From: Nitrosomicrobium frigidum (SeqCode)
GTDB taxonomy: Archaea > Thermoproteota > Nitrososphaeria > Nitrososphaerales > Nitrososphaeraceae
NCBI GenBank assembly: GCA_023251115.1
Contig: JAHEZK010000003.1
Location: 1-64,000 of the forward strand
Direction of reading: 5' to 3'
DNA: 64,000 nucleotides
Positions 1 through 64,000 of this stretch are shown one piece after another (positions within the stretch are counted from its first letter, which is position 1; the number at the start of each line of letters is the position of its first letter). Position numbers and translations under genes: made by a program. Below the pieces are notes generated by a model. The model ran no database searches, had not been told where the DNA came from, and worked only from the letters and a program-made list of their open reading frames with translations.

Positions 1-189
1 CTTATTCTCTTAACAATCATGCAATTGAATATTATATTGGTTCATGCTGATTCCTCGGATCTTTCGTACTGTGCAAATGGTGAAGGCAAGGACGGAATTA
101 AGGTCAAAATTTGTAGTGTAAATAAGGAAAAATGTGAAAAGAATGCTAAAGAAAACGACATTTCTGCATCTTGTAACAAGATGCATTAA
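1..189 (+). CDS. Small secreted Cys-containing protein, 5' truncated
   Basis: An open frame enters from the window edge and stops with TAA at 187-189, giving about 62 visible residues. It begins with a hydrophobic stretch ending in VHA before DSS, which looks like the end of a signal peptide with an A-x-A-like cleavage site. The mature part is short, charged and holds four cysteines (YC, IC, KC, SC), which could form two disulfides outside the cell. The next gene, on the opposite strand, encodes another small exported protein with four cysteines. I do not recognise a family. The true start lies outside the window. Confidence 0.5.
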   Translation, partial: LILLTIMQLNIILVHADSSDLSYCANGEGKDGIKVKICSVNKEKCEKNAKENDISASCNKMH

Positions 190-263
190 ACTAAAACTAA
201 CGAATTCAACAATGCAATACCCGGATTAGCGTAGCTAATATTGTACTCTTTGTGAAATTTAAT

Positions 264-488
264 TTACCTCTTCGTAGAATTAATAGGATCACTGTTTGTG
301 TTGCATTCGTCTATTTCGCAGGTATTTTCGACACGATATCCATCGAGGTTTGAAACCATTTCACATTTTCCATTGATGCATACCTGCATCGTTGACTCTC
401 CGTAAGTATGAACCTGATTAATAGAGATTATTAAAGTCACCATCATGAACGTGACAATAGAGCAGTAAAGAATTAGGGCGCTTCTCAC
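264..488 (-). CDS. Small secreted protein with four cysteines
   Basis: A 74-residue protein. Residues 6-29 are hydrophobic after a short Arg-containing N-terminus, consistent with a signal peptide. The mature part contains the pattern C-x4-C followed by C-x4-C (VCINGKCEM and NTCEIDEC), suggesting two disulfides. It converges with the Cys-containing secreted fragment at the window start, so the two may be diverged relatives. An AT-rich tract precedes the start. No family recognised; function unknown. Confidence 0.5.
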   Translation of the reverse strand: MRSALILYCSIVTFMMVTLIISINQVHTYGESTMQVCINGKCEMVSNLDGYRVENTCEIDECNTNSDPINSTKR

Positions 489-633
489 ATTTCTTTAACT
501 TATTCTAAATATATTTAAGATTCGACAAAATCAATAGTAACAACAGCAATGAATTATTTTTCATATAATTGTTTAATTGGTGGTTAAATTGATCAAATAT
601 GAAAAACTCAGGATTGCAAAAAGAGGATAATTC

Positions 634-807
634 ATGGTAAAACAGAAAAAAATTCTAGGAATAGTAGGAGCGGTTCTTGCGATAGGAGGAGGTATCACCT
701 GGTTTCTCCATCAATATCTTGTCTCCGTGTTACTATGGGGTGCTGCGGGGTTAATACTTCTAAAACTAAACAAGGCCAAAAGAAAAGCCAATTCAAAAAG
801 AAGATAG
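634..807 (+). CDS. Small membrane protein (57 aa)
   Basis: An ATG at 634 preceded by an AAGAGGA Shine-Dalgarno-like tract opens a 57-residue frame. The product has a Lys-rich N-terminus (MVKQKK), one long or two short hydrophobic helices over residues 8-45 (GIVGAVLAIGGG, then VSVLLWGAAGLILL) and a strongly basic tail ending SKRR. This looks like a small inner-membrane protein with positively charged cytoplasmic ends. No homolog recognised. The ribosome-binding site and the regular hydrophobic/basic arrangement argue for a real gene. Confidence 0.45.
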   Translation: MVKQKKILGIVGAVLAIGGGITWFLHQYLVSVLLWGAAGLILLKLNKAKRKANSKRR

Positions 808-1034
808 TGTATTTGTGGGACCCGATTCATTAGCAAAAATGTTTCAGTAACATAATATCATGGTCTTCAGTCGGATTAATAATTTCCACAAATCAGCTTG
901 CAATATATGAGTTTATTATTTCACACTACGATGCTTTTGATAGTTTTTTAAAATAAATTTTTCCTATGGTTTCTTCTAAATGATATTATCTAATTTCTTA
1001 ATAGAAATCAAAATCTTATCATATAGATCAATAA

Positions 1035-1304
1035 ATGCAAATAGAAATAGACGAATGTGTCTATTGGATACTTCATACTGTTGTATCAAATGATCTGCTA
1101 AAATATAATCACGTTACGGTAAGGGAAGAAAACTTGGAATTCATAGTTGTTGAAGCAAAAAACTATTTTATCGACTTGACAGGATTAACAAAAATAGAAA
1201 AAATTACAGGTATGAAGCTGCTACAGATGAAGTCATTCAATGGCGTCTCGTACCTGTGGTTTGGTAGGAAGATGAAGTTAATCCCATCCACAATCCCACA
1301 ATAG
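1035..1304 (+). CDS. Hypothetical protein (89 aa)
   Basis: An 89-residue soluble-looking protein starting with ATG and MQIEIDECVYW. It has alternating hydrophobic and charged segments compatible with a small alpha/beta fold, and a C-terminal basic patch (FGRKMKLIP). No signal peptide, membrane segment or known motif is visible. It stands alone between a small membrane protein and a minus-strand zinc-ribbon gene. I cannot assign a function. Confidence 0.4.
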   Translation: MQIEIDECVYWILHTVVSNDLLKYNHVTVREENLEFIVVEAKNYFIDLTGLTKIEKITGMKLLQMKSFNGVSYLWFGRKMKLIPSTIPQ

Positions 1305-1409
1305 AATTTTGTCTTATCTGAGAAATCGATGATCCCCTTTCTGAAAGAAAATTGTTACCATGCTTTTGGAGGTTCTAAGGAAGAATGTTTTTTCAGCTCC
1401 AATTTTTTT

Positions 1410-1688
1410 CTATTTCATATTACTTTTAAGGCCAAAATAACATGAATGACATTGAGATTTAGCATATATGACTCCCTTGTTACCGCACGTAATGCATTTT
1501 TTGTCGTAGTCAATTGTAGAGTCTGAGGATTTTATCTTTTGCATACACTTACCGCATACAGGGGCTTCAAGAGCATAGCTTGATAGAAAGCCTTTTCCAC
1601 ATTGATTGCATCTAAAACTGTACATCTTCCCTTTAGGTCTCCATTTCTTTAATACGTCGATAAATCCCATATTGAATAATAGCATCAA
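1410..1688 (-). CDS. Zinc-ribbon protein with two CxxC pairs sets
   Basis: A 92-residue protein with eight cysteines in CxxC pairs: CNQCGKGF, then CGKC, then CITCGNKG, then CHSC. Two four-Cys zinc sites are therefore likely (about residues 27-49 and 66-83). The rest is short and basic. The start may be the second Met (MGFIDVL, seven residues in), because the first six residues are unremarkable. Such double zinc ribbons are common in archaea and are often nucleic-acid or protein-interaction modules; the role here is unknown. Confidence 0.55.
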   Translation of the reverse strand: MMLLFNMGFIDVLKKWRPKGKMYSFRCNQCGKGFLSSYALEAPVCGKCMQKIKSSDSTIDYDKKCITCGNKGVIYAKSQCHSCYFGLKSNMK

Positions 1689-1910
1689 AAGACTTTATTA
1701 ATCTACATTTGTGCTAGTTGGATTTCAAAAAGCACTTAAATTTGATTGATAAGTTGTCTACACGAAACATAACACCACAAAGAAGAGCTTCCCCATCAAA
1801 TTAATGGGTATATCTTGCTCAAAGCTAGGTGGAGGTGGAGATTATTTAGTGAAATTTTTATTTAAAGTAAATATACTAAATAATCAAGATATTAAATAGG
1901 TACTAGGAAA

Positions 1911-2456
1911 TTGAAAGATGAAAATAATACTTTGAACGATTTCAATAAATATGATATTTTTGAGAAATGGAAGAAATTACAGAATTTTCCTACCCTTGGG
2001 ATGTTTAGTGTTCTAAATAAAGATTACAACGAATACATGGAAGATTTGATAACGTTGAACAAGATCCTAATGGATCTTCAAAAATATTTCTCCAATTACT
2101 GGTTGCAAATGTCCAAAACTCAATTCCAAGCCATTGGAAACCTTATTCTGAGATCAAAGTCGGATCCAAATGTGAATGATCCAAATTCTGAAAAATTCAG
2201 GCTTCTTGTAATTGACGCATTTGAGGAAGCCTATAGTTCCCTTTTTTCCTCAAAAGAGTTTGCAATATCGTACAACGAAGTATACTCAAAGCAGCTTGAC
2301 TTTGTAAATCATATTAACAAAATAGTTGAAAAAAATCTTAATTTATTAAATATACCTACTCGGTCGGAATTAGATACGGTTCTAAAGGACCTACAAGAAA
2401 TTAAAAAGACTCTAAGAACTCTAAAAAATGGATACGAAAGACTAGAAAAAAAGTAA
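1911..2456 (+). CDS. phaE: PHA synthase class III, PhaE subunit
   Basis: The 181-residue product is a helical, Lys/Glu-rich protein whose C-terminus contains the PhaE hallmark LNIPTRSELDTVLKDLQEIK followed by a coiled-coil tail. PhaE forms the active class III polyhydroxyalkanoate synthase with PhaC, polymerising 3-hydroxyacyl-CoA at the surface of carbon-storage granules. It starts with TTG; the ATG seven bases further on is out of frame. It is much shorter than typical bacterial PhaE (about 350 residues), as usual for archaeal versions. phaC follows after 20 bases, clearly one operon. Confidence 0.88.
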   Translation: MKDENNTLNDFNKYDIFEKWKKLQNFPTLGMFSVLNKDYNEYMEDLITLNKILMDLQKYFSNYWLQMSKTQFQAIGNLILRSKSDPNVNDPNSEKFRLLVIDAFEEAYSSLFSSKEFAISYNEVYSKQLDFVNHINKIVEKNLNLLNIPTRSELDTVLKDLQEIKKTLRTLKNGYERLEKK

Positions 2457-2476
2457 ATTATTGATTTGATTTAGAA

Positions 2477-3535
2477 ATGACTAGCCAAGAACGGAAAACC
2501 CCAGAACAGAGCGGATTTGATCTTTCAAAAGTAGCCAAAACAATTGAGCTACTCTCCAGGGGAAATCATATTTCTGTGGGGGATACTCCAAACGATATTG
2601 TATCTGAGACAAGGCTATACAGACTCTTGCATTATCGCAGCCTTGTGAAAAGGGTTTCTTCTACTCCAATATTGGTCGTATATGCATTAGTTAACAGGTC
2701 ATATGTACTTGATCTTCAGCCTAACAAAAGTTGGATTCGCCATCTTTTGATGCAAGGATTTGACGTATACTTACTTGATTGGAAGTCTCCTACTAGAATG
2801 GACAAGTATGTCTCATTTGATGATTATGTAAATTCTTACATTGATGATTGCGTGGAAATAGTTCAGAATAATAATTCTTCGGACAAAATTACTATTCATG
2901 GATACTGTATGGGATCTTCTATGTCGGCGATGTATACATCCTTACATCAAGAAAAGATCAAGAATTTGGTTACAATCGCGCCAGTGATTGATACAAGTAA
3001 AGACACAACAGTAATTGCAAATATTTCTAAGCAGATGGATATTGATAAGCTGGTATCCTACATAGGTTACCTTCCCCCAGAAAAGCTCTATGAATGTTAC
3101 TCTATTTTGAAACCGTTCAAACAGGGAGTTAACAAGTACTTTAATCTCATTGAAAATATTGAAAATGAATCATTTGTGCAGAATTTCTTACGTATCGAAA
3201 AGTGGCTATATGATACACCACCGATTGCCGGTGAGACTATCAAACAATGGATAAACGATATTTACAAAAAAAATCTCCTGGTTAAAAACCAATTTAGATT
3301 AGGAACTGCCATCGTAGACCTTAAGAAGATTAACGTTCCTCTTCTAAATATCGTTGCAGAGGAGGATCATCTAGTCTCTCCTGAATGCAGCGTTCCCTTA
3401 AACGAAGTAGTATCGAGTGAAGATAAACGACTAATACGATTCCACACAGGTCATGTGGGATTAATTGCAAGTAGCTATTCTCAGAACAACGTTTTACCAA
3501 AAGTAGGACAATGGCTTAAATCACGGTCAAACTAA
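2477..3535 (+). CDS. phaC: PHA synthase class III, catalytic PhaC subunit
   Basis: A 352-residue alpha/beta-hydrolase-fold polymerase, the usual length for class III PhaC. The lipase-like box is GYCMGS with the nucleophile Cys144, which carries the growing polyester chain. The other triad members fit Asp297 (in EEDHLVSP) and His326 (in TGHVGL). The conserved WIRHLLMQGFDVYLLDW segment precedes the box. It lies directly after phaE. Substrate is 3-hydroxybutyryl-CoA or a similar thioester. Assignment is secure from the motifs and the partner gene. Confidence 0.95.
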   Translation: MTSQERKTPEQSGFDLSKVAKTIELLSRGNHISVGDTPNDIVSETRLYRLLHYRSLVKRVSSTPILVVYALVNRSYVLDLQPNKSWIRHLLMQGFDVYLLDWKSPTRMDKYVSFDDYVNSYIDDCVEIVQNNNSSDKITIHGYCMGSSMSAMYTSLHQEKIKNLVTIAPVIDTSKDTTVIANISKQMDIDKLVSYIGYLPPEKLYECYSILKPFKQGVNKYFNLIENIENESFVQNFLRIEKWLYDTPPIAGETIKQWINDIYKKNLLVKNQFRLGTAIVDLKKINVPLLNIVAEEDHLVSPECSVPLNEVVSSEDKRLIRFHTGHVGLIASSYSQNNVLPKVGQWLKSRSN

Positions 3536-3580
3536 GTAAATCCAATTCACTATAATAGTTAAGGATTAACTAAATCAAAG

Positions 3581-3892
3581 TCATTTGTCGGAACTATTTT
3601 TATGTTTTCTTTCGATCGGGATTACTATGACTTGGACAAGGTCTCCATCATCGATTTTCAATGCCTGCCTCTCAGCCTCCGGTATTGAGATTCTACCGCC
3701 GCTTTGTATAGTAGTCTTGAACATTGCATGATGAAATGTCAGGCCCTGTAGCATTGAAAAGAAATTTTGCATCGCGTCCAATTGAATATTTGAAAATTTC
3801 TTAAAGAAATCTTGTTGTGCCTGTGTCGTGTTATCTATTGCCTTCTTGTATGATTCCATGTCTTCATTAACTTCAGGCTTATCTTCACCCAT
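3581..3892 (-). CDS. AbrB-domain protein with phasin-like N-terminus
   Basis: This 103-residue protein has two parts. Residues 15-55 are a Gln/Phe-rich amphipathic helix (QAQQDFFKKFSNIQLDAMQNFF) resembling granule-coating phasins. Residues 60-93 (GGRISIPEAERQALKIDDGDLVQVIVIP) form an AbrB/MazE-type swapped-hairpin domain. In haloarchaea a phasin and an AbrB-like regulator sit beside the PHA synthase; here both features appear in one small protein convergent with phaEC. It probably coats PHA granules, regulates the operon, or both. The combined role is inference. Confidence 0.7.
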   Translation of the reverse strand: MGEDKPEVNEDMESYKKAIDNTTQAQQDFFKKFSNIQLDAMQNFFSMLQGLTFHHAMFKTTIQSGGRISIPEAERQALKIDDGDLVQVIVIPIERKHKNSSDK

Positions 3893-3914
3893 ACTCCTAA
3901 TTTCTAGGATACGT

Positions 3915-4739
3915 TTATTTAATACTATTGAATCCTTTCAAGAAATCGATTGCTATTTTACAAAATATTTCTGGTTTTTCAGTAAAGGGTGTATGACCAC
4001 ATTTTGGTATTACTAGCAAATTAGATTTGGGAATTTTCTTATAATCGTCTGCATATTTGACCGGTATCATTTCGTCCTGTTCTCCCCATACTATTATTGT
4101 AGGTGAAAGTATTTTGTCGAGTCGAGAAGACAAGTTTGGAGTATTCCTGATTCCAAGCATGGTAGACATGAATGCATATTTTGCATTCGGAAGTTTCATT
4201 CTATCGATAAAATCTTCTATAGTTTGTTCCGTAACCGTTCGGGGGTCAAATGCCATATTGATGAAGGCTCTCCATACATTTTCATGTGTTGGGTAAAGCG
4301 ACGCGAGAATATACTCCTCCAGTGTTCTCGTCGAACTTTTCATGGTCCCAGCTGGAGAAACTAAAACTAGTTTGTTTACTATTTGGCTATTCTTAATTGC
4401 AAACTCTGCTGCAACTAATCCACCAAAAGATGAGCCTGCAATGCTTGTTTTCTTGATTCCCAAACTGTTCAGGAAGTCTTCCAGAAATTTTACAAAGAAG
4501 GATATGTTGTACTCAACCGTTGGTTTGTCGCTATAACCAAAGCCAACTATATCTGGAACAATTACCCTAAAATGATCATAAAAGAATGGAATCACTTTAG
4601 ACCACCTTTCGGCAGATGCGCCTATACCGTGCAATAAGACTAAGGTATCTTTTTTCTTTGTATCGACATTATCATAATCAAGATATCGAATCCTGTTTCC
4701 ATGAACCCGAATATTTCTCACTGGAATTTGAATGGACAA
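3915..4739 (-). CDS. Alpha/beta hydrolase
   Basis: A 274-residue alpha/beta-hydrolase. The oxyanion segment LLHGIGASAERW is followed by the nucleophile elbow GSSFGG (Ser104); Asp222 (WGEQDEMIP) and His249 (CGHTPF) complete the triad. The family covers esterases, C-C hydrolases and dehalogenase-like enzymes, so substrate cannot be read from sequence. Its place 22 bases upstream of the AbrB/phasin-like gene, on the same strand and facing phaEC, suggests a role in PHA turnover, for example as a depolymerase or oligomer hydrolase. That link is inferred from context only. Confidence 0.85.
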   Translation of the reverse strand: MSIQIPVRNIRVHGNRIRYLDYDNVDTKKKDTLVLLHGIGASAERWSKVIPFFYDHFRVIVPDIVGFGYSDKPTVEYNISFFVKFLEDFLNSLGIKKTSIAGSSFGGLVAAEFAIKNSQIVNKLVLVSPAGTMKSSTRTLEEYILASLYPTHENVWRAFINMAFDPRTVTEQTIEDFIDRMKLPNAKYAFMSTMLGIRNTPNLSSRLDKILSPTIIVWGEQDEMIPVKYADDYKKIPKSNLLVIPKCGHTPFTEKPEIFCKIAIDFLKGFNSIK

Positions 4740-4931
4740 TAATCTGCGGTCTGATAGATATCTCTAGGTCCACTTTATTACTTTTATCATATTCGCCCTT
4801 TTTTATGATATGATAACCCAGCTCAACCGCGCCTTCATTAGAACTCACAATCTGGGTAACCACTTTGTATTCCTTAAATCAAATCTTATCTTCATTCATG
4901 ATAATCCATCCATTTTTTTGATGTTTATCAA

Positions 4932-5741
4932 TTAGGCATTTTGGTAAAAATCGAGTATCAATCTAAGCGCAATTCCGATAAAAGTAATTCCAAGAAGTAA
5001 TCTTAGTTTTTGCTCACTCAATTTGGTTGATAATCTTGATCCTATTTGAGCACCTGCAAATGCCCCTATTGATAGTAATATAGCAGGTACGTATTGAGGA
5101 TTTCCTAGTATTATGTGAGTGGATAATCCTACCAAAGATGTAATCATGAGAATAAATTGTGAAGTGGGAGCAGCCAAATACATTGTTAATCCTAGAATCA
5201 TTATCATTAAGGGAACAAATACGACTCCTCCTCCTATCCCAAATAAACTAGAAATGATTCCTGCAACAAATGTACTGGAGAAAAAAAGAATCCTTACCCA
5301 CAAGTTTTGGAATGACAAGGAATTTCCGGCGAGTATTGATTTCTTATAAATTAGATAAATTCCTGTACCAATCAGTACTATTGCAAGAAGTATCTTGAAA
5401 GAACCAGGGTCTATTCCAACTGAAAAAAAAGATCCTATTATTGCGCCCGGAATTGATAACAGTGCCATCTTAATTCCGAGCATATATTGAATCTTTTTTG
5501 ACTTACTGTAAGCAAGGGTCGAGGAAATGCTAGTTGAAGAAACTGCAAACAGACTAGTGCTTGCTACCTGCGGGGGAGAGAGACCAAGGAATATCAGGAC
5601 GGGAGATATTATTATTCCTCCGCCAACCCCGATCATCGACCCCAATATGCCCGCAAGTAATCCAACCAATATGAAAAAAGGGAAAAGCAAAAAGTCTTGC
5701 AAATCTAATCTAATACCTGTTATTTCTAGTACGATTGTCAT
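4932..5741 (-). CDS. TauE/SafE family permease
   Basis: A 269-residue integral membrane protein with about eight hydrophobic helices. It carries the family repeats: a Gly-rich LVGLLAGILGSMIGVGGGIIISPVLI near the N-terminus and a second SSLFGIGGGVVFVPLM in the middle. TauE/SafE proteins export or import small sulfur or organic anions (sulfite, sulfoacetate). It stands alone upstream of the PHA cluster, and its 5' region is AT-rich. Substrate unknown; a link with the sulfate-reduction genes at 43-45 kb is possible but unproven. Confidence 0.85.
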   Translation of the reverse strand: MTIVLEITGIRLDLQDFLLFPFFILVGLLAGILGSMIGVGGGIIISPVLIFLGLSPPQVASTSLFAVSSTSISSTLAYSKSKKIQYMLGIKMALLSIPGAIIGSFFSVGIDPGSFKILLAIVLIGTGIYLIYKKSILAGNSLSFQNLWVRILFFSSTFVAGIISSLFGIGGGVVFVPLMIMILGLTMYLAAPTSQFILMITSLVGLSTHIILGNPQYVPAILLSIGAFAGAQIGSRLSTKLSEQKLRLLLGITFIGIALRLILDFYQNA

Positions 5742-5847
5742 AAGTTAATAAATTGTTTGCAAATTTCGAATTGCAAAACTATCAAATTCAGATGCTTGTT
5801 ATAGTTAGGAAATAAAATATATTTGGTTCATGCTGTACTTGTAATAA

Positions 5848-6024
5848 ATGGAAGAGTATTACTGTAATATTTGTCAGAGAGCAATAGAGTCGGCATCCCT
5901 GGAAAACCACATTAAAGAATCTGATCATGCTAAACGCAAAAGAGAGTTTGAAAGACAGTTAGAAACAAATAAGGAATCCAAAAAATCAAACATGTCAGTT
6001 GTGGAATTGTGGAAAAAAGACTGA
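5848..6024 (+). CDS. Small C2H2 zinc-finger protein (58 aa)
   Basis: An ATG at 5848 gives a 58-residue product. The N-terminal half holds the pattern C-x2-C-x11-H-x5-H (CNICQRAIESASLENHIKESDH), a C2H2-type finger. The remainder is a highly charged helix rich in Lys/Arg/Glu. Archaeal one-finger proteins of this size are common and mostly uncharacterised; some bind DNA or RNA. It stands alone between the TauE gene and the site-2 protease gene. The conserved finger geometry makes it a convincing gene despite its size. Confidence 0.65.
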   Translation: MEEYYCNICQRAIESASLENHIKESDHAKRKREFERQLETNKESKKSNMSVVELWKKD

Positions 6025-6235
6025 TATTGGTAACGATTTATGATAATTTTTAATATCATGCAATTTTAAACTGACATTTCACTATCTCATTTGAAATAGT
6101 TTAATTTCTTTGATACTTTTTATATTTTAGTTTCGATGAGTTGATTTAAATATGTAAATTATTCTAGTTAAAGATCTGGAAAAACAAAAACAACAAGGCG
6201 TTCACGCCGATATTTTTCATCCGTTTCCCCTGATA

Positions 6236-7393
6236 TTGCTACATACCCCGTTTGGCCTAAAATTCTTTGATTATGTAGCAAAGACTAGAATTGCAAGGGC
6301 CTATGCTAGAGCAAATACATACTTAATGCCAGTAATAACAGCCATTATGCTATTTTTCCTTGTACTTGCAATTTCAAATATGATATCGAGTGTTTCTGTG
6401 AGAGAGGATCTTAGAGAATTAGGACCTAGGGCGAATCTACTAATCCCAGTAATTAATCCCCTATTACCTATTACTTACACTCTGGTTGCGCTCGTAATTA
6501 GTGTGTTTATACATGAAGCGGGACATGGAATCGTTGCAAGGGTTTATGGCTTAAAGGTAGATTCAACCGGTATTGCATTTATACTATTTATTCCAGTTGG
6601 AGCGTTCGTCAATCTTGACCGGGATGAATTAAACAAGGCAACATTAAAGCAGAAAAGCGCAGTACTTACGGCAGGTCCATTAAACAATATGATTCTTGCT
6701 GGGATCTCATTCGCATTATTATTTGTTGTATTATCCTCCTTAACACCAATTTCTACTGATGATACCTCTAACAGTGGAATAGAACTAATTACCGTGACAA
6801 AGGGATCTCTTGCAGAGAGAATTGGGCTCACAGAAGGGTCTAAGATTCTTTCAATTGGGCAGACTGACATTAGTAGCCAAAGTGATTTAACACAAATATT
6901 AAGATCAAATATAGGTAAACAGCTTCCTATCATGTGGCAGGATAAAAATGGGGTTCAAAGGTCCAATACCTTCTCAATTCCTCCTGATGCTGATCCTAAT
7001 AAACCGATTCTTGGAGTTACAGCGGCATCGGCAGATCCTATAGCCATTCTAGAGACATATAAGAAGCACCCTATACTTTTGTTGCAGATGCCGACCCAAA
7101 AATCTACGCCATTTTCAGATTATATGGCACCAAAATATGTATCGAATTTAATTGGTACGTCATTTCCCACAATTGCAAATACACTCTACTGGTTATTCTT
7201 TATCAATTTCAATCTTGGATTATTTAATGCCCTTCCGATATCAATTTTGGATGGAGGACAATTGTACGGTTCACTCATAGAGAGCAGATCTAAAATTGAT
7301 AAGAATCGTCTCAATCAAATCTCGTCAGCAGTATCCACGATAACGATAGCTATTGTGGCCATGTCTTTACTTCTACCATACCTGCCATTCTGA
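6236..7393 (+). CDS. Site-2 protease family membrane metalloprotease
   Basis: A 385-residue multi-span protein. The zinc-binding HExxH motif is His93-Glu-Ala-Gly-His97 inside a membrane helix; the third ligand region is NALPISILDGG (Asp339) near the C-terminus. Between them, residues 180-250 form a PDZ-like domain. This is the architecture of site-2/RseP-type intramembrane proteases, which cut membrane-bound regulators. The start used is a TTG; the frame stays open upstream to 6158 without an ATG, GTG or TTG. No anti-sigma-like partner is adjacent, so the substrate is unknown. Confidence 0.88.
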   Translation: MLHTPFGLKFFDYVAKTRIARAYARANTYLMPVITAIMLFFLVLAISNMISSVSVREDLRELGPRANLLIPVINPLLPITYTLVALVISVFIHEAGHGIVARVYGLKVDSTGIAFILFIPVGAFVNLDRDELNKATLKQKSAVLTAGPLNNMILAGISFALLFVVLSSLTPISTDDTSNSGIELITVTKGSLAERIGLTEGSKILSIGQTDISSQSDLTQILRSNIGKQLPIMWQDKNGVQRSNTFSIPPDADPNKPILGVTAASADPIAILETYKKHPILLLQMPTQKSTPFSDYMAPKYVSNLIGTSFPTIANTLYWLFFINFNLGLFNALPISILDGGQLYGSLIESRSKIDKNRLNQISSAVSTITIAIVAMSLLLPYLPF

Positions 7394-7441
7394 TTACTGT
7401 AAATTCCAAAATATATATTAAGAGAGAAGTTCACTTTCAGT

Positions 7442-7501
7442 ATGGATACAACCGGTAAGAACTTTAATGACCTTGCTATGTCGTGTTGTGATAGTAATTG
7501 A
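7442..7501 (+). CDS. Possible 19-codon leader ORF before aCPSF1
   Basis: An ATG at 7442 opens a 19-codon frame (MDTTGKNFND then LAMSCCDSN) that ends at 7501. An AAATATATATTA box lies about 27 bases upstream, the right distance for leaderless transcription starting at this ATG. The stop codon sits inside a potential hairpin (GTGATA at 7488-7493 pairing with TATCAC at 7503-7508). The aCPSF1 start follows 60 bases later. It may be an upstream regulatory ORF, or chance. Confidence 0.3.
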   Translation: MDTTGKNFNDLAMSCCDSN

Positions 7502-7561
7502 TTATCACTATTAGCGTAAGGATAATGGAAAATGAGACCGAGTATCTAGAAGAATGTTAAA

Positions 7562-9661
7562 GTGACCAATGAAAATTTAAGTAAAAATTCTGTGGATGAG
7601 CGTATTTCTACACTAGAGAACAGTGACAAAGTTAAAGAACGAAATGATACTGTACCCCCAAATCAAATTCAACGTACAAAAAAAGTTGAGGAAGATTTTT
7701 TCAAAGATATTATACTCAAATCAATTCCAAAAGAATCGCAGATTACAAACATACGGTTTGAGGGGCCGTATGTTGCGCTATATACACTAAATCCTAAATT
7801 TTCCTTGACCGAATTGACCTACTATCTTTCCTCTCTGTCAAAAAATTTTAAAAAAAGATTTGTTGTAAGAACCGATACATCGATCAGACTGTCTGAAGAA
7901 GAAACAAGAACAGCTGTCATCAAGATGTTACCGAATGAGGTTACAATATCTGCTGTATTTTGCGATGACGCCACCGGCGAAGTAGTTCTAGAGGTAAACC
8001 GTCCAGAGTCAATAGATGCCAATATGGTAATCAATATAGCTCAAACCACGGGTTGGATAGCACATACATTAAGGTCTCCTCATATCCAGTCAAGTAGCAT
8101 GAACATGATACACTCTACACAGAAGAGCTCCACAAAGGAAAGAAGTCTTTTCCTACAATCGCTAGGCAAAAGAATCTTTAGACCTCCACTTGTTCTCCAA
8201 AGTAATGATTCTAGTCTAAATTTTACAAATCATTCAAGTGAAAAAAGATCAGAGTTCACTGAATTCAAATCGAAGTTGAGAAACAAGGAGGAAATAGCCA
8301 TTTTCTGTCTTGGCGGGGTTAAACAAGTAGGTAGATCATGTTTCATTGTCGTAACTTCCGAAAGCAAGATAATGCTTGATTGTGGCATTAATCCTGGAGA
8401 ACCATTAGGTATATCCGCTTATCCACGATTGGACTGGTTTAATTTTGACCTTGATGAAATAGATGCAGTAATCATAAGCCACGCTCACATAGATCATCAA
8501 GGATTTTTACCAGCACTATTCAAATTTGGATACAAGGGGCCAGTTTATTGTACCGAACCAACTCTCCCTTTAATGACACTTCTCCAGTACGATTCAGTCA
8601 AGATATCCAAAAGCAATGGCACTTTTTTGCCCTATGAAACAAGAGATGTAAACGAAGTCATTAAGCATTGTATAACCTTACCTTATGGGAAACCAACAGA
8701 TATTTCACCAGATGTCACAATAACTTTCAATAATGCTGGGCATATAATGGGAAGCGCTACAGTACACATCAATGTATTTGGAACTCATAATATTCTTTAT
8801 TCTGGTGATTACAAATATGCTAGGACACAATTACTTGATAGTGCCGTTTCAGTTTACCCTAGAGTCGAGACACTAATTACAGAAAGTACTTACGGTAATT
8901 CTGCTGACATAATGCCGGATCAGTCCGTAGTATACAAAACCTTCACTGATGCTATCAACAAGACAATGTCGGCGGGAGGAAAGGTATTGATTCCAGTTCC
9001 AGCCGTTGGAAGGGCGCAAGAAATAATGTTGGTCCTAGATAAGGAAATGAGAGCAGGACGTTTAATGGAGGCACCAGTTTTCATTGAAGGTATGATATCT
9101 GAAGCAAGTGCCATACACATGTCCTATGCACACTACCTTGGTTTTGATGTTAGAAAATCAGTGTCAAACGGCGTTAATCCATTTCAATCAGAATACTTCA
9201 CGGTCATTAATGGATATGAAAGAAGGGAAGATGTATTTAACGACGAAAATCCAAGCGTCATTATGGCCACCTCCGGTATGTTAGAAGGGGGTCCATCAGT
9301 GGAATACTTTAAGAAAATCGCACCAGACAAGAGAAACAAAATAATATTTGTTTCTTATCAGATAAATGGCACACTGGGAAGACGGGTCATAGATGGAGGT
9401 TTGATGGAGATAAGCATGATGGATGAAAAAGGCAAGGTTAAAGTTATCCCAATAAAATGTGAGAGTCAAAAAATCGATGGATTTAGTGGCCATAGTGATT
9501 TCAATCAGATCATGAATTTTACGGCAAGGGTTAAGCCAAAAAGAGTACTTGTTAATCACGGGGAAAGGTCCAAGTCGGAAAATGTAGCCAGCAATATCTT
9601 TTCTAGATTAAAAATAAGATCTGTTGTTCCAGATAACCGAGAAATAATCAAACTCAGATAA
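7562..9661 (+). CDS. aCPSF1/FttA: beta-CASP KH-domain ribonuclease
   Basis: A 699-residue protein with an N-terminal KH-like RNA-binding region (roughly residues 60-200) and a metallo-beta-lactamase/beta-CASP nuclease core. The metal-binding motif is His307-Ala-His-Ile-Asp-His312, and the C-terminal motifs include SGHSDFNQI and VLVNHGE. This is the archaeal CPSF73 homolog, an endo/5'-3' exonuclease that drives transcription termination at U-rich sites. Length and order match the family. It starts with GTG, with a poorly conserved charged N-terminus of about 50 residues. Confidence 0.95.
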   Translation: MTNENLSKNSVDERISTLENSDKVKERNDTVPPNQIQRTKKVEEDFFKDIILKSIPKESQITNIRFEGPYVALYTLNPKFSLTELTYYLSSLSKNFKKRFVVRTDTSIRLSEEETRTAVIKMLPNEVTISAVFCDDATGEVVLEVNRPESIDANMVINIAQTTGWIAHTLRSPHIQSSSMNMIHSTQKSSTKERSLFLQSLGKRIFRPPLVLQSNDSSLNFTNHSSEKRSEFTEFKSKLRNKEEIAIFCLGGVKQVGRSCFIVVTSESKIMLDCGINPGEPLGISAYPRLDWFNFDLDEIDAVIISHAHIDHQGFLPALFKFGYKGPVYCTEPTLPLMTLLQYDSVKISKSNGTFLPYETRDVNEVIKHCITLPYGKPTDISPDVTITFNNAGHIMGSATVHINVFGTHNILYSGDYKYARTQLLDSAVSVYPRVETLITESTYGNSADIMPDQSVVYKTFTDAINKTMSAGGKVLIPVPAVGRAQEIMLVLDKEMRAGRLMEAPVFIEGMISEASAIHMSYAHYLGFDVRKSVSNGVNPFQSEYFTVINGYERREDVFNDENPSVIMATSGMLEGGPSVEYFKKIAPDKRNKIIFVSYQINGTLGRRVIDGGLMEISMMDEKGKVKVIPIKCESQKIDGFSGHSDFNQIMNFTARVKPKRVLVNHGERSKSENVASNIFSRLKIRSVVPDNREIIKLR

Positions 9662-10055
9662 AATAGAGCCCATTCGTTTCGTAGTTCTATTGAAACAATA
9701 CTAATCCAAGACCAACACTTAATTCAATTGATATTACAGTCCTCGTTTTGGTAAAATTGAACTACATAGTTTACATCATTTATCTGATAAATATCTAATG
9801 CAACCATATTGTGTAATTAACTATTCTAAAGTATATTGTTAGCGCATAACAGTATTGTTTGATTGATTCTAATTCACACGCACACAAATTCTATTGTTGA
9901 CTAGCTTATTTCAACTGTCGCTTAGCCATGTCCCTTGATTAATGGGTAATAAAGCAGAATCGTGCGACAGCATCTAAAATAGTGAGATTGATTAGACAAA
10001 AAGTGGTAGTTCGCTTCAGTATCTTTTTAGATATGTGCGTTTAAGTATATTGTAA
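9662..10055. other. Intergenic region without recognised features
   Basis: About 390 AT-rich bases between the aCPSF1 gene and a small zinc-finger ORF. I found no frame worth reporting, no tRNA and no strong repeat. A short self-complementary pair (CTGTCGC near 9915 and GCGACAG near 9963) could form a long-range stem, and may belong to an untranslated RNA, but nothing else supports this. Confidence 0.3.
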
Positions 10056-10199
10056 TTGGCTATAAGATACAAATGTATTAATTGTAATATCGTTCTTAGC
10101 GGTGAAGGCGCGTCTAGACACTATCTTGCTAACCCAACTCATAAACTTGAAAAACTTCCGCCTCAGTTAAAACAGGCCAAGAATGTTGATTCCTCTTGA
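10056..10199 (+). CDS. Tiny zinc-finger protein (47 aa, TTG start)
   Basis: A 47-codon frame begins with TTG directly after an in-frame stop. The product contains C-x2-C-x11-H-x6-H (YKCINCNIVLSG then RHYLANPTHKLE), a one-finger module like that at 5848-6024. The tail is Lys/Pro/Gln-rich. No ATG is available, so either TTG is the start or the frame is the remnant of a longer gene. The well-formed finger makes coding likely. It lies 16 bases from the end of the minus-strand UPF0147 gene. Confidence 0.45.
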   Translation: MAIRYKCINCNIVLSGEGASRHYLANPTHKLEKLPPQLKQAKNVDSS

Positions 10200-10215
10200 T
10201 TTGAGTAACCAGTTT

Positions 10216-10515
10216 CTATTCTCTTATGCTCTCCAGGGTTGAAACGACTTGCCACAGCAGCGTTCGTATGTGAGATTGCATCTGCGGATTCTGAGTCACA
10301 TTATCTAGCATACTTATGGTATTTGCCGCTCTGACAGAAATAGACCCATTTTTTTCATCCTTTATTCCCGTCAAGATTTCCCTCACTATGTTTCGAATAT
10401 TTTTTTGAATATTGTTGTTTCTCGCTATACTATCTAAAGTATTGATAGCATTTGCAAGACGTTCTTGATTTTCTTTGTCCCTTATCTCTTTCTTCGAAGC
10501 CAATAACGATAACAC
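10216..10515 (-). CDS. UPF0147 family protein
   Basis: A 99-residue, all-helical protein. The two repeats NAINTLDSIARNNNIQKNIR and AANTISMLDNVTQNPQMQSH, followed by RTLLWQVVSTLE, match the archaeal UPF0147 family, which has a conserved 'ILD...P.NIR' helix pair. Function is unknown across archaea. Its length is close to the usual 90 residues. It is transcribed divergently from scpA, leaving about 130 AT-rich bases that probably hold both promoters. Confidence 0.8.
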   Translation of the reverse strand: MLSLLASKKEIRDKENQERLANAINTLDSIARNNNIQKNIRNIVREILTGIKDEKNGSISVRAANTISMLDNVTQNPQMQSHIRTLLWQVVSTLESIRE

Positions 10516-10648
10516 TCTCCACTTTTTTTATCTTACAAAACAGTGACTTTTGAATGTTGTTCCAATAATCCTAACTTTATTTTACAGCAAATCTAAAATT
10601 TATTATACAATACCAATTAATATAATCTAAACGGGGTTATTCTCATAA

Positions 10649-11341
10649 ATGTCTGAGGCGGATGAGGTGGATATGACAACAAAGAAAAGCATTTCTCAAC
10701 CGCCACTTGATTTGCTTTTCAACCCATCTGTGTTGTCAAAAAAAGATGTTTGGGAAATAGATGTTTCTTTGCTATTGGAAATGTTGTTAAAATTGATCAA
10801 CAAAAGTGGCAAAAAAGACCTTAGAATGTGTGGAATTGCTGCCTTGTCTTCTTCATTAATTTATCGCCTAAAAGTAGAAAGTATCTTGCGTTTGGAAAAA
10901 ATCTCTAAAACAAAGAAAGGTGTCGAGGTTGTTGATATCCAACCAATACCAAATCTCAAGCCACTTGAAATTCCATTTAGAATCGAACCTACTTATCCTG
11001 TTACATTGGAAGAATTATTGCACGTACTTGAAAATATGATCAATGGACTGGCAAATCCGAAACCTAAAAGAAATCAACTTAATTTGGAATCTGTCGAGAC
11101 ATTCAACTTTGATGAGTATTTAGTAAAATTCGAGAAAATTCTACAGTCTTATGAGGATATGATTTTTGATATTGTTACTGCCGACAAACGTATTGAATTT
11201 AGAAATCTTACACTTAAAATGGGCTCAGTTGAAACAGTCAGATGCTTTATTGCGTTGCTTTATCTTGCAATGAAGAGAAAAATATTTCTCGAGCAAAAAG
11301 ATGATGAAATATTGATTTATCTTAACGAAAACATTGATTAA
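10649..11341 (+). CDS. scpA: Segregation and condensation protein A (kleisin)
   Basis: A 230-residue acidic helical protein. The N-terminal helices (DVWEIDVSLLLEMLLKLINKSG) and the C-terminal winged-helix-like part (ETVRCFIALLYLAMKRKIFLEQ) match ScpA kleisin, which bridges the heads of SMC and recruits ScpB during chromosome condensation and segregation. scpB follows after 24 bases in the same orientation, confirming the call. SMC itself is not in this window. ATG start with a preceding AT-rich promoter region. Confidence 0.88.
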   Translation: MSEADEVDMTTKKSISQPPLDLLFNPSVLSKKDVWEIDVSLLLEMLLKLINKSGKKDLRMCGIAALSSSLIYRLKVESILRLEKISKTKKGVEVVDIQPIPNLKPLEIPFRIEPTYPVTLEELLHVLENMINGLANPKPKRNQLNLESVETFNFDEYLVKFEKILQSYEDMIFDIVTADKRIEFRNLTLKMGSVETVRCFIALLYLAMKRKIFLEQKDDEILIYLNENID

Positions 11342-11365
11342 CATTGGCAAGTTAGTAACAGACAA

Positions 11366-11878
11366 GTGCCTCAATCGCTTCCGGACGGAGAAATTACTGC
11401 CAGAATTGAAGCAGCTCTCTATGCTGCGGGTAGACCATTATCCATTAATGATTTGATGAGAGCTGCAGGAATAACATCGAGAGAGAAAGTAGTCAAAATA
11501 TTAGATGAACTGATAAAGAAAACGCAGAACGTTTTGACTGCTTTAGAGATTGCACAACTTGATGACGATAAATTTGTATTTCAAGTAAAGCCTGACTATA
11601 TGCCATTAATTAGACGGTTCGCTCAACAGCCTCTTATTCCGGTGGGCGCATTGAAAACATTATCGTTTATTGCCTATGAACAGCCAATTACTTCAAAGAG
11701 GCTGGTCCAAATTCGAGGAAGTCAGGTTTATACCCATCTCAAAGAGCTTAGAGCTCACTCTTTTATTGAGTCAGAGAGATTGGGAAGGATGAAAATATAT
11801 AGAACAAGCAGAAAATTTCAAGAATATTTTGGAATAAACGATCTCAATGTGCTGAAAAATAAAATGATTCTAAAATGA
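11366..11878 (+). CDS. scpB: Segregation and condensation protein B
   Basis: A 170-residue protein with two winged-helix domains. The first begins ARIEAALYAAGRPLSINDLMRAAG, and the second contains the ScpB signature KTLSFIAYEQPITSKRLVQIRG. ScpB dimers bind the ScpA kleisin in the SMC complex. It starts with GTG, 24 bases after scpA. Slightly shorter than bacterial ScpB (about 190), as usual in archaea. Confidence 0.92.
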   Translation: MPQSLPDGEITARIEAALYAAGRPLSINDLMRAAGITSREKVVKILDELIKKTQNVLTALEIAQLDDDKFVFQVKPDYMPLIRRFAQQPLIPVGALKTLSFIAYEQPITSKRLVQIRGSQVYTHLKELRAHSFIESERLGRMKIYRTSRKFQEYFGINDLNVLKNKMILK

Positions 11879-11948
11879 TTACCTCCAGTCTTGTGTTTGT
11901 CCAATAGAAAACCTCATAATATGGATCAGTTTCACTTATCTTGCAAAC

Positions 11949-12335
11949 ATGAAGAAATCTATTGAGAATTTATCCGGTCGCAAGTACACCGGCGGAAGAA
12001 TAATACCAATGCGCAGTAGACGCAAATTTGAAATAGATAGGTATCCAAATGAGGCGATTATTGGAAGTAATATCAAGGTTACCAGAAGAGTACGTGGAGA
12101 TAACAACAAGACTGCGTTAAAAACTGTTGAATTTGCAAATGTATCAAATCCCGAAGAAAAGAAAACTACAAAGTCAAAAATATTGAGAGTAATCAAGAAT
12201 ACGGCTAACAAAGACTACGAAAGAAGGGGAGTAATCACTAAGGGGACCATAATTGAAACCGAATTAGGATTAGCAAGAGTAATATCAAGACCAGGACAGG
12301 TGGGTCTTGTCAATGCAGTCCAGTTGAAAAAATAA
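11949..12335 (+). CDS. rps8e: 30S ribosomal protein eS8
   Basis: A 128-residue basic protein with the archaeal/eukaryotic S8e signature: the start MKKSIENLSGRKYTGGRI, the TRRVRGDNNK segment, and a C-terminus GVITKGTIIETELGLARVIS. It is a structural protein of the small subunit. Length is normal for the archaeal short form. A CATAATAT box about 30 bases before the ATG is a plausible promoter. It is not in an obvious ribosomal operon here. Confidence 0.95.
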   Translation: MKKSIENLSGRKYTGGRIIPMRSRRKFEIDRYPNEAIIGSNIKVTRRVRGDNNKTALKTVEFANVSNPEEKKTTKSKILRVIKNTANKDYERRGVITKGTIIETELGLARVISRPGQVGLVNAVQLKK

Positions 12336-12426
12336 GCGCAAAAAAAACGATCAAGAACTAACATTAGAAATTGAATTAGGATGTAACTTAGTACTATAGG
12401 CTGTCAGAAACTAAAAATATCGAGTT

Positions 12427-13350
12427 TTACTGTGCACTAAGGAGTTCAGCTATTCCCTCAGCTTCGTATGTTATAATAAAATCTGCTCCTGCTCTAACCA
12501 GACAAGCAAAATATCCCAAAAGCCAATCATACTCATTAATCAGGTTATTGCGTGATGCGGCTTTTAGCATGGCGTATTCGCCAGATACATGTTGAACAGC
12601 TATCCTACAACGCACTCTTTCACGAATTCTACTTATTATGTCCAGATTAGCCATGGACGGCTTTATGGTTATAACATCGGCTCCTTCGCCATAATCCAAT
12701 TCTACTTTTCTTAAAATTTCTCTTGAATTAGCATAACCTATTTGATAATTGGATTTGTCAATTTTGGAAACTTTCATGTATGCAGTCAATCTAAACGGCG
12801 AGTAAAGACTAGAAAATTGTTTTGAGAATGACATTATTTTGGTTTCTCTATATCCATTTAAGTTTAGTTTGTTCCTAATTGATAACACCAATCCGTCCAT
12901 CATGGAAGAGGGTGCAAGCGTATCAGCACCAGATTCAGCGTAACTTAGGGCAATCTTTGACATTAGTTTCAAGGTCTTATCGTTATCTGGGTAGTTATTT
13001 TGATTAACAATTCCACAGTGACCTGATAAGTTATACTGACAAATACAGACATCAGCAATTACCTGAATTTTCTTATCAAAGCTATCTCGTATTATTTTCA
13101 GGCTGCTTTGAACTACACCGTTTTTCTCCAATGCTTGTGTTCCGTTTGAGTCATGTGAAGGGGGCACGCCAAATATGATTATCTTGTCGATGTTGAGAGA
13201 CAGAATTCTTTCAAGTCGATTTATCAGGTTTCTATCGGTCATAACCTGAAGTCCAGTGTTACTAGAAGACGAGTTTGTTCCTATGATAATTGGAGTAATG
13301 AGATTACTCGTTTTGATAAGAGACTTGCTATAGGCATCTTGAATTGTCAA
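12427..13350 (-). CDS. Divergent porphobilinogen synthase (HemB)-like protein
   Basis: A 307-residue HemB-fold protein. It keeps the metal-binding stretch DVCICQYNLSGHCG, the GADTLAPSSMMDG segment, IMSFSKQFSS with PFR (around the first catalytic Lys), IKPSMANLDII with the second Schiff-base Lys, and HVSGEYAM. HemB condenses two 5-aminolevulinates to porphobilinogen. The usual SMPG-type N-terminal motif is replaced and the loop around the first Lys is one residue shorter. No other heme gene is adjacent. It may be a second, specialised copy or a fast-evolving HemB. Starts with TTG. Confidence 0.75.
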   Translation of the reverse strand: MTIQDAYSKSLIKTSNLITPIIIGTNSSSSNTGLQVMTDRNLINRLERILSLNIDKIIIFGVPPSHDSNGTQALEKNGVVQSSLKIIRDSFDKKIQVIADVCICQYNLSGHCGIVNQNNYPDNDKTLKLMSKIALSYAESGADTLAPSSMMDGLVLSIRNKLNLNGYRETKIMSFSKQFSSLYSPFRLTAYMKVSKIDKSNYQIGYANSREILRKVELDYGEGADVITIKPSMANLDIISRIRERVRCRIAVQHVSGEYAMLKAASRNNLINEYDWLLGYFACLVRAGADFIITYEAEGIAELLSAQ

Positions 13351-13390
13351 TTATTACCTTATGATTTTTTGTAAATATATTCATATTTGA

Positions 13391-14347
13391 TTGATTAATG
13401 CATTACGAGTGTACTCTGATTCATTATGCTGGGCGCATCTGAAGAATAAAATATGTTGCATCCTAAACAAAGGAAGTTTGAAAACGGTATCTGTTGGGAT
13501 TCCATCGTACAACGAAGGAACAAATATTGTCACAATTTTGGAAAGTGTAATCAATTCAAAGCTAGATTCAGTTGAACTCTGCGAAATTATTATATCCGAT
13601 GATTCAACAGATGAGACTCCAAATATTGTAAAAAAATTCATGGAGAATAATTCGGAAAAGATAGTCTTTCTTCATAATGATAGTAGAAGAGGAGCAGCAA
13701 GTGCCTGGAACAATATTATGCAAAATGCAAAGGGCGAAATAATTGTGCTATATGATGCAGATGTCGTCCCAAATCCAAATTGTATGTCAGAACTGATTAA
13801 AATGATCAACAATAATATCGGCATATGTGCTTCCAATCCGAGACCTATTCAAAATAATGGAATTCCAGCGAAAGGCACAATTTTTATCAGCGATTGGTTG
13901 GCCTCAATAAGAAAAAAGCAACTATCCGAATACACTGTAATGGGCAGAGGATTGTCGATACGATCTGATATTGCTAAAAAAATAACGATACCTGAGAACC
14001 TCATAGCGATTGATCTTTACATACAAAGTCAAGTAACGAACATGGGTTATGAAGTAGTCTTTAATCCCAACGCAATTGTCATGTTCAAGCCAGCAATGAC
14101 TTTTGTCGATTTTTGTTCTCAGGTGTTAAGGGCCATAAAAGGCCATGATCAGATAAAAAAGCTTGGCTACGAAGCAAAGTATGGACTAACACTAAAGACA
14201 TCTGTTATTGAATTTATTCACACAGCATTAAGAAATCCAGTTGGAGCAATTTCTGCCTGCATTTGCTATCTTGTTATGCCATTCTATATGTTGAGAATTA
14301 AAAACCTTGATTCTGCCTTATGGCATACTGCGCAAAGTACCAAATAA
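13391..14347 (+). CDS. Family 2 glycosyltransferase
   Basis: A GT2 protein. The catalytic domain begins TVSVGIPSYNEGTNIVTILES, carries EIIISDDSTDETPNI (nucleotide-binding Asp) and VLYDADVVPNP (the DxD metal motif), and ends with a hydrophobic C-terminal segment around AISACICYLVMPFYML, a likely membrane anchor. GT2 enzymes transfer sugars from nucleotide donors to lipids, proteins or polysaccharides. The first 29 residues of the longest frame are not conserved-looking, so the real start may be the TTG at 13478. Divergent from the HemB-like gene. Acceptor unknown. Confidence 0.85.
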   Translation: MINALRVYSDSLCWAHLKNKICCILNKGSLKTVSVGIPSYNEGTNIVTILESVINSKLDSVELCEIIISDDSTDETPNIVKKFMENNSEKIVFLHNDSRRGAASAWNNIMQNAKGEIIVLYDADVVPNPNCMSELIKMINNNIGICASNPRPIQNNGIPAKGTIFISDWLASIRKKQLSEYTVMGRGLSIRSDIAKKITIPENLIAIDLYIQSQVTNMGYEVVFNPNAIVMFKPAMTFVDFCSQVLRAIKGHDQIKKLGYEAKYGLTLKTSVIEFIHTALRNPVGAISACICYLVMPFYMLRIKNLDSALWHTAQSTK

Positions 14348-14449
14348 TTACAGATTCGTACTCGAATTTCTACATTTTGGACTAAAAATATGTTCAACTA
14401 GAAAAATAAATAATGGTATAAATACTCCTCTCCAATTACGATTGTAGAA

Positions 14450-15055
14450 TTGATTGATGCCATAATTGCTTCTCGCGGCTATGTATGCTACCCCCGAGAT
14501 AACAATGCTCAAAGTTTAATTGAGTACTGGAAGGATTGCGACGTCGTCAGAGATTTGTACTTTGCTACGGCCACATTTGCATTTGAAAGTAAACCGTATT
14601 TTCCTAATAATTCAAATCACTATATACTTGTAAAATATGATGGACTGGAAAAGATACTACAGGGGATTTCAAAATATCCGAGTCCCAACAGTTCCCTCTT
14701 TCTATTCAGTAGTGAAACAGAATTATTCGAAAAATATCATGAAAAAGTTAGTTACCTTTCAATTTATTATACACGATACGACCAAGACAATCAGGAGGTA
14801 AGGGATATTGCGGGTATTCTGGCAAGAAGGGATATGGTCGTGAGTGCAAATTTGGGAAATCTAAAATTTATAATTAACAAAAAATTACCGTTTATTTTCC
14901 CACATTCAGATAACATTATTATTTTGGAAGTTGAAGGCAAGAAGAGTCACCAAAGTGATCAGAATTATTGCGAAAAGACACGAAAGGATGTTGCAAGAAA
15001 AGGGATTCCCCTCATTAATCTTGTAAGCTTCTCTATTTTGGAAAAACTACGATAG
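14450..15055 (+). CDS. Hypothetical protein (201 aa)
   Basis: A 201-residue soluble protein with TTG start (MIDAIIASRGYVCYPRD). It has mixed alpha/beta composition, no signal peptide and no membrane segment. Around residues 130-160 the pattern EVRDIAGILARRDMVVSANLGNLKF is reminiscent of a nucleotide or nucleic-acid binding region, but I recognise no family. It sits between the glycosyltransferase and aIF5A on the same strand. Function unknown. Confidence 0.55.
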   Translation: MIDAIIASRGYVCYPRDNNAQSLIEYWKDCDVVRDLYFATATFAFESKPYFPNNSNHYILVKYDGLEKILQGISKYPSPNSSLFLFSSETELFEKYHEKVSYLSIYYTRYDQDNQEVRDIAGILARRDMVVSANLGNLKFIINKKLPFIFPHSDNIIILEVEGKKSHQSDQNYCEKTRKDVARKGIPLINLVSFSILEKLR

Positions 15056-15112
15056 TATAATTCCGATCAGAACCGTTAAATATGAAGCTATTTTCTATTT
15101 TTTCGACCAATA

Positions 15113-15505
15113 TTGAGCAAACCAATGGATCTAGGGAGTCTGAAGGTAGGTTCCTATATTATTATAGATAATGAACCGTGTAGAATAGTGTCATACGATC
15201 ATAGTAAACCTGGGAAACATGGTTCAGCAAAAGCAAGAGTTTCTGCCATTTCAGTTTTCGATGGGTCAAAACATAGCTTGGTCTCACCTGTTTCAGCCAG
15301 TGTGGATGTCCCGTTGATAGACAAGAGAAACGGTCAAATTATTTCCATTTCTGGACAAATATTTCAAGTCATGGATCTTGAAACATTTGAAATGTTCGAA
15401 ACTTCATCTGTAGAAGGTGAAATTAGAGAAAAAATTGTTCAAGGAGCAGAAGTTGAATATTGGAAGGTACTTGAAAGGGTAAAAATAATCCGAATAAAGG
15501 GATAG
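15113..15505 (+). CDS. Translation initiation factor aIF5A
   Basis: A 130-residue factor with an SH3-like N-domain and an OB-fold C-domain. The hypusination loop is SKPGKHGSAKARV, whose first Lys after Gly would carry deoxyhypusine or hypusine. IF5A rescues ribosomes stalled on proline-rich peptides. The start is TTG (MSKPMDLGSLK, the usual archaeal beginning), though the ATG four codons on is possible. A TTAAATAT box lies about 34 bases upstream. Confidence 0.95.
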   Translation: MSKPMDLGSLKVGSYIIIDNEPCRIVSYDHSKPGKHGSAKARVSAISVFDGSKHSLVSPVSASVDVPLIDKRNGQIISISGQIFQVMDLETFEMFETSSVEGEIREKIVQGAEVEYWKVLERVKIIRIKG

Positions 15506-15714
15506 ATTTAGATACCAAAAATTTTTAACAAACTTTACCAAGAAGGATATCGTACATTGAAGAATTACAATTGGACAAATTGATAAGATTTATCTAAAGT
15601 ATTATTATTTATAATCTATGCTAATAATATAATTGCAAATAAATCAATCTGTAGAAAACAATGGATACAGTTCTTGAAACATGGATTTTATAATATACTG
15701 ATACTCATGAAATT

Positions 15715-16347
15715 TCATTTTCCTGACGACTCATTTCTTTTTCGAACCTTTACTACGAACCATACGATAAAACCTACTATTACACATGCTGCTACTATGT
15801 CGAGGTATATTGCATATTTGTCAATATTCTTCCAGTTATTTCCAAATAATATCCCTACATAAGTCAAAGTTGAATTCCAAATAAGGGATCCTAAGAATGT
15901 ATAAATTGAGAATTTAACAAAGTTTGCTTTACCAACACCACATGGTAGAGAAATATAAGTTCTTACTGCGGGTAACAACCTACAAAAGAATGAAATTTTA
16001 TCGCCGTATTTTTCAAACAATTCCTCGGTAAATTCAAGATGGCTTTTCTTAAACAGTATATATTTTCCATATTTTAATATGAATGCCCTTCCTGCCTTTA
16101 TTCCCAAGTAATATGTCAGAATTGACCCAACCAGATTTCCGAATGTTCCAGCAAGTACCACACTTATTGGATCAAATGTCCCGTTGCTGACGAGAAAACC
16201 TGAAAAAGGCATAATAATTTCACTTGGAATAGGAATCAGAGCACTCTCCAAGATCATTAATAGAAATATTCCTGGGTATCCCAGACTCGAGATAAATGAA
16301 ATTACAAAATCAATAACTGGCTTGAGAATTTCAAATGTAATTGACAA
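15715..16347 (-). CDS. DedA/VTT family membrane protein
   Basis: A 210-residue membrane protein with about five hydrophobic helices. It carries the DedA signature region: ESALIPIPSEIIMPFSGFL, then GTFGNLVGSILTYYLGIKAGR, and FFCRLLPAVRTYISLPCGVGK. DedA/VTT proteins act as lipid scramblases or flippases (undecaprenyl phosphate and phospholipids). It starts with TTG. It ends close to the tRNA-Met gene on the same strand. Typical length and motifs. Confidence 0.9.
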   Translation of the reverse strand: MSITFEILKPVIDFVISFISSLGYPGIFLLMILESALIPIPSEIIMPFSGFLVSNGTFDPISVVLAGTFGNLVGSILTYYLGIKAGRAFILKYGKYILFKKSHLEFTEELFEKYGDKISFFCRLLPAVRTYISLPCGVGKANFVKFSIYTFLGSLIWNSTLTYVGILFGNNWKNIDKYAIYLDIVAACVIVGFIVWFVVKVRKRNESSGK

Positions 16348-16425
16348 CTAACTTTTAAAAAATAGATGGCATAAATATCTGTTTATTTTTGCAGTGTAAT
16401 GCGGGTTTGTAATTTCTATAATACG

Positions 16426-16500
16426 TGCCGGAGGCGGGACTTGAGCCCGCGGCCTTTCGATTATGAGTCGAACGCTCTGACCAAGCTGAGCTACCCCGGC
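16426..16500 (-). tRNA. tRNA-Met (elongator), anticodon CAT
   Basis: The reverse strand folds as a 75-base cloverleaf. The acceptor stem GCCGGGG pairs with CTCCGGC (one G-U) with discriminator A; the D arm is GCTCAGCTTGGTCAGAGC, the anticodon stem/loop TTCGA-CTCATAA-TCGAA gives anticodon CAT, and the T arm is GCGGG-CTCAAGT-CCCGC. No intron and no encoded CCA. The first pair G-C and similarity to archaeal elongator tRNA-Met argue against the initiator; an Ile-CAT tRNA is less likely. An AAAATATATTATG box is 28-40 bases upstream. Confidence 0.95.
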
Positions 16501-16683
16501 GCTCAGCTCCTTGACCAATATGATTTTTGGAAACATAATATATTTTATTCAAAGCAGTCGTTATCATTGATTTGAGATTAAACGTCTGAGATATCAGAGA
16601 AAGCTGTGAAATTGAGTCAATTGAATAGAACAGATTTTTTTTAACAGGAACCTTTTAATCTAGATCTCTGAATTTCGTAGATT

Positions 16684-16953
16684 ATGAAGGATGCCATAAA
16701 GCGCGGAATCGTAAAAACAGTAAGCAATGGAAAGCTATTTTCTAGACATGGGAGAGGATATTCTAAGAATGAATTAATACAATCAGGAGTAACGGATATT
16801 CGTGTAGCCCGAAAAATAAACATACCAATTGATCCTTTTAGAAAAAGTAGTCATGAGGAAAACATCGAGCAACTTAAGGCTTTCTTAAAAACAGAGGACC
16901 CAAAGAACACTACAAAGGTTAAACCAAAAAGGATCAAGAAGCCAACGAAATAA
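16684..16953 (+). CDS. rpl13e: 50S ribosomal protein eL13
   Basis: An 89-residue basic protein. GRGYSKNELIQSGVTDIRVARKINIPIDPFRK followed by ENIEQLKAFLK matches the L13e signature, in which a helix-turn-helix-like segment is followed by a conserved D-x-R-R/K region. eL13 is found in Crenarchaeota and Nitrososphaeria but not in most Euryarchaeota, so it is a useful lineage marker. The C-terminus is a Lys/Pro tail that probably enters rRNA. Stands alone upstream of the CBS gene. Confidence 0.88.
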   Translation: MKDAIKRGIVKTVSNGKLFSRHGRGYSKNELIQSGVTDIRVARKINIPIDPFRKSSHEENIEQLKAFLKTEDPKNTTKVKPKRIKKPTK

Positions 16954-17021
16954 GAACATAAGATAATTTGTTATGGCGCCAAGGTTACAGATTGTGACTA
17001 CCATTCAGCGCCCTTGATTGT

Positions 17022-17041
17022 GGATATATATAAATATATCC
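17022..17041 (+). promoter_or_regulatory. Inverted repeat over the TATA box of the CBS gene
   Basis: The perfect inverted repeat GGATATAT-ATAA-ATATATCC has eight-base arms and a four-base spacer. Its centre is 27 bases before the ATG at 17058, the place expected for the TATA box of a leaderless gene. TBP would therefore sit on the palindrome, and a dimeric regulator could compete with it. AT-rich boxes are often partly symmetric, so the operator role is inference. Confidence 0.5.
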
Positions 17042-17057
17042 TCCCAATAATATATTC

Positions 17058-17690
17058 ATGACAAGCGCGTTAGTTTCTGAAAGCATTTCGTCACTCCTTT
17101 CGTGGCCAGTTGGAAATCTAATGAATAATGATGCAATTATACTTGAGGCAGACAGGAATCTAGATGAAGCAATAAAGAAGATGAAGGAAAGAAATCAGCG
17201 CAGTGTTCTTGCAACACACCTTGGAGAAATAGTAGGTATGGTGAGCAAGACAGATATACTTTATAAGGTAACATCTGAGGGAAAAAATCCTTCCAAGATT
17301 AAACTTAGGGAAATAATGACGTCTCCAGTTCTAGCCGTAAATCCTCAAAACACAATAAAAGACGCTCTTACCATCATGAACAAACGCAATGTACGACAAT
17401 TAATGGTTCACGCGTATTCTGCAGTTCTTGGAATAATATCACGCGAAGATATTTCGAGGAAAATGGAATCTATTGCTCTTTCATCCATAGATGAAGTTCT
17501 ACATGGAACACCAGTATGCATTATTGATACAAAGTCCATTGAATATGTTAAGGACTCTAGTAAGGCAAATTTCAGCTGTGCGTATTGTGGTTCTCCTTTT
17601 GATACAAAAGAAGGGCTTTCAAAACACATTGATAGACTTCATAATGAATCTGGTATCTTGGAAGGAGATGTCAGGCATTTAATGGACTGA
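17058..17690 (+). CDS. CBS-pair protein with C-terminal C2H2 zinc finger
   Basis: A 210-residue protein. Residues 17-72 and 83-137 are two CBS motifs (VGNLMNNDAIILEADRNLDEA and LREIMTSPVLAVNPQNTIKDA) forming one Bateman module that senses adenine nucleotides or related ligands. Residues 172-197 are a C2H2 finger (Cys174, Cys177, His190, His195). The combination suggests a ligand-responsive nucleic-acid-binding regulator. CBS proteins with DNA-binding additions are frequent in Nitrososphaeria. Ligand and target unknown. Confidence 0.82.
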   Translation: MTSALVSESISSLLSWPVGNLMNNDAIILEADRNLDEAIKKMKERNQRSVLATHLGEIVGMVSKTDILYKVTSEGKNPSKIKLREIMTSPVLAVNPQNTIKDALTIMNKRNVRQLMVHAYSAVLGIISREDISRKMESIALSSIDEVLHGTPVCIIDTKSIEYVKDSSKANFSCAYCGSPFDTKEGLSKHIDRLHNESGILEGDVRHLMD

Positions 17691-17696
17691 TAATCG

Positions 17697-17710
17697 TTTT
17701 TTCTTTTGTT
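17697..17710 (+). terminator. Poly-T terminator after the CBS gene
   Basis: Seven bases after the TGA of the CBS gene the coding strand reads TTTTTTCTTTTGTT. Archaeal RNA polymerase terminates at such U-rich runs, where aCPSF1 also acts. No hairpin precedes it, as is usual in archaea. Confidence 0.5.
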
Positions 17711-18085
17711 GCATACCATTGTTCTGTGATCGATATTCATAATTAGTAACTTGAAGTCTTTTTTCCAGTTTTCGACTTGATACGAATTTAATGCTTTTTT
17801 TGCACTTTTAATTTGATGATAATTAGTCCAACATTGGCGAACTAATTTGATTAAGGGCTTTAGAGAAATTAAAAAAACATAAAGAAATTTAGTTTTTGGT
17901 ATAGTTGTATCATTTTGGCTTTGTAAATGATAGAAAATTACTAAAATCTTAAGTACATTGTTGGCAAAAGTGAAAAGTACTTAGGAGTATCTGGAAATTC
18001 TTAGATACAAGGATCGCAATTATTTACCCTGAAGACAGAACATGTGAACCTGATGATTTATTAGGAATTTTCTTGACCTTTTCGA
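17711..18085. other. Intergenic region without recognised features
   Basis: About 375 AT-rich bases with several T runs and A runs. No frame with coding character, tRNA or repeat stands out. The 3' part must hold the promoter of the secreted repeat protein that starts with GTG at 18086. Confidence 0.3.
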
Positions 18086-18766
18086 GTGTCGAGAAATTTC
18101 AAGTTATACTTTGTTTCTGTCCTCACTCTCATAGGTTTTGTCTTGTTTGCTAACTATGATCTATCAAACGCACAGTCAAACATAATCGCACCAAACTTAA
18201 CTGCACCCAGTCTACAGCCAAACTTAACTGCACCCAGTCTACAGCCAAACTTAACTGCACCCAGTCTACAGCCAAACTTAACTGCACCTAATGGATCGCC
18301 TACTGTGGATATTCCAAATACTTCATCTTCTATATCTGAAACCGTGAATGAAGTCCTATCTGGATCAATTGATGGAATGATTGGAGAGACTGTTGACATG
18401 CTAAGCAGTGATACTGCCAAGGTGGGCGATGACTCATCAACAAGTAGTCTCGAAAACGAATTGCCTTCAAGTCTTACCCTAGACAAAAACAATCAGAATG
18501 CTGTGCAAGATACTCCATTGCAAACAAGAATAGAGAGTAACACTACCAGCGGAGTTTTGAACAATAGTAAAATAATTCCGGCTGATAATGAAAGTACTTC
18601 CGATTCTGTAGATGAAATCAAACAGTCACTTCAAAAATCCATGTATAATTCTTCAATTGTACAGAGTTTCGACAATAACAGTTTTACTAAAATAGTGAAT
18701 CAAGATACTTTTGATCAATTTGTTTACAAAATGAAAAATATTCTAGATATCGACCTTTTCAAATAG
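18086..18766 (+). CDS. Secreted Ser/Asn-rich protein with NLTAPSLQP repeats
   Basis: A 226-residue protein with GTG start and a clear signal peptide (residues 1-30, FVSVLTLIGFVLFANYDLSNAQS). Right after the cleavage site there are three and a half tandem copies of a nine-residue unit NLTAPSLQP, each with an N-L-T glycosylation sequon. The rest is rich in Ser, Thr, Asn and Asp with further sequons and no fold that I recognise. It is probably a glycosylated cell-surface or secreted protein. Function unknown. Confidence 0.65.
   Translation: MSRNFKLYFVSVLTLIGFVLFANYDLSNAQSNIIAPNLTAPSLQPNLTAPSLQPNLTAPSLQPNLTAPNGSPTVDIPNTSSSISETVNEVLSGSIDGMIGETVDMLSSDTAKVGDDSSTSSLENELPSSLTLDKNNQNAVQDTPLQTRIESNTTSGVLNNSKIIPADNESTSDSVDEIKQSLQKSMYNSSIVQSFDNNSFTKIVNQDTFDQFVYKMKNILDIDLFK
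18193..18288 (+). repeat. Tandem 27-bp coding repeat, 3.5 copies
   Basis: The 27-base unit begins AAACTTAACTGCACCCAGTC and repeats identically at 18193, 18220 and 18247, with a 15-base partial copy at 18274. Each unit encodes one nine-residue repeat with an N-glycosylation sequon. Identity at the nucleotide level, including third positions, indicates recent expansion by slippage. Confidence 0.95.
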
Positions 18767-19095
18767 CTTTAAACTTCTTTACCTGAGAATCATTAGATGA
18801 ATTGATTCGTAAGGTTAGGTTTGGTAACTTATTCACTTTATCGTTATTAGAAACAGTATCAGGATGATGAGTTTGCAACACAACTACAACAATACTCCGA
18901 TTACACTACAATGGGGCCTGTCTGAAATTCCTTGAACTTTATGAGCTTGCCATTTGGATTGGTTAATTTTTCGGCTATAGTAATTTAAAAAGTATGTCAT
19001 GTGATAATATCAAAGAATTAACATCTTATGTTATATTCTTAATTTAATTAAAGATATTTGAAAACCTTATATTCTTTATATATTTAAGTGAAAAT
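18767..19095. other. Intergenic region upstream of the PII gene
   Basis: About 330 bases. No coding frame is supported. The last 40 bases are very AT-rich, with CTTATATTCTTTATATATTTAAG immediately before the PII start; the upstream half of that tract is about 26 bases from the ATG and is the likely TATA element. A short stretch near 18860-18930 shows no recognisable RNA. Confidence 0.3.
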
Positions 19096-19443
19096 ATGAA
19101 GCGGATTGACGCGATAGTTCATAGTGAAAAGATTCCAGAATTAAACGAAAAGCTTAAAGAAATAGGAGTTGGTGGATTTACAATTACGGATGGAAAGGGC
19201 AGAGGCAAAGGTGAAAAACCTGTAGTCCAATCCGGACGCGGTACAGGAAAATATGTTTCAGAATTTTCTGCAAGAGCAAATTTGTCTACAGTCGTGAATG
19301 ATTCGGAAGTTGATAAGGTAGTACAGACCATTTTAGATACTGTAAGCACTGGCTCTCCAGGGGATGGAAAAATTTTCGTATCGTCAGTTGCTGAAGCAAT
19401 AGATATAGGAACCCAAAAAAGAGGAAACGAAGCTCTCAAATAA
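19096..19443 (+). CDS. PII family nitrogen-regulatory protein
   Basis: A 115-residue PII (GlnB/GlnK) protein. The start MKRIDAIVHSEKIPELNEKL, the T-loop region and the C-terminal signature TGSPGDGKIFVSSVAEAIDI match. PII trimers sense 2-oxoglutarate and ATP/ADP and control ammonium transporters and nitrogen enzymes. The T-loop (RGKGEKPVVQSGRGTGKYV) is Gly-rich and one residue longer near the usual Tyr51 position, so uridylylation-type control is unlikely. No ammonium transporter is adjacent. Confidence 0.93.
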   Translation: MKRIDAIVHSEKIPELNEKLKEIGVGGFTITDGKGRGKGEKPVVQSGRGTGKYVSEFSARANLSTVVNDSEVDKVVQTILDTVSTGSPGDGKIFVSSVAEAIDIGTQKRGNEALK

Positions 19444-19634
19444 CATATTTTCTGATTAGTCATTTTTGAATTATGTACTGTAAAACAACCTAATTGTAAT
19501 CTATTTATTTTTGATCATTTTTTCAATAAGAGAGTAACTAACTTTATGGCGTCAGTTCGCTAATCCATTTTCGAATCGAAGATAAAAAGAAACATATCAC
19601 TTTTAAGTCAGATATCAAAATTATTTACATATTA

Positions 19635-20429
19635 ATGGCTATTGGCAGACAGATACGACTTTCGAGAATTCTAAATGATGGTAAAATGCTTTGTATCCCT
19701 ATGGATCACGGAATAACAAATGGTCCAATACCTGGATTGGAAAACGTTTATGATTTCATTTACAGATGTGAAAAATCAGGAGTTACAAGTATTATTATAA
19801 ACAAAGGAATTATCAAGGCCCTGCCACGACCTCCAACAGTGGGATTAATCGCACACTTATCTGCTAGTACTTCACTTGGCCCTTCGCCAAACAAGAAAGT
19901 ACAGATGGGGAGCGTCGAAGATGCAATAAGACTTGGCGCCGATGGAATTTCAGTTCACATAAACATAGGTGCCAAAGAAGAACCTGAAATGCTTCAAAAG
20001 TTAGGTACAATTTCTGACACATGTAATGAATGGAATGTTCCCTTAATTGCAATGATGTACCCTAGGGGTGAAAACATTAAGGATCCGTATAATGTTGACA
20101 TAGTTTCACATGTAGCTCGGATTGGTGCGGAGGCCGGAGCTGATATTGTTAAGACCGTTTATACCGGTGATAGGAATTCCTTTAAACGGGTTGTAAGAAC
20201 ATGCCCAGTTCCCATAGTTATTGCAGGAGGACCAAAAGCCACCACCGACAAAGATATCCTGGAAATGTGCGACGGGGCCATGCATGCAGGAGCTATTGGT
20301 GTTACCTTTGGGCGAAACATATTCCAACACAAAAACCCTCCTCAGATTCTGACCGCGTTATCAAGGATTATTTTTAACAAAGAAAAGCCAAAAGAGGTAT
20401 TGAGAAATATTGTCAGTCCAAAAAAATAA
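19635..20429 (+). CDS. aroA': 2-amino-3,7-dideoxy-D-threo-hept-6-ulosonate synthase
   Basis: A 264-residue class I aldolase-type TIM barrel (DhnA/ADH synthase family). It contains MDHGITNGPIPGLENVYDF near the N-terminus, IVKTVYTGD with the Schiff-base Lys, and VIAGGPKATTDKDIL near the C-terminal phosphate site. In archaea lacking DAHP synthase this enzyme makes the precursor that the next gene product converts to 3-dehydroquinate. Its 3' end overlaps the next gene by 20 bases, confirming the pair. Confidence 0.9.
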   Translation: MAIGRQIRLSRILNDGKMLCIPMDHGITNGPIPGLENVYDFIYRCEKSGVTSIIINKGIIKALPRPPTVGLIAHLSASTSLGPSPNKKVQMGSVEDAIRLGADGISVHINIGAKEEPEMLQKLGTISDTCNEWNVPLIAMMYPRGENIKDPYNVDIVSHVARIGAEAGADIVKTVYTGDRNSFKRVVRTCPVPIVIAGGPKATTDKDILEMCDGAMHAGAIGVTFGRNIFQHKNPPQILTALSRIIFNKEKPKEVLRNIVSPKK

Positions 20430-21474
20430 GGAATTCATATTAAAACCGCTAGTGAAAAGAGAAAAACTTGATGACTTTCTATCCAAGGTATCGAATGTAT
20501 CACTAGTATACGGGGATCCTGCAGTTATAACAGACAAGAAATTCAAAACGATATTCAACTCTGATAATGCGGATCTTGTTGTGTGCAATAGTTTGGATTT
20601 GTTGAAGAAAAATAAGGAAATTTTGGACAAAAGTGTAGGGTACACAAAAAAAATTGCAAACAATGAGGATCTGGAGGATATTGTTCTTGCTTCTAAATAT
20701 GGAGCAGATTTCGTAATCGTTGAAGTTACTGACTGGAAGATAATTCCGCTAGAGAATCTTATTGCCAAACTTCAGAAAACTGGAACTAAAATTTACACAA
20801 CAACTAAAAATTCAGAAGAAATTAGAACGATGTTCTCTGTTCTGGAACTTGGAGTTGATGGAGTTATATTGGAAACTGACGATGTTACTCAAGTTGAGAA
20901 CTCACATGAGTTGCTTGATAACCCTGCCTTCAATTTAGAATACGCGAAGATTTTAGAATTAAGGGATGTTGGCATGGGCGAGAGGGTGTGCGTTGATACG
21001 GTATCGATGATGACCATAGGCGAGGGAATGCTCATCGGTAGTAAATCAAATTTCTTGTTTCTGGTGCACAATGAATCAATAGGCTCCTCATTCACCTCAC
21101 CTCGACCGTTTAGGGTTAATGCAGGTGCCGTTCATTGCTATACTGCAATGTCAGATGGGACTACAAAATACTTGTCTGAGTTAGAGGCTGGCGTGGAGAT
21201 CCTCGTTGTGAGCAAAGATGGTACTAGTAGAAAGTCTACCGTAGGACGATCGAAGATTGAATCTAGACCAATGAAATTGGTAAAAGCTCAAATAGGAGAT
21301 TCTTGGGGCACTGTAATCTTGCAGAATGCTGAAACAATAAGGCTAATTGCAAAAGACAATAGGTTGGTTTCTGTCACTGATCTAAAAGTCGGTGATGAAG
21401 TCTTGGCTCATACCAAATCTTCATCCGGAAGACATTTTGGTATGCCGGTCGATGAATTCATACTAGAAAAGTAA
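20410..21474 (+). CDS. aroB': 3-dehydroquinate synthase type II
   Basis: A 354-residue archaeal DHQ synthase II. Hallmarks are GMGERVCVDTVSMMTIGEGMLIGS, the NAGAVHCYTAMSDG segment, and a C-terminus with VSVTDLKVGDEVLAH. It performs NAD-dependent oxidative deamination and cyclisation to 3-dehydroquinate, opening the shikimate route to aromatic amino acids. TTG start inside the preceding gene, indicating translational coupling. Length is normal for the family. Confidence 0.93.
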   Translation: MSVQKNKEFILKPLVKREKLDDFLSKVSNVSLVYGDPAVITDKKFKTIFNSDNADLVVCNSLDLLKKNKEILDKSVGYTKKIANNEDLEDIVLASKYGADFVIVEVTDWKIIPLENLIAKLQKTGTKIYTTTKNSEEIRTMFSVLELGVDGVILETDDVTQVENSHELLDNPAFNLEYAKILELRDVGMGERVCVDTVSMMTIGEGMLIGSKSNFLFLVHNESIGSSFTSPRPFRVNAGAVHCYTAMSDGTTKYLSELEAGVEILVVSKDGTSRKSTVGRSKIESRPMKLVKAQIGDSWGTVILQNAETIRLIAKDNRLVSVTDLKVGDEVLAHTKSSSGRHFGMPVDEFILEK

Positions 21475-21566
21475 AACAGCGAACCTATTATGTTTCTAAA
21501 TTTGATTTCAAGATCGTCTCTTTTGCAATGGATTATAATATGAAATTCACTCTTCATTTTTTCAAA

Positions 21567-21703
21567 CTACGCTCTCATCTCTGCTCTCGATATTCCTAGG
21601 GGATTGGAGGCCATTCTCGTAATTGTATCTTGAATTCCTGTGACATTTTTTGTTTCCTAATGAATTCACTAATACGTCTCATGTCAACCTTCAAGTTCAT
21701 CAT
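21567..21703 (-). pseudogene. Possible frameshifted small gene
   Basis: On the minus strand a frame starts MMNLKVDMRRISEFIRKQK at 21703. At a run of six A it meets a second frame that continues NVTGIQDTITRMASNP then LGISRAEMRA and stops at 21567. Neither frame alone looks complete, but joined across the A run they give about 45 residues of protein-like sequence. This may be a small gene broken by slippage at the homopolymer, a sequencing error, or chance. Transcription would run away from the methyltransferase gene. Confidence 0.3.
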
Positions 21704-21797
21704 TTTAGTATGTGATTTAATTAATTTTATTTATCATCCAGTTTATTTTTTTTAAGTATGCGGAATATGGATTGATACTTAAAGAAAAAACAATTCC

Positions 21798-22664
21798 ATG
21801 TTACTTGAATTTCAAAACTCCATAACTCAGGGTAATTGCAGAAAAATTCTTTCAGAATTGACTGCAAATTTCATTCAGCTTACAATAACTTCTCCGCCTT
21901 ATAGAAATGCCATAGATTATGAAGCGCATGTTGAGAAAAATGGCTATTATCGGGGAAAAACGAGAAAAGAAACAGGTGAATATCTCGAAGAGATGGTTGA
22001 AATCTTTAACAATAGCATTTACAGAGTCACTAAAGATGGAGGTTACTGTTGCATAGTAATTGGAAATGAAGTTGTAAATGGTACCATTATCCCGCTTCCT
22101 CATATGTTATTATCAAAGTTGGTTCAACCTTTTGGAAATTGGAACCTTCATGAAGAGATCATATGGCACAAAGTTACTGGTGGTACCAATAGATATGGAT
22201 CTTTTGTAATTAATCCATACCCAAAATATTTTAGAGCCAATATTATGCATGAATTCATACTTGTCTTGAGAAAAGGAGATGTAAATAGTGGGAGAACAAA
22301 TAGGAGTGATATTCTTCCTGCGAAACATGAGGAGTTTACAAAGGAGATCGCAAATTCAGTTTGGCATATTGCGCCTGTTCCACCTGGACACATAAATCAC
22401 CCATGTCCATTCCCAGAAGAGATTCCATACCGCCTTATGAAGCTCTACTCGTACGAGGGCGATATCATACTTGATCCTTTTAATGGTAGCGGGCAAACCA
22501 CTAAAGTAGCGCACAATTTTTCTAGACGATATATCGGAATAGATTTAATGAGTGAATATGTTGCATTGGCCAAGTCGCGAATAAATAATGAAACTCTGCA
22601 TATTAGACCTGAGGCTTTGATAGCAAAGTGGCAAAAAATTCGATCGCATTATTTTACTAATTAG
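21798..22664 (+). CDS. Site-specific DNA methyltransferase (amino-methylating)
   Basis: A 288-residue N4-cytosine/N6-adenine methyltransferase of the beta-like arrangement. The catalytic motif is TSPPYRNAIDY at residues 31-41, and the SAM-binding motif DPFNGSGQTTKVA is at the C-terminal side (about residue 222). TSPPY with S before PPY favours N4-cytosine, though N6-adenine is possible. No restriction endonuclease gene is adjacent, so it appears to be an orphan (solitary) methyltransferase. ATG start. Confidence 0.88.
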   Translation: MLLEFQNSITQGNCRKILSELTANFIQLTITSPPYRNAIDYEAHVEKNGYYRGKTRKETGEYLEEMVEIFNNSIYRVTKDGGYCCIVIGNEVVNGTIIPLPHMLLSKLVQPFGNWNLHEEIIWHKVTGGTNRYGSFVINPYPKYFRANIMHEFILVLRKGDVNSGRTNRSDILPAKHEEFTKEIANSVWHIAPVPPGHINHPCPFPEEIPYRLMKLYSYEGDIILDPFNGSGQTTKVAHNFSRRYIGIDLMSEYVALAKSRINNETLHIRPEALIAKWQKIRSHYFTN

Positions 22665-22955
22665 GAAATTCAAGTATAAGTTGTGATTGCCCATTTCTTG
22701 ATGGGATCATTCTTGAAATAATCTGTATCTGAAGGAATGCGAAATGATTTAATACATCTATCAAACATGGAGCGACTAATCAAGATCCAAATTTGATGAG
22801 AAAAAATACCTTTCTTGTATTCAAAATCAAACTTCGTTCAGATTTATTCAATATTTATTTTATAAAACACTCTTGTCTACTGTTTTTTAATTAATACTTA
22901 ACTAGAATTAAAGCCGAACCTTTTATAGAATTTTTTAGACATATTAGATGACCAG

Positions 22956-24347
22956 TTGCTTCAGACAAAATATGTTAAACTAATTCTATTAGCCCTATTA
23001 CCCATTTTCACCATTTTTTTTCTGGAACACTCTCATGCTAAATTAGAAAATCATGAAATTGCAATTGTATATCCCGCTAACAACAGTTACGTTCAGGCTG
23101 GTAATCTGACCATGACGGGGACAGCATCATATAATTCTAGTCAACACTGTAATGTTTACGCTCTATGGAATGATAAGTCATCCATTCCACATGCAGCGAA
23201 GGCTACAAACGGAGATAATTATTCCATGTGGAATTTCAATTATGATTCTTCATTTCATGAAATAATTGAAGGGCCAAACAAACTCACGGCGATGCTATCA
23301 TGTCTAAATTCACGAGATGAAAACATGACATCTCAATATTCAATAAATGTTCATGGCGTTACAAAGTCGAAAACATTTTCTCCTGCCATAGGCACAGGTT
23401 TACCCGATGCAGATCCAAACATGAAATTAAATAAACAGGAAAAGAATAGCGATGTATTCTCAAGTAATAATTTCGACTTTGCTATTCCAACAATCAATGA
23501 AAATAATTCAAAGATTCAAGTTACCAATTCAGACGAATTCACTGGAGTTTACAGAGCGGATAACAATAGAACATTTAATCCGAATGACACTCTAATGAAC
23601 GGCGGCGTACCACCCTCGATCCTTGAAATAGAATCAAATCAAAATTCTTTTGGACTTTTGTCAAAATCCAACGATACTGGATTATCTGCAGATGCAGGAA
23701 AAGATCAAACAGTCTATGAGGATTCACCTGTCACACTTAATGGTAGTTTGAGTCTGAGTAACAATAGTGTTATCTTGTCTTACTCGTGGAAACAAATTCC
23801 CAATCCCAATATTACGATAGGTAGTGCAAATACTTTAATATGGTCATTTATAGCTCCTACTGTTTCGACCGACACTACGCTTACATTTGAACTTATTGCC
23901 ACTGATAGTAAGGGAAAAATTTCTACAGATGATGTAGATATTATCGTTAGAGATAGCAGCAATATGATAAACGAGCAAAACAAGACCAGTCAGATTACGG
24001 ATAATGGCCAAAATATTAGTAATAACAATGATCATGAACAAAGAAAGATTGTAATTCAAACTTTGATTGATAAAAATCATGTTGCCAAAGGAGAGGAACA
24101 ACAGATAAGGATAGATCTTTTAGACGCCGACTCAGATGATAAGATAAAAAATGCAACAATAAGTGGACAAATTTTAGATTCATCAAAAAAGATAATAAAG
24201 AAATTTGCAATGAAAAATGACACAGGGAACTTGACTTTAGATATACCGGAAAATGCAAAATTAGGGATCTTTGTAGTGAAAGTTAATGGCAGCGCACCCG
24301 GTTACATCTCCTCAAATATGGAGACAAACTTTAAGGTTGAAAAGTAA
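22956..24347 (+). CDS. Secreted PKD-domain surface protein
   Basis: A 463-residue exported protein. TTG start, then a signal peptide (KLILLALLPIFTIFFLEHSHA). Residues 30-125 look like an immunoglobulin-type domain. Residues 247-335 are a PKD domain (ADAGKDQTVYEDSPVTLNGS, then YSWKQI and FELIATDSKGK with DDVDIIV). The C-terminus is another beta-sandwich (IDKNHVAKGEEQQIRIDL). Many Asn-Ser/Thr sequons suggest glycosylation. Probably a cell-surface adhesion or matrix protein. No membrane anchor is visible. Confidence 0.75.
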   Translation: MLQTKYVKLILLALLPIFTIFFLEHSHAKLENHEIAIVYPANNSYVQAGNLTMTGTASYNSSQHCNVYALWNDKSSIPHAAKATNGDNYSMWNFNYDSSFHEIIEGPNKLTAMLSCLNSRDENMTSQYSINVHGVTKSKTFSPAIGTGLPDADPNMKLNKQEKNSDVFSSNNFDFAIPTINENNSKIQVTNSDEFTGVYRADNNRTFNPNDTLMNGGVPPSILEIESNQNSFGLLSKSNDTGLSADAGKDQTVYEDSPVTLNGSLSLSNNSVILSYSWKQIPNPNITIGSANTLIWSFIAPTVSTDTTLTFELIATDSKGKISTDDVDIIVRDSSNMINEQNKTSQITDNGQNISNNNDHEQRKIVIQTLIDKNHVAKGEEQQIRIDLLDADSDDKIKNATISGQILDSSKKIIKKFAMKNDTGNLTLDIPENAKLGIFVVKVNGSAPGYISSNMETNFKVEK

Positions 24348-24555
24348 GAAAGATAGATTCTAAAAAAAATACCAATGTTGCGGGATGGACATCATTTTCA
24401 GAGCATACATAATAAAATAAATATATGATATTTTAATATATTCAGAAACTGTGTAGGTAAAATACTCTCCGTAGTAACACTATTTGTAGTAATGTAAATT
24501 GAAGTTTGACAGACTGGGATATTGTCATGTTTGTAAGCGTACCCAATGCTTGCAT

Positions 24556-24876
24556 TTATGAATTGTTGAAACTACGGATCTTATTTATGGCGTCACCGCT
24601 CAGTTTTAGAGTATACGCAGAGGAGTCATCATCAGAATAGTGGGATAATTCGTCTAGAAACTTGGTCTTGTCTTTTCCTCTCTCATAAAGACCTCCTGAC
24701 TCTTTAACACATAATGGGAATTTTTGCATTTTAAGGCCATTTGAATTCAAATAATTTATGAAACGTCGGTATCCTTCGGTATCGTACCAATCAATCTGTC
24801 TTTCTTCACAGTAGGCTATCCACACATCAATAGTATTTTGAAAGAATGCCCTATCTCTTAATTGTTCAAGCAACAT
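24556..24876 (-). CDS. Hypothetical protein (106 aa)
   Basis: A mainly helical 106-residue protein (MLLEQLRDRAFFQNTIDVWIAYCEERQIDWY). I chose the internal ATG at 24876 rather than the longer frame, because the extra N-terminal residues are AT-encoded and the promoter-like AATATATATTTA lies about 37 bases before this ATG. No family recognised. It is divergent from a 31-residue membrane-peptide gene, with which it may share a bidirectional promoter. Confidence 0.5.
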   Translation of the reverse strand: MLLEQLRDRAFFQNTIDVWIAYCEERQIDWYDTEGYRRFINYLNSNGLKMQKFPLCVKESGGLYERGKDKTKFLDELSHYSDDDSSAYTLKLSGDAINKIRSFNNS

Positions 24877-24951
24877 ATTATACACTTTCTTAATATGAAT
24901 CAAATTAAATATATATTTAGGTTGATAATTGGCTTTAAAAATTATAGGAGA

Positions 24952-25047
24952 ATGCAACAAGCATTCAAGACTGTAATTAAAGCGATAATCGTAATAATCC
25001 TAGTAATAGTCGGAATCTCCGGGTTGCACAACAAATTGGAAAATTAG
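24952..25047 (+). CDS. 31-residue single-span membrane peptide
   Basis: An ATG at 24952 is preceded by a good Shine-Dalgarno sequence (TAGGAG, three bases upstream). The peptide MQQAFKTVIKAIIVIILVIVGISG followed by LHNKLEN has a short basic N-terminus and one hydrophobic helix of about 18 residues. This looks like a small regulatory or structural membrane peptide. Three bases after the stop there is a strong hairpin. The ribosome-binding site and the hairpin support expression. No homolog recognised. Confidence 0.5.
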   Translation: MQQAFKTVIKAIIVIILVIVGISGLHNKLEN

Positions 25048-25049
25048 TT

Positions 25050-25095
25050 CACTGGTGGGTATTGGTGGAGTTGACAATAGGACGACCCACCAGTG
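25050..25095 (+). repeat. Perfect 11-bp inverted repeat (hairpin)
   Basis: CACTGGTGGGT at 25050-25060 is the exact reverse complement of ACCCACCAGTG at 25085-25095, with a 24-base spacer. It starts three bases after the stop of the 31-residue peptide gene. It is much more GC-rich than its surroundings. In RNA it would form a stable stem with a 24-base loop, perhaps a 3'-end stabiliser. It could also be a DNA site or a trace of a mobile element; no transposase is nearby. Confidence 0.6.
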
Positions 25096-25334
25096 TCGAT
25101 GGTATTAAAAGATTAACCATAAATTTATTCATCTTAATATAAGAACGTGCCTTAACTAAGTTACACGTATTGTATTCTGGTTTGGAAAGATTTCTGTGAT
25201 GGGCTAATATATTGTTGGAATCTATTTCCACGCCCTAGATCTCACCAGCCATGCACCATTGATTTTTAGTTCTAATCCGTAGTTTCTATTCATCGTTCAA
25301 TTTGCAAATCGGTTTTGGCATGTCATTAAGTATG

Positions 25335-25769
25335 TCAAAGGTAGTATCCAGTTTCAACATCCATCCTGTTTCCATTGCGATCGTACGCCCCTATATCTTG
25401 AGCTTCATATGGAAAGCAAATTATTATTGAAACAAGACCGAAAAAATGATTCAAGTCTTCTAAGGATGGCTTGTTTGATCCGCTAGGATGTGAATGAATC
25501 GTTCCAATATATGATAAATCGAATGGAAGCTCATAGACAGGAAAACCCGAATAATATGGCCCATGCGTTGAAAAGGGAGGAATAATTAAGCCTGTTACAT
25601 TGATAACATGTTTATCTTTCTTACCCTGCACAATCAGTATCCCCTCGTTGGGATGCCATGACTTTGCATAAGTAATGATACTGTCTGTAATGTGTTTTAT
25701 CAAAACGACTTTTCTTTTTACTTCAGATAGTTCTTTTTTTCTTTTAGAAAACACAGTAATTATCACCAT
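25335..25769 (-). CDS. JAMM/MPN-domain metalloprotease
   Basis: A 144-residue single-domain Mov34/MPN protein. The zinc site follows the JAMM rule: Glu42 upstream, then His92-Ser-His94-Pro, six residues, Ser102-x-x-Asp105. Such archaeal proteases remove SAMP/ubiquitin-like proteins from targets or process the precursor of the modifier. A ubiquitin-like protein ending in Gly-Gly is encoded at 52.6 kb. The gene stands alone. Substrate unknown. Confidence 0.85.
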   Translation of the reverse strand: MVIITVFSKRKKELSEVKRKVVLIKHITDSIITYAKSWHPNEGILIVQGKKDKHVINVTGLIIPPFSTHGPYYSGFPVYELPFDLSYIGTIHSHPSGSNKPSLEDLNHFFGLVSIIICFPYEAQDIGAYDRNGNRMDVETGYYL

Positions 25770-26218
25770 ATTCCCAGTATTAAAATTAACTATTGGGCAT
25801 ACTTCTTGTATTTACAGGGTCTATTGAAAAGTTGGAAAATAAAGGATCTTTCGCAAAAGAACATTGGGCATGAGATCATTTATCCCTAATGAAGATAGAA
25901 ATACCATTTATCAATAATCAAACGAATATCATCTATTTTTAGCTCAGGCTATGTTTTAACTCTGATAATATATCGTATAGGTGATTCTTAATACAGTAAC
26001 ATGTGTATAGTAATATTATGGCTGCGACAATACGTTTAGAAGAAATATTATTTGAATTCAATACGTCGTAATACTAAATAACTGTATGAATTTCTGTTAG
26101 ACCATGATGAAATCGAAGAGCACTAAAATGCAGCAATACAAGTAGATTTTTATTCGAAATCACTTTCTATCCCTGATGTTAGAAACATATAATAAATAAT
26201 TATTACATGTAAGCTTGG
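25770..26218. other. Intergenic region with only tiny frames
   Basis: About 450 AT-rich bases between the JAMM gene and a 40-codon ORF. Frames of under 20 codons occur (for example one from an ATG near 26018), but none has convincing support. No tRNA, CRISPR or long repeat seen. Confidence 0.3.
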
Positions 26219-26341
26219 ATGAAGTATATTAAAAAGCATTATTGCCGATTATTTTATGCCCAACAACATCAAAACACTCCTGGCATGCCAGAAAGCGACA
26301 TATTGAGAACAAACGCTGAAAGCATTGAAGGTAGATGCTAG
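26219..26341 (+). CDS. Possible 40-residue protein
   Basis: An ATG at 26219 opens a 40-codon frame (MKYIKKHYCRLFYAQQHQNT followed by a hydrophilic tail ending EGRC). A CATATAATAAAT box is centred about 29 bases upstream, compatible with leaderless transcription. Composition is basic then acidic, with no known motif. It may be a small gene preceding the ABC exporter, or a chance frame in an otherwise empty region. Confidence 0.28.
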   Translation: MKYIKKHYCRLFYAQQHQNTPGMPESDILRTNAESIEGRC

Positions 26342-26411
26342 AAAGAGTAATTATTTTTCTTGAGGATCTGACTCCGACTCTACTTTATAATTAGAATCTT
26401 ACAGTTATTAT

Positions 26412-26468
26412 ATGGACATGATTTATCAAACCATGGATAACACTAAAAAAGTTATTCTCGAGGATTAG
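26412..26468 (+). CDS. Possible 18-codon leader ORF before the ABC exporter
   Basis: The frame MDMIYQTMDNTKKVILED starts at an ATG placed 25 bases after a TTTATAATTA box and stops five bases before the TTG of the ABC ATPase gene. The arrangement fits a leaderless transcript whose first cistron is a short peptide coupled to the ATPase. Its length makes chance a serious alternative. Confidence 0.28.
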   Translation: MDMIYQTMDNTKKVILED

Positions 26469-26473
26469 ATAAT

Positions 26474-27439
26474 TTGATAATCGTTAAAAATCTTGTTAAG
26501 AAGTATGGAGATTTCTATGCGTTAAATGGATTAAGTTTTGAGGTCAATGAAAATGAAATATTTGGACTGTTGGGTCCCAATGGTGCAGGTAAGACTACCC
26601 TCATACATATATTAGCTACGCTGCTGAAACCAACAAAAGGAGGGGCCGTAGTCAATGGATATGATGTGCTGCATAATGCCACTAAAGTGCGGGAAAGTAT
26701 AGGAGTTGTCTTTCAAGCTCCAAGTAGTGACGATATCCTTACAGGATATGAAAATCTTAAGATTCACGCGCTACTCTACGGAATACCACGTGGGACTAGG
26801 GAGAAAAGAATTTCAGAGGTGTTAAAGCTAGTGGGGTTGGAAGGTAGAAAAAACGACCAGGTAAAGAAATATTCTGGAGGCATGAGAAGAAGATTAGAAA
26901 TAGCACGAGGACTCTTGCATCACCCAAAGGTCCTTTTTTTAGATGAGCCCACCCTCGGATTAGACCCTCAAAGTAGAGAAAGCATGTGGACATATATCAA
27001 AGAAATAGTAACAGAAGAAAAAGTAACAATTATTTTAACTACGCATTACATGGAAGAGGCGGATATGCTTTGTGATAGAATTGGTTTTATTAGTAATGGA
27101 AAAATAATAGCCCTGAACTCACCGTCGAATTTAAAACAGGAAATGGGCGGGGATATTGTAAAAATAAACTTTATTGGTGATATTCCTTCCACCGAAACTT
27201 TTACACGTTTCGATTTTGTTCACAAAGTAGAACTTGAGGAAAACACTGCGATTGTCTACATGGATGAGGTAAATTCAAACATGCACAGCCTGATAAAAGA
27301 CTTGAAAGGAGTTCGAACGATAGAATATAAGAAACCAACTTTAAATGACGTATTCTTGAGACTTTCTGGCGATTCTTTATCCGGAGATAGTCCAGAAGGG
27401 GGATTTATGCAAAGATATGCTCAGTACAAGAAATCGTAA
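26474..27439 (+). CDS. ABC-2 type exporter ATP-binding protein
   Basis: A 321-residue ATPase. It has Walker A GPNGAGKTT, the signature YSGGMRRRLEIARGL, Walker B VLFLDEPTLGLD and the H-loop TTHYMEEADMLCDRIG. The C-terminal extension (residues 235-310) is the DrrA-type regulatory tail. It powers the permease encoded by the overlapping next gene. TTG start. DrrAB-type pairs export drugs, lipids or polysaccharides; the substrate here is unknown. Confidence 0.93.
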   Translation: MIIVKNLVKKYGDFYALNGLSFEVNENEIFGLLGPNGAGKTTLIHILATLLKPTKGGAVVNGYDVLHNATKVRESIGVVFQAPSSDDILTGYENLKIHALLYGIPRGTREKRISEVLKLVGLEGRKNDQVKKYSGGMRRRLEIARGLLHHPKVLFLDEPTLGLDPQSRESMWTYIKEIVTEEKVTIILTTHYMEEADMLCDRIGFISNGKIIALNSPSNLKQEMGGDIVKINFIGDIPSTETFTRFDFVHKVELEENTAIVYMDEVNSNMHSLIKDLKGVRTIEYKKPTLNDVFLRLSGDSLSGDSPEGGFMQRYAQYKKS

Positions 27440-28196
27440 ACTAAAAATAATATTGGGACAGCTATATGCTTTATGGCTTAGAGAATTTAAGGTATTCCTA
27501 CGTGAAAGGAGTAGACTTGTCGCCTCCACTTTCAATCCTTTGTTATGGCTATTTGTTATTGGATCTGGTTTGGGATCAACGAACCTCCAAATAGGAACAG
27601 ATTATCAAAAATTTATCTTCCCTGGTATCATCTGCATGTCCGTCATCTTTACTTCTGTTTTTTTTGGTTCGTACATTATCTGGGATAGGAAATTTGATTT
27701 TCTAAAGAGTGTAATGGTAGCACCATCAAGTAGAACTACAGTATTCGTTGGAAAAACTCTCGGCGGAATGACGACATCGCTTCTTCAGGTGGCTATCATA
27801 TTGGTAATTGGAGTTCCTTTAGGAATTAATTATGACGCACTTTCATTACTACAAATAATATCAATTGCACTGATACTCTCATTTGGTTTGACATCATTGG
27901 GTTTAACTTTCGGGAGTTATATTGAGAGCCTAGAAGGATTTCAATTAATTGTTAGCTTTGTTGTATTTCCTTTATTCTTCCTCAGCGGTGCATTGTTTCC
28001 AATAGATAACTTGCCTGCATGGCTTAGTTTCATAACTCTCATAGATCCAGCGACGTATTCCGTAGATGCTATCAGGAATAGTATCTTACATTTAGGAACG
28101 TACTCTTTTGAATTAGATCTGCAAATACTGCTACTGTTTACACTACTCATTACTCTGCTTGGGATCTTTTCTTTTAAGAGAATGAAGGCTGTGTAA
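27417..28196 (+). CDS. ABC-2 type exporter permease
   Basis: A 259-residue DrrB-like membrane protein with six hydrophobic helices. The family pattern is seen in FLRERSRLVASTFNPLLWLFVIGSGLG and in the C-terminal FPLFFLSGALFPIDNLPAWL. Its ATG lies 23 bases inside the ATPase gene, so the two are translationally coupled and form one exporter. It is followed by minus-strand hypothetical genes. Confidence 0.92.
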   Translation: MLSTRNRKLKIILGQLYALWLREFKVFLRERSRLVASTFNPLLWLFVIGSGLGSTNLQIGTDYQKFIFPGIICMSVIFTSVFFGSYIIWDRKFDFLKSVMVAPSSRTTVFVGKTLGGMTTSLLQVAIILVIGVPLGINYDALSLLQIISIALILSFGLTSLGLTFGSYIESLEGFQLIVSFVVFPLFFLSGALFPIDNLPAWLSFITLIDPATYSVDAIRNSILHLGTYSFELDLQILLLFTLLITLLGIFSFKRMKAV

Positions 28197-28321
28197 TTGT
28201 AGAAATTGCGATCGTTCATTGTTTTACATTCGTATTTTTTCAATGCGAAAGGACTCTGCAAATCGGTTTAATAAAATCGATTTAACACAAGTCGTATCGA
28301 GCTACAATAGATTTGAAATTG

Positions 28322-28528
28322 TTAAATTTCTTCATCCAGATCTTCAAATGCTCTTGCTTTTGAAATTTCATGCAGTCGCATTGTTAATGTTCTTTCAAAT
28401 TCTTTTTTGCTTAGAATCTTCTTACTGTCCAAAATCTCTATCAATGTTTCTAACTTTATAACAAACTCGTCTTCTGATGACAGTTCTTTACTAGTAATTT
28501 TTCTCTTATCCGAACGTTTCTTATTCAT
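28322..28528 (-). CDS. Hypothetical charged protein (68 aa)
   Basis: A 68-residue helical protein very rich in Lys, Glu and Asp (MNKKRSDKRKITSKELSSED at the start). It is predicted to be a coiled-coil-like or helix-hairpin protein without cysteines or membrane parts. No family recognised. It lies convergent with the ABC permease gene and may share a transcript with the next minus-strand gene upstream, 135 bases away. Confidence 0.45.
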   Translation of the reverse strand: MNKKRSDKRKITSKELSSEDEFVIKLETLIEILDSKKILSKKEFERTLTMRLHEISKARAFEDLDEEI

Positions 28529-28663
28529 CCCAATCGATAATATAATGACGTCATATTAGAATAATTTCGTATAATTTGTCCCTGACTCTTAGCTAGGCCC
28601 ATTCGCTTTATCGTAGAGCCAAAAACTTTGATTGATGAAGAAAGGAGGTTCACCAGATTAATT

Positions 28664-28969
28664 TTATCCATACTCTACGTAATACTTGTATCTTTTTTCC
28701 ACTTCTTTATTTTTGCCGGATAAAGCAAGAGTGGTATGGTCTCGTACACTTTTTTTGATAAAATTTAAGAGATCATTGGAATTTGGGTCACCTTGAAATC
28801 CTGATGACAGAGCAGACTCAAACAAGTTCATAAATTCGGCTACTTTCATTCTGTATTCACCAAGTGTTGGTTTCTTGTCACCTGTTACTTTAAACCAGGT
28901 TGTTGCACTGGGAGCCGCGAATGTACGTACAAGCTCTTCAAGTACTCTTTCCATTTCAAAAAAATCCAT
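28664..28969 (-). CDS. Hypothetical protein (101 aa)
   Basis: A 101-residue helical protein (MDFFEMERVLEELVRTFAAP at the start), soluble, no cysteines. It has a mid-region with GDKKPTLGEYRMKVAEFMNLFE and a basic C-terminal helix. Composition and codon use look like its neighbours, so I take it as genuine. No known family recognised. It is divergent from the membrane protein at 29096. Confidence 0.5.
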   Translation of the reverse strand: MDFFEMERVLEELVRTFAAPSATTWFKVTGDKKPTLGEYRMKVAEFMNLFESALSSGFQGDPNSNDLLNFIKKSVRDHTTLALSGKNKEVEKRYKYYVEYG

Positions 28970-29095
28970 ACTAAATATCCCCTTCGTACTATTTGACTAA
29001 CCAGTGGTATAAGATTATAGAGTGATATAAAACAAAATTAAATGATTATGCTCTGATAAGAATAAATTTGTGCGAAGGCTAGGGTATTCTGTATT

Positions 29096-30217
29096 TTGAA
29101 CTATACGAAGGAAGAATTATCATCGCACAGTTTGCTTTGGATTTATTTTCTCATCTCCATAGGTGTGGCCCTTCAAGTGGGCGCCGCAAATTGGGATATT
29201 ATTTGGCATGGCGTCGTAAATGTAGAATCTTTCTTTACTCCACCACATACCGTATTGTACTCTGGTGTTGGTTTGTCTTTAGTATCCACTCTTGTAGGGA
29301 TAATATTTTCAATAAAACATGGTAATCACTCAACTGGATCAATTTTTTCGATCCACCACAGAATTCCTGCCCCATTAAAGCTAATTATCTTGGGATCTCT
29401 GGTTGAAGTATTCTCAGGTCAATTTGATAACTGGTGGCACTCAAATTTTGGATTTGACGGCCTCCTTAGTCCGCCGCATTTGATGCTGATAAGTGGAATG
29501 TTGCTTTCGATAATTGGTGCACTGATAGGTACACATTTGTCTGACTCTAAAACCAAATTCAAGGTAGCTTCTGAATTGATCGCATTTGGAATTCTATGGA
29601 TGGTCCTCGTCAATTTTGTTTTTATGTTCACGCTTCCCTTTTCTGAAGGTCAATACTTTGATTTTAATCCCTCTCCTACGACCGCGTTGGTCCTGGGATC
29701 AACCTTGCCTGCTGTATTTACGGCCATTATTTTCTATTCAGTGCAGGGCATTTCCTTTCCTTTTCGATTGACTGCTGTAGCTGCAACCTTGATGACGTTA
29801 CAGTCATCATCTACAATTATTTCCAATGTTTACTTTGCGGGTCTATTTCCTCTTTATCTTCTAAACATATTAGTTCCTTTGCTATTAGACTTCATTGCAG
29901 CTTTTACCAAAAATAATAACAAAGTACTCGGCGTTCGCCCATCTAAAGACTTCTTACGTATAGTCTTCTCAATTGCCATTTCTTTTTCCTTCATCACTTT
30001 GTATTTCCCATGGTCGGTGAATATGTTCAAAGCCTACTTTGGAATTGATCTAATTACATTTGAAAGCGTAGCGATTTTTGATCAGCTTTTTTGGAAATTC
30101 ATTATACCAATTTTGATGCCGTTATCATTTGCCTCGGCTTATGCGGGAATATTGATTTGGAAAAAGTTTTACAGATGGCGCAGGCTTACCAACGTGTTTA
30201 GACTCGTTGTTAGATAA
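29096..30217 (+). CDS. Polytopic membrane protein with duplicated W-H/PPH motif
   Basis: A 373-residue protein with about nine membrane helices. Two related motifs occur: WDIIWHGVVNVESFFTPPH (residues 33-51) and FDNWWHSNFGFDGLLSPPH (110-128). In both a W-H is followed exactly 13 residues later by the His of PPH, then by a small-residue helix (LYSG or LISG). The four histidines and aspartates beside the membrane suggest a metal or heme site. Similar WH...PPH proteins are known to me only as uncharacterised membrane proteins in bacteria. TTG start. Function unknown. Confidence 0.7.
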   Translation: MNYTKEELSSHSLLWIYFLISIGVALQVGAANWDIIWHGVVNVESFFTPPHTVLYSGVGLSLVSTLVGIIFSIKHGNHSTGSIFSIHHRIPAPLKLIILGSLVEVFSGQFDNWWHSNFGFDGLLSPPHLMLISGMLLSIIGALIGTHLSDSKTKFKVASELIAFGILWMVLVNFVFMFTLPFSEGQYFDFNPSPTTALVLGSTLPAVFTAIIFYSVQGISFPFRLTAVAATLMTLQSSSTIISNVYFAGLFPLYLLNILVPLLLDFIAAFTKNNNKVLGVRPSKDFLRIVFSIAISFSFITLYFPWSVNMFKAYFGIDLITFESVAIFDQLFWKFIIPILMPLSFASAYAGILIWKKFYRWRRLTNVFRLVVR

Positions 30218-30532
30218 TTTGGCACTTTCCTCAACATTCCACGCATTCCACATTGAATTGTCTCTCTTGTCTCACCCTTCTACAACATACTTATCAATCC
30301 AATCATAAAAAGCAAAAATATATTTTCGCAAGAAAGACCCGAGAAATATCTAATAATGAAGGAGTTAAGTCCCTAAAACATTAGAAGAAAGCGTCGATAA
30401 TTAGAATGTCTAAAATTTTAGTATTTCATATAGATCAAAAAAATGATCCGTTTGTGTGCAATTCATAGATAAAAATGAGTTTCTAAATAGTTAACCTTAA
30501 TAATCTTGTTTCATCAATTATTATATTGAAGC
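30218..30532. other. Intergenic region without recognised features
   Basis: About 315 AT-rich bases between the W-H/PPH membrane protein and a membrane/zinc-ribbon gene. A 20-codon frame from an ATG near 30405 is the longest of interest and is not supported by a promoter or a ribosome-binding site. No repeat or RNA recognised. Confidence 0.3.
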
Positions 30533-30838
30533 ATGGAAAATAGAGATTTTCTTACACAAAGCATAATGTGGATTGTCATTTCGATAGGTATAAGCATAAC
30601 AGTAGCAATGTTTATTCCATTTCCATATTCTTGGATTGTTATTATAGGAATATTTCTTTCGTGGAATTACTGGCGATTTAGAAAAATGAACAAGATGGGC
30701 TCAGGAGTGGGAATGTTTGGCTCTCTGTCATCTCCTTTTTCGGGTAACTCAGTAAATTACTACTGTATGAGCTGTGGCACAAAGCATAGAGAAGCAGCAT
30801 GTCCACGATGCGGTTCTAAGATGAAGAGAGTCGGCTAA
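30533..30838 (+). CDS. Membrane protein with C-terminal zinc ribbon
   Basis: A 101-residue protein. Two hydrophobic helices cover residues 10-27 and 31-45. A flexible Gly/Ser-rich linker leads to a zinc ribbon, CMSCGTKHREAACPRCGSK, with two CxxC knuckles. Such membrane-tethered zinc ribbons are common in archaea and probably mediate protein contacts at the cytoplasmic face. ATG start. Function unknown. Confidence 0.6.
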   Translation: MENRDFLTQSIMWIVISIGISITVAMFIPFPYSWIVIIGIFLSWNYWRFRKMNKMGSGVGMFGSLSSPFSGNSVNYYCMSCGTKHREAACPRCGSKMKRVG

Positions 30839-30917
30839 GTACAAATTTTGTGTTATCCAGATTATGTCAATATCGTGAATCATGTATCCTGTAGATAGAT
30901 TTGTAACTGAAAACTAG

Positions 30918-31865
30918 TTAAAGAAATTCGCTTATTCTGCACTGCTGTAAAGAAACGGGGCATTCCTGTTTCATTCTAGAGATTTGTTCCATTAGTTTCT
31001 CAAAACCAAATTCAATATTCCTATTAAAAATCTCATATTTGAGACTGCTCATCACTTTATCGGCATAGCGTTCATCTACAGTTAGATTATTCTCATGTAG
31101 AATGGGTTCCTGAAAACCATATATTTGCTCGTACTCTTTAATCGCCCACGATAAATCAATTAGTTCTAAAACTTCTCTAATTCTAGGCCAAATATCATAT
31201 CTCAGGCGAAGGACCGATCCAGATATATTTCCTAGGCCTGATTGCTGACATTTATTGACAATATTCCTAATTTGTTGCTCACCATCAGTAATGAATGGAA
31301 TAATGGGATCAATATTGACACAACACTTAATCCCAGACTCAACAAACTTATTTATCGTCTCAAAAATTCTTGAGGCTGGAGGCGTTCCTGGTTCTATTAT
31401 GCGTCTTAATTTTTCATCTACAGTTGTTATAGACCAAACTATGAAACAATCATCAGAGTATTTACTAAACAGGTCGAGGTCTCGTTCGATCAATGATGAT
31501 TTGGTGAAAATGTAAAATGGAATATGGTACTGTTGCAATACTTGGATACATTTTTTTGTGATACCAAACTTCGCCTCTGCAGATTGATAGGCGTCTGTTG
31601 CTGATGATATCATGACCGGTAACATTGAAGTATTTTTCCATTTGTTCAATTCAGATTCTAGAATTTCAGCGGCATTTATTTTACCATAAATCTTGTCATA
31701 AAAATTTGGCGACCATTTGTACGTTGCGTAGCAATATCCGCATCTATGCTGGCATCCTTGATATGGGTTTATTGTTAACCCTAGATGTGACCCAATCTTG
31801 AAATGATGAATTATTGATTTTGAATATTTTCTTTCAATTATAGGTGCCTTGTTAGAATACCACAA
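30918..31865 (-). CDS. Radical SAM protein, SPL-like family
   Basis: A 315-residue radical SAM enzyme. The 4Fe-4S cluster motif is Cys38-x3-Cys42-x2-Cys45 in NPYQGCQHRCGYCYA. The following barrel segments (VMISSATDAYQSAE, YIFTKSSLIERDLDLF, CVNIDPIIPFITDG) match the spore-photoproduct-lyase-like/Rv2578c group seen in many archaea and bacteria. The chemistry is likely a radical-mediated nucleic-acid or other reaction, but the group is uncharacterised. No partner gene adjacent. Confidence 0.88.
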   Translation of the reverse strand: MWYSNKAPIIERKYSKSIIHHFKIGSHLGLTINPYQGCQHRCGYCYATYKWSPNFYDKIYGKINAAEILESELNKWKNTSMLPVMISSATDAYQSAEAKFGITKKCIQVLQQYHIPFYIFTKSSLIERDLDLFSKYSDDCFIVWSITTVDEKLRRIIEPGTPPASRIFETINKFVESGIKCCVNIDPIIPFITDGEQQIRNIVNKCQQSGLGNISGSVLRLRYDIWPRIREVLELIDLSWAIKEYEQIYGFQEPILHENNLTVDERYADKVMSSLKYEIFNRNIEFGFEKLMEQISRMKQECPVSLQQCRISEFL

Positions 31866-31937
31866 CAGTACTTTCAGTGAAGTAAAGTTAATTAGTATTG
31901 AAATACCTGTGGACGAGGGAGAGGGGAATATAGGAGT

Positions 31938-32297
31938 TTAAGAGTCATCCAATCTTCTAATTAGTGGATTTTCAGCTTTATTTACTATTGATTGAATGAA
32001 ATTAAAAACAGGTTTTACATCAGAGAGATGACCGCTTATTTCAAATCTTATGCCGCCCTGTATTCGAATTTTAGAAGTTTTGAAGAATATCCCTTCTTCA
32101 TTATATTCTATACCATAAATGCTCTCAAGTCTTTCACTTATTACATCTGGCGATTTAAAAAAACGTCCTCTTTCTGAATATAATAGTATTCTTAGATTTG
32201 TGACGATGATATGGTATTTCTTTTCTGTACATTTGAGCTTCGTCTTACTTCTGAACATTATGTTCTCTTGAGGGAGTAATATTTCCTTAAGTGCCAA
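31938..32297 (-). CDS. PH-like domain protein (119 aa)
   Basis: A 119-residue protein dominated by beta strands. ENIMFRSKTKLKCTEKKYHIIVTNLRILLYSE has the pattern of bacterial/archaeal PH-like domains, in which a strand 'TNxRIL' is followed by a short charged loop. The C-terminal helix is GHLSDVKPVFNFIQSI. No membrane segment. It lies 72 bases downstream of the radical SAM gene on the same strand. Role unknown. Confidence 0.55.
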   Translation of the reverse strand: MALKEILLPQENIMFRSKTKLKCTEKKYHIIVTNLRILLYSERGRFFKSPDVISERLESIYGIEYNEEGIFFKTSKIRIQGGIRFEISGHLSDVKPVFNFIQSIVNKAENPLIRRLDDS

Positions 32298-32752
32298 GAA
32301 TCATTATGTAAAGCAGTCGGTTATATCCATAAAAGTTGAATCATTTTATTTATTCTACTAACAAATGTCAATGATCGTAAATTCTATTAAAATGTTTTAT
32401 AACAAGTATCAATTTGGATTTCTTATTCATCGTGAATTACATAGTAACTTTAACGATTCTATATTTGGGGTATCAAGGATGGGTAACTCATGCTTTAAAT
32501 CCAATCCAATTAATAATACGACTACCCCCCTTGATTGTTATTTATCGTATTCATCAGTTAAGAAACAAGTAATAACCTGTGCATCCCATCGAATGCCCTA
32601 AAAATAATGTAATAATAATTCTCGCAAACAGATTCGGTGGAGTTAAGGTAATTATGATTCTTGTAATTGCCCTTTGCAGTTTAGGTATTTTGGGGATTTA
32701 ATGGAAATGATCGATGTAATAACTGTACGAGTGATTAGAAAATACCATCAAC
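32298..32752. other. Intergenic region upstream of tatA
   Basis: About 455 bases. A 78-codon frame at 32365-32601 lacks protein-like composition and I do not accept it. A 15-codon hydrophobic frame (MILVIALCSLGILGI) at 32654-32701 follows an AAGGTAA tract and ends at a TAATG overlapping an in-frame upstream ATG of tatA; it may be chance. Nothing else is recognised. Confidence 0.3.
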
Positions 32753-32760
32753 ATTTAAAT
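32753..32760 (+). promoter_or_regulatory. TATA box of tatA
   Basis: ATTTAAAT is centred about 28 bases before the ATG at 32785. This spacing predicts transcription starting at or next to the ATG, a leaderless mRNA, and supports that start over the longer open frame beginning at 32674. Confidence 0.5.
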
Positions 32761-32784
32761 CTCAACCATATCTATCTTGTACTC

Positions 32785-33102
32785 ATGTATGGTATCCATA
32801 ACGCTATTTTGCAAATGCCAACTGGATATGAATTTCTAATAATCATAGTTATCATCGTAGTTTTGTTTTTCGGTGTCAAGAAAATTCCTGAATTAGCAAG
32901 GTCTTTTGGAAAGGCAACAGCGGAATATGAAAAGGCAAGAATTGAAGCTAAAAAAGAACTGGATCAAATTCGGGGAAAAGACAAGGTCGGGCGCGAAAAA
33001 CTCGAGGAGATAGCAGAATCGTTAGGTATAGACTATACAAATAAGAATGATGATGATCTTAGGAAGGCAATCGAAGGCGCTGTTAATAAGGAAAAAAGTT
33101 AA
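32785..33102 (+). CDS. tatA: Twin-arginine translocase subunit TatA
   Basis: A 105-residue protein with one N-terminal membrane helix (EFLIIIVIIVVLFFG), the hinge VKKIPELARSFGKA, and an amphipathic helix followed by a charged tail. This is the TatA/TatE layout, which forms the protein-conducting oligomer for folded Tat substrates such as Rieske and copper proteins. The longer open frame upstream would put 37 unlikely residues before the helix. TatC is not in this window. Confidence 0.88.
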   Translation: MYGIHNAILQMPTGYEFLIIIVIIVVLFFGVKKIPELARSFGKATAEYEKARIEAKKELDQIRGKDKVGREKLEEIAESLGIDYTNKNDDDLRKAIEGAVNKEKS

Positions 33103-33197
33103 TCCTCACCTTACACCATTCAATAATAAATGAGTAAATATTAGTTGACTTTTGTTGGAAAATTTTAATTATGACATAATCTTCTGCTTGCATAAAC

Positions 33198-34295
33198 ATG
33201 ATTCATCCTGATTCGATAGCTGACGTTATAGAGAAGTATGATCTAAAGAATATACACATGGCAGTAATCGGTAGTCATTCTGCACTAGAAATAATGGATG
33301 GTGCAAAGGACGAAGGATTGAGAACGGTTTGCATTTGTCAGAAAGGAAGGGAATTACCCTATTTGAGATTCAAGAGGTTAGCGGACAAAATAATTTTGGT
33401 AGATAAATTTTCGGACATGGTTTTCAAAGAAAATCAAGATAAACTCAGGGAATTGAATAGCATTATAGTACCGCATAGGGCGTTCACAGCCTATCTTGGT
33501 TATGACTCAATTGAAAATGATTTATTGTTGCCAATACTTGGAAATAGACTATTATTTCGCGCAGAAGAAAGAAGTTATAATAAGAATCAGTACTTGTTAT
33601 TGGAACAAGCTCAAATAGCTCACCCAAAGATTTATAAAAATTACACCGAAATTGACAAACTCGCCATTGTAAAAATTCAAGAATACACGAGAAAGCTGGA
33701 AAGGGCCTTTTTCATAGTCAGTTCAATGCAAGACTATCTGGAAAAATCTCAAAAGAAAATAAGAGAAAAAATTATCACAAGCGAAGATCTCAAAAATTCT
33801 GTAATAGAAGAGTTTGTCCTTGGAACCTATTTTAATTTTAATTTTTTCTCCTCCCCCTTGACTCCCGAAACCGAATTCTTAGGCATTGAGAGAAGACTTC
33901 AGACTAATCTTAATGATCTGAATGCCATACCTGCAAAGCAACAACTGGAATTTGATACAGAAGTAAAACATATTGAAATAGGCCATACTCCTGCAAGCAT
34001 AAGAGAATCTATGCTAGAAAAGGTCTTTGAGCTTGGCGATAAATTTACAGCCGCTGTGAGAAAGGAATATCCTCCCGGAATTATCGGACCTTTCTCCTTA
34101 CAGAGTATTGTCACACCAGAACTAGAGATAGTCGTATATGATGTATCTCTCAGAGTTCCTGGAAATCCAATCATGGCAACTACATCACCGTATACCAAAT
34201 ATTCTCATGGCTACACATTTGGTATTGGCCGCAGGATCGCGATGGAAGTTAAGGCGGCATTAGCCTCTAACATGCTGTCAAGAATAATTACTTAA
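33198..34295 (+). CDS. purP: PurP: formate-dependent FAICAR synthetase
   Basis: A 365-residue ATP-grasp-type enzyme. The N-terminal segment AVIGSHSALEIMDGAKDEGL, the middle EFVLGTYFNFNFF and the C-terminal KYSHGYTFGIGRRIAMEVK match PurP. It forms 5-formaminoimidazole-4-carboxamide ribotide from AICAR, formate and ATP, replacing the folate-dependent bacterial PurH step. It fits with purD and purN at the end of the window. ATG start; AT-rich 5' region. Confidence 0.93.
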   Translation: MIHPDSIADVIEKYDLKNIHMAVIGSHSALEIMDGAKDEGLRTVCICQKGRELPYLRFKRLADKIILVDKFSDMVFKENQDKLRELNSIIVPHRAFTAYLGYDSIENDLLLPILGNRLLFRAEERSYNKNQYLLLEQAQIAHPKIYKNYTEIDKLAIVKIQEYTRKLERAFFIVSSMQDYLEKSQKKIREKIITSEDLKNSVIEEFVLGTYFNFNFFSSPLTPETEFLGIERRLQTNLNDLNAIPAKQQLEFDTEVKHIEIGHTPASIRESMLEKVFELGDKFTAAVRKEYPPGIIGPFSLQSIVTPELEIVVYDVSLRVPGNPIMATTSPYTKYSHGYTFGIGRRIAMEVKAALASNMLSRIIT

Positions 34296-34304
34296 TTTAG
34301 CAAT

Positions 34305-34730
34305 TTACTGTTCGATCGTTTCTTCAAACAGATTTTTTCTTACTTTTATTGGTACATCAAAAAATGCAGCTAGCGCTATAGAATCTGACGCACGATAATT
34401 TCTCAATGTGATTACCTCCTTCCGAGTTTTGAAATAAAGATTAGACCTTAAAACAGGACCGTTTCTGTATATTCTTACCTCTATCAGTAATAGATCCTGA
34501 AGGGATGAAATATCTTCAATAAGGTTATAGATTGTGGGTATAGTGCTCTTGTCTCCTTCTCTAAATCTTAGAATATGCCTTGCGACTTCTCCTGAAAACG
34601 CACGTATTGGAAACTCCCTTCCATCATCTGATTTCAAAGTCAATAGTCCTTCAAGACCTAGTTTATCAACGAAACCAACAAAGCTTATCGACGCTGTAAT
34701 AAAACCGTCACTTGTGAAAGTTTCGTCCAT
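34305..34730 (-). CDS. Bifunctional nuclease (BFN/DUF151) family protein
   Basis: A 141-residue single-domain protein. The pattern GREFPIRAFSGEVARHILRF, with the later LRNYRASDSIALAAFFDVPIKV, is the BFN/DUF151 domain. Members have DNase and RNase activity in vitro or act as metabolic regulators. In archaea they are usually solitary. Convergent with purP. Length is normal. Confidence 0.85.
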   Translation of the reverse strand: MDETFTSDGFITASISFVGFVDKLGLEGLLTLKSDDGREFPIRAFSGEVARHILRFREGDKSTIPTIYNLIEDISSLQDLLLIEVRIYRNGPVLRSNLYFKTRKEVITLRNYRASDSIALAAFFDVPIKVRKNLFEETIEQ

Positions 34731-34814
34731 GTCTTTTTTTATACGGCGGTAAATTTAGACTTTATCAAAAAACTAATCTTAGTTCGAATTAACTTAATAT
34801 AGATTAGATTCCCT

Positions 34815-35672
34815 ATGATAACTTTAACCTACACTTGGTTGTTTGCCATGCTCGATAATTACCAGTTGCTGCACAATAGAGGCCTACGGATTATTACAAT
34901 CGGCGTATTTTCAATAATTTTTGCTATCTCAATATACTCATTATTAAGTTCAAATCAATCGTCAGCGGACGTTTCAAGACTGTACAACTTGGCTATAGCC
35001 GATATTTTCTTGATATTGGTTTCCTTAATTACCATTGGTTATGGATTATATCTGGCACTTCATTCTGAATCCATAAAGTCCGAATCCAAAAAGAGCTATC
35101 TTGCATACATTTCTAGGATCTTGACGGACAAGACTTACTGGAGAATTTTTGTTATTTCTTCTGTTGTTTACGGTATTTTCTTTGGTTTCTTGTCTCAAAT
35201 TCTCATCTATCATGAAGATATTGAAGGTGATGTTGTTCCATCTATTTCTATCACACTTTGTTGTAATTATCCTGGCTATGTTCCGATGATAACAGTATTG
35301 CTGAGTGACTCATTTTCGATATTGATAATCCCTCTGAATCTGATACTCGCAATATCTGTATCGTCAATGGTTGGCTTTAATTTTGCACTAAATTTACACT
35401 TTCTCAGGATGTTTAGGTATCAGGCTCAAAGAAAATTCTCAGTCGTTTCGACTTTTGGCATATTCAGTGGATTATTTATTGGTTGTCCTACTTGTGCAGG
35501 AAGTTTATTTTCATTCATGATGGGGTTCGGTACAAGTGCCGTTATCTCTGGATTAGCTCCTTTTCAAAGTTTGTTCATAGCAATAAGCATTCCGATTTTG
35601 TTAGGGACTCCGCTCTTGATAATACGCAAGATAATAAACAATGAGACGTGTGATATCATTGGTAACAAATAG
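34815..35672 (+). CDS. Membrane protein with a CPTC motif
   Basis: A 285-residue protein with about six hydrophobic helices. Near the C-terminus, FIGCPTCAGSLFSFMMGFG places a C-x2-C pair at the start of a membrane helix, and an earlier LCCNYPGYVP has two adjacent cysteines. These could bind copper or undergo redox change. I recognise no family. It is followed by the minus-strand mpgS gene. The motif suggests a role in metal or thiol handling in the membrane, which is inference. Confidence 0.6.
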   Translation: MITLTYTWLFAMLDNYQLLHNRGLRIITIGVFSIIFAISIYSLLSSNQSSADVSRLYNLAIADIFLILVSLITIGYGLYLALHSESIKSESKKSYLAYISRILTDKTYWRIFVISSVVYGIFFGFLSQILIYHEDIEGDVVPSISITLCCNYPGYVPMITVLLSDSFSILIIPLNLILAISVSSMVGFNFALNLHFLRMFRYQAQRKFSVVSTFGIFSGLFIGCPTCAGSLFSFMMGFGTSAVISGLAPFQSLFIAISIPILLGTPLLIIRKIINNETCDIIGNK

Positions 35673-35732
35673 ACTTTGCTAGTTTACGGAAATGTTCTCA
35701 TCAAATTACATGGCAAAAATCAACAGCAAAAA

Positions 35733-36923
35733 TTATTCAAAAATTGTAAGAGTATTGGATTGTTCCTTCAAAATTTTTTCGAATTTCAGAATGTCTATAT
35801 CCTTGAACGGTCTCATTTTAGGTAATTGTGGAGGTTCTTTTACTTTCTCTAATATTCCTCTAGAAATTAACTCCGCCTTTAATTTTTCACGAAGCTCTGG
35901 ATGACATAACTTACTATGAAAAATACTGCCCCACCCTTGTAAAAACATCTCTTTTATATGCAGGTCCCCCTTTTCTTCATGAAAATGTGGATTGCGTGTT
36001 TCAATTTGCATAACCTCTACTCCTTTCTCCATGGTATCCTTATGTTCAGGAGGCGTTATTCCACCAAATTGTTCCAATAAATTGACTATTTCATAAGGTT
36101 CTATCGAAAAACCGGACGAGTAAGTCAATAGCTCTGCTAGTTGAATAGACATGCAATGTTCTCCAGAATTTCCTGTTCTAATAACTTCTGTTTCAAATCC
36201 GGTGTAATACGATATCATGAAATTTAGGAATTGATTTGTCATTTCAGAAACTCTTCCAAGCTTGGAAAATCGTACACCAGACTCCGAAATCTTTGGCTTG
36301 TATATCCATGATACACGAACCATTGTGTATGGTGTGGTTGATAACGCAATACCCGAAGAAAATATTTTTGTATACTCGTTGACCGCACCTGGCACATAGT
36401 TGTCAGAATCAACGAATCCAACGTATTTTTTTCCCATCATTTTTGAAAGGAGCATGCCAATGAACATTCCCTCTCCTTTCCCGCTACGTATCTTATTTTC
36501 AGAGTCAAAAAGATCAGTATATCCGAGTTCTTCTAAAGCCTTTACAAGACCCGCATCTTTCTGATGTATGATAACTGATTTTTTTTCCGCGAATCTATTA
36601 AATTGCTCAATAGCCTGTTTTTCTAGTTTGTACCTGTCAATCGGTTCTCTAGGACTATTAGATACAATTATTGTCAAGCAATCATGGGGGATGCCGCTTA
36701 GTACTCCTTCTAAGAGCTTTAAACGTTCTCCTTTTATAGGAATGACAATCGACATTTCAGATTCAATTTTAGATATTATTTCATCATCAATAGAGCGAAT
36801 TACTTCAGATTCGGTCTTTGGATGCTTGTTCTTGTGTCCAGAGTCCAGTTCATATACACGTTGCACTCCGTGTAGACTTACTGATCCGAATCTTTCTGTG
36901 AATCTCGGGACATCAAGCTTCAT
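35733..36923 (-). CDS. mpgS: Mannosyl-3-phosphoglycerate synthase
   Basis: A 396-residue GT55 enzyme that transfers mannose from GDP-mannose to 3-phosphoglycerate, the first step to the compatible solute mannosylglycerate. Signatures include MSIVIPIKGERLKLLEGVLSG, IRSGKGEGMFIGMLLSKM and the metal-binding FVDSDNYVPGAV. The length is normal. The partner phosphatase (MpgP) is not adjacent. The enzyme is known in thermophilic archaea and soil ammonia oxidisers, where the solute protects against osmotic stress. Confidence 0.93.
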   Translation of the reverse strand: MKLDVPRFTERFGSVSLHGVQRVYELDSGHKNKHPKTESEVIRSIDDEIISKIESEMSIVIPIKGERLKLLEGVLSGIPHDCLTIIVSNSPREPIDRYKLEKQAIEQFNRFAEKKSVIIHQKDAGLVKALEELGYTDLFDSENKIRSGKGEGMFIGMLLSKMMGKKYVGFVDSDNYVPGAVNEYTKIFSSGIALSTTPYTMVRVSWIYKPKISESGVRFSKLGRVSEMTNQFLNFMISYYTGFETEVIRTGNSGEHCMSIQLAELLTYSSGFSIEPYEIVNLLEQFGGITPPEHKDTMEKGVEVMQIETRNPHFHEEKGDLHIKEMFLQGWGSIFHSKLCHPELREKLKAELISRGILEKVKEPPQLPKMRPFKDIDILKFEKILKEQSNTLTIFE

Positions 36924-37411
36924 ATCTTTAATTCAGTCATGCAATATTTATTGCAATTCTATATAAATCAATAATTTTATCTGCAAATATCATTATCGAA
37001 CTAAATTGACAAGCGCTACATCGAACCGGTAAGAATATTTGGAAATACGAGGTAAAAGTCATCGTATGTGTAGATTGCCTACTATGATCATTATACTTTA
37101 CTTAGAAATCGTGCGTTTGTATCGTAAAATTAGTTAAAATCAGTCGTCATAATACAGCTATTTAGAATTTCATCAAATTTCAACTTTCAGTGTTCGAAAA
37201 AAGATTGTCTGATGGCAAATTAATAATGTTCTTCAAAACGGAACAATTATGAAAAATACTATAAATATTCATTAATTGAATCTGTAAAAATCACTAATTT
37301 AAAAATACTACTATATCTCAATTTAGTAAAAGTTCAATCAATTTTGTTACTTACACATTTAGTTAATTCGCTAAAAAATAATAGTAACATGACTACTTCT
37401 ACTGTTGAAAT
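36924..37411. other. Intergenic region without recognised features
   Basis: About 490 bases, AT-rich with many A/T runs, between the start of mpgS and the end of the Rieske gene. It contains the mpgS promoter on its left side. I see no accepted frame, tRNA or long repeat. Confidence 0.3.
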
Positions 37412-37720
37412 CTATGTTTCAACATACAAAGTTTCGTTTTCTACCACGACTTTGTGGCTTTGTAGTGGTTTTAATTTTTGTGGGAATGAGATTAACGCTC
37501 CAGTCTTGACATCCCATTTTGCTCCATGCCACGGGCACGTTAATTCACTGTTTTTTAATTCACCTTCATGAAGTTCTGCCCCTGCGTGAGTACAAATATT
37601 ATCAATTGCGTAATAATTTCCATCCAATTTCGTTACCAATATTTCTTTTCCACCAGCTGTTATATGCTCCAATTTTCCTTCTTGAATTTCTGCAGTTTTT
37701 CCGACAACTACTTTTGCCAT
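37412..37720 (-). CDS. Small Rieske [2Fe-2S] ferredoxin
   Basis: A 102-residue soluble Rieske protein. The cluster ligands are in CTHAGAELHEG (Cys-x-His) and CPWHGAKWD (Cys-x2-His). There is no membrane anchor or export signal, so it is probably a cytosolic electron carrier for an oxygenase or a reductase. The chosen start is MAKVVVG; a start four codons earlier (MHVI) is possible. No oxygenase gene is adjacent. Family known widely in soil archaea. Confidence 0.9.
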   Translation of the reverse strand: MAKVVVGKTAEIQEGKLEHITAGGKEILVTKLDGNYYAIDNICTHAGAELHEGELKNSELTCPWHGAKWDVKTGALISFPQKLKPLQSHKVVVENETLYVET

Positions 37721-37726
37721 AATAAC

Positions 37727-37746
37727 ATGCATTATTATGCATTATT
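37727..37746. repeat. Tandem 10-bp repeat at the Rieske gene 5' end
   Basis: ATGCATTATT occurs twice without a gap, at 37727-37736 and 37737-37746. Each copy contains the self-complementary ATGCAT. The pair lies just upstream of, or over, the start of the Rieske gene, where a regulator or TBP/TFB could bind. It may be a low-complexity accident. Confidence 0.5.
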
Positions 37747-37833
37747 TTAACCTAATTTGTCGAAATCGCGTAATTAATCAGATATCTTAATATACAATAT
37801 TTCAACTTTAAAGTTAATTAAGAATGAGGCCAG

Positions 37834-38799
37834 ATGACCAATATTGAATATTCCAGTGAACTTGAATCAATTACTAATAAGAATCTGGTATGGATAGATA
37901 TTCAAAAACCCACTAGAAAAAAATTAAAAATGCTGGAAGGTAAATACCCTTTCCACGAACTAAATATTGAGGATTGTCTATCGAAAATACAAATACCAAA
38001 AATAGACAGGTATCAGGATCAAATTTTTGTAATTTTACACTTCCCGACTGTGGATAAGGATAAGAGTATTCCACGTTCAACTCAGCTTGCAATCTTTGCT
38101 GGACCTAACTATCTCATTACCGTACAGCAAGGCGAACTAAAACCAATCACTGAAATGTTCAACCTTTGCAAAGAAAATGAAAGGCAGAAGGAAACCTTCA
38201 TGGGTTCTTCATCAGGGTATCTATTACATAGCATTATAGATCTTATGGTAGATGATTTATTACATGTATTAATGAAGCTAGAAGGAAATCTGGATGACAT
38301 TGAGGATCTCGTCTTTGATGAAAAAGTCGCAGTAGCAAAGGATATTTCTTTATTGCGAAGAGAGATAACGACTCTCCGAAGAGTAGTTGTTCCCTTAAGA
38401 AGAGTAATATTGGAGTTGAGCAAAGAGATGCAAAGATTTTCGGAGGAAGATTTGACCGATTATTATGATGACGTTAAGGATCATACGGAAAAGGTTCTTG
38501 AAGTTCTTGAGGAATCAAAAGAAACTATAGAAATTTTCAAAGATACAGATTTCATGTTAAGTACAGAAAAATCAAACAGGATTTTAGCAACTCTTACTAT
38601 CCTATTTACACTTTCCATACCTGCAACAGTAATTGGGGCTTACTATGGTATGAATGTTAATCTTCCTGGCGGTATTCTCACAGGAAGTCCAGTTTTTCTT
38701 GGTCCATATACTTCATTCACAATTTTACTTATGGTTGCTATAATCCCTTCACTGGCAATGGTTTGGTATTTCAAAAGATTGGGTTGGGTTGGCCGGTAA
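37834..38799 (+). CDS. CorA family divalent cation channel
   Basis: A 321-residue protein with the CorA layout: a large N-terminal cytosolic domain, a long helix (residues 150-240), and two C-terminal helices with the selectivity motif YYGMN between them. The basic C-terminus (FKRLGW) follows. It forms a pentameric Mg2+/Co2+ (sometimes Zn2+) channel. ATG start. It stands alone, divergent from the Rieske gene. Confidence 0.93.
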   Translation: MTNIEYSSELESITNKNLVWIDIQKPTRKKLKMLEGKYPFHELNIEDCLSKIQIPKIDRYQDQIFVILHFPTVDKDKSIPRSTQLAIFAGPNYLITVQQGELKPITEMFNLCKENERQKETFMGSSSGYLLHSIIDLMVDDLLHVLMKLEGNLDDIEDLVFDEKVAVAKDISLLRREITTLRRVVVPLRRVILELSKEMQRFSEEDLTDYYDDVKDHTEKVLEVLEESKETIEIFKDTDFMLSTEKSNRILATLTILFTLSIPATVIGAYYGMNVNLPGGILTGSPVFLGPYTSFTILLMVAIIPSLAMVWYFKRLGWVGR

Positions 38800-38854
38800 T
38801 GAAATATTAAACAACGAATACATGAACAATGACTACATAATTTGTCTTCAGTTT

Positions 38855-39625
38855 TCACTTATCTTCATGTTGAATCAATGGACTCAAGTCTATGCTGAAA
38901 AATGTGCGAAGTATTCCTAAATACGAATCGACAGGAGGTGGAATCTCATCTTCACATGATGCTTTCATATTCCAAGCATTTATCCAGATTATCATCGAAT
39001 ATAGAATATTTAGAAATCGTTTATACCGAGCTGGAACAACTTCCAAATTTTCCAGGTATTTATCTCCCAACATCCAAGCTGCGGTAAAATCGAGACATTT
39101 TTGACCGTAGATTGCCTTGATTTGTTCTTCAATACTATTTGCGAACTTGAATGGAGTACGAGATACAAAAAATGGGAAATCAATTTTGTCAGGCATAATC
39201 ATATCTGGTGGGGACCAAATCGAAATTATTCTGCTGCCTTTTTTTAACTCTGTAGAAAATTTTTGTATCATTTTTTTTATGACAGTATCATCGTGAAACC
39301 AAAAAAGGAACACATTACCATCAGAGATATCCACTTTTCTTATGTCGTCGATAATGACTTTAACGTTTCCTACATCTCGAGTTTTCTTAATAAGTTCAGT
39401 GACTGATTTTTTTCTCTTTTCTATACCAATTGCCTTTTTCACTTTGTATTGAGTGGAGGCAATGTAGACAGCATTACTATTTCCACAACCAAGATCATAA
39501 AAAATATCATTTTTGTTTAGGCGCGCAAGTCTTAGCATTCTTTTAATAACATTATCTGGCAAGCTGACATTGTTTCCTGTAATAACCGAGTTTGGCAAAG
39601 TTGATACGAATTCACTAATGTTCAT
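38855..39625 (-). CDS. Class I SAM-dependent methyltransferase
   Basis: A 256-residue protein. Motif I is FYDLGCGNSNAVYIAS at residues 39-54, followed by AIGIEKRKKSV and VKVIIDDIRKVD as in class I methyltransferases, with similarity to the DOT1/lysine-methyltransferase-like group found in archaea. The product ISIWSPPDMIMPDK and hydrophobic C-terminal part may bind the substrate. Substrate unknown. Convergent with corA. Confidence 0.75.
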   Translation of the reverse strand: MNISEFVSTLPNSVITGNNVSLPDNVIKRMLRLARLNKNDIFYDLGCGNSNAVYIASTQYKVKKAIGIEKRKKSVTELIKKTRDVGNVKVIIDDIRKVDISDGNVFLFWFHDDTVIKKMIQKFSTELKKGSRIISIWSPPDMIMPDKIDFPFFVSRTPFKFANSIEEQIKAIYGQKCLDFTAAWMLGDKYLENLEVVPARYKRFLNILYSMIIWINAWNMKASCEDEIPPPVDSYLGILRTFFSIDLSPLIQHEDK

Positions 39626-39761
39626 TATGTATCGCTATATTCATGATTTGAATATTGAAGTATGATATAAAAATGGAACTGAGAAAAACATTCCAAAATC
39701 ATCAAGGCTCCTTATGGTATTGCTGACAAAGTTAATAATAGACACTTAGATTTCGATATTT

Positions 39762-39923
39762 GTGAACTGCCTTTACTGCGGTCATGTTTATGTGGCTCAT
39801 GAATTAGAAAAGAACAAAGACAAACTAAACTCCGTATTCGAAGTAGGAAAGTGTTTGATAATGGGATGTAATTGTACCAGCTATGTTGACAAAATTGAAA
39901 AAATTGACGAAGAATTATTATGA
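39762..39923 (+). CDS. Small Cys-rich protein (53 aa, GTG start)
   Basis: A 53-codon frame begins with GTG and encodes MNCLYCGHVYVAHELEKNKD, then a charged helix and a second Cys cluster (GKCLIMGCNCTSY). The first CLYCGH and the later C-x4-C-x-C provide five cysteines plus His, likely a zinc site. It is too regular to be random. No homolog recognised. It lies upstream of the CtaA-like gene. Confidence 0.5.
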   Translation: MNCLYCGHVYVAHELEKNKDKLNSVFEVGKCLIMGCNCTSYVDKIEKIDEELL

Positions 39924-40020
39924 GTTTATTCTACTTGATTTTAAAAGAATTTGATTGTTTTCTCCCTCATCAAGTCCTAAGATTTAGTAAACCGGAATTA
40001 ATAGAAAATAGTTGGTAGAT

Positions 40021-40467
40021 ATGAGAAATAGCCAATTTCTGAACCTAGTTTTGCCATTTGTATCAATGGGGTTAATCTATGCGACAATGCTAATTGGTGT
40101 TTATATCTCGTCTTTAAATAGCGGAATTGCATGTCCAGATTGGCCCCTATGTCCGAATGGATTTTCATATCCCCCTGATAAATTTTTCTATGAGCATTTT
40201 CATAGGCTTGTGGCTATTATTGCTGCTATTTTTACAGGTATTACTTTAATTTTTGTTAGAAAAAGCAAATGGAGATTAAATAGACTTGTAGTTGCAATTC
40301 TTACGTCATTACTGAGTGTACAGATAGCCATGGGATTTTTTGTAGTATCGACCAAATTGAATCCTTATGTAGTTGCAATACATCTCTCGATTGGAGTAAC
40401 AATTTTTTCACTTATTTTTCTCCTGCTTAGGGAATCTTATGTTGAAATCAAGAAAAAAGGATCTTAG
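40021..40467 (+). CDS. Half-size CtaA/Cox15-like heme A synthase protein
   Basis: A 149-residue protein with four membrane helices. It carries the CtaA features: SLNSGIACPDWPLCPNG (a Cys pair at the extracytoplasmic side) and EHFHRLVAIIAAI with heme-ligand histidines, and a second His in YVVAIHLSIG. Full-length CtaA has eight helices built from two such halves; archaeal short forms act as dimers. It helps make heme A for the terminal oxidase. An in-frame TTG three codons earlier is an alternative start. Confidence 0.8.
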   Translation: MRNSQFLNLVLPFVSMGLIYATMLIGVYISSLNSGIACPDWPLCPNGFSYPPDKFFYEHFHRLVAIIAAIFTGITLIFVRKSKWRLNRLVVAILTSLLSVQIAMGFFVVSTKLNPYVVAIHLSIGVTIFSLIFLLLRESYVEIKKKGS

Positions 40468-40563
40468 ATCTAAAACCATCTTGAATTATTACCATAATAA
40501 GAACATCATTTTCAACGTCAATACATTTTCAACATCAATATCAAAGAGTAATAGTGAGAATTA

Positions 40564-41256
40564 GTGATAAATTCTATTTTCCTTGTTGGAGGAACATTAA
40601 TGGACGAAGAAAATTTCTATTCATTCATTGATTCTAGATTACTCTACCTATTAAATCAGTTAGGATCTAGAATTGATATCCGTAACTATTGCACCATCAA
40701 GAATGATATCATAAGGAACCGGAAATTGCAAATAGGAGGCATTGAGGAATTAGTTGTACAAATAAGTAAGGCATTGATGCCTGTAGGATACGAAAAGATT
40801 ATTCTAAAATATATTCTGCCATCGATAGAATTTGCACAGAAACATTTTCTGTATCCTTTCGATGATGCAAAAACGACGTTAGAATTTCTGTCTAAAAATT
40901 TTAGGTTACTCTTAATTGATAACCAAGACAACAAAATATCAAGAACTTTGAAATTCTATAATCTGGACAAGTACTTCGATTGTTGTATTTTACCTGACAT
41001 GGCAAGAGATCCCAATAAGAAAATTTTTAAATTGATTCTAAACATGTTAAAAATTAATTCAAAAGAAGCCATATTAATTGGAGATAGATTGGATACTCAT
41101 TTACTGATGGCAAATAAGTTGGAAATTATTACCATTCTGCTATCTCACTCTCCATTCAATATACAAGTTCCCAGAAATCAAAATGAGCTACCAACACTCA
41201 CTTTGAATAAATTGTCTGAACTTCCGGACACAATTTCAGCAATTAATCAAAACTAG
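40564..41256 (+). CDS. HAD-like protein lacking the catalytic Asp residues
   Basis: A 230-residue protein with HAD-superfamily spacing. Motif I should be FDLDGTLxD but reads FLVGGTLMD (residues 6-14), so both catalytic aspartates are missing (Leu7 and Gly9). The later motifs remain: LLLIDNQDN, PDMARDPNKKIF with Lys, and LIGDRLDTH. It is therefore probably a catalytically dead HAD protein used for binding or regulation. GTG start, 97 bases after the CtaA-like gene. Confidence 0.6.
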   Translation: MINSIFLVGGTLMDEENFYSFIDSRLLYLLNQLGSRIDIRNYCTIKNDIIRNRKLQIGGIEELVVQISKALMPVGYEKIILKYILPSIEFAQKHFLYPFDDAKTTLEFLSKNFRLLLIDNQDNKISRTLKFYNLDKYFDCCILPDMARDPNKKIFKLILNMLKINSKEAILIGDRLDTHLLMANKLEIITILLSHSPFNIQVPRNQNELPTLTLNKLSELPDTISAINQN

Positions 41257-41260
41257 ATGC

Positions 41261-41722
41261 TCAATGGCCCTTAACCTCTCCGTCAACAATACCTGCTCGT
41301 ATGTCCACAAACACTTTGCTCATTTCATTGTCGTCTAATCTGTGACTCGAATGAAACATGGAATGAATTGAGCCGCCTCCGTCACCATGTTTTCTTGGTA
41401 CTATGTGCACATGTAAATGTGGTATTTCCTGTCCTGCATCTTTACCATTATGAATAGCTATTAGAGTACTTTGCGTACCTGTTCCCCTTTCGAGGTAAGC
41501 CGATAATTTATGTACCAAACTAAACAAAGGCGTAACCTGATCAAATTCAACTTCTTGTAATTTTTCATAATGTCTTTTTGGTATAACCAGTGTGTGTCCG
41601 GAAGTCAATGGAAAGGTATCAAGAAATGCAATTGCTTTTTCATTTTCGTCTATTATTTTCGCATCTATTTTCTTTTGAGCAATCTTACAGAAAATGCAGT
41701 TATCCTCAATTGTTGAACTCAT
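41261..41722 (-). CDS. HIT family protein
   Basis: A 153-residue histidine-triad protein. The active site is HLHVHIVP near residue 107, and the N-terminal CIFCKIAQKKIDAKIIDE carries a possible zinc-binding Cys pair. HIT proteins hydrolyse nucleotide phosphoramidates or diadenosine polyphosphates. Length is normal. It converges with the HAD-like gene, with only four bases between them. Confidence 0.93.
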   Translation of the reverse strand: MSSTIEDNCIFCKIAQKKIDAKIIDENEKAIAFLDTFPLTSGHTLVIPKRHYEKLQEVEFDQVTPLFSLVHKLSAYLERGTGTQSTLIAIHNGKDAGQEIPHLHVHIVPRKHGDGGGSIHSMFHSSHRLDDNEMSKVFVDIRAGIVDGEVKGH

Positions 41723-41780
41723 GCATAGTTATTAGTCTATCAAATAATAAAATATTTCGAATTTTTTAATTACTTGTGGA

Positions 41781-43154
41781 TTAAGCTATTTGTGTTGAAA
41801 TATTGAATAGCGACGTGATGTGTTTCGCTGCCACATACTTATTTATATTATTATTAATGGTAACCATCGGTTTTTCCTTATCATTTACAAATCCAATTAT
41901 CTGCGGTTCAAAGTTATGTTTTTTCAGATCCTCCAAAATTATCGGTGCGAGTTCTTCGCTTGAAATTATAAGATGACATCCATTGGTGGATGCCGTTGAA
42001 TTTGAGACAAGGAATTCATCAGTGGCAAACTTGGCCAATTCCTCATGTATTATCGGAAGTTCATTTATTATAATGTGAGCGTTTGAAATTTTGGCCAAAT
42101 TGAGTAAAGCCAAAATCCCATCTGAACCAACCGGATATACACCGACTATATTGGCATTTGTATCAAATTCCTTTCCAAAACCAGCACAATATTTTGAAAT
42201 TATCTTGCCCAAGGAAAAACGCGGTTGAGTCAAAGATTTTATTATTTCATCTTTGATATTTTTATCAATTGATTGATGTTTGCCTAAGATTGAGTTCATT
42301 TCACCAATCTGACTTATTGTATAAATACTGAGCGGAGTTAGGGATCCAAATTTATTTGTCAGGATCAATACCATGCCCGGTTGAATCAGATCGTATCTTA
42401 CTGGCAATTCTTTGGTAGAGTGAGCATAAGCTGTTGCCCCAAAGAAAAGTTTTCCTAATTTAAGTGAACTGTAATCATCAAGTAATAGATCATATTTTGC
42501 CGCAAACATGTCAATGTTTGATCTTAATTTGTCTAGCAGGCTTTCGTCGGGAGCATCATATATTGGTATTATCTTAAATCCTGACGTACAACCAAGCAAT
42601 AGGAGATTTTCAAGAGCTGAAGCTAGGGCAATTGACGTATTGACGATTGAATCTGGTTCTTCATCAGGATCAATTAGTTTTCCAGATGAGATATTAATCG
42701 CAGTATATCCTAGCTTATTTCCTCTATGTGTGTCAATGTAGTCAACCAATGCAAATTGAGAATCGTACTGGGACGTAGTTGACACTACAAGTCTTCTTAA
42801 CGGATGCTTAGGAGGTTTCCTTCCATAAAAATCATCTAAGAGGTGGGAAAGACTTTGCTGATCTTCGGCGACCTCATTGTGAATCCTCATTAATGAAATT
42901 AGTTTCTTATTTTTCAAATCCTCTGTGATCGATTCATTGACTTTGTATATTCTGCGTGTAATGTCTGGACTTTTTCCGCTATAATGGAATGAATCAAACC
43001 ACGACAGGTCGGCCCATGAATTGTGCTTTATCTTCTCAAATGATTTATCCAGTGTCAAATTATCAACTTCGTTGGAGCAATTTGATATCCATCCTATTGG
43101 ATCAAAGCCTAAATTCTGATATTTGAATATACTTTGCCAAAAGTCATGAGCCAA
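41781..43154 (-). CDS. SelD/AIR-synthase-related protein
   Basis: A 457-residue protein. The middle and C-terminal parts show weak but consistent resemblance to the PurM/SelD fold: LIQPGMVLILTNKFGSLTP, then GSDGILALLNLAKISNAHIIINE and a final TNGCHLIISSEELAPIILEDL. Canonical SelD has a Cys or Sec in a Gly-rich N-terminal loop, which I do not find here. It could be a selenophosphate-synthase-like enzyme with other chemistry. It is divergent from the cysH-sat operon, which may hint at sulfur metabolism. Confidence 0.5.
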   Translation of the reverse strand: MAHDFWQSIFKYQNLGFDPIGWISNCSNEVDNLTLDKSFEKIKHNSWADLSWFDSFHYSGKSPDITRRIYKVNESITEDLKNKKLISLMRIHNEVAEDQQSLSHLLDDFYGRKPPKHPLRRLVVSTTSQYDSQFALVDYIDTHRGNKLGYTAINISSGKLIDPDEEPDSIVNTSIALASALENLLLLGCTSGFKIIPIYDAPDESLLDKLRSNIDMFAAKYDLLLDDYSSLKLGKLFFGATAYAHSTKELPVRYDLIQPGMVLILTNKFGSLTPLSIYTISQIGEMNSILGKHQSIDKNIKDEIIKSLTQPRFSLGKIISKYCAGFGKEFDTNANIVGVYPVGSDGILALLNLAKISNAHIIINELPIIHEELAKFATDEFLVSNSTASTNGCHLIISSEELAPIILEDLKKHNFEPQIIGFVNDKEKPMVTINNNINKYVAAKHITSLFNISTQIA

Positions 43155-43310
43155 AAACTAGAACCTCCACATATCACTCATATACAACACTAATAATGAA
43201 TCTTCCTAATGGATAAAACACCTCGAGTATATTTGCGTTAGATAGCTTTATTATATTAAACCGACAAAAAGAATAATAATTATAAGCCTATTTTTCTCAA
43301 ATTAGAAATA

Positions 43311-44066
43311 GTGCAGATAAACAATAATGATGGGGAGGCTCTGAATGCTTTGGTAAATGAAATAAACAATATTGCAAAGGAAATGGAATCAAAAGCCGCA
43401 GACGAGATCCTAAAATGGGGATTTAAGAAATACGGTGACAGAATGGTACTTGCATCAAGCTTTGGTGCGGAAGATGTTGTATTAATTGACATGATGTGCA
43501 ATATTAACAGGAAGCTGACTAGAGTCTTTACCCTGGATACGGGTAGACTTAATCAAGAAACTTATGATCTTATTGACAAAATAAGACTAAAATACAATAT
43601 TAAAGTTGATGTATATTTCCCAAAATCAAGTGATGTTGAGGAGATGGTCGCAAATAAAGGAATGAATCTAATGTACGAGAGCGTAGAAAATAGAAAACAA
43701 TGTTGCAATATTAGAAAAATTGAACCTTTAAAAAGAGCTCTTAAACAATTCGATTGTTGGATCACTGGATTGCGCCGAGAACAATCGTTAACCAGAAACA
43801 GTATATCAAAGATTGAAATTGATACGTTGAACAACAATATCATTAAGTTAAATCCATTGGCAGATTGGACTAATGAAGAAATTTGGAAGTATATCCAGGA
43901 AAACAAGATTCCTTATAATGAACTACACGATAAAGGATATCCTAGTATAGGCTGCGAACCATGCACAAGAGCTGTGATGCAGGGAGAAGATCCTAGAGCT
44001 GGAAGATGGTGGTGGGAAAATGACACTCACAAAGAATGTGGTCTGCATTGGAAAGAAGGTAAATGA
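43311..44066 (+). CDS. cysH: APS/PAPS reductase (CysH), Fe-S type
   Basis: A 251-residue reductase. The ATP-PPase-like core (ASSFGAEDVVLIDMM) is followed by CCNIRKIEPLKRAL, and the C-terminal GCEPCTRAV plus the ECGLHW signature. The CC...CxxC pattern binds a 4Fe-4S cluster and marks adenylyl-sulfate (APS) reductase. It reduces activated sulfate to sulfite. sat follows after seven bases, so the pair makes an assimilatory sulfate route. GTG start; an AATTATAAG box lies about 30 bases upstream. Confidence 0.92.
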   Translation: MQINNNDGEALNALVNEINNIAKEMESKAADEILKWGFKKYGDRMVLASSFGAEDVVLIDMMCNINRKLTRVFTLDTGRLNQETYDLIDKIRLKYNIKVDVYFPKSSDVEEMVANKGMNLMYESVENRKQCCNIRKIEPLKRALKQFDCWITGLRREQSLTRNSISKIEIDTLNNNIIKLNPLADWTNEEIWKYIQENKIPYNELHDKGYPSIGCEPCTRAVMQGEDPRAGRWWWENDTHKECGLHWKEGK

Positions 44067-44072
44067 TTATTT

Positions 44073-45212
44073 TTGACAGGTAGTCTAATTTTACCACATG
44101 GTGGTAAATTAATAAATAGATATATTCAAAAAAAGTCTGATGATTTACTCACATTTGAAGTATCATCCGATATTAGAAATGATGCTGAAAACATAGCCAC
44201 TGGTGTCTTTAGTCCACTTGCTGGCTTTGTTGGCCAGGAAGATTTCCTGAATGTACTTAAAGAAGGACGATTGAGTAGCGGAGTTCCTTGGACTATACCT
44301 ATTGTACTTGATACGGAAAAACAAATTGCAAAGCAAATGGAGGATTTAGGGGATGTCATACTTTGTTCGGATGGCCAAAAATTTGGCATATTCCATGTAC
44401 ACGAAATTTATGAATATACCAAACAAGATATGGCAAATGCGGTTTATGGAACTACAGATACCAATCATCCAGGGGTGAGCCGACTCTTTAAAATGAAAGA
44501 ATTCCTTGTAGGTGGAGAGGTGGAAGTTTTTCAAATGAAAGAGTACGATGAATTCCAAAAGTTTAGAATGCATCCATCAGATACTCGTTCAGAAATTTCG
44601 AAACGAGGTTGGAAAAGCATTGTAGGTTTTCAAACTAGAAATGTGCCACACGTAGCCCATGAAATGCTACAAAAGGCAGCCTTGAACATTTATGATGGGT
44701 TATTCCTCAATCCGTTAATAGGCAAAAAAAAGATAGGAGATTTTACAGACGATTTGATAATAAGCGCATACGAATCATTGATAGATAATTATTTTCCAAA
44801 AAATAGGGTATTATTTTCGACAACCCATACATCAATGAGGTATGCGGGTCCACGAGAAGCGATACATCACGCAATTATGCGGAAAAATTTTGGCTGCACA
44901 CATTTCATTGTAGGAAGGGATCATGCCGGTGTTGGTAACTATTACCCACCATTCGCGGCCCAGGAAATCTTCCAAAAGTATCCTGATTTGGGAATTACTC
45001 CAGTAATCTTCCCATCTTTTTATTTTTGTAAAAAATGTATGTCCTTTGCGAATGAAAAAACATGTCCGCATGGAATAGAATCAAAAGAAGAATTGAGTGG
45101 AACGATGATGAGGAAAATGGTAAATTCTGGTAAAATACCTGAAAAGCACTTGATGCGGCCAGAAATAGCAGACTTAATTCTTAAATCAGAAAAACCATTT
45201 GTAGTTGAGTGA
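44073..45212 (+). CDS. sat: Sulfate adenylyltransferase (ATP sulfurylase)
   Basis: A 379-residue Sat. The active-site motifs QTRNVPHVAHE and GRDHAGVGNYY are present, with a C-terminal zinc-binding-like CKKCMSFANEKTCPHG. It activates sulfate with ATP to APS, which CysH then reduces. TTG start seven bases after cysH. Length is typical of archaeal Sat. The next gene overlaps its stop. Confidence 0.94.
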   Translation: MTGSLILPHGGKLINRYIQKKSDDLLTFEVSSDIRNDAENIATGVFSPLAGFVGQEDFLNVLKEGRLSSGVPWTIPIVLDTEKQIAKQMEDLGDVILCSDGQKFGIFHVHEIYEYTKQDMANAVYGTTDTNHPGVSRLFKMKEFLVGGEVEVFQMKEYDEFQKFRMHPSDTRSEISKRGWKSIVGFQTRNVPHVAHEMLQKAALNIYDGLFLNPLIGKKKIGDFTDDLIISAYESLIDNYFPKNRVLFSTTHTSMRYAGPREAIHHAIMRKNFGCTHFIVGRDHAGVGNYYPPFAAQEIFQKYPDLGITPVIFPSFYFCKKCMSFANEKTCPHGIESKEELSGTMMRKMVNSGKIPEKHLMRPEIADLILKSEKPFVVE

Positions 45213-45910
45213 AATTGACAGGGTTATTGAAGGTTGGAATTATTGCATTTGTATTGTTCTTAATTTTCCCAATTGTGTCAATTAGTGGACAGAGTAGTAT
45301 TCATGATGTAATTAAAACAAAGAATTCTGAAAGATTTGTCGTTGATTATGATGCATCCAATGCATATAGAAGACAACCATTAGTATACGACCTTTCAAAA
45401 CCTATACCAACCAATTGGCAGTTGACTATTCAAAATAATTTAACCTACTCAAATTTAGAAAATCCAAAAACTGTAATAAAGATTCAAGAACCTGCGCCCA
45501 GTGAAAAGTTCATAGAACTAGCAATGTTTGGTGATAAAACTGGAAAGTTCTGGGCAGCAATTAACACCAATGAATCAGGCTATATACGGGTATATGAGCG
45601 AGAAAAAGACGGATGGTCTAGGGATCAACCAATATTTGTAGCCCATGCAAACAATCAAGGTCTGACGATTACGAATGGTAAGAGAATCATAATTGACAAG
45701 CTGTCGGTAAATGATTTTGTTGTTGGATCGGTATCGATATATGGTAAAGATGAATTAACTGATCCAGACAATTCAAATCGCGGTACAATTTCATTCGACA
45801 TCATATTTGGTAACCCTGCAGAATCCCCATTGTATTACGTGCCATTAATAACGATGATTGCAATTGGCTCAATTGTATTGGTATTAATTATTAGAAAAAA
45901 AAGAGACTAG
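45209..45910 (+). CDS. Exported membrane-anchored protein in the sulfate operon
   Basis: A 233-residue protein. It has an N-terminal signal peptide (LLKVGIIAFVLFLIFPIVSISGQ), an extracytoplasmic beta-rich domain, and a C-terminal membrane helix (YVPLITMIAIGSIVLVLIIRKKRD) with a basic stop-transfer tail. Its GTG overlaps the sat stop (GTGA), so it is translationally coupled to sulfate activation. I recognise no family. A role in sulfate uptake or sensing is a guess from position. Confidence 0.6.
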   Translation: MKLTGLLKVGIIAFVLFLIFPIVSISGQSSIHDVIKTKNSERFVVDYDASNAYRRQPLVYDLSKPIPTNWQLTIQNNLTYSNLENPKTVIKIQEPAPSEKFIELAMFGDKTGKFWAAINTNESGYIRVYEREKDGWSRDQPIFVAHANNQGLTITNGKRIIIDKLSVNDFVVGSVSIYGKDELTDPDNSNRGTISFDIIFGNPAESPLYYVPLITMIAIGSIVLVLIIRKKRD

Positions 45911-46566
45911 CTATTTTTTGAATAATATTTGCACATTTTTGTCAACTGACAAACATTGCACTTGGGCTTTATTGGCAAGCATATATTCTGGCCAAACGTT
46001 ACAAATGTTTCATTCACTCTAATCCAATATTTTTTGTCTATTGATCTTTGTAGGACATCTTCCGTTTCCTCAGGATTTTTTGTATTTACAATTCCAATCC
46101 TGTTGGAAATTCTATGAACATGTATGTCTACCGGAATGGCAGCCTTCTTAAAACCATAGACCAGCACACAATTAGCAGTCTTTCTTCCGACTCCAGGAAG
46201 CGTAAGGAGGTCATCTAGATTAGATGGTACCTCGCCATTATATTTTTTGATTATTATTTGTGATACTTCTTTTAGTCTAGAGGCCTTAACATTATAAAAG
46301 CCAATTTTCTGTATCAGTTTCTTTATGTCACTTAAATTTGCTCTAGATAGCTCATCAGGATTTTTGAATCGAGAAAATAGCGCTTTAATCACGACAGTAG
46401 TAACTTCGTCCCTAGTTCGTGCGGACAATATTGTTCCAATCAATATTTTGAATGGGTCACCATCTTCCTGAATTTGCAGATTTTTCAGAGCAGTAGGTCT
46501 TACAAGATTATTATACCTAAGGGTGCTCTGCATTAATGAAAATAGCTTACTGATATTTAGCACCAT
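45907..46566 (-). CDS. nth: Endonuclease III (DNA glycosylase/AP lyase)
   Basis: A 219-residue base-excision repair enzyme. The helix-hairpin-helix LPGVGRKTANCVLVYGF provides the catalytic Lys (residue K in GRKTA), and VDIHVHR gives the catalytic Asp. The C-terminal CLPIKPKCNVCQLTKMC binds 4Fe-4S. It removes oxidised pyrimidines. It overlaps the previous plus-strand gene by four bases at the 3' ends, a convergent arrangement. Confidence 0.94.
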   Translation of the reverse strand: MVLNISKLFSLMQSTLRYNNLVRPTALKNLQIQEDGDPFKILIGTILSARTRDEVTTVVIKALFSRFKNPDELSRANLSDIKKLIQKIGFYNVKASRLKEVSQIIIKKYNGEVPSNLDDLLTLPGVGRKTANCVLVYGFKKAAIPVDIHVHRISNRIGIVNTKNPEETEDVLQRSIDKKYWIRVNETFVTFGQNICLPIKPKCNVCQLTKMCKYYSKNS

Positions 46567-46631
46567 ATTCGAGACTCCTTATTTTATTCTCAATATGGAT
46601 AACGTTACAAAAAAGTTTTTGGGAGAAATTT

Positions 46632-47363
46632 CTATCCTTTCTTTTGTTTTATTCTGGCTCGGCCAGTTTTTCGTGGTGCGATATTTCCCACTTTTCTTCC
46701 AGGAGGTGTTGTCCTTCCGACTGATGATTGGCGACCTACGTGCTGATGTCTTCCACCACCATGTGGATGATAAACCGCAGCTTGTGCTATTCCCCTGACT
46801 TTGGGATAAAGCTTGCCGTGTGCAATCATGTATTTAGCTTTGTTTCCAGCTTTGAGAAATGGCTTTTCCTTTCGACCTGCACCAGAAACAATTCCTATCA
46901 TTGCCTTACATTTTGGATTTAATGTAGTAAATTTTCCGGACGGTAATTTTACCGACACACCTTGAGAGGTATGGGAAAATACAATGGCAGATGATCCAGC
47001 GGATTTCACAAGTTTTCCTCCATCACCAATGTTCCTTTCTAGATTACAAATCAGCGTACCGTCTGGAATAGATTCTAGGGCCAAAATATTATTCGGTTTA
47101 AAGTCAACATTATTTCCGATTTCGATTTGTTCTCCAACTTCCATGCCGTCCGGAGCAGGTAAGTAGCTGACCTCATTATCAAATTTGATTTTAGCCAATG
47201 GTGCGTCCCTGCCTCTTTCGTGAACAATGTCAACTATCGAACCAACTCGCTGTTCAGTCAATTGTAAATTTGGATACTTGGCAGGTACAATTTTTCCTCT
47301 TATTACGGCCTGAAATTGTTTACCTCCTTTACCCCTTCTACGTACTAATGGTCTTTTACCCAA
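46632..47363 (-). CDS. rpl2: 50S ribosomal protein uL2
   Basis: A 243-residue basic protein with the uL2 signature HPHGGGRHQHVGRQSSVGRTTPPGRKVG near the C-terminus, including the conserved His by the peptidyl-transferase centre. It starts TTG (MGKRPLVRRRGKGGKQF). It is in the same orientation as nth, 65 bases away. In many archaea uL2 lies in the S10 operon; here it is isolated. Confidence 0.96.
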   Translation of the reverse strand: MGKRPLVRRRGKGGKQFQAVIRGKIVPAKYPNLQLTEQRVGSIVDIVHERGRDAPLAKIKFDNEVSYLPAPDGMEVGEQIEIGNNVDFKPNNILALESIPDGTLICNLERNIGDGGKLVKSAGSSAIVFSHTSQGVSVKLPSGKFTTLNPKCKAMIGIVSGAGRKEKPFLKAGNKAKYMIAHGKLYPKVRGIAQAAVYHPHGGGRHQHVGRQSSVGRTTPPGRKVGNIAPRKTGRARIKQKKG

Positions 47364-47556
47364 AACGGTCCAATCGAATTAATCATTATCATCATGATTT
47401 TAACGTTTTGGTAGGTGCAATACCAGATGCCTAATTACAACACAAATCTAATTTTTCTGTAGTAAAAAAATATGAAAAGACTCGTGCTTTTCCTACAAGC
47501 ACAGCGTTGGAAAATAGAATATAGTCATCTGGTAATTGGATTACTAAGAATATTGA

Positions 47557-49776
<2,220 letters not shown>

Positions 49777-49838
49777 TATCAGATAGTACCAAACATTATT
49801 TGATTGTCACATTGAATGCAGTAAGAGGTAACAATTAC

Positions 49839-50498
49839 CTATTCATGACCATATAATTTTTCTCTGATTACTTCGTATGCCTTGGCAGCGTCATTCATCC
49901 CCAGAATTAAAATTATTTCATTTTGTGTGAAAAAAGCATTGTACAGTGGAATGCGGTTGTTATGTAATAATGACAGAACAAGTGACAATACTTCGTATGT
50001 ATTTTCCTTATCTGATTGAACAGTAATTGTTATTTTAGAGAGACCATCCTTTATTTCTCCAGGAACTCCTTTGTTGGATGATTTAAACAGAGTCCGAATT
50101 TCATCAATATCTTCAGCAAACAATCTAATTTGCTTATTAGTCCTGAACATATTGTATCCGCTACCAAGCTCAAATATTTCATCTAAAACTTGATAGATGT
50201 CGTCCGTCTCGTGAAAGTCGATATCAATAATACTGCCAGTCAAGCTCATTCTCACCCCTTCAAAAATTGGATGGTATTCATAATCAATACCGTCTAGAGA
50301 ATCTGCAAATCGCTTAATTGCTACTACTAGAGTATTTACATTAACTTCAGATTTTGTCAGCTTTTCGACTTCTGGTTTTATCTTCTGGGCCAAGGCGGTA
50401 TAGTTTGCTATGCCCGTGCTTAATGCTTGAAAAAATAACGTATTTGATCCTATGATCTGTCTAACTGCATGGGGAACAGAATAAGTTTGAGAATACAT
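49839..50498 (-). CDS. Hypothetical protein with ACT-like C-terminus
   Basis: A 219-residue protein. The C-terminal part, SKITITVQSDKENTYEVLSLVLSLLHNNRIPLYNAFFTQNEIILILG, has the alternating strand-helix pattern of an ACT domain, as in aspartokinase-type regulators. The N-terminal half is helical with a YHPIFEGVRMSLTGSIIDIDFHE segment. No catalytic motif is evident. It may bind an amino acid and control transcription or enzyme activity. Family unknown to me by name. Confidence 0.55.
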   Translation of the reverse strand: MYSQTYSVPHAVRQIIGSNTLFFQALSTGIANYTALAQKIKPEVEKLTKSEVNVNTLVVAIKRFADSLDGIDYEYHPIFEGVRMSLTGSIIDIDFHETDDIYQVLDEIFELGSGYNMFRTNKQIRLFAEDIDEIRTLFKSSNKGVPGEIKDGLSKITITVQSDKENTYEVLSLVLSLLHNNRIPLYNAFFTQNEIILILGMNDAAKAYEVIREKLYGHE

Positions 50499-50678
50499 AC
50501 AATTAATTTAGCAAATAAAAGTAATAAACCTTTCTTGTTTATGTAAAATGCAAGTATAATGTACGAAAAATTACAAAATGTTAAATTTCGAGTTACGCAC
50601 TGCTATAACCATCTTCATGCGATTAAATTCACTCATGTTGTTCTAATAGATTTGACAATGTTTCTTTTTAAGTAAATA

Positions 50679-50978
50679 ATGCAGGTATTCGCAATGACCA
50701 AGCGCGAATTCATTATTGATAACGGAAATGAAAAGATTCAGGAATTTGGATATCTTCACAAAAATGTTGCAGTGAAGTACCTGATGAAGAGGCGAAGATC
50801 ATTATTGATGACAAAAAATCTGGAAAAAGTAGAGAGCCTGTTTTCTCAACTTCCTAGAAAAATTAGCATTATTGGAAAACAAATTACCCACAATTATGAA
50901 ATAAACTGGGAAAGACAGGGAATAACTGAATTTGAAGGATCAAGATTTGTCTTTACTCTAAAGCCACTAGAAAATTAA
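50679..50978 (+). CDS. Hypothetical protein (99 aa)
   Basis: A 99-residue soluble protein. The ATG at 50679 gives MQVFAMTKREFIID; the second Met may be the real start. It has a Lys/Arg-rich middle (YLMKRRRSLLMTKNLEK) and an ending with predicted strands (RKISIIGKQITHNYEINWERQ, FVFTLKP). No cysteines, no motif recognised. Isolated gene. Confidence 0.45.
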   Translation: MQVFAMTKREFIIDNGNEKIQEFGYLHKNVAVKYLMKRRRSLLMTKNLEKVESLFSQLPRKISIIGKQITHNYEINWERQGITEFEGSRFVFTLKPLEN

Positions 50979-51221
50979 TTCAAATCAGATTTATTTCATG
51001 ATTATTTTTTCTTTGTTTCTATTGATCTCGTGTATTAGACTCGTAGAAATTAAAGTGCGCCAACAGATTTTGACTTACTTTCATTAAAAACAAAGAAATA
51101 ATTTGATTACATTTTATTACATCTTATCTACTCAAAAATAAATCATGTATTTTTACAAGAGCATTTATAATATGCATCAAATCAAGTAATCATAATCATA
51201 TTCTGAAATCAGTGAAGATAC

Positions 51222-51431
51222 TTGAAATATCCATTAAGAAATATTGTGTTAGAAAAGATAAAAGAGGTAGGAAATTTGTCAGATAATGATCTATTGAGTA
51301 TTTTAGATAAGGGTGGAGTACAGATTACAATTGCTGATTTAAACAAAACGTTACTGGATTTAGAGATATTTGGATTAGTGAGAGTTAGTTGGCTAACGAA
51401 AGATAAGAGAAGGATAGAATTGGTTACATGA
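51222..51431 (+). CDS. Small winged-helix-like protein (69 aa)
   Basis: A 69-residue protein with a TTG start. Residues 7-45 (NIVLEKIKEVGNLSDNDLLSILDKGG then ITIADLNKTLLDLE) form three helices, followed by the wing-like IFGLVRVSWLTKDKRRIEL. This is the size and pattern of an archaeal winged HTH module, probably a DNA-binding protein. No partner gene is evident. It precedes the TatD gene by 63 bases on the same strand. Confidence 0.5.
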   Translation: MKYPLRNIVLEKIKEVGNLSDNDLLSILDKGGVQITIADLNKTLLDLEIFGLVRVSWLTKDKRRIELVT

Positions 51432-51494
51432 AGGAATTTGTTGTTCTAAATAAATTGATTAAATAAGTTTATCTTGTGATGACCAGAACCTGAA

Positions 51495-52265
51495 TTGAAA
51501 CCTGTATTATGCGACTCTCACATCCATCTTACAGATCCTGCATATGATAATTTTTTGACATCAATACTTGCAACTATTAAGGGGTTGGATTTGAAAGCGT
51601 GTTCAGTGACAGTGAATAATTCAACTTCAATAAAGGCGTTAAGACTCTTTGAGGAAAAAAGCGTTCATGATATTGTTTATAATTTTATTGGGATTCATCC
51701 GCAATACGCGACAGAGAATATATCAAAATTTGAGGAAATTGTTACTGACAATGTAAATAATATTGATGGGATTGGAGAAATTGGATTGGATCCCGCGTAC
51801 TACTATCAAGAAGGAAATAATAAAATGTTACAATACCAGGTATTCAACAAGATGTTAACTATTGCAGAAACCTATGGTAAACCAGTTTCTATTCATTCTA
51901 GAAATTCACTTGATGAAATTTTGAGTTTATTATCTACATTTAATTTGAAAAAAGTATGCCTTCATTGGTTTGATGGATCCTCACAACAATTAGAAAAGTC
52001 TCTTGATATGGGATTGTATCTCTCTTATGGGCCATCACTAGTATACTCCAAGAGAAAGCAAAAATTGCTAAAGTTAACAAATGAAGAAAGATTATTAATT
52101 GAAACTGACGGACCAGTGAGATATCCATCTTGCTTTACTAATGTGTTTACTCTCCCCACTTCATGTCTTCTGAGTATTGTAAGAAGTATAGCAGAACTTC
52201 TTTGCGAATCGCCAAGGAATGTAATGGATAGAATAGAAAATAATTCAATTGTATTCTTTGACTAG
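51495..52265 (+). CDS. TatD-family metal-dependent hydrolase
   Basis: A 256-residue amidohydrolase-fold protein. Motifs are CDSHIHLTD (HxH, residues 7-15), IGIHPQYA, GEIGLDPAYY (Glu ligand), PVSIHSR and HWFDG, then ETDGP with the metal-binding Asp. TatD proteins are metal-dependent 3'-5' DNases and are not part of Tat export. TTG start. The length is normal. Confidence 0.9.
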   Translation: MKPVLCDSHIHLTDPAYDNFLTSILATIKGLDLKACSVTVNNSTSIKALRLFEEKSVHDIVYNFIGIHPQYATENISKFEEIVTDNVNNIDGIGEIGLDPAYYYQEGNNKMLQYQVFNKMLTIAETYGKPVSIHSRNSLDEILSLLSTFNLKKVCLHWFDGSSQQLEKSLDMGLYLSYGPSLVYSKRKQKLLKLTNEERLLIETDGPVRYPSCFTNVFTLPTSCLLSIVRSIAELLCESPRNVMDRIENNSIVFFD

Positions 52266-52294
52266 CGTGTATCTATAGTTTCTGTAATAAGGAA

Positions 52295-52303
52295 GGTATA
52301 AAA
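52295..52303 (+). promoter_or_regulatory. TATA box of the eS17 gene
   Basis: GGTATAAAA is centred about 25 bases before the GTG at 52324. It matches the box before cdc48, and the spacing indicates a leaderless transcript starting near the GTG. Confidence 0.5.
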
Positions 52304-52323
52304 TAGCCTTTACTGATTAGTGT

Positions 52324-52545
52324 GTGATATTGAATAGAGTTAAGAAACTTTCAACGGAGCTCTTAAACCGATATCCAGATAAATTCAACATTGACTTTCA
52401 ACAGAATAAGAAAACAATAGATGAGATCGCAAGAGTTAGATCTAAAGAACTGAGAAATCAAATAGCTGGTTATATTGCTTCATATATCAACAGGCAAACA
52501 AAAGAACAAAACAAGAAAATTGAGGAAGATGTCGAGGAGACATAA
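52324..52545 (+). CDS. rps17e: 30S ribosomal protein eS17
   Basis: A 73-residue basic protein. MILNRVKKLSTELLNRYPDK with the later RVRSKELRNQIAGYIASYI matches the S17e signature, in which a helical N-terminus is followed by a conserved K-x-LRN-x-IAGY segment. The ending is acidic. GTG start; a second GTG two bases earlier is out of frame. Small-subunit structural protein. Confidence 0.88.
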   Translation: MILNRVKKLSTELLNRYPDKFNIDFQQNKKTIDEIARVRSKELRNQIAGYIASYINRQTKEQNKKIEEDVEET

Positions 52546-52568
52546 CGAACTAAGTAATTATTGGTAGA

Positions 52569-52820
52569 TTGATCACCTTAAAGCTACTAGGATCCATTAA
52601 GAAATATTGCGGCAAAGATAACATAATAATTCATCAAAAAGAGACTACAATATCAAATATATTTTCTATACTTCATGAGCGCATGAATAATTCCAAGCAT
52701 CTAGATAAGGAAAACCTGTTAATTTTGATTAATGGTGCAGATTTGTCAATTTTTGGAAATGACCAAAAAATCAAATCTGGAGATATTGTAACAATTGCGA
52801 ACTTAATCCATGGTGGATAA
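52569..52820 (+). CDS. MoaD/ThiS-like ubiquitin-fold protein
   Basis: An 83-residue beta-grasp protein. It begins ITLKLLGSIKKYCG and ends with the diagnostic C-terminal Gly-Gly (NLIHGG). Such proteins donate sulfur after C-terminal activation (molybdopterin, thiamin or thiouridine synthesis) or act as SAMP modifiers of other proteins. No activating E1-like enzyme is adjacent. The E1/JAMM/Cdc48 link is speculative. Confidence 0.75.
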   Translation: MITLKLLGSIKKYCGKDNIIIHQKETTISNIFSILHERMNNSKHLDKENLLILINGADLSIFGNDQKIKSGDIVTIANLIHGG

Positions 52821-52850
52821 CTCTTATAATTTAAATACAGTCATGCTGAC

Positions 52851-53405
52851 ATGGCAGAAAAGATAGCTACGATTAGCAACATTCCGTTATATAAAATTGA
52901 TTCAACATATGTAGTGATACTATGTGCCAAGACTTTACATATGCCAGATATAGGAACATCTATAGCAAAGTTTAGAGAAATGTATCCCACGGTAATGATT
53001 CAAGGTATTAACCCAAGTCACATATTTGGGAAAGAACACATCTTCGAGGTATTGAAGATTATTTTAGAGGCAAACAAGAGAAAGATCAAAGTTGCTAAAA
53101 GATTGGAAATGGAACTCTTATTGAGACTAATTTGCAGCAATCAGGTTGACAAGGCAATTACTATTGGAGGTATAAAAAATAATAGTTCTGGATGTTTCGT
53201 ATTATTTGCTGATACTAAATATCAAATTATCAAATCTGTACGATATTTGCGGAATACACTAGCTGATCAAAATGATTCACTATTGAATGCTACAAGAGAA
53301 AAAATGATTAACATATGCAGAGCGATGCAGTTTACAAATATGAATTTTAGTACAAAGGAATTTCTGAAAATATTGACGGAAAAAGCAGCTCTTGTTTCAC
53401 AATAG
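52851..53405 (+). CDS. cgi121: KEOPS complex subunit Cgi121
   Basis: A 184-residue protein. The helical middle NPSHIFGKEHIFEVLKIILEANKRKIKVAKRLEMELLLRLICSNQVDKAI matches Cgi121, which binds Bud32 and recruits tRNA to the KEOPS complex making N6-threonylcarbamoyladenosine on tRNA. It has a preceding TTATAATTTAAAT promoter-like tract. Bud32 and Kae1 are not in this window. ATG start. Confidence 0.85.
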   Translation: MAEKIATISNIPLYKIDSTYVVILCAKTLHMPDIGTSIAKFREMYPTVMIQGINPSHIFGKEHIFEVLKIILEANKRKIKVAKRLEMELLLRLICSNQVDKAITIGGIKNNSSGCFVLFADTKYQIIKSVRYLRNTLADQNDSLLNATREKMINICRAMQFTNMNFSTKEFLKILTEKAALVSQ

Positions 53406-53480
53406 ATTGTTTACCCATACAATTTTATCAGACAAGCCAAATTATCAAAATAAGAAAGATGAAAATAATGGCTATTTTTT

Positions 53481-54017
53481 TTATTGAATTGAAATCTTTT
53501 CTTTGACAGAGCTAAAAATTTGATCAGATCTTAGAATTGAAATACCCGCCAATCTATTTACTATTTGAATTAATATTATCCAGTTTGGATCGCTCAAGTT
53601 TACTTTAATATCTAAATCACTAGTAACGTTAGAAATAATCTCATTAGAACGTAAATTGGTATGTCTTTTTTCTATAATAACTTTGATAGTTTCATCGTCA
53701 TGTATTTTCATGGAAAGTTGTTTGACAAGGTTATGAATGTCTGTTAATTCCGCCCTGCAAATTTTTTCCAGGGGTATAATTCTGAGAACATACCTGAATA
53801 ACCATGGTTCATTTCTTACAAGTTCTCTACAGGCCTCTACTACTTGGAAGGGGTCCATACATGTTTTGGCTACTATAATCCCTGAAATAGAAGAAATTTC
53901 AATTGTAGGATTCTTATCCCCAAGGGTATCTAAGATCTGGAGTAATTCGTCAAAAGCATCGGTTTCTCTATACTTGAAGGTTGTCACAAGCAAATTGCAA
54001 TCAGGTATGTCGTTCAC
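53481..54017 (-). CDS. THUMP domain protein
   Basis: A 178-residue protein. The N-terminal NLLVTTFKYRETDAFDELLQIL and the later PWLFRYVLRIIPLEK, with SDLDIKVNLSDPNWIILIQIVNRLAGISIL, form a THUMP domain, which docks RNA acceptor stems. No catalytic domain follows, so this is a stand-alone THUMP, like the Tan1/THUMPD1 adaptor that supports tRNA cytidine acetylation. The partner acetyltransferase is not nearby. Inferred role: tRNA modification adaptor. Confidence 0.8.
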   Translation of the reverse strand: MNDIPDCNLLVTTFKYRETDAFDELLQILDTLGDKNPTIEISSISGIIVAKTCMDPFQVVEACRELVRNEPWLFRYVLRIIPLEKICRAELTDIHNLVKQLSMKIHDDETIKVIIEKRHTNLRSNEIISNVTSDLDIKVNLSDPNWIILIQIVNRLAGISILRSDQIFSSVKEKISIQ

Positions 54018-54089
54018 AATAAGGGTCCTAGCTCATACGATAATAATCTATTGGATAATTTTTATTTTCAAAAACAATTGCCAACAACA

Positions 54090-54959
54090 ATGTTAGTCCG
54101 TAAAACTAATTTGTTTTCTTCTCTGAAGAATCCAATGTTTTTATTATGCAAAAATGTATCAAGCTATCAAATGAGTCAGCTCAATATAGTTGAAAATAAA
54201 CCAGCTTTATTGATTGACATATTTATTGATGGTAAACCGAATAGGGTATTGGTAATAAGTGATTTACATATAGGTATTACATACTGGTTACGCAGTAGTG
54301 ATATCGCCATTGACTGGTATCAAATCATAAAAGATATCGAAACAGAATTAAGAGATATTGTTATCTCAAACAAGGTAAATTCCATTGTGTTACTTGGTGA
54401 CATTAAAAACAACATATTTAAAATGGAAAAACAAGATTGGAATTTAATTCCTAATTTTTTACACTCACTGGCAGAAATTTGTGATGTCTATTTGATCCCC
54501 GGGAATCACGATTCAAGAATAGGATTAATATCTCCTGACAATGTACACTTAATTGGTGTTAAAGGAATGGTATTAGACGATATTCTATTGACACATGGAC
54601 ATACATTTCCATCAGAGCTAAGATCTAATATAAACAAAATAATTATGGGACACATACATCCTACATTTTTTAGAGAGAATAGTATTTTAAGTGGACAGAA
54701 GGTGTGGATCTTTTTGAAAGTACAAAAAGAGGCTATATTTCCAAGTACAAAAGGATCTCTCGATCTAGTATTGTTACCATCATTTAATAGATACGTCTAT
54801 GGGCACGGTAGACCTAGACGAGGGAAAATAAATTCACCTATTTTGAAAAAAATATTAAAAAAAGAAATTATAGATAAATGTTTGATAGTTTCAATAGATG
54901 GAACTATTATTGGAAATGAGAATACTTTAGGTGAAGTGTTTAATCCTGACTTTAATTAA
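54090..54959 (+). CDS. Metallophosphoesterase
   Basis: A 289-residue calcineurin-like enzyme. Motifs are VISDLHIGI (DxH), LLGDIKNN (GDxK variant), GNHDSR and THGHTFPSEL with IMGHIHP. These are found in archaeal YfcE/MPE-type proteins of the DNA-repair or nucleotide phosphodiesterase kind. The frame is open from a TTG at 54051, but the ATG at 54090 is the more likely start. Divergent from the THUMP gene, 34-73 bases away. Confidence 0.85.
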   Translation: MLVRKTNLFSSLKNPMFLLCKNVSSYQMSQLNIVENKPALLIDIFIDGKPNRVLVISDLHIGITYWLRSSDIAIDWYQIIKDIETELRDIVISNKVNSIVLLGDIKNNIFKMEKQDWNLIPNFLHSLAEICDVYLIPGNHDSRIGLISPDNVHLIGVKGMVLDDILLTHGHTFPSELRSNINKIIMGHIHPTFFRENSILSGQKVWIFLKVQKEAIFPSTKGSLDLVLLPSFNRYVYGHGRPRRGKINSPILKKILKKEIIDKCLIVSIDGTIIGNENTLGEVFNPDFN

Positions 54960-57900
54960 TTCGATATTTGGAGAGTGGACTTATTGAGGGCTTATTTTTG
55001 TTTCTCCATTCTAAGCAATGTATGAAAGAGATTGCAGATTCTACTGTCGTAAGCACTGGAATTCCCATTTCAACTGCCTTTCTTCTGATTTGATATTCAT
55101 CATCAAGCATACCGACATACTTTTCAATAGTGGACGTTGATGGAATGTTTATTATAAAATCTATTTTCTTGTTGTAGAGAAGATCTGCAATGTTGGGTTT
55201 TCTTATTGGTTCACTTATCTTGTGTACTTCCTGAACGCTGTTAGTTATTCTACTTTTGATAAATTCAGCAGTGTGTTCTGTTGCCAATAAATTAAATTTC
55301 ATGGAATTTATAAGTGAGATTGCCGAAAGCATTTTTTCTTTATTTTTTTGTCCTCCAATGGTTATTAGGGCCGATCCTGAAAGTGGTAAATTATATCCTG
55401 CTGCTTCGTAGGCCTTTGATAAGGCATCATAAAAACTGTTTCCATGACAGGCTACTTCACCGGTTGATTGCATTTCAACTCCTAATACTATATCAGAACC
55501 TTCCAATTGCATAAATGAAAATTGTGGTACTTTTATTCCAAAACCACTTATTTTTAGCCATGGCTCGTTAAGGTCTTCTGGTAATTTTCCATTGAGAATT
55601 GCTTTAGATGCCAACGAAATTAAATTAATTCCAACTATTTTTGAGACAAATGGCGTGGTTCTTGACGCCCTGACATTTGCCTCAATGACATAAACCTCAT
55701 CATCTTTAACCAAGTACTGGATATTAAGAGGACCTTTTACCTCCAATTTTTTGGCAATCACGTTAGAGTAGTCTACTATTGTATTCATTGTTTGTCTATT
55801 CAGCCTCCAAGGAGGTATGCACATCATGGCATCTCCAGAGTGAATACCTGCATTATCAATGTGTTCAATTAGAGCACCTATGATTACATCTTTACCATTA
55901 CACACCGCATCTACGTCAACCTCGGCAGAATCCTGAAAGAATTTGCTAATTACAATTGGATATTCAGGACTGATTTGAGCTGCCTCATTTATGTACCGAT
56001 CCAATTGTTCTTCATTCCAAATCACCTTCATAGCCGCACCACTCAGCACATATGAAGGCCTTACCAATACAGGGAAACCTACCTTTTGAGAAAATATCTT
56101 TGCTCCACTTAAATCTGTAAATTTATTCCAAGGAGGTTGTTTTATATTTAATGAATCAAGTAACTTGCTAAACTTTTCTCTGTCTTCAGCCATATCAGTA
56201 TGGACGCTATCAGTACCAATAATGTTTACATTTAGTTGTCCTAATTTAGGAACAAGATTATTTGCTGTCTGACCTCCAACACATGTGACTATTCCCTTTG
56301 GTCGCTCTTTTTCATATATATCGAGAATCCTTTCTAGTGATAATTCTTCAAAATATAATCTATCAGATATGTCGTAATCAGTAGACACTGTTTCTGGATT
56401 ACAGTTAATAACTGACACAGATTTTATACCATTATTCTTTAGACCCCAAACCATGTTGACTGTACCCCAATCAAACTCTACACTGCTACCTATTCTGTAT
56501 GGTCCTGCTCCAAGTACTATTACGGAATTTGTCTCTTTCCTAAAAACAATATCATCTTTGTCTCCACCATATGTCAAATACAGGTAATTGGTTTTCGCGG
56601 GCCATTCTGCAGCCAGCGTATCTACCTGCTTTACGACTGGATTGATGCCAAACTTTTGTCTCAATTTTCTTGCACTTGTCTCTCTTAATCCTAAACACTT
56701 GCCTATTTGTAAATCTGAAAATCCATATTTTTTCGCATCTCGCAATAAATTCTCAGAAATCTCAGAAACATCTACCTGGTGTAATTTATCATATAAATCC
56801 ACAATATTTTTGATTTTTTCCAAGAACCATGAATCTATTGAGGAAAGTTTACTAATTCGAGTTACGGGAATTCCCAATCTCATTGCCCTAACAACATCGA
56901 ATAAGATTTCATCACTTGGATACAGCAATTTTTGTTCTACAAGTTCTAATTCTTCCTTTGAATTTTCATCATTTCCAACTAAACCTATTTTTCCGCCATC
57001 GTTCATTCTAATAGCTTTTTGTAGGACTTCCTCAAAGGTTCTACCGATTGCCATTACTTCGCCTACTGACTTCATACTAGTACCAATTCTTCTGTTAACC
57101 AATTCAAATTTCCTGAAATCCCATCTGGGCATTTTTAGCACCACATAATCCAAAGAAGGTTCAAAGCAAGCTGTGGTAGCCTTAGTTATACTATTAACAA
57201 GTTCTGTAAGAGAGTAACCTAGGCCCATTTTAGCTGCCATGTATGCCAATGGATACCCTGTCGCCTTGCTGGCCAAAGCTGAGGACCTTGAAAGCCTTGC
57301 ATTTATTTCTATTGCACTATACGATTCACTTAAGGGATCCAAACCAAACTGAATATTGCATTCTCCGATTATGCCGCAATATTCCACTGCTCTAATGGCT
57401 GCAGAACGTAATCTGTGATATTCTTCATTATTGATAGTCTGCGATGGAGCAATGACAATATTGTCTCCTGTGTGTACCCTCATTCCTAAAACGTTTTCCA
57501 TATTACAAATCGCAATGCTGTTACCTCTTGAGTCTCTCATCATTTCATATTCTATCTGTTTCCAGCTCCCAATATATTGCTCAATCAAGACTTGATTTAC
57601 TAGACTTAAAGAAAGTCCTCGTTGCACTATTTCTTGCAATTCGTATTCGTTATGCGCAACTCCTCCCCCTTTACCACCTAGAGTGTACGCTACCCTTATT
57701 ATTACCGGATATCCTATCTTGCCAGCGACTCCTAGCGCCTCTTCCAAATTATAAGCCGGCGCACTCTCTAGTACTGGAACGTTACTCTTTATCATTGCAA
57801 TTTTAAACTGTTCTCTATCCTCGGTTATCTTTATGCTATTCACGGGAGTTCCCAATACTCGTATCTTGTACTTATCTAGGATCCCATCATCGTGCAAAGA

Positions 57901-58152
57901 TACTCCACAATTTAATGCGGTTTGACCACCAAAACCAAGCATTATTGAATCCGGAAGTTCCTTTTCTATTATTTGTTGTATATAATATCCATTAACTGGT
58001 AACAGATATACCTTATTTGCGAATCTAGTGTCCGTTTGAATAGTAGCTATATTGGGATTTACCAGTACTGTCTTAATTCCTTCTTCGGATAAGGCTTTGA
58101 GGCATTGTGAACCGGAATAGTCAAATTGGCGGTCAGAACTTCTGACATTCAC
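54952..58152 (-). CDS. carB: Carbamoyl-phosphate synthase large subunit, N-terminus disrupted
   Basis: A 1066-residue frame covering nearly all of CarB: two ATP-grasp halves (VLVNPNIATIQTDTRFA, then VINCNPETVSTDYDISDR), the VIGEC-like EYCGIIGECNIQF, and the C-terminal allosteric MGS domain (AEFIKSRIT...). It makes carbamoyl phosphate for arginine and pyrimidines with CarA, which is directly upstream. The annotated GTG start omits the conserved first 20 residues (KKVIVLGSGAIKIGEAGE), which are present in another frame immediately upstream; see the 22-base insertion. Length is otherwise normal. The 3' end overlaps the metallophosphoesterase by eight bases. Confidence 0.9.
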   Translation of the reverse strand: MNVRSSDRQFDYSGSQCLKALSEEGIKTVLVNPNIATIQTDTRFANKVYLLPVNGYYIQQIIEKELPDSIMLGFGGQTALNCGVSLHDDGILDKYKIRVLGTPVNSIKITEDREQFKIAMIKSNVPVLESAPAYNLEEALGVAGKIGYPVIIRVAYTLGGKGGGVAHNEYELQEIVQRGLSLSLVNQVLIEQYIGSWKQIEYEMMRDSRGNSIAICNMENVLGMRVHTGDNIVIAPSQTINNEEYHRLRSAAIRAVEYCGIIGECNIQFGLDPLSESYSAIEINARLSRSSALASKATGYPLAYMAAKMGLGYSLTELVNSITKATTACFEPSLDYVVLKMPRWDFRKFELVNRRIGTSMKSVGEVMAIGRTFEEVLQKAIRMNDGGKIGLVGNDENSKEELELVEQKLLYPSDEILFDVVRAMRLGIPVTRISKLSSIDSWFLEKIKNIVDLYDKLHQVDVSEISENLLRDAKKYGFSDLQIGKCLGLRETSARKLRQKFGINPVVKQVDTLAAEWPAKTNYLYLTYGGDKDDIVFRKETNSVIVLGAGPYRIGSSVEFDWGTVNMVWGLKNNGIKSVSVINCNPETVSTDYDISDRLYFEELSLERILDIYEKERPKGIVTCVGGQTANNLVPKLGQLNVNIIGTDSVHTDMAEDREKFSKLLDSLNIKQPPWNKFTDLSGAKIFSQKVGFPVLVRPSYVLSGAAMKVIWNEEQLDRYINEAAQISPEYPIVISKFFQDSAEVDVDAVCNGKDVIIGALIEHIDNAGIHSGDAMMCIPPWRLNRQTMNTIVDYSNVIAKKLEVKGPLNIQYLVKDDEVYVIEANVRASRTTPFVSKIVGINLISLASKAILNGKLPEDLNEPWLKISGFGIKVPQFSFMQLEGSDIVLGVEMQSTGEVACHGNSFYDALSKAYEAAGYNLPLSGSALITIGGQKNKEKMLSAISLINSMKFNLLATEHTAEFIKSRITNSVQEVHKISEPIRKPNIADLLYNKKIDFIINIPSTSTIEKYVGMLDDEYQIRRKAVEMGIPVLTTVESAISFIHCLEWRNKNKPSISPLSKYRIN
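58126..58147 (-). other. 22-base insertion with a perfect palindrome in the 5' end of carB
   Basis: On the minus strand the conserved GEAGE codons end at 58148 and FDYSGS resumes at 58125. The 22 bases between have no counterpart in CarB. They contain GTCAGAAGTTCTGAC (58132-58146), a perfect palindrome with seven-base arms around one base. The insertion is 3n+1 long. The frame before it also needs one extra base after the ATG at 58212 (AAA to AAAA gives MKTIKK), so the two changes together restore the frame. Confidence 0.85.
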
Positions 58153-58208
58153 CCGCTTCTCCGATTTTTATTGCTCCACTGCCCAATACTATTACTTTCT
58201 TTATAGTT

Positions 58209-59426
58209 TCATTCTTTGGAAAATTTTCCCACCTCCATTTTCTTTACAGATTTGAGTCGACTTTGGTCAGAATTCTTCTGTTCAATAAGGTCTTTAAAGC
58301 TATTGAATATGTGCATACAATCATAAGGGCCGGGAGAAGCTTCAGGATGAAACTGCACTGCAATTATGGGTTTTGATTTATGTTTGATACCTTCTATAGT
58401 ATTGTCATCAGAATTTATATACCAGGCTTTAAATCCTGTTTTGTCCAAAGTATTTGATTTCACCCCATATCCGTGATTCTGGCTCGTAATAAATGTTTGA
58501 TTGGTACTGACATCAGTGCATCCTTTATTCTGACCTCTATGTCCAAACTTCAACTTATACGTATCACCTCCAGCTGCAAGTGCTATAATTTGGTTTCCTA
58601 AACATATGCCCAACATTGGCAATGATGAATCAAACAATTTAAGAGCAGTTTCTATTGTAATATTGCACACTTTCGGATCTCCAGGACCGTTACTTATTAT
58701 GATACCTTTGGGTTTATGAGAAATTATCTCGCTAAATGATATATCCCATGGAACGCGAATAACCCGATAACCCATCCGTAAAATATTACGAATAATGCTA
58801 TATTTCGTACCTGTATCAATTAATACTATTGGTTCTAATGAACGGTATCCATACTCGATAGCCTTGTCAACAGATACTTGGGACATAAAATTAAATCCAT
58901 CATATCTGGTCTTTTTTACGGTATCCAATAGGGCTTTTGTATTTATTTGTTTTTCTGAAACTGAAAGCGCACCATTCATTACTCCCTTTATTCTAATTTT
59001 CTTGGTTAGATCACGTGTATCAATTCCACTAATACCTGGTATTTTTTCATCATAAAGCCATTGATCTAAAGTTTTGTGGCATTCTCTATGATTCGCTACG
59101 TTAGACAATTCGTGAACTATCAGCCCTGAAACTTGAATGTTCTCTGACTCGAAATATTTTGGTAGTCCATACTCATCCTTGATAGATTTACTTGGTACAC
59201 CATAGTTCCCAATAAGCGGATAGGTCATACACAATATTTGTCCTCTATATGATGGATCGGTTAATGTCTCAGTATATCCTACCATGCCTGTATTAAAAAC
59301 AAATTCTCCGCCAACTGTTTTTGGATAGCCAAATCCAGTACCTCGATACGTTGAACCATCTTCTAAAATTATCATCGCGTTAAGGCCTGTGTGATTACCA
59401 TGAATTGTAGGAATTTTGACCCTCAT
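58209..59426 (-). CDS. carA: Carbamoyl-phosphate synthase small subunit
   Basis: A 405-residue glutamine amidotransferase. It has the CarA N-terminal domain (FGYPKTVGGEFVFNTGMVGYTETLTDPSYRGQ) and the class I GATase triad in MLGICLGNQIIA (Cys) and FHPEASPGPYD (His, Glu). It supplies ammonia to CarB. The start at 59426 is supported by an AAATTTAAATC box about 25 bases upstream, giving a 17-residue N-terminal extension before MIILEDG. Its TGA overlaps an ATG (ATGA) that would be the usual carB start. Confidence 0.94.
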   Translation of the reverse strand: MRVKIPTIHGNHTGLNAMIILEDGSTYRGTGFGYPKTVGGEFVFNTGMVGYTETLTDPSYRGQILCMTYPLIGNYGVPSKSIKDEYGLPKYFESENIQVSGLIVHELSNVANHRECHKTLDQWLYDEKIPGISGIDTRDLTKKIRIKGVMNGALSVSEKQINTKALLDTVKKTRYDGFNFMSQVSVDKAIEYGYRSLEPIVLIDTGTKYSIIRNILRMGYRVIRVPWDISFSEIISHKPKGIIISNGPGDPKVCNITIETALKLFDSSLPMLGICLGNQIIALAAGGDTYKLKFGHRGQNKGCTDVSTNQTFITSQNHGYGVKSNTLDKTGFKAWYINSDDNTIEGIKHKSKPIIAVQFHPEASPGPYDCMHIFNSFKDLIEQKNSDQSRLKSVKKMEVGKFSKE

Positions 59427-59566
59427 AGAGTTGTAAAATATCGAGATTTAAATTTTCCTAAGTTGAATCTATGTTGGGCACTTTGGCATTGATAAGTTAG
59501 ATTATGTTTGGTGTCAAAGATACTGACTGACGAAAGGAAAAATTTGGAGTTATTATTTTATTATGC

Positions 59567-60052
59567 CTACTTTAACCAATCAATTGGAATGTCTTGATAT
59601 AAGCCATTAGGTAAAATCCTTCTAATGGAAATAGGTAAAACTTTCGAGTTCAGTTCTGCCACAGCAATAGAGATTGTATCATTAAACTTGATTGATGAAT
59701 CTACAATAGTTGGCGCACCAAGAGAAAGCTGCAATGATCTAGCTCCTATTATTCTTGCACGTTCGAATCGCGTCAATGTTGGAGGTCCTATCAAAACTTG
59801 GCTGTCTTGCGGAGGTATTTCTCTGGATTCAAAATCCATCTCTGGATATACTACTACTTCATCTTTCGGCCTGCTACTTTTTGACTCTTCGACCACTTCT
59901 GGCTTTTCAATTTTGGTTTTCTTACTTTTCTTTTCCTTTTCTTGAGGATTCTTACCCCTAGTTACCGCCTCTCCTTTTACTTTAAGCTGTTTTTTTAGTT
60001 TGATCGGTTTTTTTTCCTTATTTTTTTCAGATGTAGAACGTCTTAAAACCAA
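59567..60052 (-). CDS. rpoK: DNA-directed RNA polymerase subunit K (Rpo6)
   Basis: The C-terminal 75 residues ([22 protein letters not shown] through [12 protein letters not shown]) are the Rpb6/RpoK core, which locks the clamp of RNA polymerase. The N-terminal half is a Lys/Glu-rich, disordered extension not found in most archaeal RpoK. I chose the TTG at 60052 because a TTAATTATATATTC box lies about 28 bases upstream; a TTG four codons earlier is also open. Convincing family call. Confidence 0.88.
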
Positions 60053-60144
60053 GAATAAATGCAAAAAAAGTGAATATATAATTAAATGTTGCTAATAAAT
60101 GAACAAATTAATAGCCACACAGAACTCATTTGCAGTAGTAGACA

Positions 60145-60534
60145 ATGACGTGGAGTAATTCAAATACTGTCTCAAGAATTCATGTCGATTTCGCAGTTGG
60201 CAGCAAGGGGAAAATAGCGTTGGAATTTGTTCGTCATCTATCACCCATCACTTTTTCAAATATTATCAAAGTAATGCCAATTTCTGGGAGGCTGCACTTT
60301 TTGGACCGTAAATTAGCTTACGTAGAAACAGGGCTAACAGTTGGAGCGGAAAAACAGAAATCGGTATTTAGAAAGGGAGATCTGGGATTCATGGTTTCTA
60401 ACGGATCAATTTCTATTGTATTACAGGACACCAAAGGTATTAACATGAATCACATAGGTCATTGTGTGGAAGATCCCATTTTGTTAGAATCAAGTGATTC
60501 AGGCGAAATCATATTTATTAACCGGACTCCATGA
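60145..60534 (+). CDS. Cyclophilin-like fold protein
   Basis: A 129-residue single-domain beta-barrel protein. KLAYVETGLTVGAEKQKSVFRKGDLGFMVSNGSISIVLQD matches the archaeal/bacterial cyclophilin-like (DUF369-type) family, which has the cyclophilin fold but no proven isomerase activity. It is divergent from rpoK. Start ATG. Function uncertain. Confidence 0.7.
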   Translation: MTWSNSNTVSRIHVDFAVGSKGKIALEFVRHLSPITFSNIIKVMPISGRLHFLDRKLAYVETGLTVGAEKQKSVFRKGDLGFMVSNGSISIVLQDTKGINMNHIGHCVEDPILLESSDSGEIIFINRTP

Positions 60535-60589
60535 GAGATTATGAGTTAAGGGGTGCTCATCACCAATATTTCCATCGCTAAAATGTCAT

Positions 60590-60865
60590 TTGTTTGAACC
60601 CAGTAAGAAAATTATTTGGACAATTGTAGGAAAACATAATGAATATTGGATTGATTTAGACTTAGAATACTGTTCATGCAACGATTACTACTTTAGAACG
60701 CTTTCTGGTCAAGGGATATGTTATCATTTAGATTTTGCAAAGAAAAAATCAAATTCAAACGCAGACGTTGTCCGCTTTTCTGATTCAGAATATTATGATT
60801 TTATTAAATCACTGGTAAATGATAATTACCTTATTATTTGTAATGAAACAGGGGATTTATCTTGA
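60590..60865 (+). CDS. SWIM zinc-finger protein
   Basis: A 91-residue protein. YCSCNDYYFRTLSGQGICYHLDF has the SWIM pattern CxCx(n)CxH, a zinc finger used in DNA binding and in recombination-related proteins. In archaea small SWIM proteins may be Shu2/Sws1-like recombination mediators. It starts with TTG. No RecA-like paralog is adjacent. It lies 32 bases before purD on the same strand. Confidence 0.75.
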   Translation: MFEPSKKIIWTIVGKHNEYWIDLDLEYCSCNDYYFRTLSGQGICYHLDFAKKKSNSNADVVRFSDSEYYDFIKSLVNDNYLIICNETGDLS

Positions 60866-60896
60866 ATTGTAAAGTTTTGCCGATTTCTTAAAAAAC

Positions 60897-62210
60897 ATGA
60901 TAAAATTGAAACCATATGATACCATCTTGATAATTGGTTCAGGAGGAAGAGAACATTCTATAGGATGGAAGCTCTCTAATGATTCGAACAAGAGTATATT
61001 TTATGCTCCAGGGAATGGGGGCACAGAAAAAAACATTCCAGTGGATTCCAGCGACGTAATGGGACTTTGTGAATTTGCGAAGGAGCATAATTCTTTTACT
61101 GTAGTGGGCCCTGAAAAGCCTCTATCGCTTGGTATCGTTGATTTATTTCAGGAGAATCAATTACCTATATTTGGTCCAAACAGAAGTGCTTCCAGGTTGG
61201 AATCAAGTAAGGTGTTCGCAAAGCTTTTCATGCGTAACATAGGAATTCAAACAGCCCCATTCTCAATCTATTCAAACGCTGAAAGTGCAATAAAGCATGT
61301 CCAATCAGCTTCAAAAAATGTGGTTGTCAAGGTTGATGGACTTGCAGCCGGTAAGGGCGTGTTTGTATGCGATAGCGTTAAATCAGCAACTGAAGTTATT
61401 CGAAGGATCTTTATTGACAAGGAATTCACTAATTCTCCCAGTAGAGTTGTACTCGAAGAGAGAATTTATGGAGACGAGGCCTCTTTTATCGCTCTATGTG
61501 ATGGAAAATCTATCATCCCGTTAGCATCAAGCCAGGATCATAAGAATATCTACGATGGAGATAGAGGTCCGAACACAGGTGGAATGGGAAGCTATTGTCC
61601 TACCCCACTCATCACAAATAGACTTGAAGAAAAGATAATGGCGAATGTGATGCGGCCCACAATAAAGGGATTAAGTGATTTTGGAATTAAATTCCGCGGT
61701 TTTCTATATGCAGGGCTCATGATAGAACATGGTTCGAATGAACCATACGTGCTTGAATTTAATGTTAGAATGGGAGATCCGGAATGTCAATCTATTCTCT
61801 CAATAATGAATTCTAATTTGTTGGAATATCTGGAGGCAGCCATGGATGAAAGACTTGACTCAATGCCACCGATCAACTGGGCAAATAAAAGTTCGGTCTG
61901 TGTAGTAATGGCCTCAAAAGGATATCCTGAGAAGTATCATACCGGAGAAATTATTAATGGCTTAGATTCCACATTTGATAGTAACACCCACGTATTTCAT
62001 TCGGGGACTAAAAAAGATTCTATGGGACGAGTCTTTACAAATGGCGGAAGAGTTTTATCAGTTACTTCACTAGGCGACACCCTTGAAGCTGCTAAAAAGG
62101 AAGCATATTTAACGGCATCTCAAATTCACTGGGGAAAAAATGAAGAATACTTTAGAAATGATATTGCTTCAAAAGGAATTAAATACATGAAATCCACTTT
62201 CAGTAATTAA
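60897..62210 (+). CDS. purD: Phosphoribosylamine-glycine ligase
   Basis: A 437-residue ATP-grasp enzyme for step 2 of purine synthesis, joining phosphoribosylamine and glycine to GAR. The start ILIIGSGGREHSIGWKLS, then VKVDGLAAGKGVFVCD, DGDRGPNTGGMGSYCPTP and LEFNVRMGDPECQ are diagnostic. GAR is the substrate of purN at the window end. ATG start. Its 3' end overlaps the cyclo-ligase gene by 42 bases in convergent orientation. Confidence 0.96.
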   Translation: MIKLKPYDTILIIGSGGREHSIGWKLSNDSNKSIFYAPGNGGTEKNIPVDSSDVMGLCEFAKEHNSFTVVGPEKPLSLGIVDLFQENQLPIFGPNRSASRLESSKVFAKLFMRNIGIQTAPFSIYSNAESAIKHVQSASKNVVVKVDGLAAGKGVFVCDSVKSATEVIRRIFIDKEFTNSPSRVVLEERIYGDEASFIALCDGKSIIPLASSQDHKNIYDGDRGPNTGGMGSYCPTPLITNRLEEKIMANVMRPTIKGLSDFGIKFRGFLYAGLMIEHGSNEPYVLEFNVRMGDPECQSILSIMNSNLLEYLEAAMDERLDSMPPINWANKSSVCVVMASKGYPEKYHTGEIINGLDSTFDSNTHVFHSGTKKDSMGRVFTNGGRVLSVTSLGDTLEAAKKEAYLTASQIHWGKNEEYFRNDIASKGIKYMKSTFSN

Positions 62211-62756
62211 GACATCTATTTTTCTGTCATGCGGAAGAATTGGAATGGGTTTTTTAATTAACTGAAAATCGTAAGCTAGGCCAATACTTTTTGAAAATTT
62301 GTTGTTGGTCAAGTATTTGTCATAATAACCATAACCATAACCAATCCTAAATCCATACATATCAAAAACAATACCGGGAATGATCAGTAAATCAATGAAA
62401 TCTGAAGTCTTGTTGTCTATATTTGGTTCTTTGATCCCAAACATATTAACATCAAGTGAATTTTTTTCGAAATCCTTTTGATCTACCACATAAAATCGCA
62501 GATCGTTTGACATAATTCGTGGTAACAACACAGTCTTTCCTAAATTTAAAGCATAATTAATAATTTCCCCGGTTTGAACTTCTGAACCAATGGCAAGGTA
62601 AAGTCCTATGGATTTTGATTGATTAAACACAGGGCTTTCTATGAGCTTCTGCTGAATTAACTTGCTCTTCGTGGATATTTCAAAGTGGCTCATAGAGTTT
62701 CTATTGTGAAGAACCTCTTTTCTCAAAAGCGACTTTTCTTCATTGTCTAATTTCAT
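62169..62756 (-). CDS. 5-formyltetrahydrofolate cyclo-ligase
   Basis: A 195-residue enzyme (MTHFS/YgfA). The ATP-binding and signature regions are SIGLYLAIGSEVQTGEII, TSDFIDLLIIPGIVFDMYGFRIGYGYGYYDKYL. It converts 5-formyl-THF into methenyl-THF, feeding the folate pool used by folD and purN. It starts four bases after folD, so the two are co-transcribed. ATG start. Confidence 0.92.
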   Translation of the reverse strand: MKLDNEEKSLLRKEVLHNRNSMSHFEISTKSKLIQQKLIESPVFNQSKSIGLYLAIGSEVQTGEIINYALNLGKTVLLPRIMSNDLRFYVVDQKDFEKNSLDVNMFGIKEPNIDNKTSDFIDLLIIPGIVFDMYGFRIGYGYGYYDKYLTNNKFSKSIGLAYDFQLIKKPIPILPHDRKIDVLITESGFHVFNSF

Positions 62757-62760
62757 AGTA

Positions 62761-63621
62761 CTACAGTTTGGTAATTTTATATATGAGATTGGCAGCTAGC
62801 ACAGTATTTTTTAATAGCATTGTAACGGTCATAGGTCCTACTCCACCAGGAACAGGAGTAATGTAGGCTGCTTTTTCTGAAACTGATTCAAAATCTACAT
62901 CACCTTTAATTTTTCCGTTGGTTCTGGAAATTCCAACATCAAAAATTATGGCACCTTCTTTGATCATGTCTTTTTGGAGAATAAATTTATGTCGATCACC
63001 TACAGCAGTAATGATGCAATCAAAGTTTCTTAATTTATACTCGATATTTTTTGATTTTGAATGGAAAAACGTTACTGTTGCATCACGGTTCATGAGTAAG
63101 ATACCCAAAGGTTTTCCAACTAGATTACTTCTGTTTAATATGGCCACATCCATCCCCTTAACATCGATATTGTAAAAATCCAAAAGCTCAATGATACCTA
63201 AGGGAGTGCAAGGCACTAGTTTTGGCGTACCTTTCAACAATAAACCCAAATTGTGAGATGTCAAACCATCTACATCTTTCTCATGGTTTACCATATTTGT
63301 AATGGAAGTTTCAATCTGGGGTGGCAATGGAAGTTGTACAAGTATTCCATGTACTTTGTCATCACGATTTAATTCCTCTATAATGCTTACAAGCTCGTTC
63401 TGAGAGACATTTTCTGGCAGTTTGATATCTCTAGTTAATATTCCCGCACTGTTTGCTGCGTTTTGTTTATTCTTAACATACATTGCAGATGCTTGATTAT
63501 CGCCAGCTAAGATTGTAGCTAAGCAAGGTCGAATACCTCTGTTTACTAAATCTAACACCTCGTCTCTGATTGTTAGTTTTACTTTTTGAGATACCAGGTT
63601 TCCGTCTATAAGTTGTCCCAA
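62761..63621 (-). CDS. folD: Bifunctional methylene-THF dehydrogenase/cyclohydrolase FolD
   Basis: A 286-residue enzyme that interconverts methylene-, methenyl- and formyl-THF using NAD(P). The catalytic Lys lies in SAMYVKNKQNAANSAGI; the substrate region VHGILVQLPLPPQI and the ending GGVGPMTVTMLLKNTV are diagnostic. It supplies 10-formyl-THF for PurN upstream. It forms an operon with the cyclo-ligase gene (four-base gap). Confidence 0.96.
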   Translation of the reverse strand: MGQLIDGNLVSQKVKLTIRDEVLDLVNRGIRPCLATILAGDNQASAMYVKNKQNAANSAGILTRDIKLPENVSQNELVSIIEELNRDDKVHGILVQLPLPPQIETSITNMVNHEKDVDGLTSHNLGLLLKGTPKLVPCTPLGIIELLDFYNIDVKGMDVAILNRSNLVGKPLGILLMNRDATVTFFHSKSKNIEYKLRNFDCIITAVGDRHKFILQKDMIKEGAIIFDVGISRTNGKIKGDVDFESVSEKAAYITPVPGGVGPMTVTMLLKNTVLAANLIYKITKL

Positions 63622-63684
63622 ATATTCTAAAAGTTCACAAAGTTATTTTTTTGCTTTACTGTGTTATATTTACTGGTTTTGCAT

Positions 63685-64000
63685 TTACTGCCCGGTAACA
63701 ATTACCCTTCTGCCTTGAACAAGTAACCTTTGTTCAGCAAATAGGTTCACGCAATAGGGATACAGAATATGCTCCTGCTCAAGTATCCTGTCGGATAATG
63801 ACTCATATGTGTCATTGTCCAACACTGCGACATATCTCTGTGCGATAATTGGACCTGAATCTAATCCTTCGTCAACAAAATGAACAGTACATCCTGTAAC
63901 TTTTACTCCATAATCCCACGCTTTTTTTTGGGAATTAAGACCAGAAAATGAAGGCAAAAGCGAGGGATGGATATTCATTATTCTCATTTTGTATTTTCTT
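63685..64000 (-). CDS. purN: Phosphoribosylglycinamide formyltransferase, 5' part outside window
   Basis: The frame runs off the window end; about 104 residues are visible. It contains NIHPSLLPSF with the catalytic His and VDEGLDSGPIIAQ with the catalytic Asp, both diagnostic for GART. It transfers a formyl group from 10-formyl-THF to GAR. The Asn of the catalytic N-H-D triad is in NIHPS. The gene lies 63 bases upstream of folD on the same strand. Confidence 0.92.
   Translation of the reverse strand, partial: RKYKMRIMNIHPSLLPSFSGLNSQKKAWDYGVKVTGCTVHFVDEGLDSGPIIAQRYVAVLDNDTYESLSDRILEQEHILYPYCVNLFAEQRLLVQGRRVIVTGQ

Follow-up and report, generated by a model that had tools for sequence, protein, structure and literature searches.

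An archaeal membrane protein with a duplicated Asp/His/His hairpin and a probable AmoC/PmoC-related core

The copper site at which methane and ammonia are currently believed to be oxidised lies in AmoC and PmoC (PF04896), the C subunits of the ammonia and methane monooxygenases. In pMMO, the CuC site is formed by D156, H160 and H173 and the CuD site by N227, H231 and H245, and structures do not show the two sites filled simultaneously (PMC12576850). A computational study places the active site at CuD, with its neutral Asn, as opposed to the carboxylate-bearing CuC (PMC11194816). The CopC and CopD copper proteins of ammonia-oxidising archaea (AOA) (PMC7785015) resemble the protein described below only in proposed role, namely to handle copper on the outer side of the membrane, and neither family matched it in Pfam or NCBIfam.

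The gene and its hairpin repeat

The window analyzed here is a 64,000-nucleotide stretch of Nitrosomicrobium frigidum DNA (contig JAHEZK010000003.1), on whose forward strand positions 29096 to 30217, stop codon included, encode a 373-residue membrane protein. The coding sequence begins at a TTG codon, which is presumably leaderless. Upstream, a 19-bp block, TGATAAGAATAAATTTGTG (29054 to 29072, forward strand), is near-constant in ten same-genus loci in a DNA alignment, while the DNA around it varies; its conservation suggests that it is likely a promoter-like block, with a possible TATA element. The copper-limitation promoter motif of N. viennensis did not occur above chance in the window. Orthologues of similar length, with 69-75 % identity, were found in 10 of the 11 other same-genus genomes searched, and more distant paralogues are spread across AOA. 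Neighbouring genes encode an ABC-2 exporter, a zinc-ribbon membrane protein, a radical-SAM protein, TatA, and others, in an order that is preserved only within the genus. A short COX15/CtaA-like gene (heme A synthase family) lies ~10 kb downstream, at positions 40012 to 40467 of the window.

The protein carries two similar motifs, W33-D34-I-I-W37-H38...P49-P50-H51 and F110-D111-N-W113-W114-H115...P126-P127-H128, exactly as the initial annotation had read them, with the same H-to-H spacing of 13. That reading counted the four histidines as ligands, and left out two further probable ligands: each motif also has an Asp four residues ahead of its first His (D34 and D111). The motifs are thus D34-x3-H38-x12-H51 (29195 to 29248, forward strand) and D111-x3-H115-x12-H128 (29426 to 29479, forward strand). 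Across a 69-sequence alignment of the core, comprising archaeal and actinobacterial (Actinobacteria) homologues, the sole invariant columns are D34, H38, H51, Y55, D111, H115, G119, and H128. Two D-x3-H-x12-H motifs appeared by chance in 2 of 200,000 residue shuffles of the window protein; conservation is the stronger support for the motifs. When the profile of the first hairpin was compared with that of the second, the match had an E-value of 1.9e-11, improving to 4.4e-13 (probability 97.9 %) with the wider family; because of these values, we consider the proposed internal duplication to be real. Residue invariance, together with the repeat statistics, rules out a chance motif.

In a full-length AF2 model (pTM 0.88), D34 and H38 lie at the end of helix 1 and H51 at the beginning of helix 2; likewise, D111 and H115 close helix 3 and H128 opens helix 4. 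The four histidines are therefore positioned beside membrane helices, as had been proposed, and both motifs are at one face of the membrane rather than on opposite sides. Because the first three loops on the motif side contain no Lys or Arg and some acidic residues, and the C-terminus is basic, the sites probably face outward (extracytoplasmic). These four helices make up the core (residues 1-150; 29096 to 29545, forward strand) that was matched by the profile and Foldseek searches described below. The remaining residues, 151-373 (29546 to 30214, forward strand), form a C-terminal extension of ~six more helices in the AF2 model and in our full-length alignment, A1; this extension is kept across the family and absent from AmoC.

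Relationship to AmoC and PmoC

Single-sequence searches of the window protein (Pfam, NCBIfam, and phmmer against the PDB) yielded no match, with Pfam silent up to an E-value of 10, and we found no description of a stand-alone PmoC-like family in the open-access literature. The initial annotation knew similar sequences only as uncharacterised proteins; what it missed was a kinship with AmoC/PmoC. The starting lead was a tblastn search against plasmids, which returned weak matches in the motif region to a Rhodococcus 'methane/ammonia monooxygenase subunit C'. For the family, a profile free of AmoC and spanning roughly the first 150 residues (A2) was then compared with 177,635 PDB sequences: the top 14 matches were the 14 PmoC/AmoC entries (E 4e-5 to 1.4e-3), the next match had an E-value of 0.19, and nothing else fell below 0.1. 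An archaea-only profile (A3) also ranked AmoC first (E 7e-4), with a weaker separation than A2. Archaeal AmoC was found by A2 at ~1e-12, with no other non-family ORF ranking higher, and when 830 ORFs from archaeal loci were searched with a bacterial PmoC HMM, the eight matches listed were all family members.

Alignment-to-alignment comparison by hhalign matched the family to AmoC/PmoC at E 2e-7, and the wider core at E 3.6e-10 (probability 96.7 %), in each case with both motifs in register; controls with reversed and block-shuffled AmoC scored at most 27, against 58.6 for the true pair. With the six ligand columns masked, the E-value was still 5e-4; with both 18-residue motifs masked, it was 0.03, near background, and the signal shared by the family and AmoC therefore lies largely in the motif regions. 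For the core, an AF2 model (160 residues, pTM 0.82), built on archaeal rows only and with AmoC excluded, was searched with Foldseek against 350,542 entries, and the top five matches were PmoC/AmoC chains (best E 8e-3), including 7s4h_C (probability 1.00) and 7s4l_C (TM 0.65 at 3.7 Å). The full-length model recovered no PmoC among the 50 matches listed, probably because only 4 of ~10 helices are common to both, and the full-length profile A1 did not find AmoC in the PDB; these misses are consistent with homology confined to four of the ~ten helices. We conclude that the core of the window protein, over roughly residues 27-144, is almost certainly homologous to that of AmoC/PmoC.

The likeness comprises a four-helix core with two hairpins and the aligned positions of the CuC and CuD ligands. 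Motif 1 aligns with D156/H160/H173, and its Asp/His/His set, with x3 and x12 spacing, is the same as in AmoC/PmoC. Motif 2 aligns with N227/H231/H245, but does not reproduce the Asn/His/His set: the window protein, like every one of the 69 aligned members, has Asp (D111) in place of the Asn. Of the earlier suggestion that the repeat holds two metal or heme sites, the metal half is strengthened by this alignment with copper sites. Heme received no support, as the ligand set is the PmoC-like Asp/His/His and no heme family was matched in Pfam or NCBIfam.

The two repeats also correspond individually to the two copper hairpins. The best match of repeat 1 is to the CuC hairpin (9.9e-9) and that of repeat 2 to the CuD hairpin (5e-5), with the cross pairs at ~2e-3 to 3e-3, whereas the two AmoC/PmoC hairpins match each other only at E 0.03, so that a duplication is not visible from AmoC/PmoC alone. 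The crosswise matches pair in this way, which suggests that one hairpin duplication underlies both AmoC/PmoC and the window-protein family, and it can be seen only through the latter.

Despite this kinship, the window protein is not AmoC. PF04896 matches its own genome only at a separate amoC on another contig (C35), and not at the window gene; the genome also has an amoA (C28). Relative to AmoC, the protein has ~six additional C-terminal helices, amounting to ~220 extra residues, and very low identity, and a 99/98 branch splits AmoC/PmoC from the family in a tree that involves long branches. Neither amoA nor amoB lies beside the window gene, although this is weak evidence, since archaeal linkage of these genes is loose.

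Distribution and gene neighbourhoods

Among 398 genomes of the phylum searched, 77 contained a match. Judged by E-value, a family member is apparently present in 62 of the 72 AOA genomes, and the other ten, including three of family f2, appear to have only AmoC itself. Conversely, members also occur in order-level relatives that have no archaeal AmoA (G031, G039, and G040), as scored by PF12942; PF02461 gave no match anywhere. Co-occurrence with AMO genes, raised as a question by the initial annotation, is thus common, but not strict in either direction. Other Thermoproteota (G110, G173, G209, and G254) encode distant, stand-alone proteins of 300-320 residues (L155-L158; L160:7880-8827, L161:5551-6498, L162:7957-8892, and L163:7460-8362), likewise in genomes without archaeal AmoA. 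These have D-x3-H...H in repeat 1 and N-x3-H...H (NEVVH...H) in repeat 2, which is the ligand set of AmoC/PmoC. No viral carriers of the family were found.

Several copies departed from the usual form. Short core paralogues are present in most genomes of family f9, and in two of them a paralogue of ~197 residues (L103:7974-8567 and L113:8013-8606) lies ~4 kb from a coxB/coxA/cupredoxin/ctaA-type terminal oxidase cluster. One archaeal paralogue (G022, L088:8089-9022) is broken by in-frame TAG codons, and is probably a decayed copy. A homologue on a Rubrobacter marinus plasmid (L044:7902-9016) appears to be frame-shifted, with its motif part unannotated and the rest in another frame under an annotated hypothetical gene. 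Nitrosomonas sp. sh817 and Methylocystis rosea each have a plasmid-borne singleton amoC/pmoC gene (L081:1911-2726 and L082:1926-2699), with amoA and amoB absent from the 2-kb flanks examined.

The archaeal family members are mostly surrounded by housekeeping genes, and not by copper genes. One archaeal clade has, at 6 of 11 sampled loci, a gene for a one-helix protein of ~193 residues directly upstream on the same strand, at a distance of -4 to 31 bp (L087:7333-7926, L089:8880-9452, L101:7449-8030, L116:7390-7962, L117:7339-7920, and L120:9152-9733). This protein, whose extracytoplasmic domain is presumed, has conserved P-H-x5-H and D-(H/Y)-Q motifs; searches gave it no above-threshold Pfam family and no match among PDB sequences. 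Comparisons with AmoB (hhalign E 0.25) and with the C-terminal domain of the actinobacterial homologues (E 0.6) did not support a relationship to either.

The actinobacterial homologues, of ~475-500 residues, are encoded on plasmids of Leifsonia, Streptomyces, and Mycolicibacterium, and contain the core and, some way beyond it, a C-terminal domain that opens with AHDPGQG. In one of the two homologues tested, a weak, sub-threshold match to FixH/YtkA-type domains (PF05751, PF13115; E 0.002) was obtained; the window protein does not have such a domain. In Leifsonia and two Streptomyces, the neighbours include heavy-metal P-type ATPases, a multicopper oxidase, a cupredoxin, and a metal-sensitive regulator, as well as YHS and HMA proteins and a four-helix copper-binding protein; the copper context of the Mycolicibacterium loci is less clear. 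No amoA or amoB was found in the flanks of these plasmid loci. As controls, a 50-kb stretch of the Leifsonia plasmid contained no copper genes and a stretch of the S. mirabilis plasmid few metal genes; however, the control stretch of the streptomycete plasmid pFRL4 was itself rich in metal genes, which weakens the copper association.

Possible functions of the stand-alone protein

We considered whether the window protein handles copper, binds another metal or none, acts as an enzyme in its own right, or serves as a C subunit. With roughly even confidence, we favour an outward-facing membrane protein that would hold or pass on copper and would not be a monooxygenase subunit. In each of the two tandem hairpins, an Asp and a His where one helix ends would meet a His where the following helix begins. 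The result would be a pair of adjacent Asp/His/His sites, both containing a carboxylate, as counterparts of CuC and CuD. Copper bound there, at the outer membrane face, might be stored, passed on, or moved, thereby supplying copper enzymes or limiting toxicity. We prefer copper handling to a working monooxygenase subunit because there is no AmoA/AmoB alongside and because Asp replaces the neutral Asn at the CuD-equivalent position. That carboxylate likewise speaks for holding or transfer over catalysis, as do the copper islands of Actinobacteria and the absence of any conserved redox partner.

The sites could instead bind zinc or another metal, or the protein could be purely structural or sensory, with no copper function. 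An Asp/His/His set suits zinc as well, a metal cannot be assigned from sequence alone, and the archaeal neighbourhoods provide no pointer to copper. The nearest proteins of known metal content, however, bind copper through these same residues (PMC12576850), and several of the actinobacterial genes lie in copper islands; we therefore regard this explanation as rather unlikely.

A copper oxidase or oxygenase that needs neither an A nor a B subunit, binding O2 at its two PmoC-like sites and oxidising a small substrate, is in our view distinctly unlikely. Its appeal is that CuD, thought to be catalytic in pMMO, falls inside the shared core, and that the invariant Y55 takes the position of the PmoC pocket residue F177 (PMC11194816). 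Further, the enzyme reading is kept alive by the distant Thermoproteota relatives, which lack archaeal AmoA and yet retain Asn in an Asp/His/His plus Asn/His/His arrangement. In the window protein, by contrast, the CuD-equivalent site is carboxylate-bearing, and neither an AmoB-like domain nor any other redox partner is conserved alongside; moreover, because a family member is apparently missing from some ammonia oxidisers, the protein is not a core energy enzyme there. Still more doubtful is the broader proposal that archaea and Actinobacteria share a wide class of stand-alone PmoC-fold copper enzymes whose activation of O2 does not depend on A and B subunits.

Finally, the protein might replace the usual C subunit in the AMO complex, as an alternative or stress-specific form comparable to divergent bacterial amoC copies. 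This would fit the common core fold, a genome encoding both AmoA and AmoC, and the several amoC copies possible in AOA, only some of them in the complex (PMC10030591; PMC7785015), but is very improbable given the separate clade, the ~220 additional residues and low identity to AmoC, and relatives both in genomes without AmoA and on actinobacterial plasmids whose flanks lack amoA and amoB.

Whatever its function, the family provides an outgroup for the C subunit, and reveals the internal hairpin duplication. By carrying Asp instead of Asn at the site proposed to be catalytic, it offers a natural experiment in the reactivity of CuD. Were the stand-alone enzyme class to prove real, the catalytic C subunit would have arisen from a duplicated Asp/His/His hairpin protein that was once solitary or copper-handling. 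If, as we favour, the window protein handles copper, then members of its family would be candidate components of the poorly understood route by which ammonia-oxidising archaea are supplied with copper.

Follow-up and report, generated by a model that had tools for sequence, protein, structure and literature searches.

How carB of Nitrosomicrobium frigidum can encode a complete protein is not apparent from its DNA, in which the reading frame breaks near the 5′ end of the gene. The window analyzed here, a stretch of 64,000 nucleotides, carries carA on its minus strand (58209..59426), and the end of carA overlaps the start of carB. Exon 1 of carB, as we delimit it, is FPKNETIKKVIVLGSGAIKIGEAGE (58148..58222), and exon 2 comprises 1057 codons plus a stop (54952..58125). 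Between them, at 58126-58147, stand exactly 22 bases, TGTCAGAAGTTCTGACCGCCAA, which contain GTCAGAAGTTCTGAC. If this block is retained, the frame yields ECQKF and then a stop, while excision of the block joins GGT GAA to TTT GAC and restores the frame of GEAGE|FDYSGSQ, with IGEAGEFDYSGSQ as the predicted peptide region across the junction. A sequence-only reading had described this minus-strand insertion, built on GTCAGAAGTTCTGAC, exactly; it had also seen that KKVIVLGSGAIKIGEAGE is encoded upstream in another frame and that FDYSGSQ picks up directly past the insert, and its proposed join, GGTGA/ATTTGAC, is correct. That reading had further taken the ATG at 58212 as an in-frame carB start followed by the loss of one base. 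The frame of this ATG does stop at once (MKL*), as had been noted, but the ATG lies out of frame with carB, inside AAT GAA, and no base is missing after it; carA merely overlaps carB. A copy of GGTCAGAA that had been linked to the insert is indeed present (58265-58272). We treat it as a coincidence because it is absent from the matching stretch of same-genus relatives, for example L024, L026, and L031.

The insertion is real, and most likely it does not represent damage. Comparison with close relatives, which the sequence-only reading had proposed, found inserts at the same codon boundary that differ in length and sequence. The second carB that it had suggested looking for did not turn up as a full-length copy in this genome, where we found one full-length CarB match and four other family matches of at most 51 bits. 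The coding sequence upstream of the insert is conserved: among 11 same-genus rows, exon 1 showed 284 synonymous versus 65 non-synonymous pairwise codon differences, and 61 of 62 intron rows share the same GSGAIKIGEAGE, most of the differences being at third positions. In a larger set, GTC replaced an Ile codon of exon 1 in 5 of 86 intron rows. When the exons were joined, the TIGR01369 profile matched over positions 1-1052 (1403.2 bits), compared to positions 24-1052 (1363.4 bits) for the unspliced open reading frame.

We propose, at a probability of roughly 0.94, that the 22 bases are an archaeal bulge-helix-bulge (BHB) intron lying within carB on the carAB transcript, predicted to be cut by EndA and joined by RtcB. 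A tiny intron had been offered by the sequence-only reading as one speculative option among several, and it is the option that our analysis supports. In the proposed pathway, carA and carB would be carried on one transcript, in which GGUG of exon 1 would pair with CGCC of the intron between two 3-nt bulges, the structure being closed on the inside by an intron hairpin and on the outside by a helix between the two exons. Cleavage past the second base of either bulge would fall to EndA, the hetero-oligomeric tRNA splicing endonuclease, and ligation of the exons by RtcB would bring back the GEAGE|FDYSGSQ frame and yield full-length CarB. Both cleavage and ligation would take place in the cell, and the predicted intron (58126..58147) would lie in phase 0.

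The elements of this structure can be located in the window, all on the minus strand. A motif fit placed the 5′ arm of the 4-bp central helix, GGTG, in exon 1 (58150..58153) and its 3′ arm, CGCC, in the intron (58128..58131), with all four pairs formed and one of them G-U. The helix is flanked by bulges of 3 nt each, AAT at 58147..58149, with the predicted cut between 58148 and 58147, and AAT at 58125..58127, with the predicted cut between 58126 and 58125 (AAU and AAU in the RNA); cuts past the second base of both bulges free exactly 22 nt. The inner hairpin, GTCAGAA-G-TTCTGAC (58132..58146), was found by the motif fit and in the predicted fold, which pairs six bases on each side around a 3-nt loop. 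The outer helix is formed between CGGAG (58159..58163) and TTCCG (58113..58117) and was delineated from covariation, folding, and silent sites. The pairing of GCGG with CCGC around a CAA bulge that had been suggested for an intron was one position off in register; the conserved central helix pairs exon GGYG with intron CGYN (CACC in L018) and is bordered by 3-nt bulges such as AAU.

The predicted fold of a 67-nt segment recovered both the central and the outer helix as well as the intron hairpin and the first 3-nt bulge, with an energy of −19.1 kcal/mol compared to −12.84 ± 2.75 kcal/mol for shuffled sequences (z = −2.28; equaled by 4 of 200 shuffles). It gave the second bulge four bases (AAUU) instead of 3 nt, which counts against the intron reading. 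In the strict form of the motif, hBHBh′, the outer helix directly adjoins the bulge; here an internal loop lies between the two, which likewise counts against the intron reading, and the structure belongs to the relaxed form. A scan of the window for relaxed BHB motifs returned 51 plus-strand and 40 minus-strand hits, compared to 47-59 in three simulated sequences. Strict hits with introns of 16-60 nt numbered five over both strands, one of them exactly at the frame break. Three others were rejected as antisense to long open reading frames, namely the minus-strand hit at 8569 and an overlapping plus-strand pair (39431 and 39432), and a further one lies at 2562. Because the loose motif is common by itself, the case for an intron rests on its exact register and on the relatives.

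Those relatives provided 73 distinct haplotypes with introns of 20-34 nt, one row of which (L243) was parsed wrongly, with a length of 14 nt. All four central pairs were present in 65 haplotypes and three of four in 7, with exact bulges, a register that was imposed when the haplotypes were parsed. The seven incomplete central helices count against the intron reading, as do the wrongly parsed row and the 4 of 73 haplotypes in which the inner helix has only three contiguous pairs. A complete central helix combined with four or more pairs in the inner helix occurred in 61 of 73 haplotypes versus 8 of 36,500 intron shuffles. Among 22 aligned sequences, 31 double-sided compensatory cells were counted versus 10.3 ± 2.2 after shuffling, a count that shared ancestry inflates, and sliding the pairing partners lowered the covariation score from 0.398 in the true register to at most 0.112. 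Double-sided changes affected five of the six inner pairs and one of the four central pairs but no outer pair; the tally of pairs so affected was 6 versus 4.4 ± 0.7 in shuffled alignments, with 18 of 500 shuffles reaching 6. Covariation is thus weak outside the inner helix, a further point against the intron reading.

The strongest evidence that the structure is under selection came from silent positions in the exons, which are nearly fixed where they are paired in intron carriers and variable in intronless relatives. The outer helix CGGAG:CUCCG was complete in 84 of 86 intron rows versus 7 of 45 intronless rows, some of the latter being distant archaea. A comparison restricted to family f9 showed a complete outer helix in 40/40 carriers versus 6/14 non-carriers, and the exon arm read GGCG in 40/40 carriers versus 1/14 non-carriers. 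Fisher's test on the silent-site contrast gave p = 2e-23, a value that is not a true probability because the rows are related. The loosening of these silent sites where the intron is missing gives a clean view of selection on RNA structure within coding sequence.

The insertion is widely distributed in the class. We built a covariance model from 22 sequences, including that of the window, and searched with strict filters, taking E values of at most 1e-12 as strong matches. Of 400 class genomes, 204 gave strong matches, single-contig genomes among them, and these represent 42 of 82 genera. A wider draw from the phylum gave matches in 47 of 398 genomes, every one of them from three families within the same order. 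Given the strict filters, a missing match is weak evidence of absence. All 86 strong-match loci parsed were intron-bearing (the border of L243 was misplaced by the script), and all 29 weak-match loci parsed from 30 chosen genomes were intronless. One carrier, L261, comes from another order of the class. Searches with the CarB family model agree: the profile match started at position 22-25 or held one stop, as expected from an interruption there, in 23 of 24 other genomes of the same genus or family, and the remaining one (G024) had no full CarB match with this model. Named carriers include Nitrososphaeraceae and Nitrosopumilaceae assemblies, and named intronless genomes include Nitrosopelagicus and Nitrosopumilus limneticus. 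On a CarB tree the family of the window clustered with records of Nitrososphaeraceae and family f9 clustered with those of Nitrosopumilaceae, and we infer these names for the two coded groups. The trees required a minimum of 10 intron changes with 110 rows and 13 with 137 rows. Two loci deserve separate mention. L041, titled Nitrosopumilus sp., sits in the family of the window (f1) beside L196 (genus g2) in the CarB tree and is probably mislabelled. In L176 (G100), a single-contig genome that is 99% complete, carB was matched as two pieces, the first with three stops, which could reflect a sequencing error, decay, or a further interruption.

The genome encodes the predicted machinery. Two EndA-type proteins align to different halves of a fused EndA model, which fits the alpha2-beta2 type reported for Thaumarchaeota in PMC4090602, and RtcB is encoded as well. 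Moderate temperature does not preclude BHB cleavage, since the EndA of Ferroplasma is reported to cut minimal BHB substrates at 30 °C (PMC8707768). The same genome also holds a tRNA-Ala (TGC) locus (L226, ~1501-1603) that fits a 29-nt BHB intron, with a four-pair central helix CCTT:GAGG, bulges GCA and AAA, and a six-pair inner helix, and ARAGORN recognizes the tRNA once this candidate intron is removed. With the intron option of ARAGORN left off, 15 different excisions from L226 gave a tRNA, of which we quote the one with the best helices. Five other long tRNA loci with solutions (L229-L233) had a poorer fit or competing answers, and L227 (87 nt) fell under the length limit of the tRNA-intron script.

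Among the other explanations, all of them improbable, the one that survives best is that EndA cuts the BHB to regulate or degrade the mRNA without productive splicing, to which we give only a few chances in a hundred. EndA has been reported to process one Haloferax mRNA (PMC7714728), a precedent for such a role. With the block retained, all 91 distinct loci examined are interrupted, 52 by a frameshift and 39 by an in-frame stop, and none stays open, so the block must come out for CarB to be read at every one of them. Given this requirement and the single copy of carB here, some ligation would be needed unless CarB is dispensable.

Programmed translational bypassing, in which the ribosome would leave GAA, skip the hairpin, and land on the triplet that precedes TTT while the RNA stays uncut, is slightly less probable still. 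Ribosomes bypass a hairpin in gene 60 of phage T4, and carB likewise has a short hairpin within its coding sequence and flanks that join cleanly between codons. For a hop, the landing triplet should match the take-off codon, here GAA or GAG, yet none of the 73 haplotypes has either of these before exon 2, where the triplet always opens with C, T, or A. Nor does bypassing predict a 4-bp exon-intron helix, fixed 3-nt bulges, or a nearly fixed outer helix. We find it just as hard to credit an N-terminally shortened CarB, started past or inside the insert (for instance at GTG 58152) and leaving exon 1 vestigial. The ORF finder does open the frame at 58152, and in most genomes of the same family the profile match begins at 22-25, but the conservation of GSGAIKIGEAGE in 61 of 62 intron rows, the completion of the TIGR01369 profile by exon 1, and a structure that pairs exon 1 with the intron all speak against it. 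A sequencing or assembly error or a private pseudogene, both raised by the sequence-only reading, is very unlikely: the genome is a 1.8-Mb draft in 137 contigs, but strong matches with covariation recur in 204 of 400 genomes, some of them single-contig, and a second full-length carB is absent. A transposon or excision footprint, for which the AATs at the edges could be a 3-bp target duplication, was rejected, as the block covaries as RNA and spans families.

The start of translation is a difficulty for the intron reading. A Shine-Dalgarno sequence for carB, GGAGGTG, is present at 58230..58236 on the minus strand and is similar in many relatives. In many of these relatives it is followed within a few bases by ATG, TTG, or GTG, at a distance of 25 codons from the exon 1 end. 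In the window, the alignment of relatives places TTT at this position (58220..58222, minus strand), the putative start, and the carA stop begins 11 nt past the first base of this TTT. The same TTT occurs in all same-genus loci with enough upstream sequence, and in many other relatives the Shine-Dalgarno sequence is followed by CTG, TCG, GCG, ACG, or ATA. TTT as a start codon counts against the intron reading. A frameshift fusion of carA to carB was considered as a source of the missing start and rejected because it is not conserved: the carA frame and stop vary among close relatives, and L020 has its carA stop immediately ahead of the carB codon. In L016, L124, L134, and L040, a lysine-rich tail of CarA overlaps the carB start.

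We compared start codons with intron presence by counting a start as canonical if an ATG, GTG, or TTG lay 23-27 codons from the exon 1 end and past the last in-frame stop. Over 137 distinct rows, carriers were non-canonical in 65 cases and canonical in 27, and intronless rows were non-canonical in 10 and canonical in 35; the ten non-canonical intronless rows comprise all six distinct intronless rows of genus g21 in family f10, together with L009, L050, L159, and L160. The 27 canonical carriers and these ten rows speak against a link between the two traits. Across the 8 independent starred pairs, the two traits were opposite in ~5.3, ran the same way in ~0.1, and showed no difference in ~2.6 (sign test, median p = 0.0625, range 0.0312-0.375), and an earlier tree of 110 rows gave 7 pairs with p = 0.0625. 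These comparisons, on trees that do not separate gain from loss, are only suggestive that a weak start and the intron evolve together. Such a link may reflect the timing of splicing and translation, carA-carB coupling, or nothing. One possibility, which we regard as doubtful, is that the intron is part of a conserved module that times splicing against translation, with CarB output set by splicing. An inefficient non-canonical start (TTT, CTG, TCG, GCG, or ATA) would then keep ribosomes from melting the BHB before EndA has cut it, and several intronless lineages have ATG, TTG, or GTG at the start position instead. If this were true, splicing would control the synthesis of arginine and pyrimidines in many ammonia-oxidising archaea.

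Among the matches listed in the accessible literature we found no report of a carB intron; subscription papers and preprints lay outside this scope, and an earlier report is possible. Judged by that literature, carB would be the second archaeal protein gene with mRNA splicing, after cbf5. A second natural host gene, in another lineage and with a biosynthetic role, present once in this genome, would make archaeal pre-mRNA splicing less exceptional and testable in cultured ammonia oxidisers. A systematic annotation error is also predicted, in that carB of carriers may be recorded as truncated, as frameshifted, or as a pseudogene.

Compared to known systems, the carB block has the BHB features that we tested (central helix, bulges, and the presence of EndA and RtcB) except for an adjacent outer helix. 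Archaeal rRNA BHB introns share the endonuclease motif, but numerous ones hold homing endonuclease genes (PMC2738675), for which the carB block is far too short. The putative 12-bp introns of an archaeal virus resemble it as very short blocks in archaeal protein genes, but these blocks keep the frame and their splicing is putative (PMC2738675), whereas carB introns shift the frame or hold a stop. Archaeal tRNA introns have the same BHB geometry; in carB the block sits in an mRNA, and coding sequence makes up the outer helix, with an internal loop between this helix and the bulge. The closest counterpart is cbf5, given in PMC2738675 and PMC7714728 ("in one mRNA") as the one archaeal protein gene for which mRNA splicing has been shown. 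The cbf5 intron count is 0 for Cenarchaeum and Nitrosopumilus in the table of PMC2738675, and cbf5 of the window's genome had no interruption over profile positions 3-322. The two cases differ in gene and lineage and in that cbf5 splicing was shown by cDNA, in Sulfolobales and Desulfurococcales (PMC2738675), while carB splicing is predicted from sequence. As described in PMC2738675, cbf5 introns are nonetheless of much the same kind as those of carB: short BHB introns in a protein gene (sizes 16-44, compared to 20-34 in carB), with a predicted cut between the second and third bulge residues, which interrupt the codon of a conserved residue and have been lost in some relatives.
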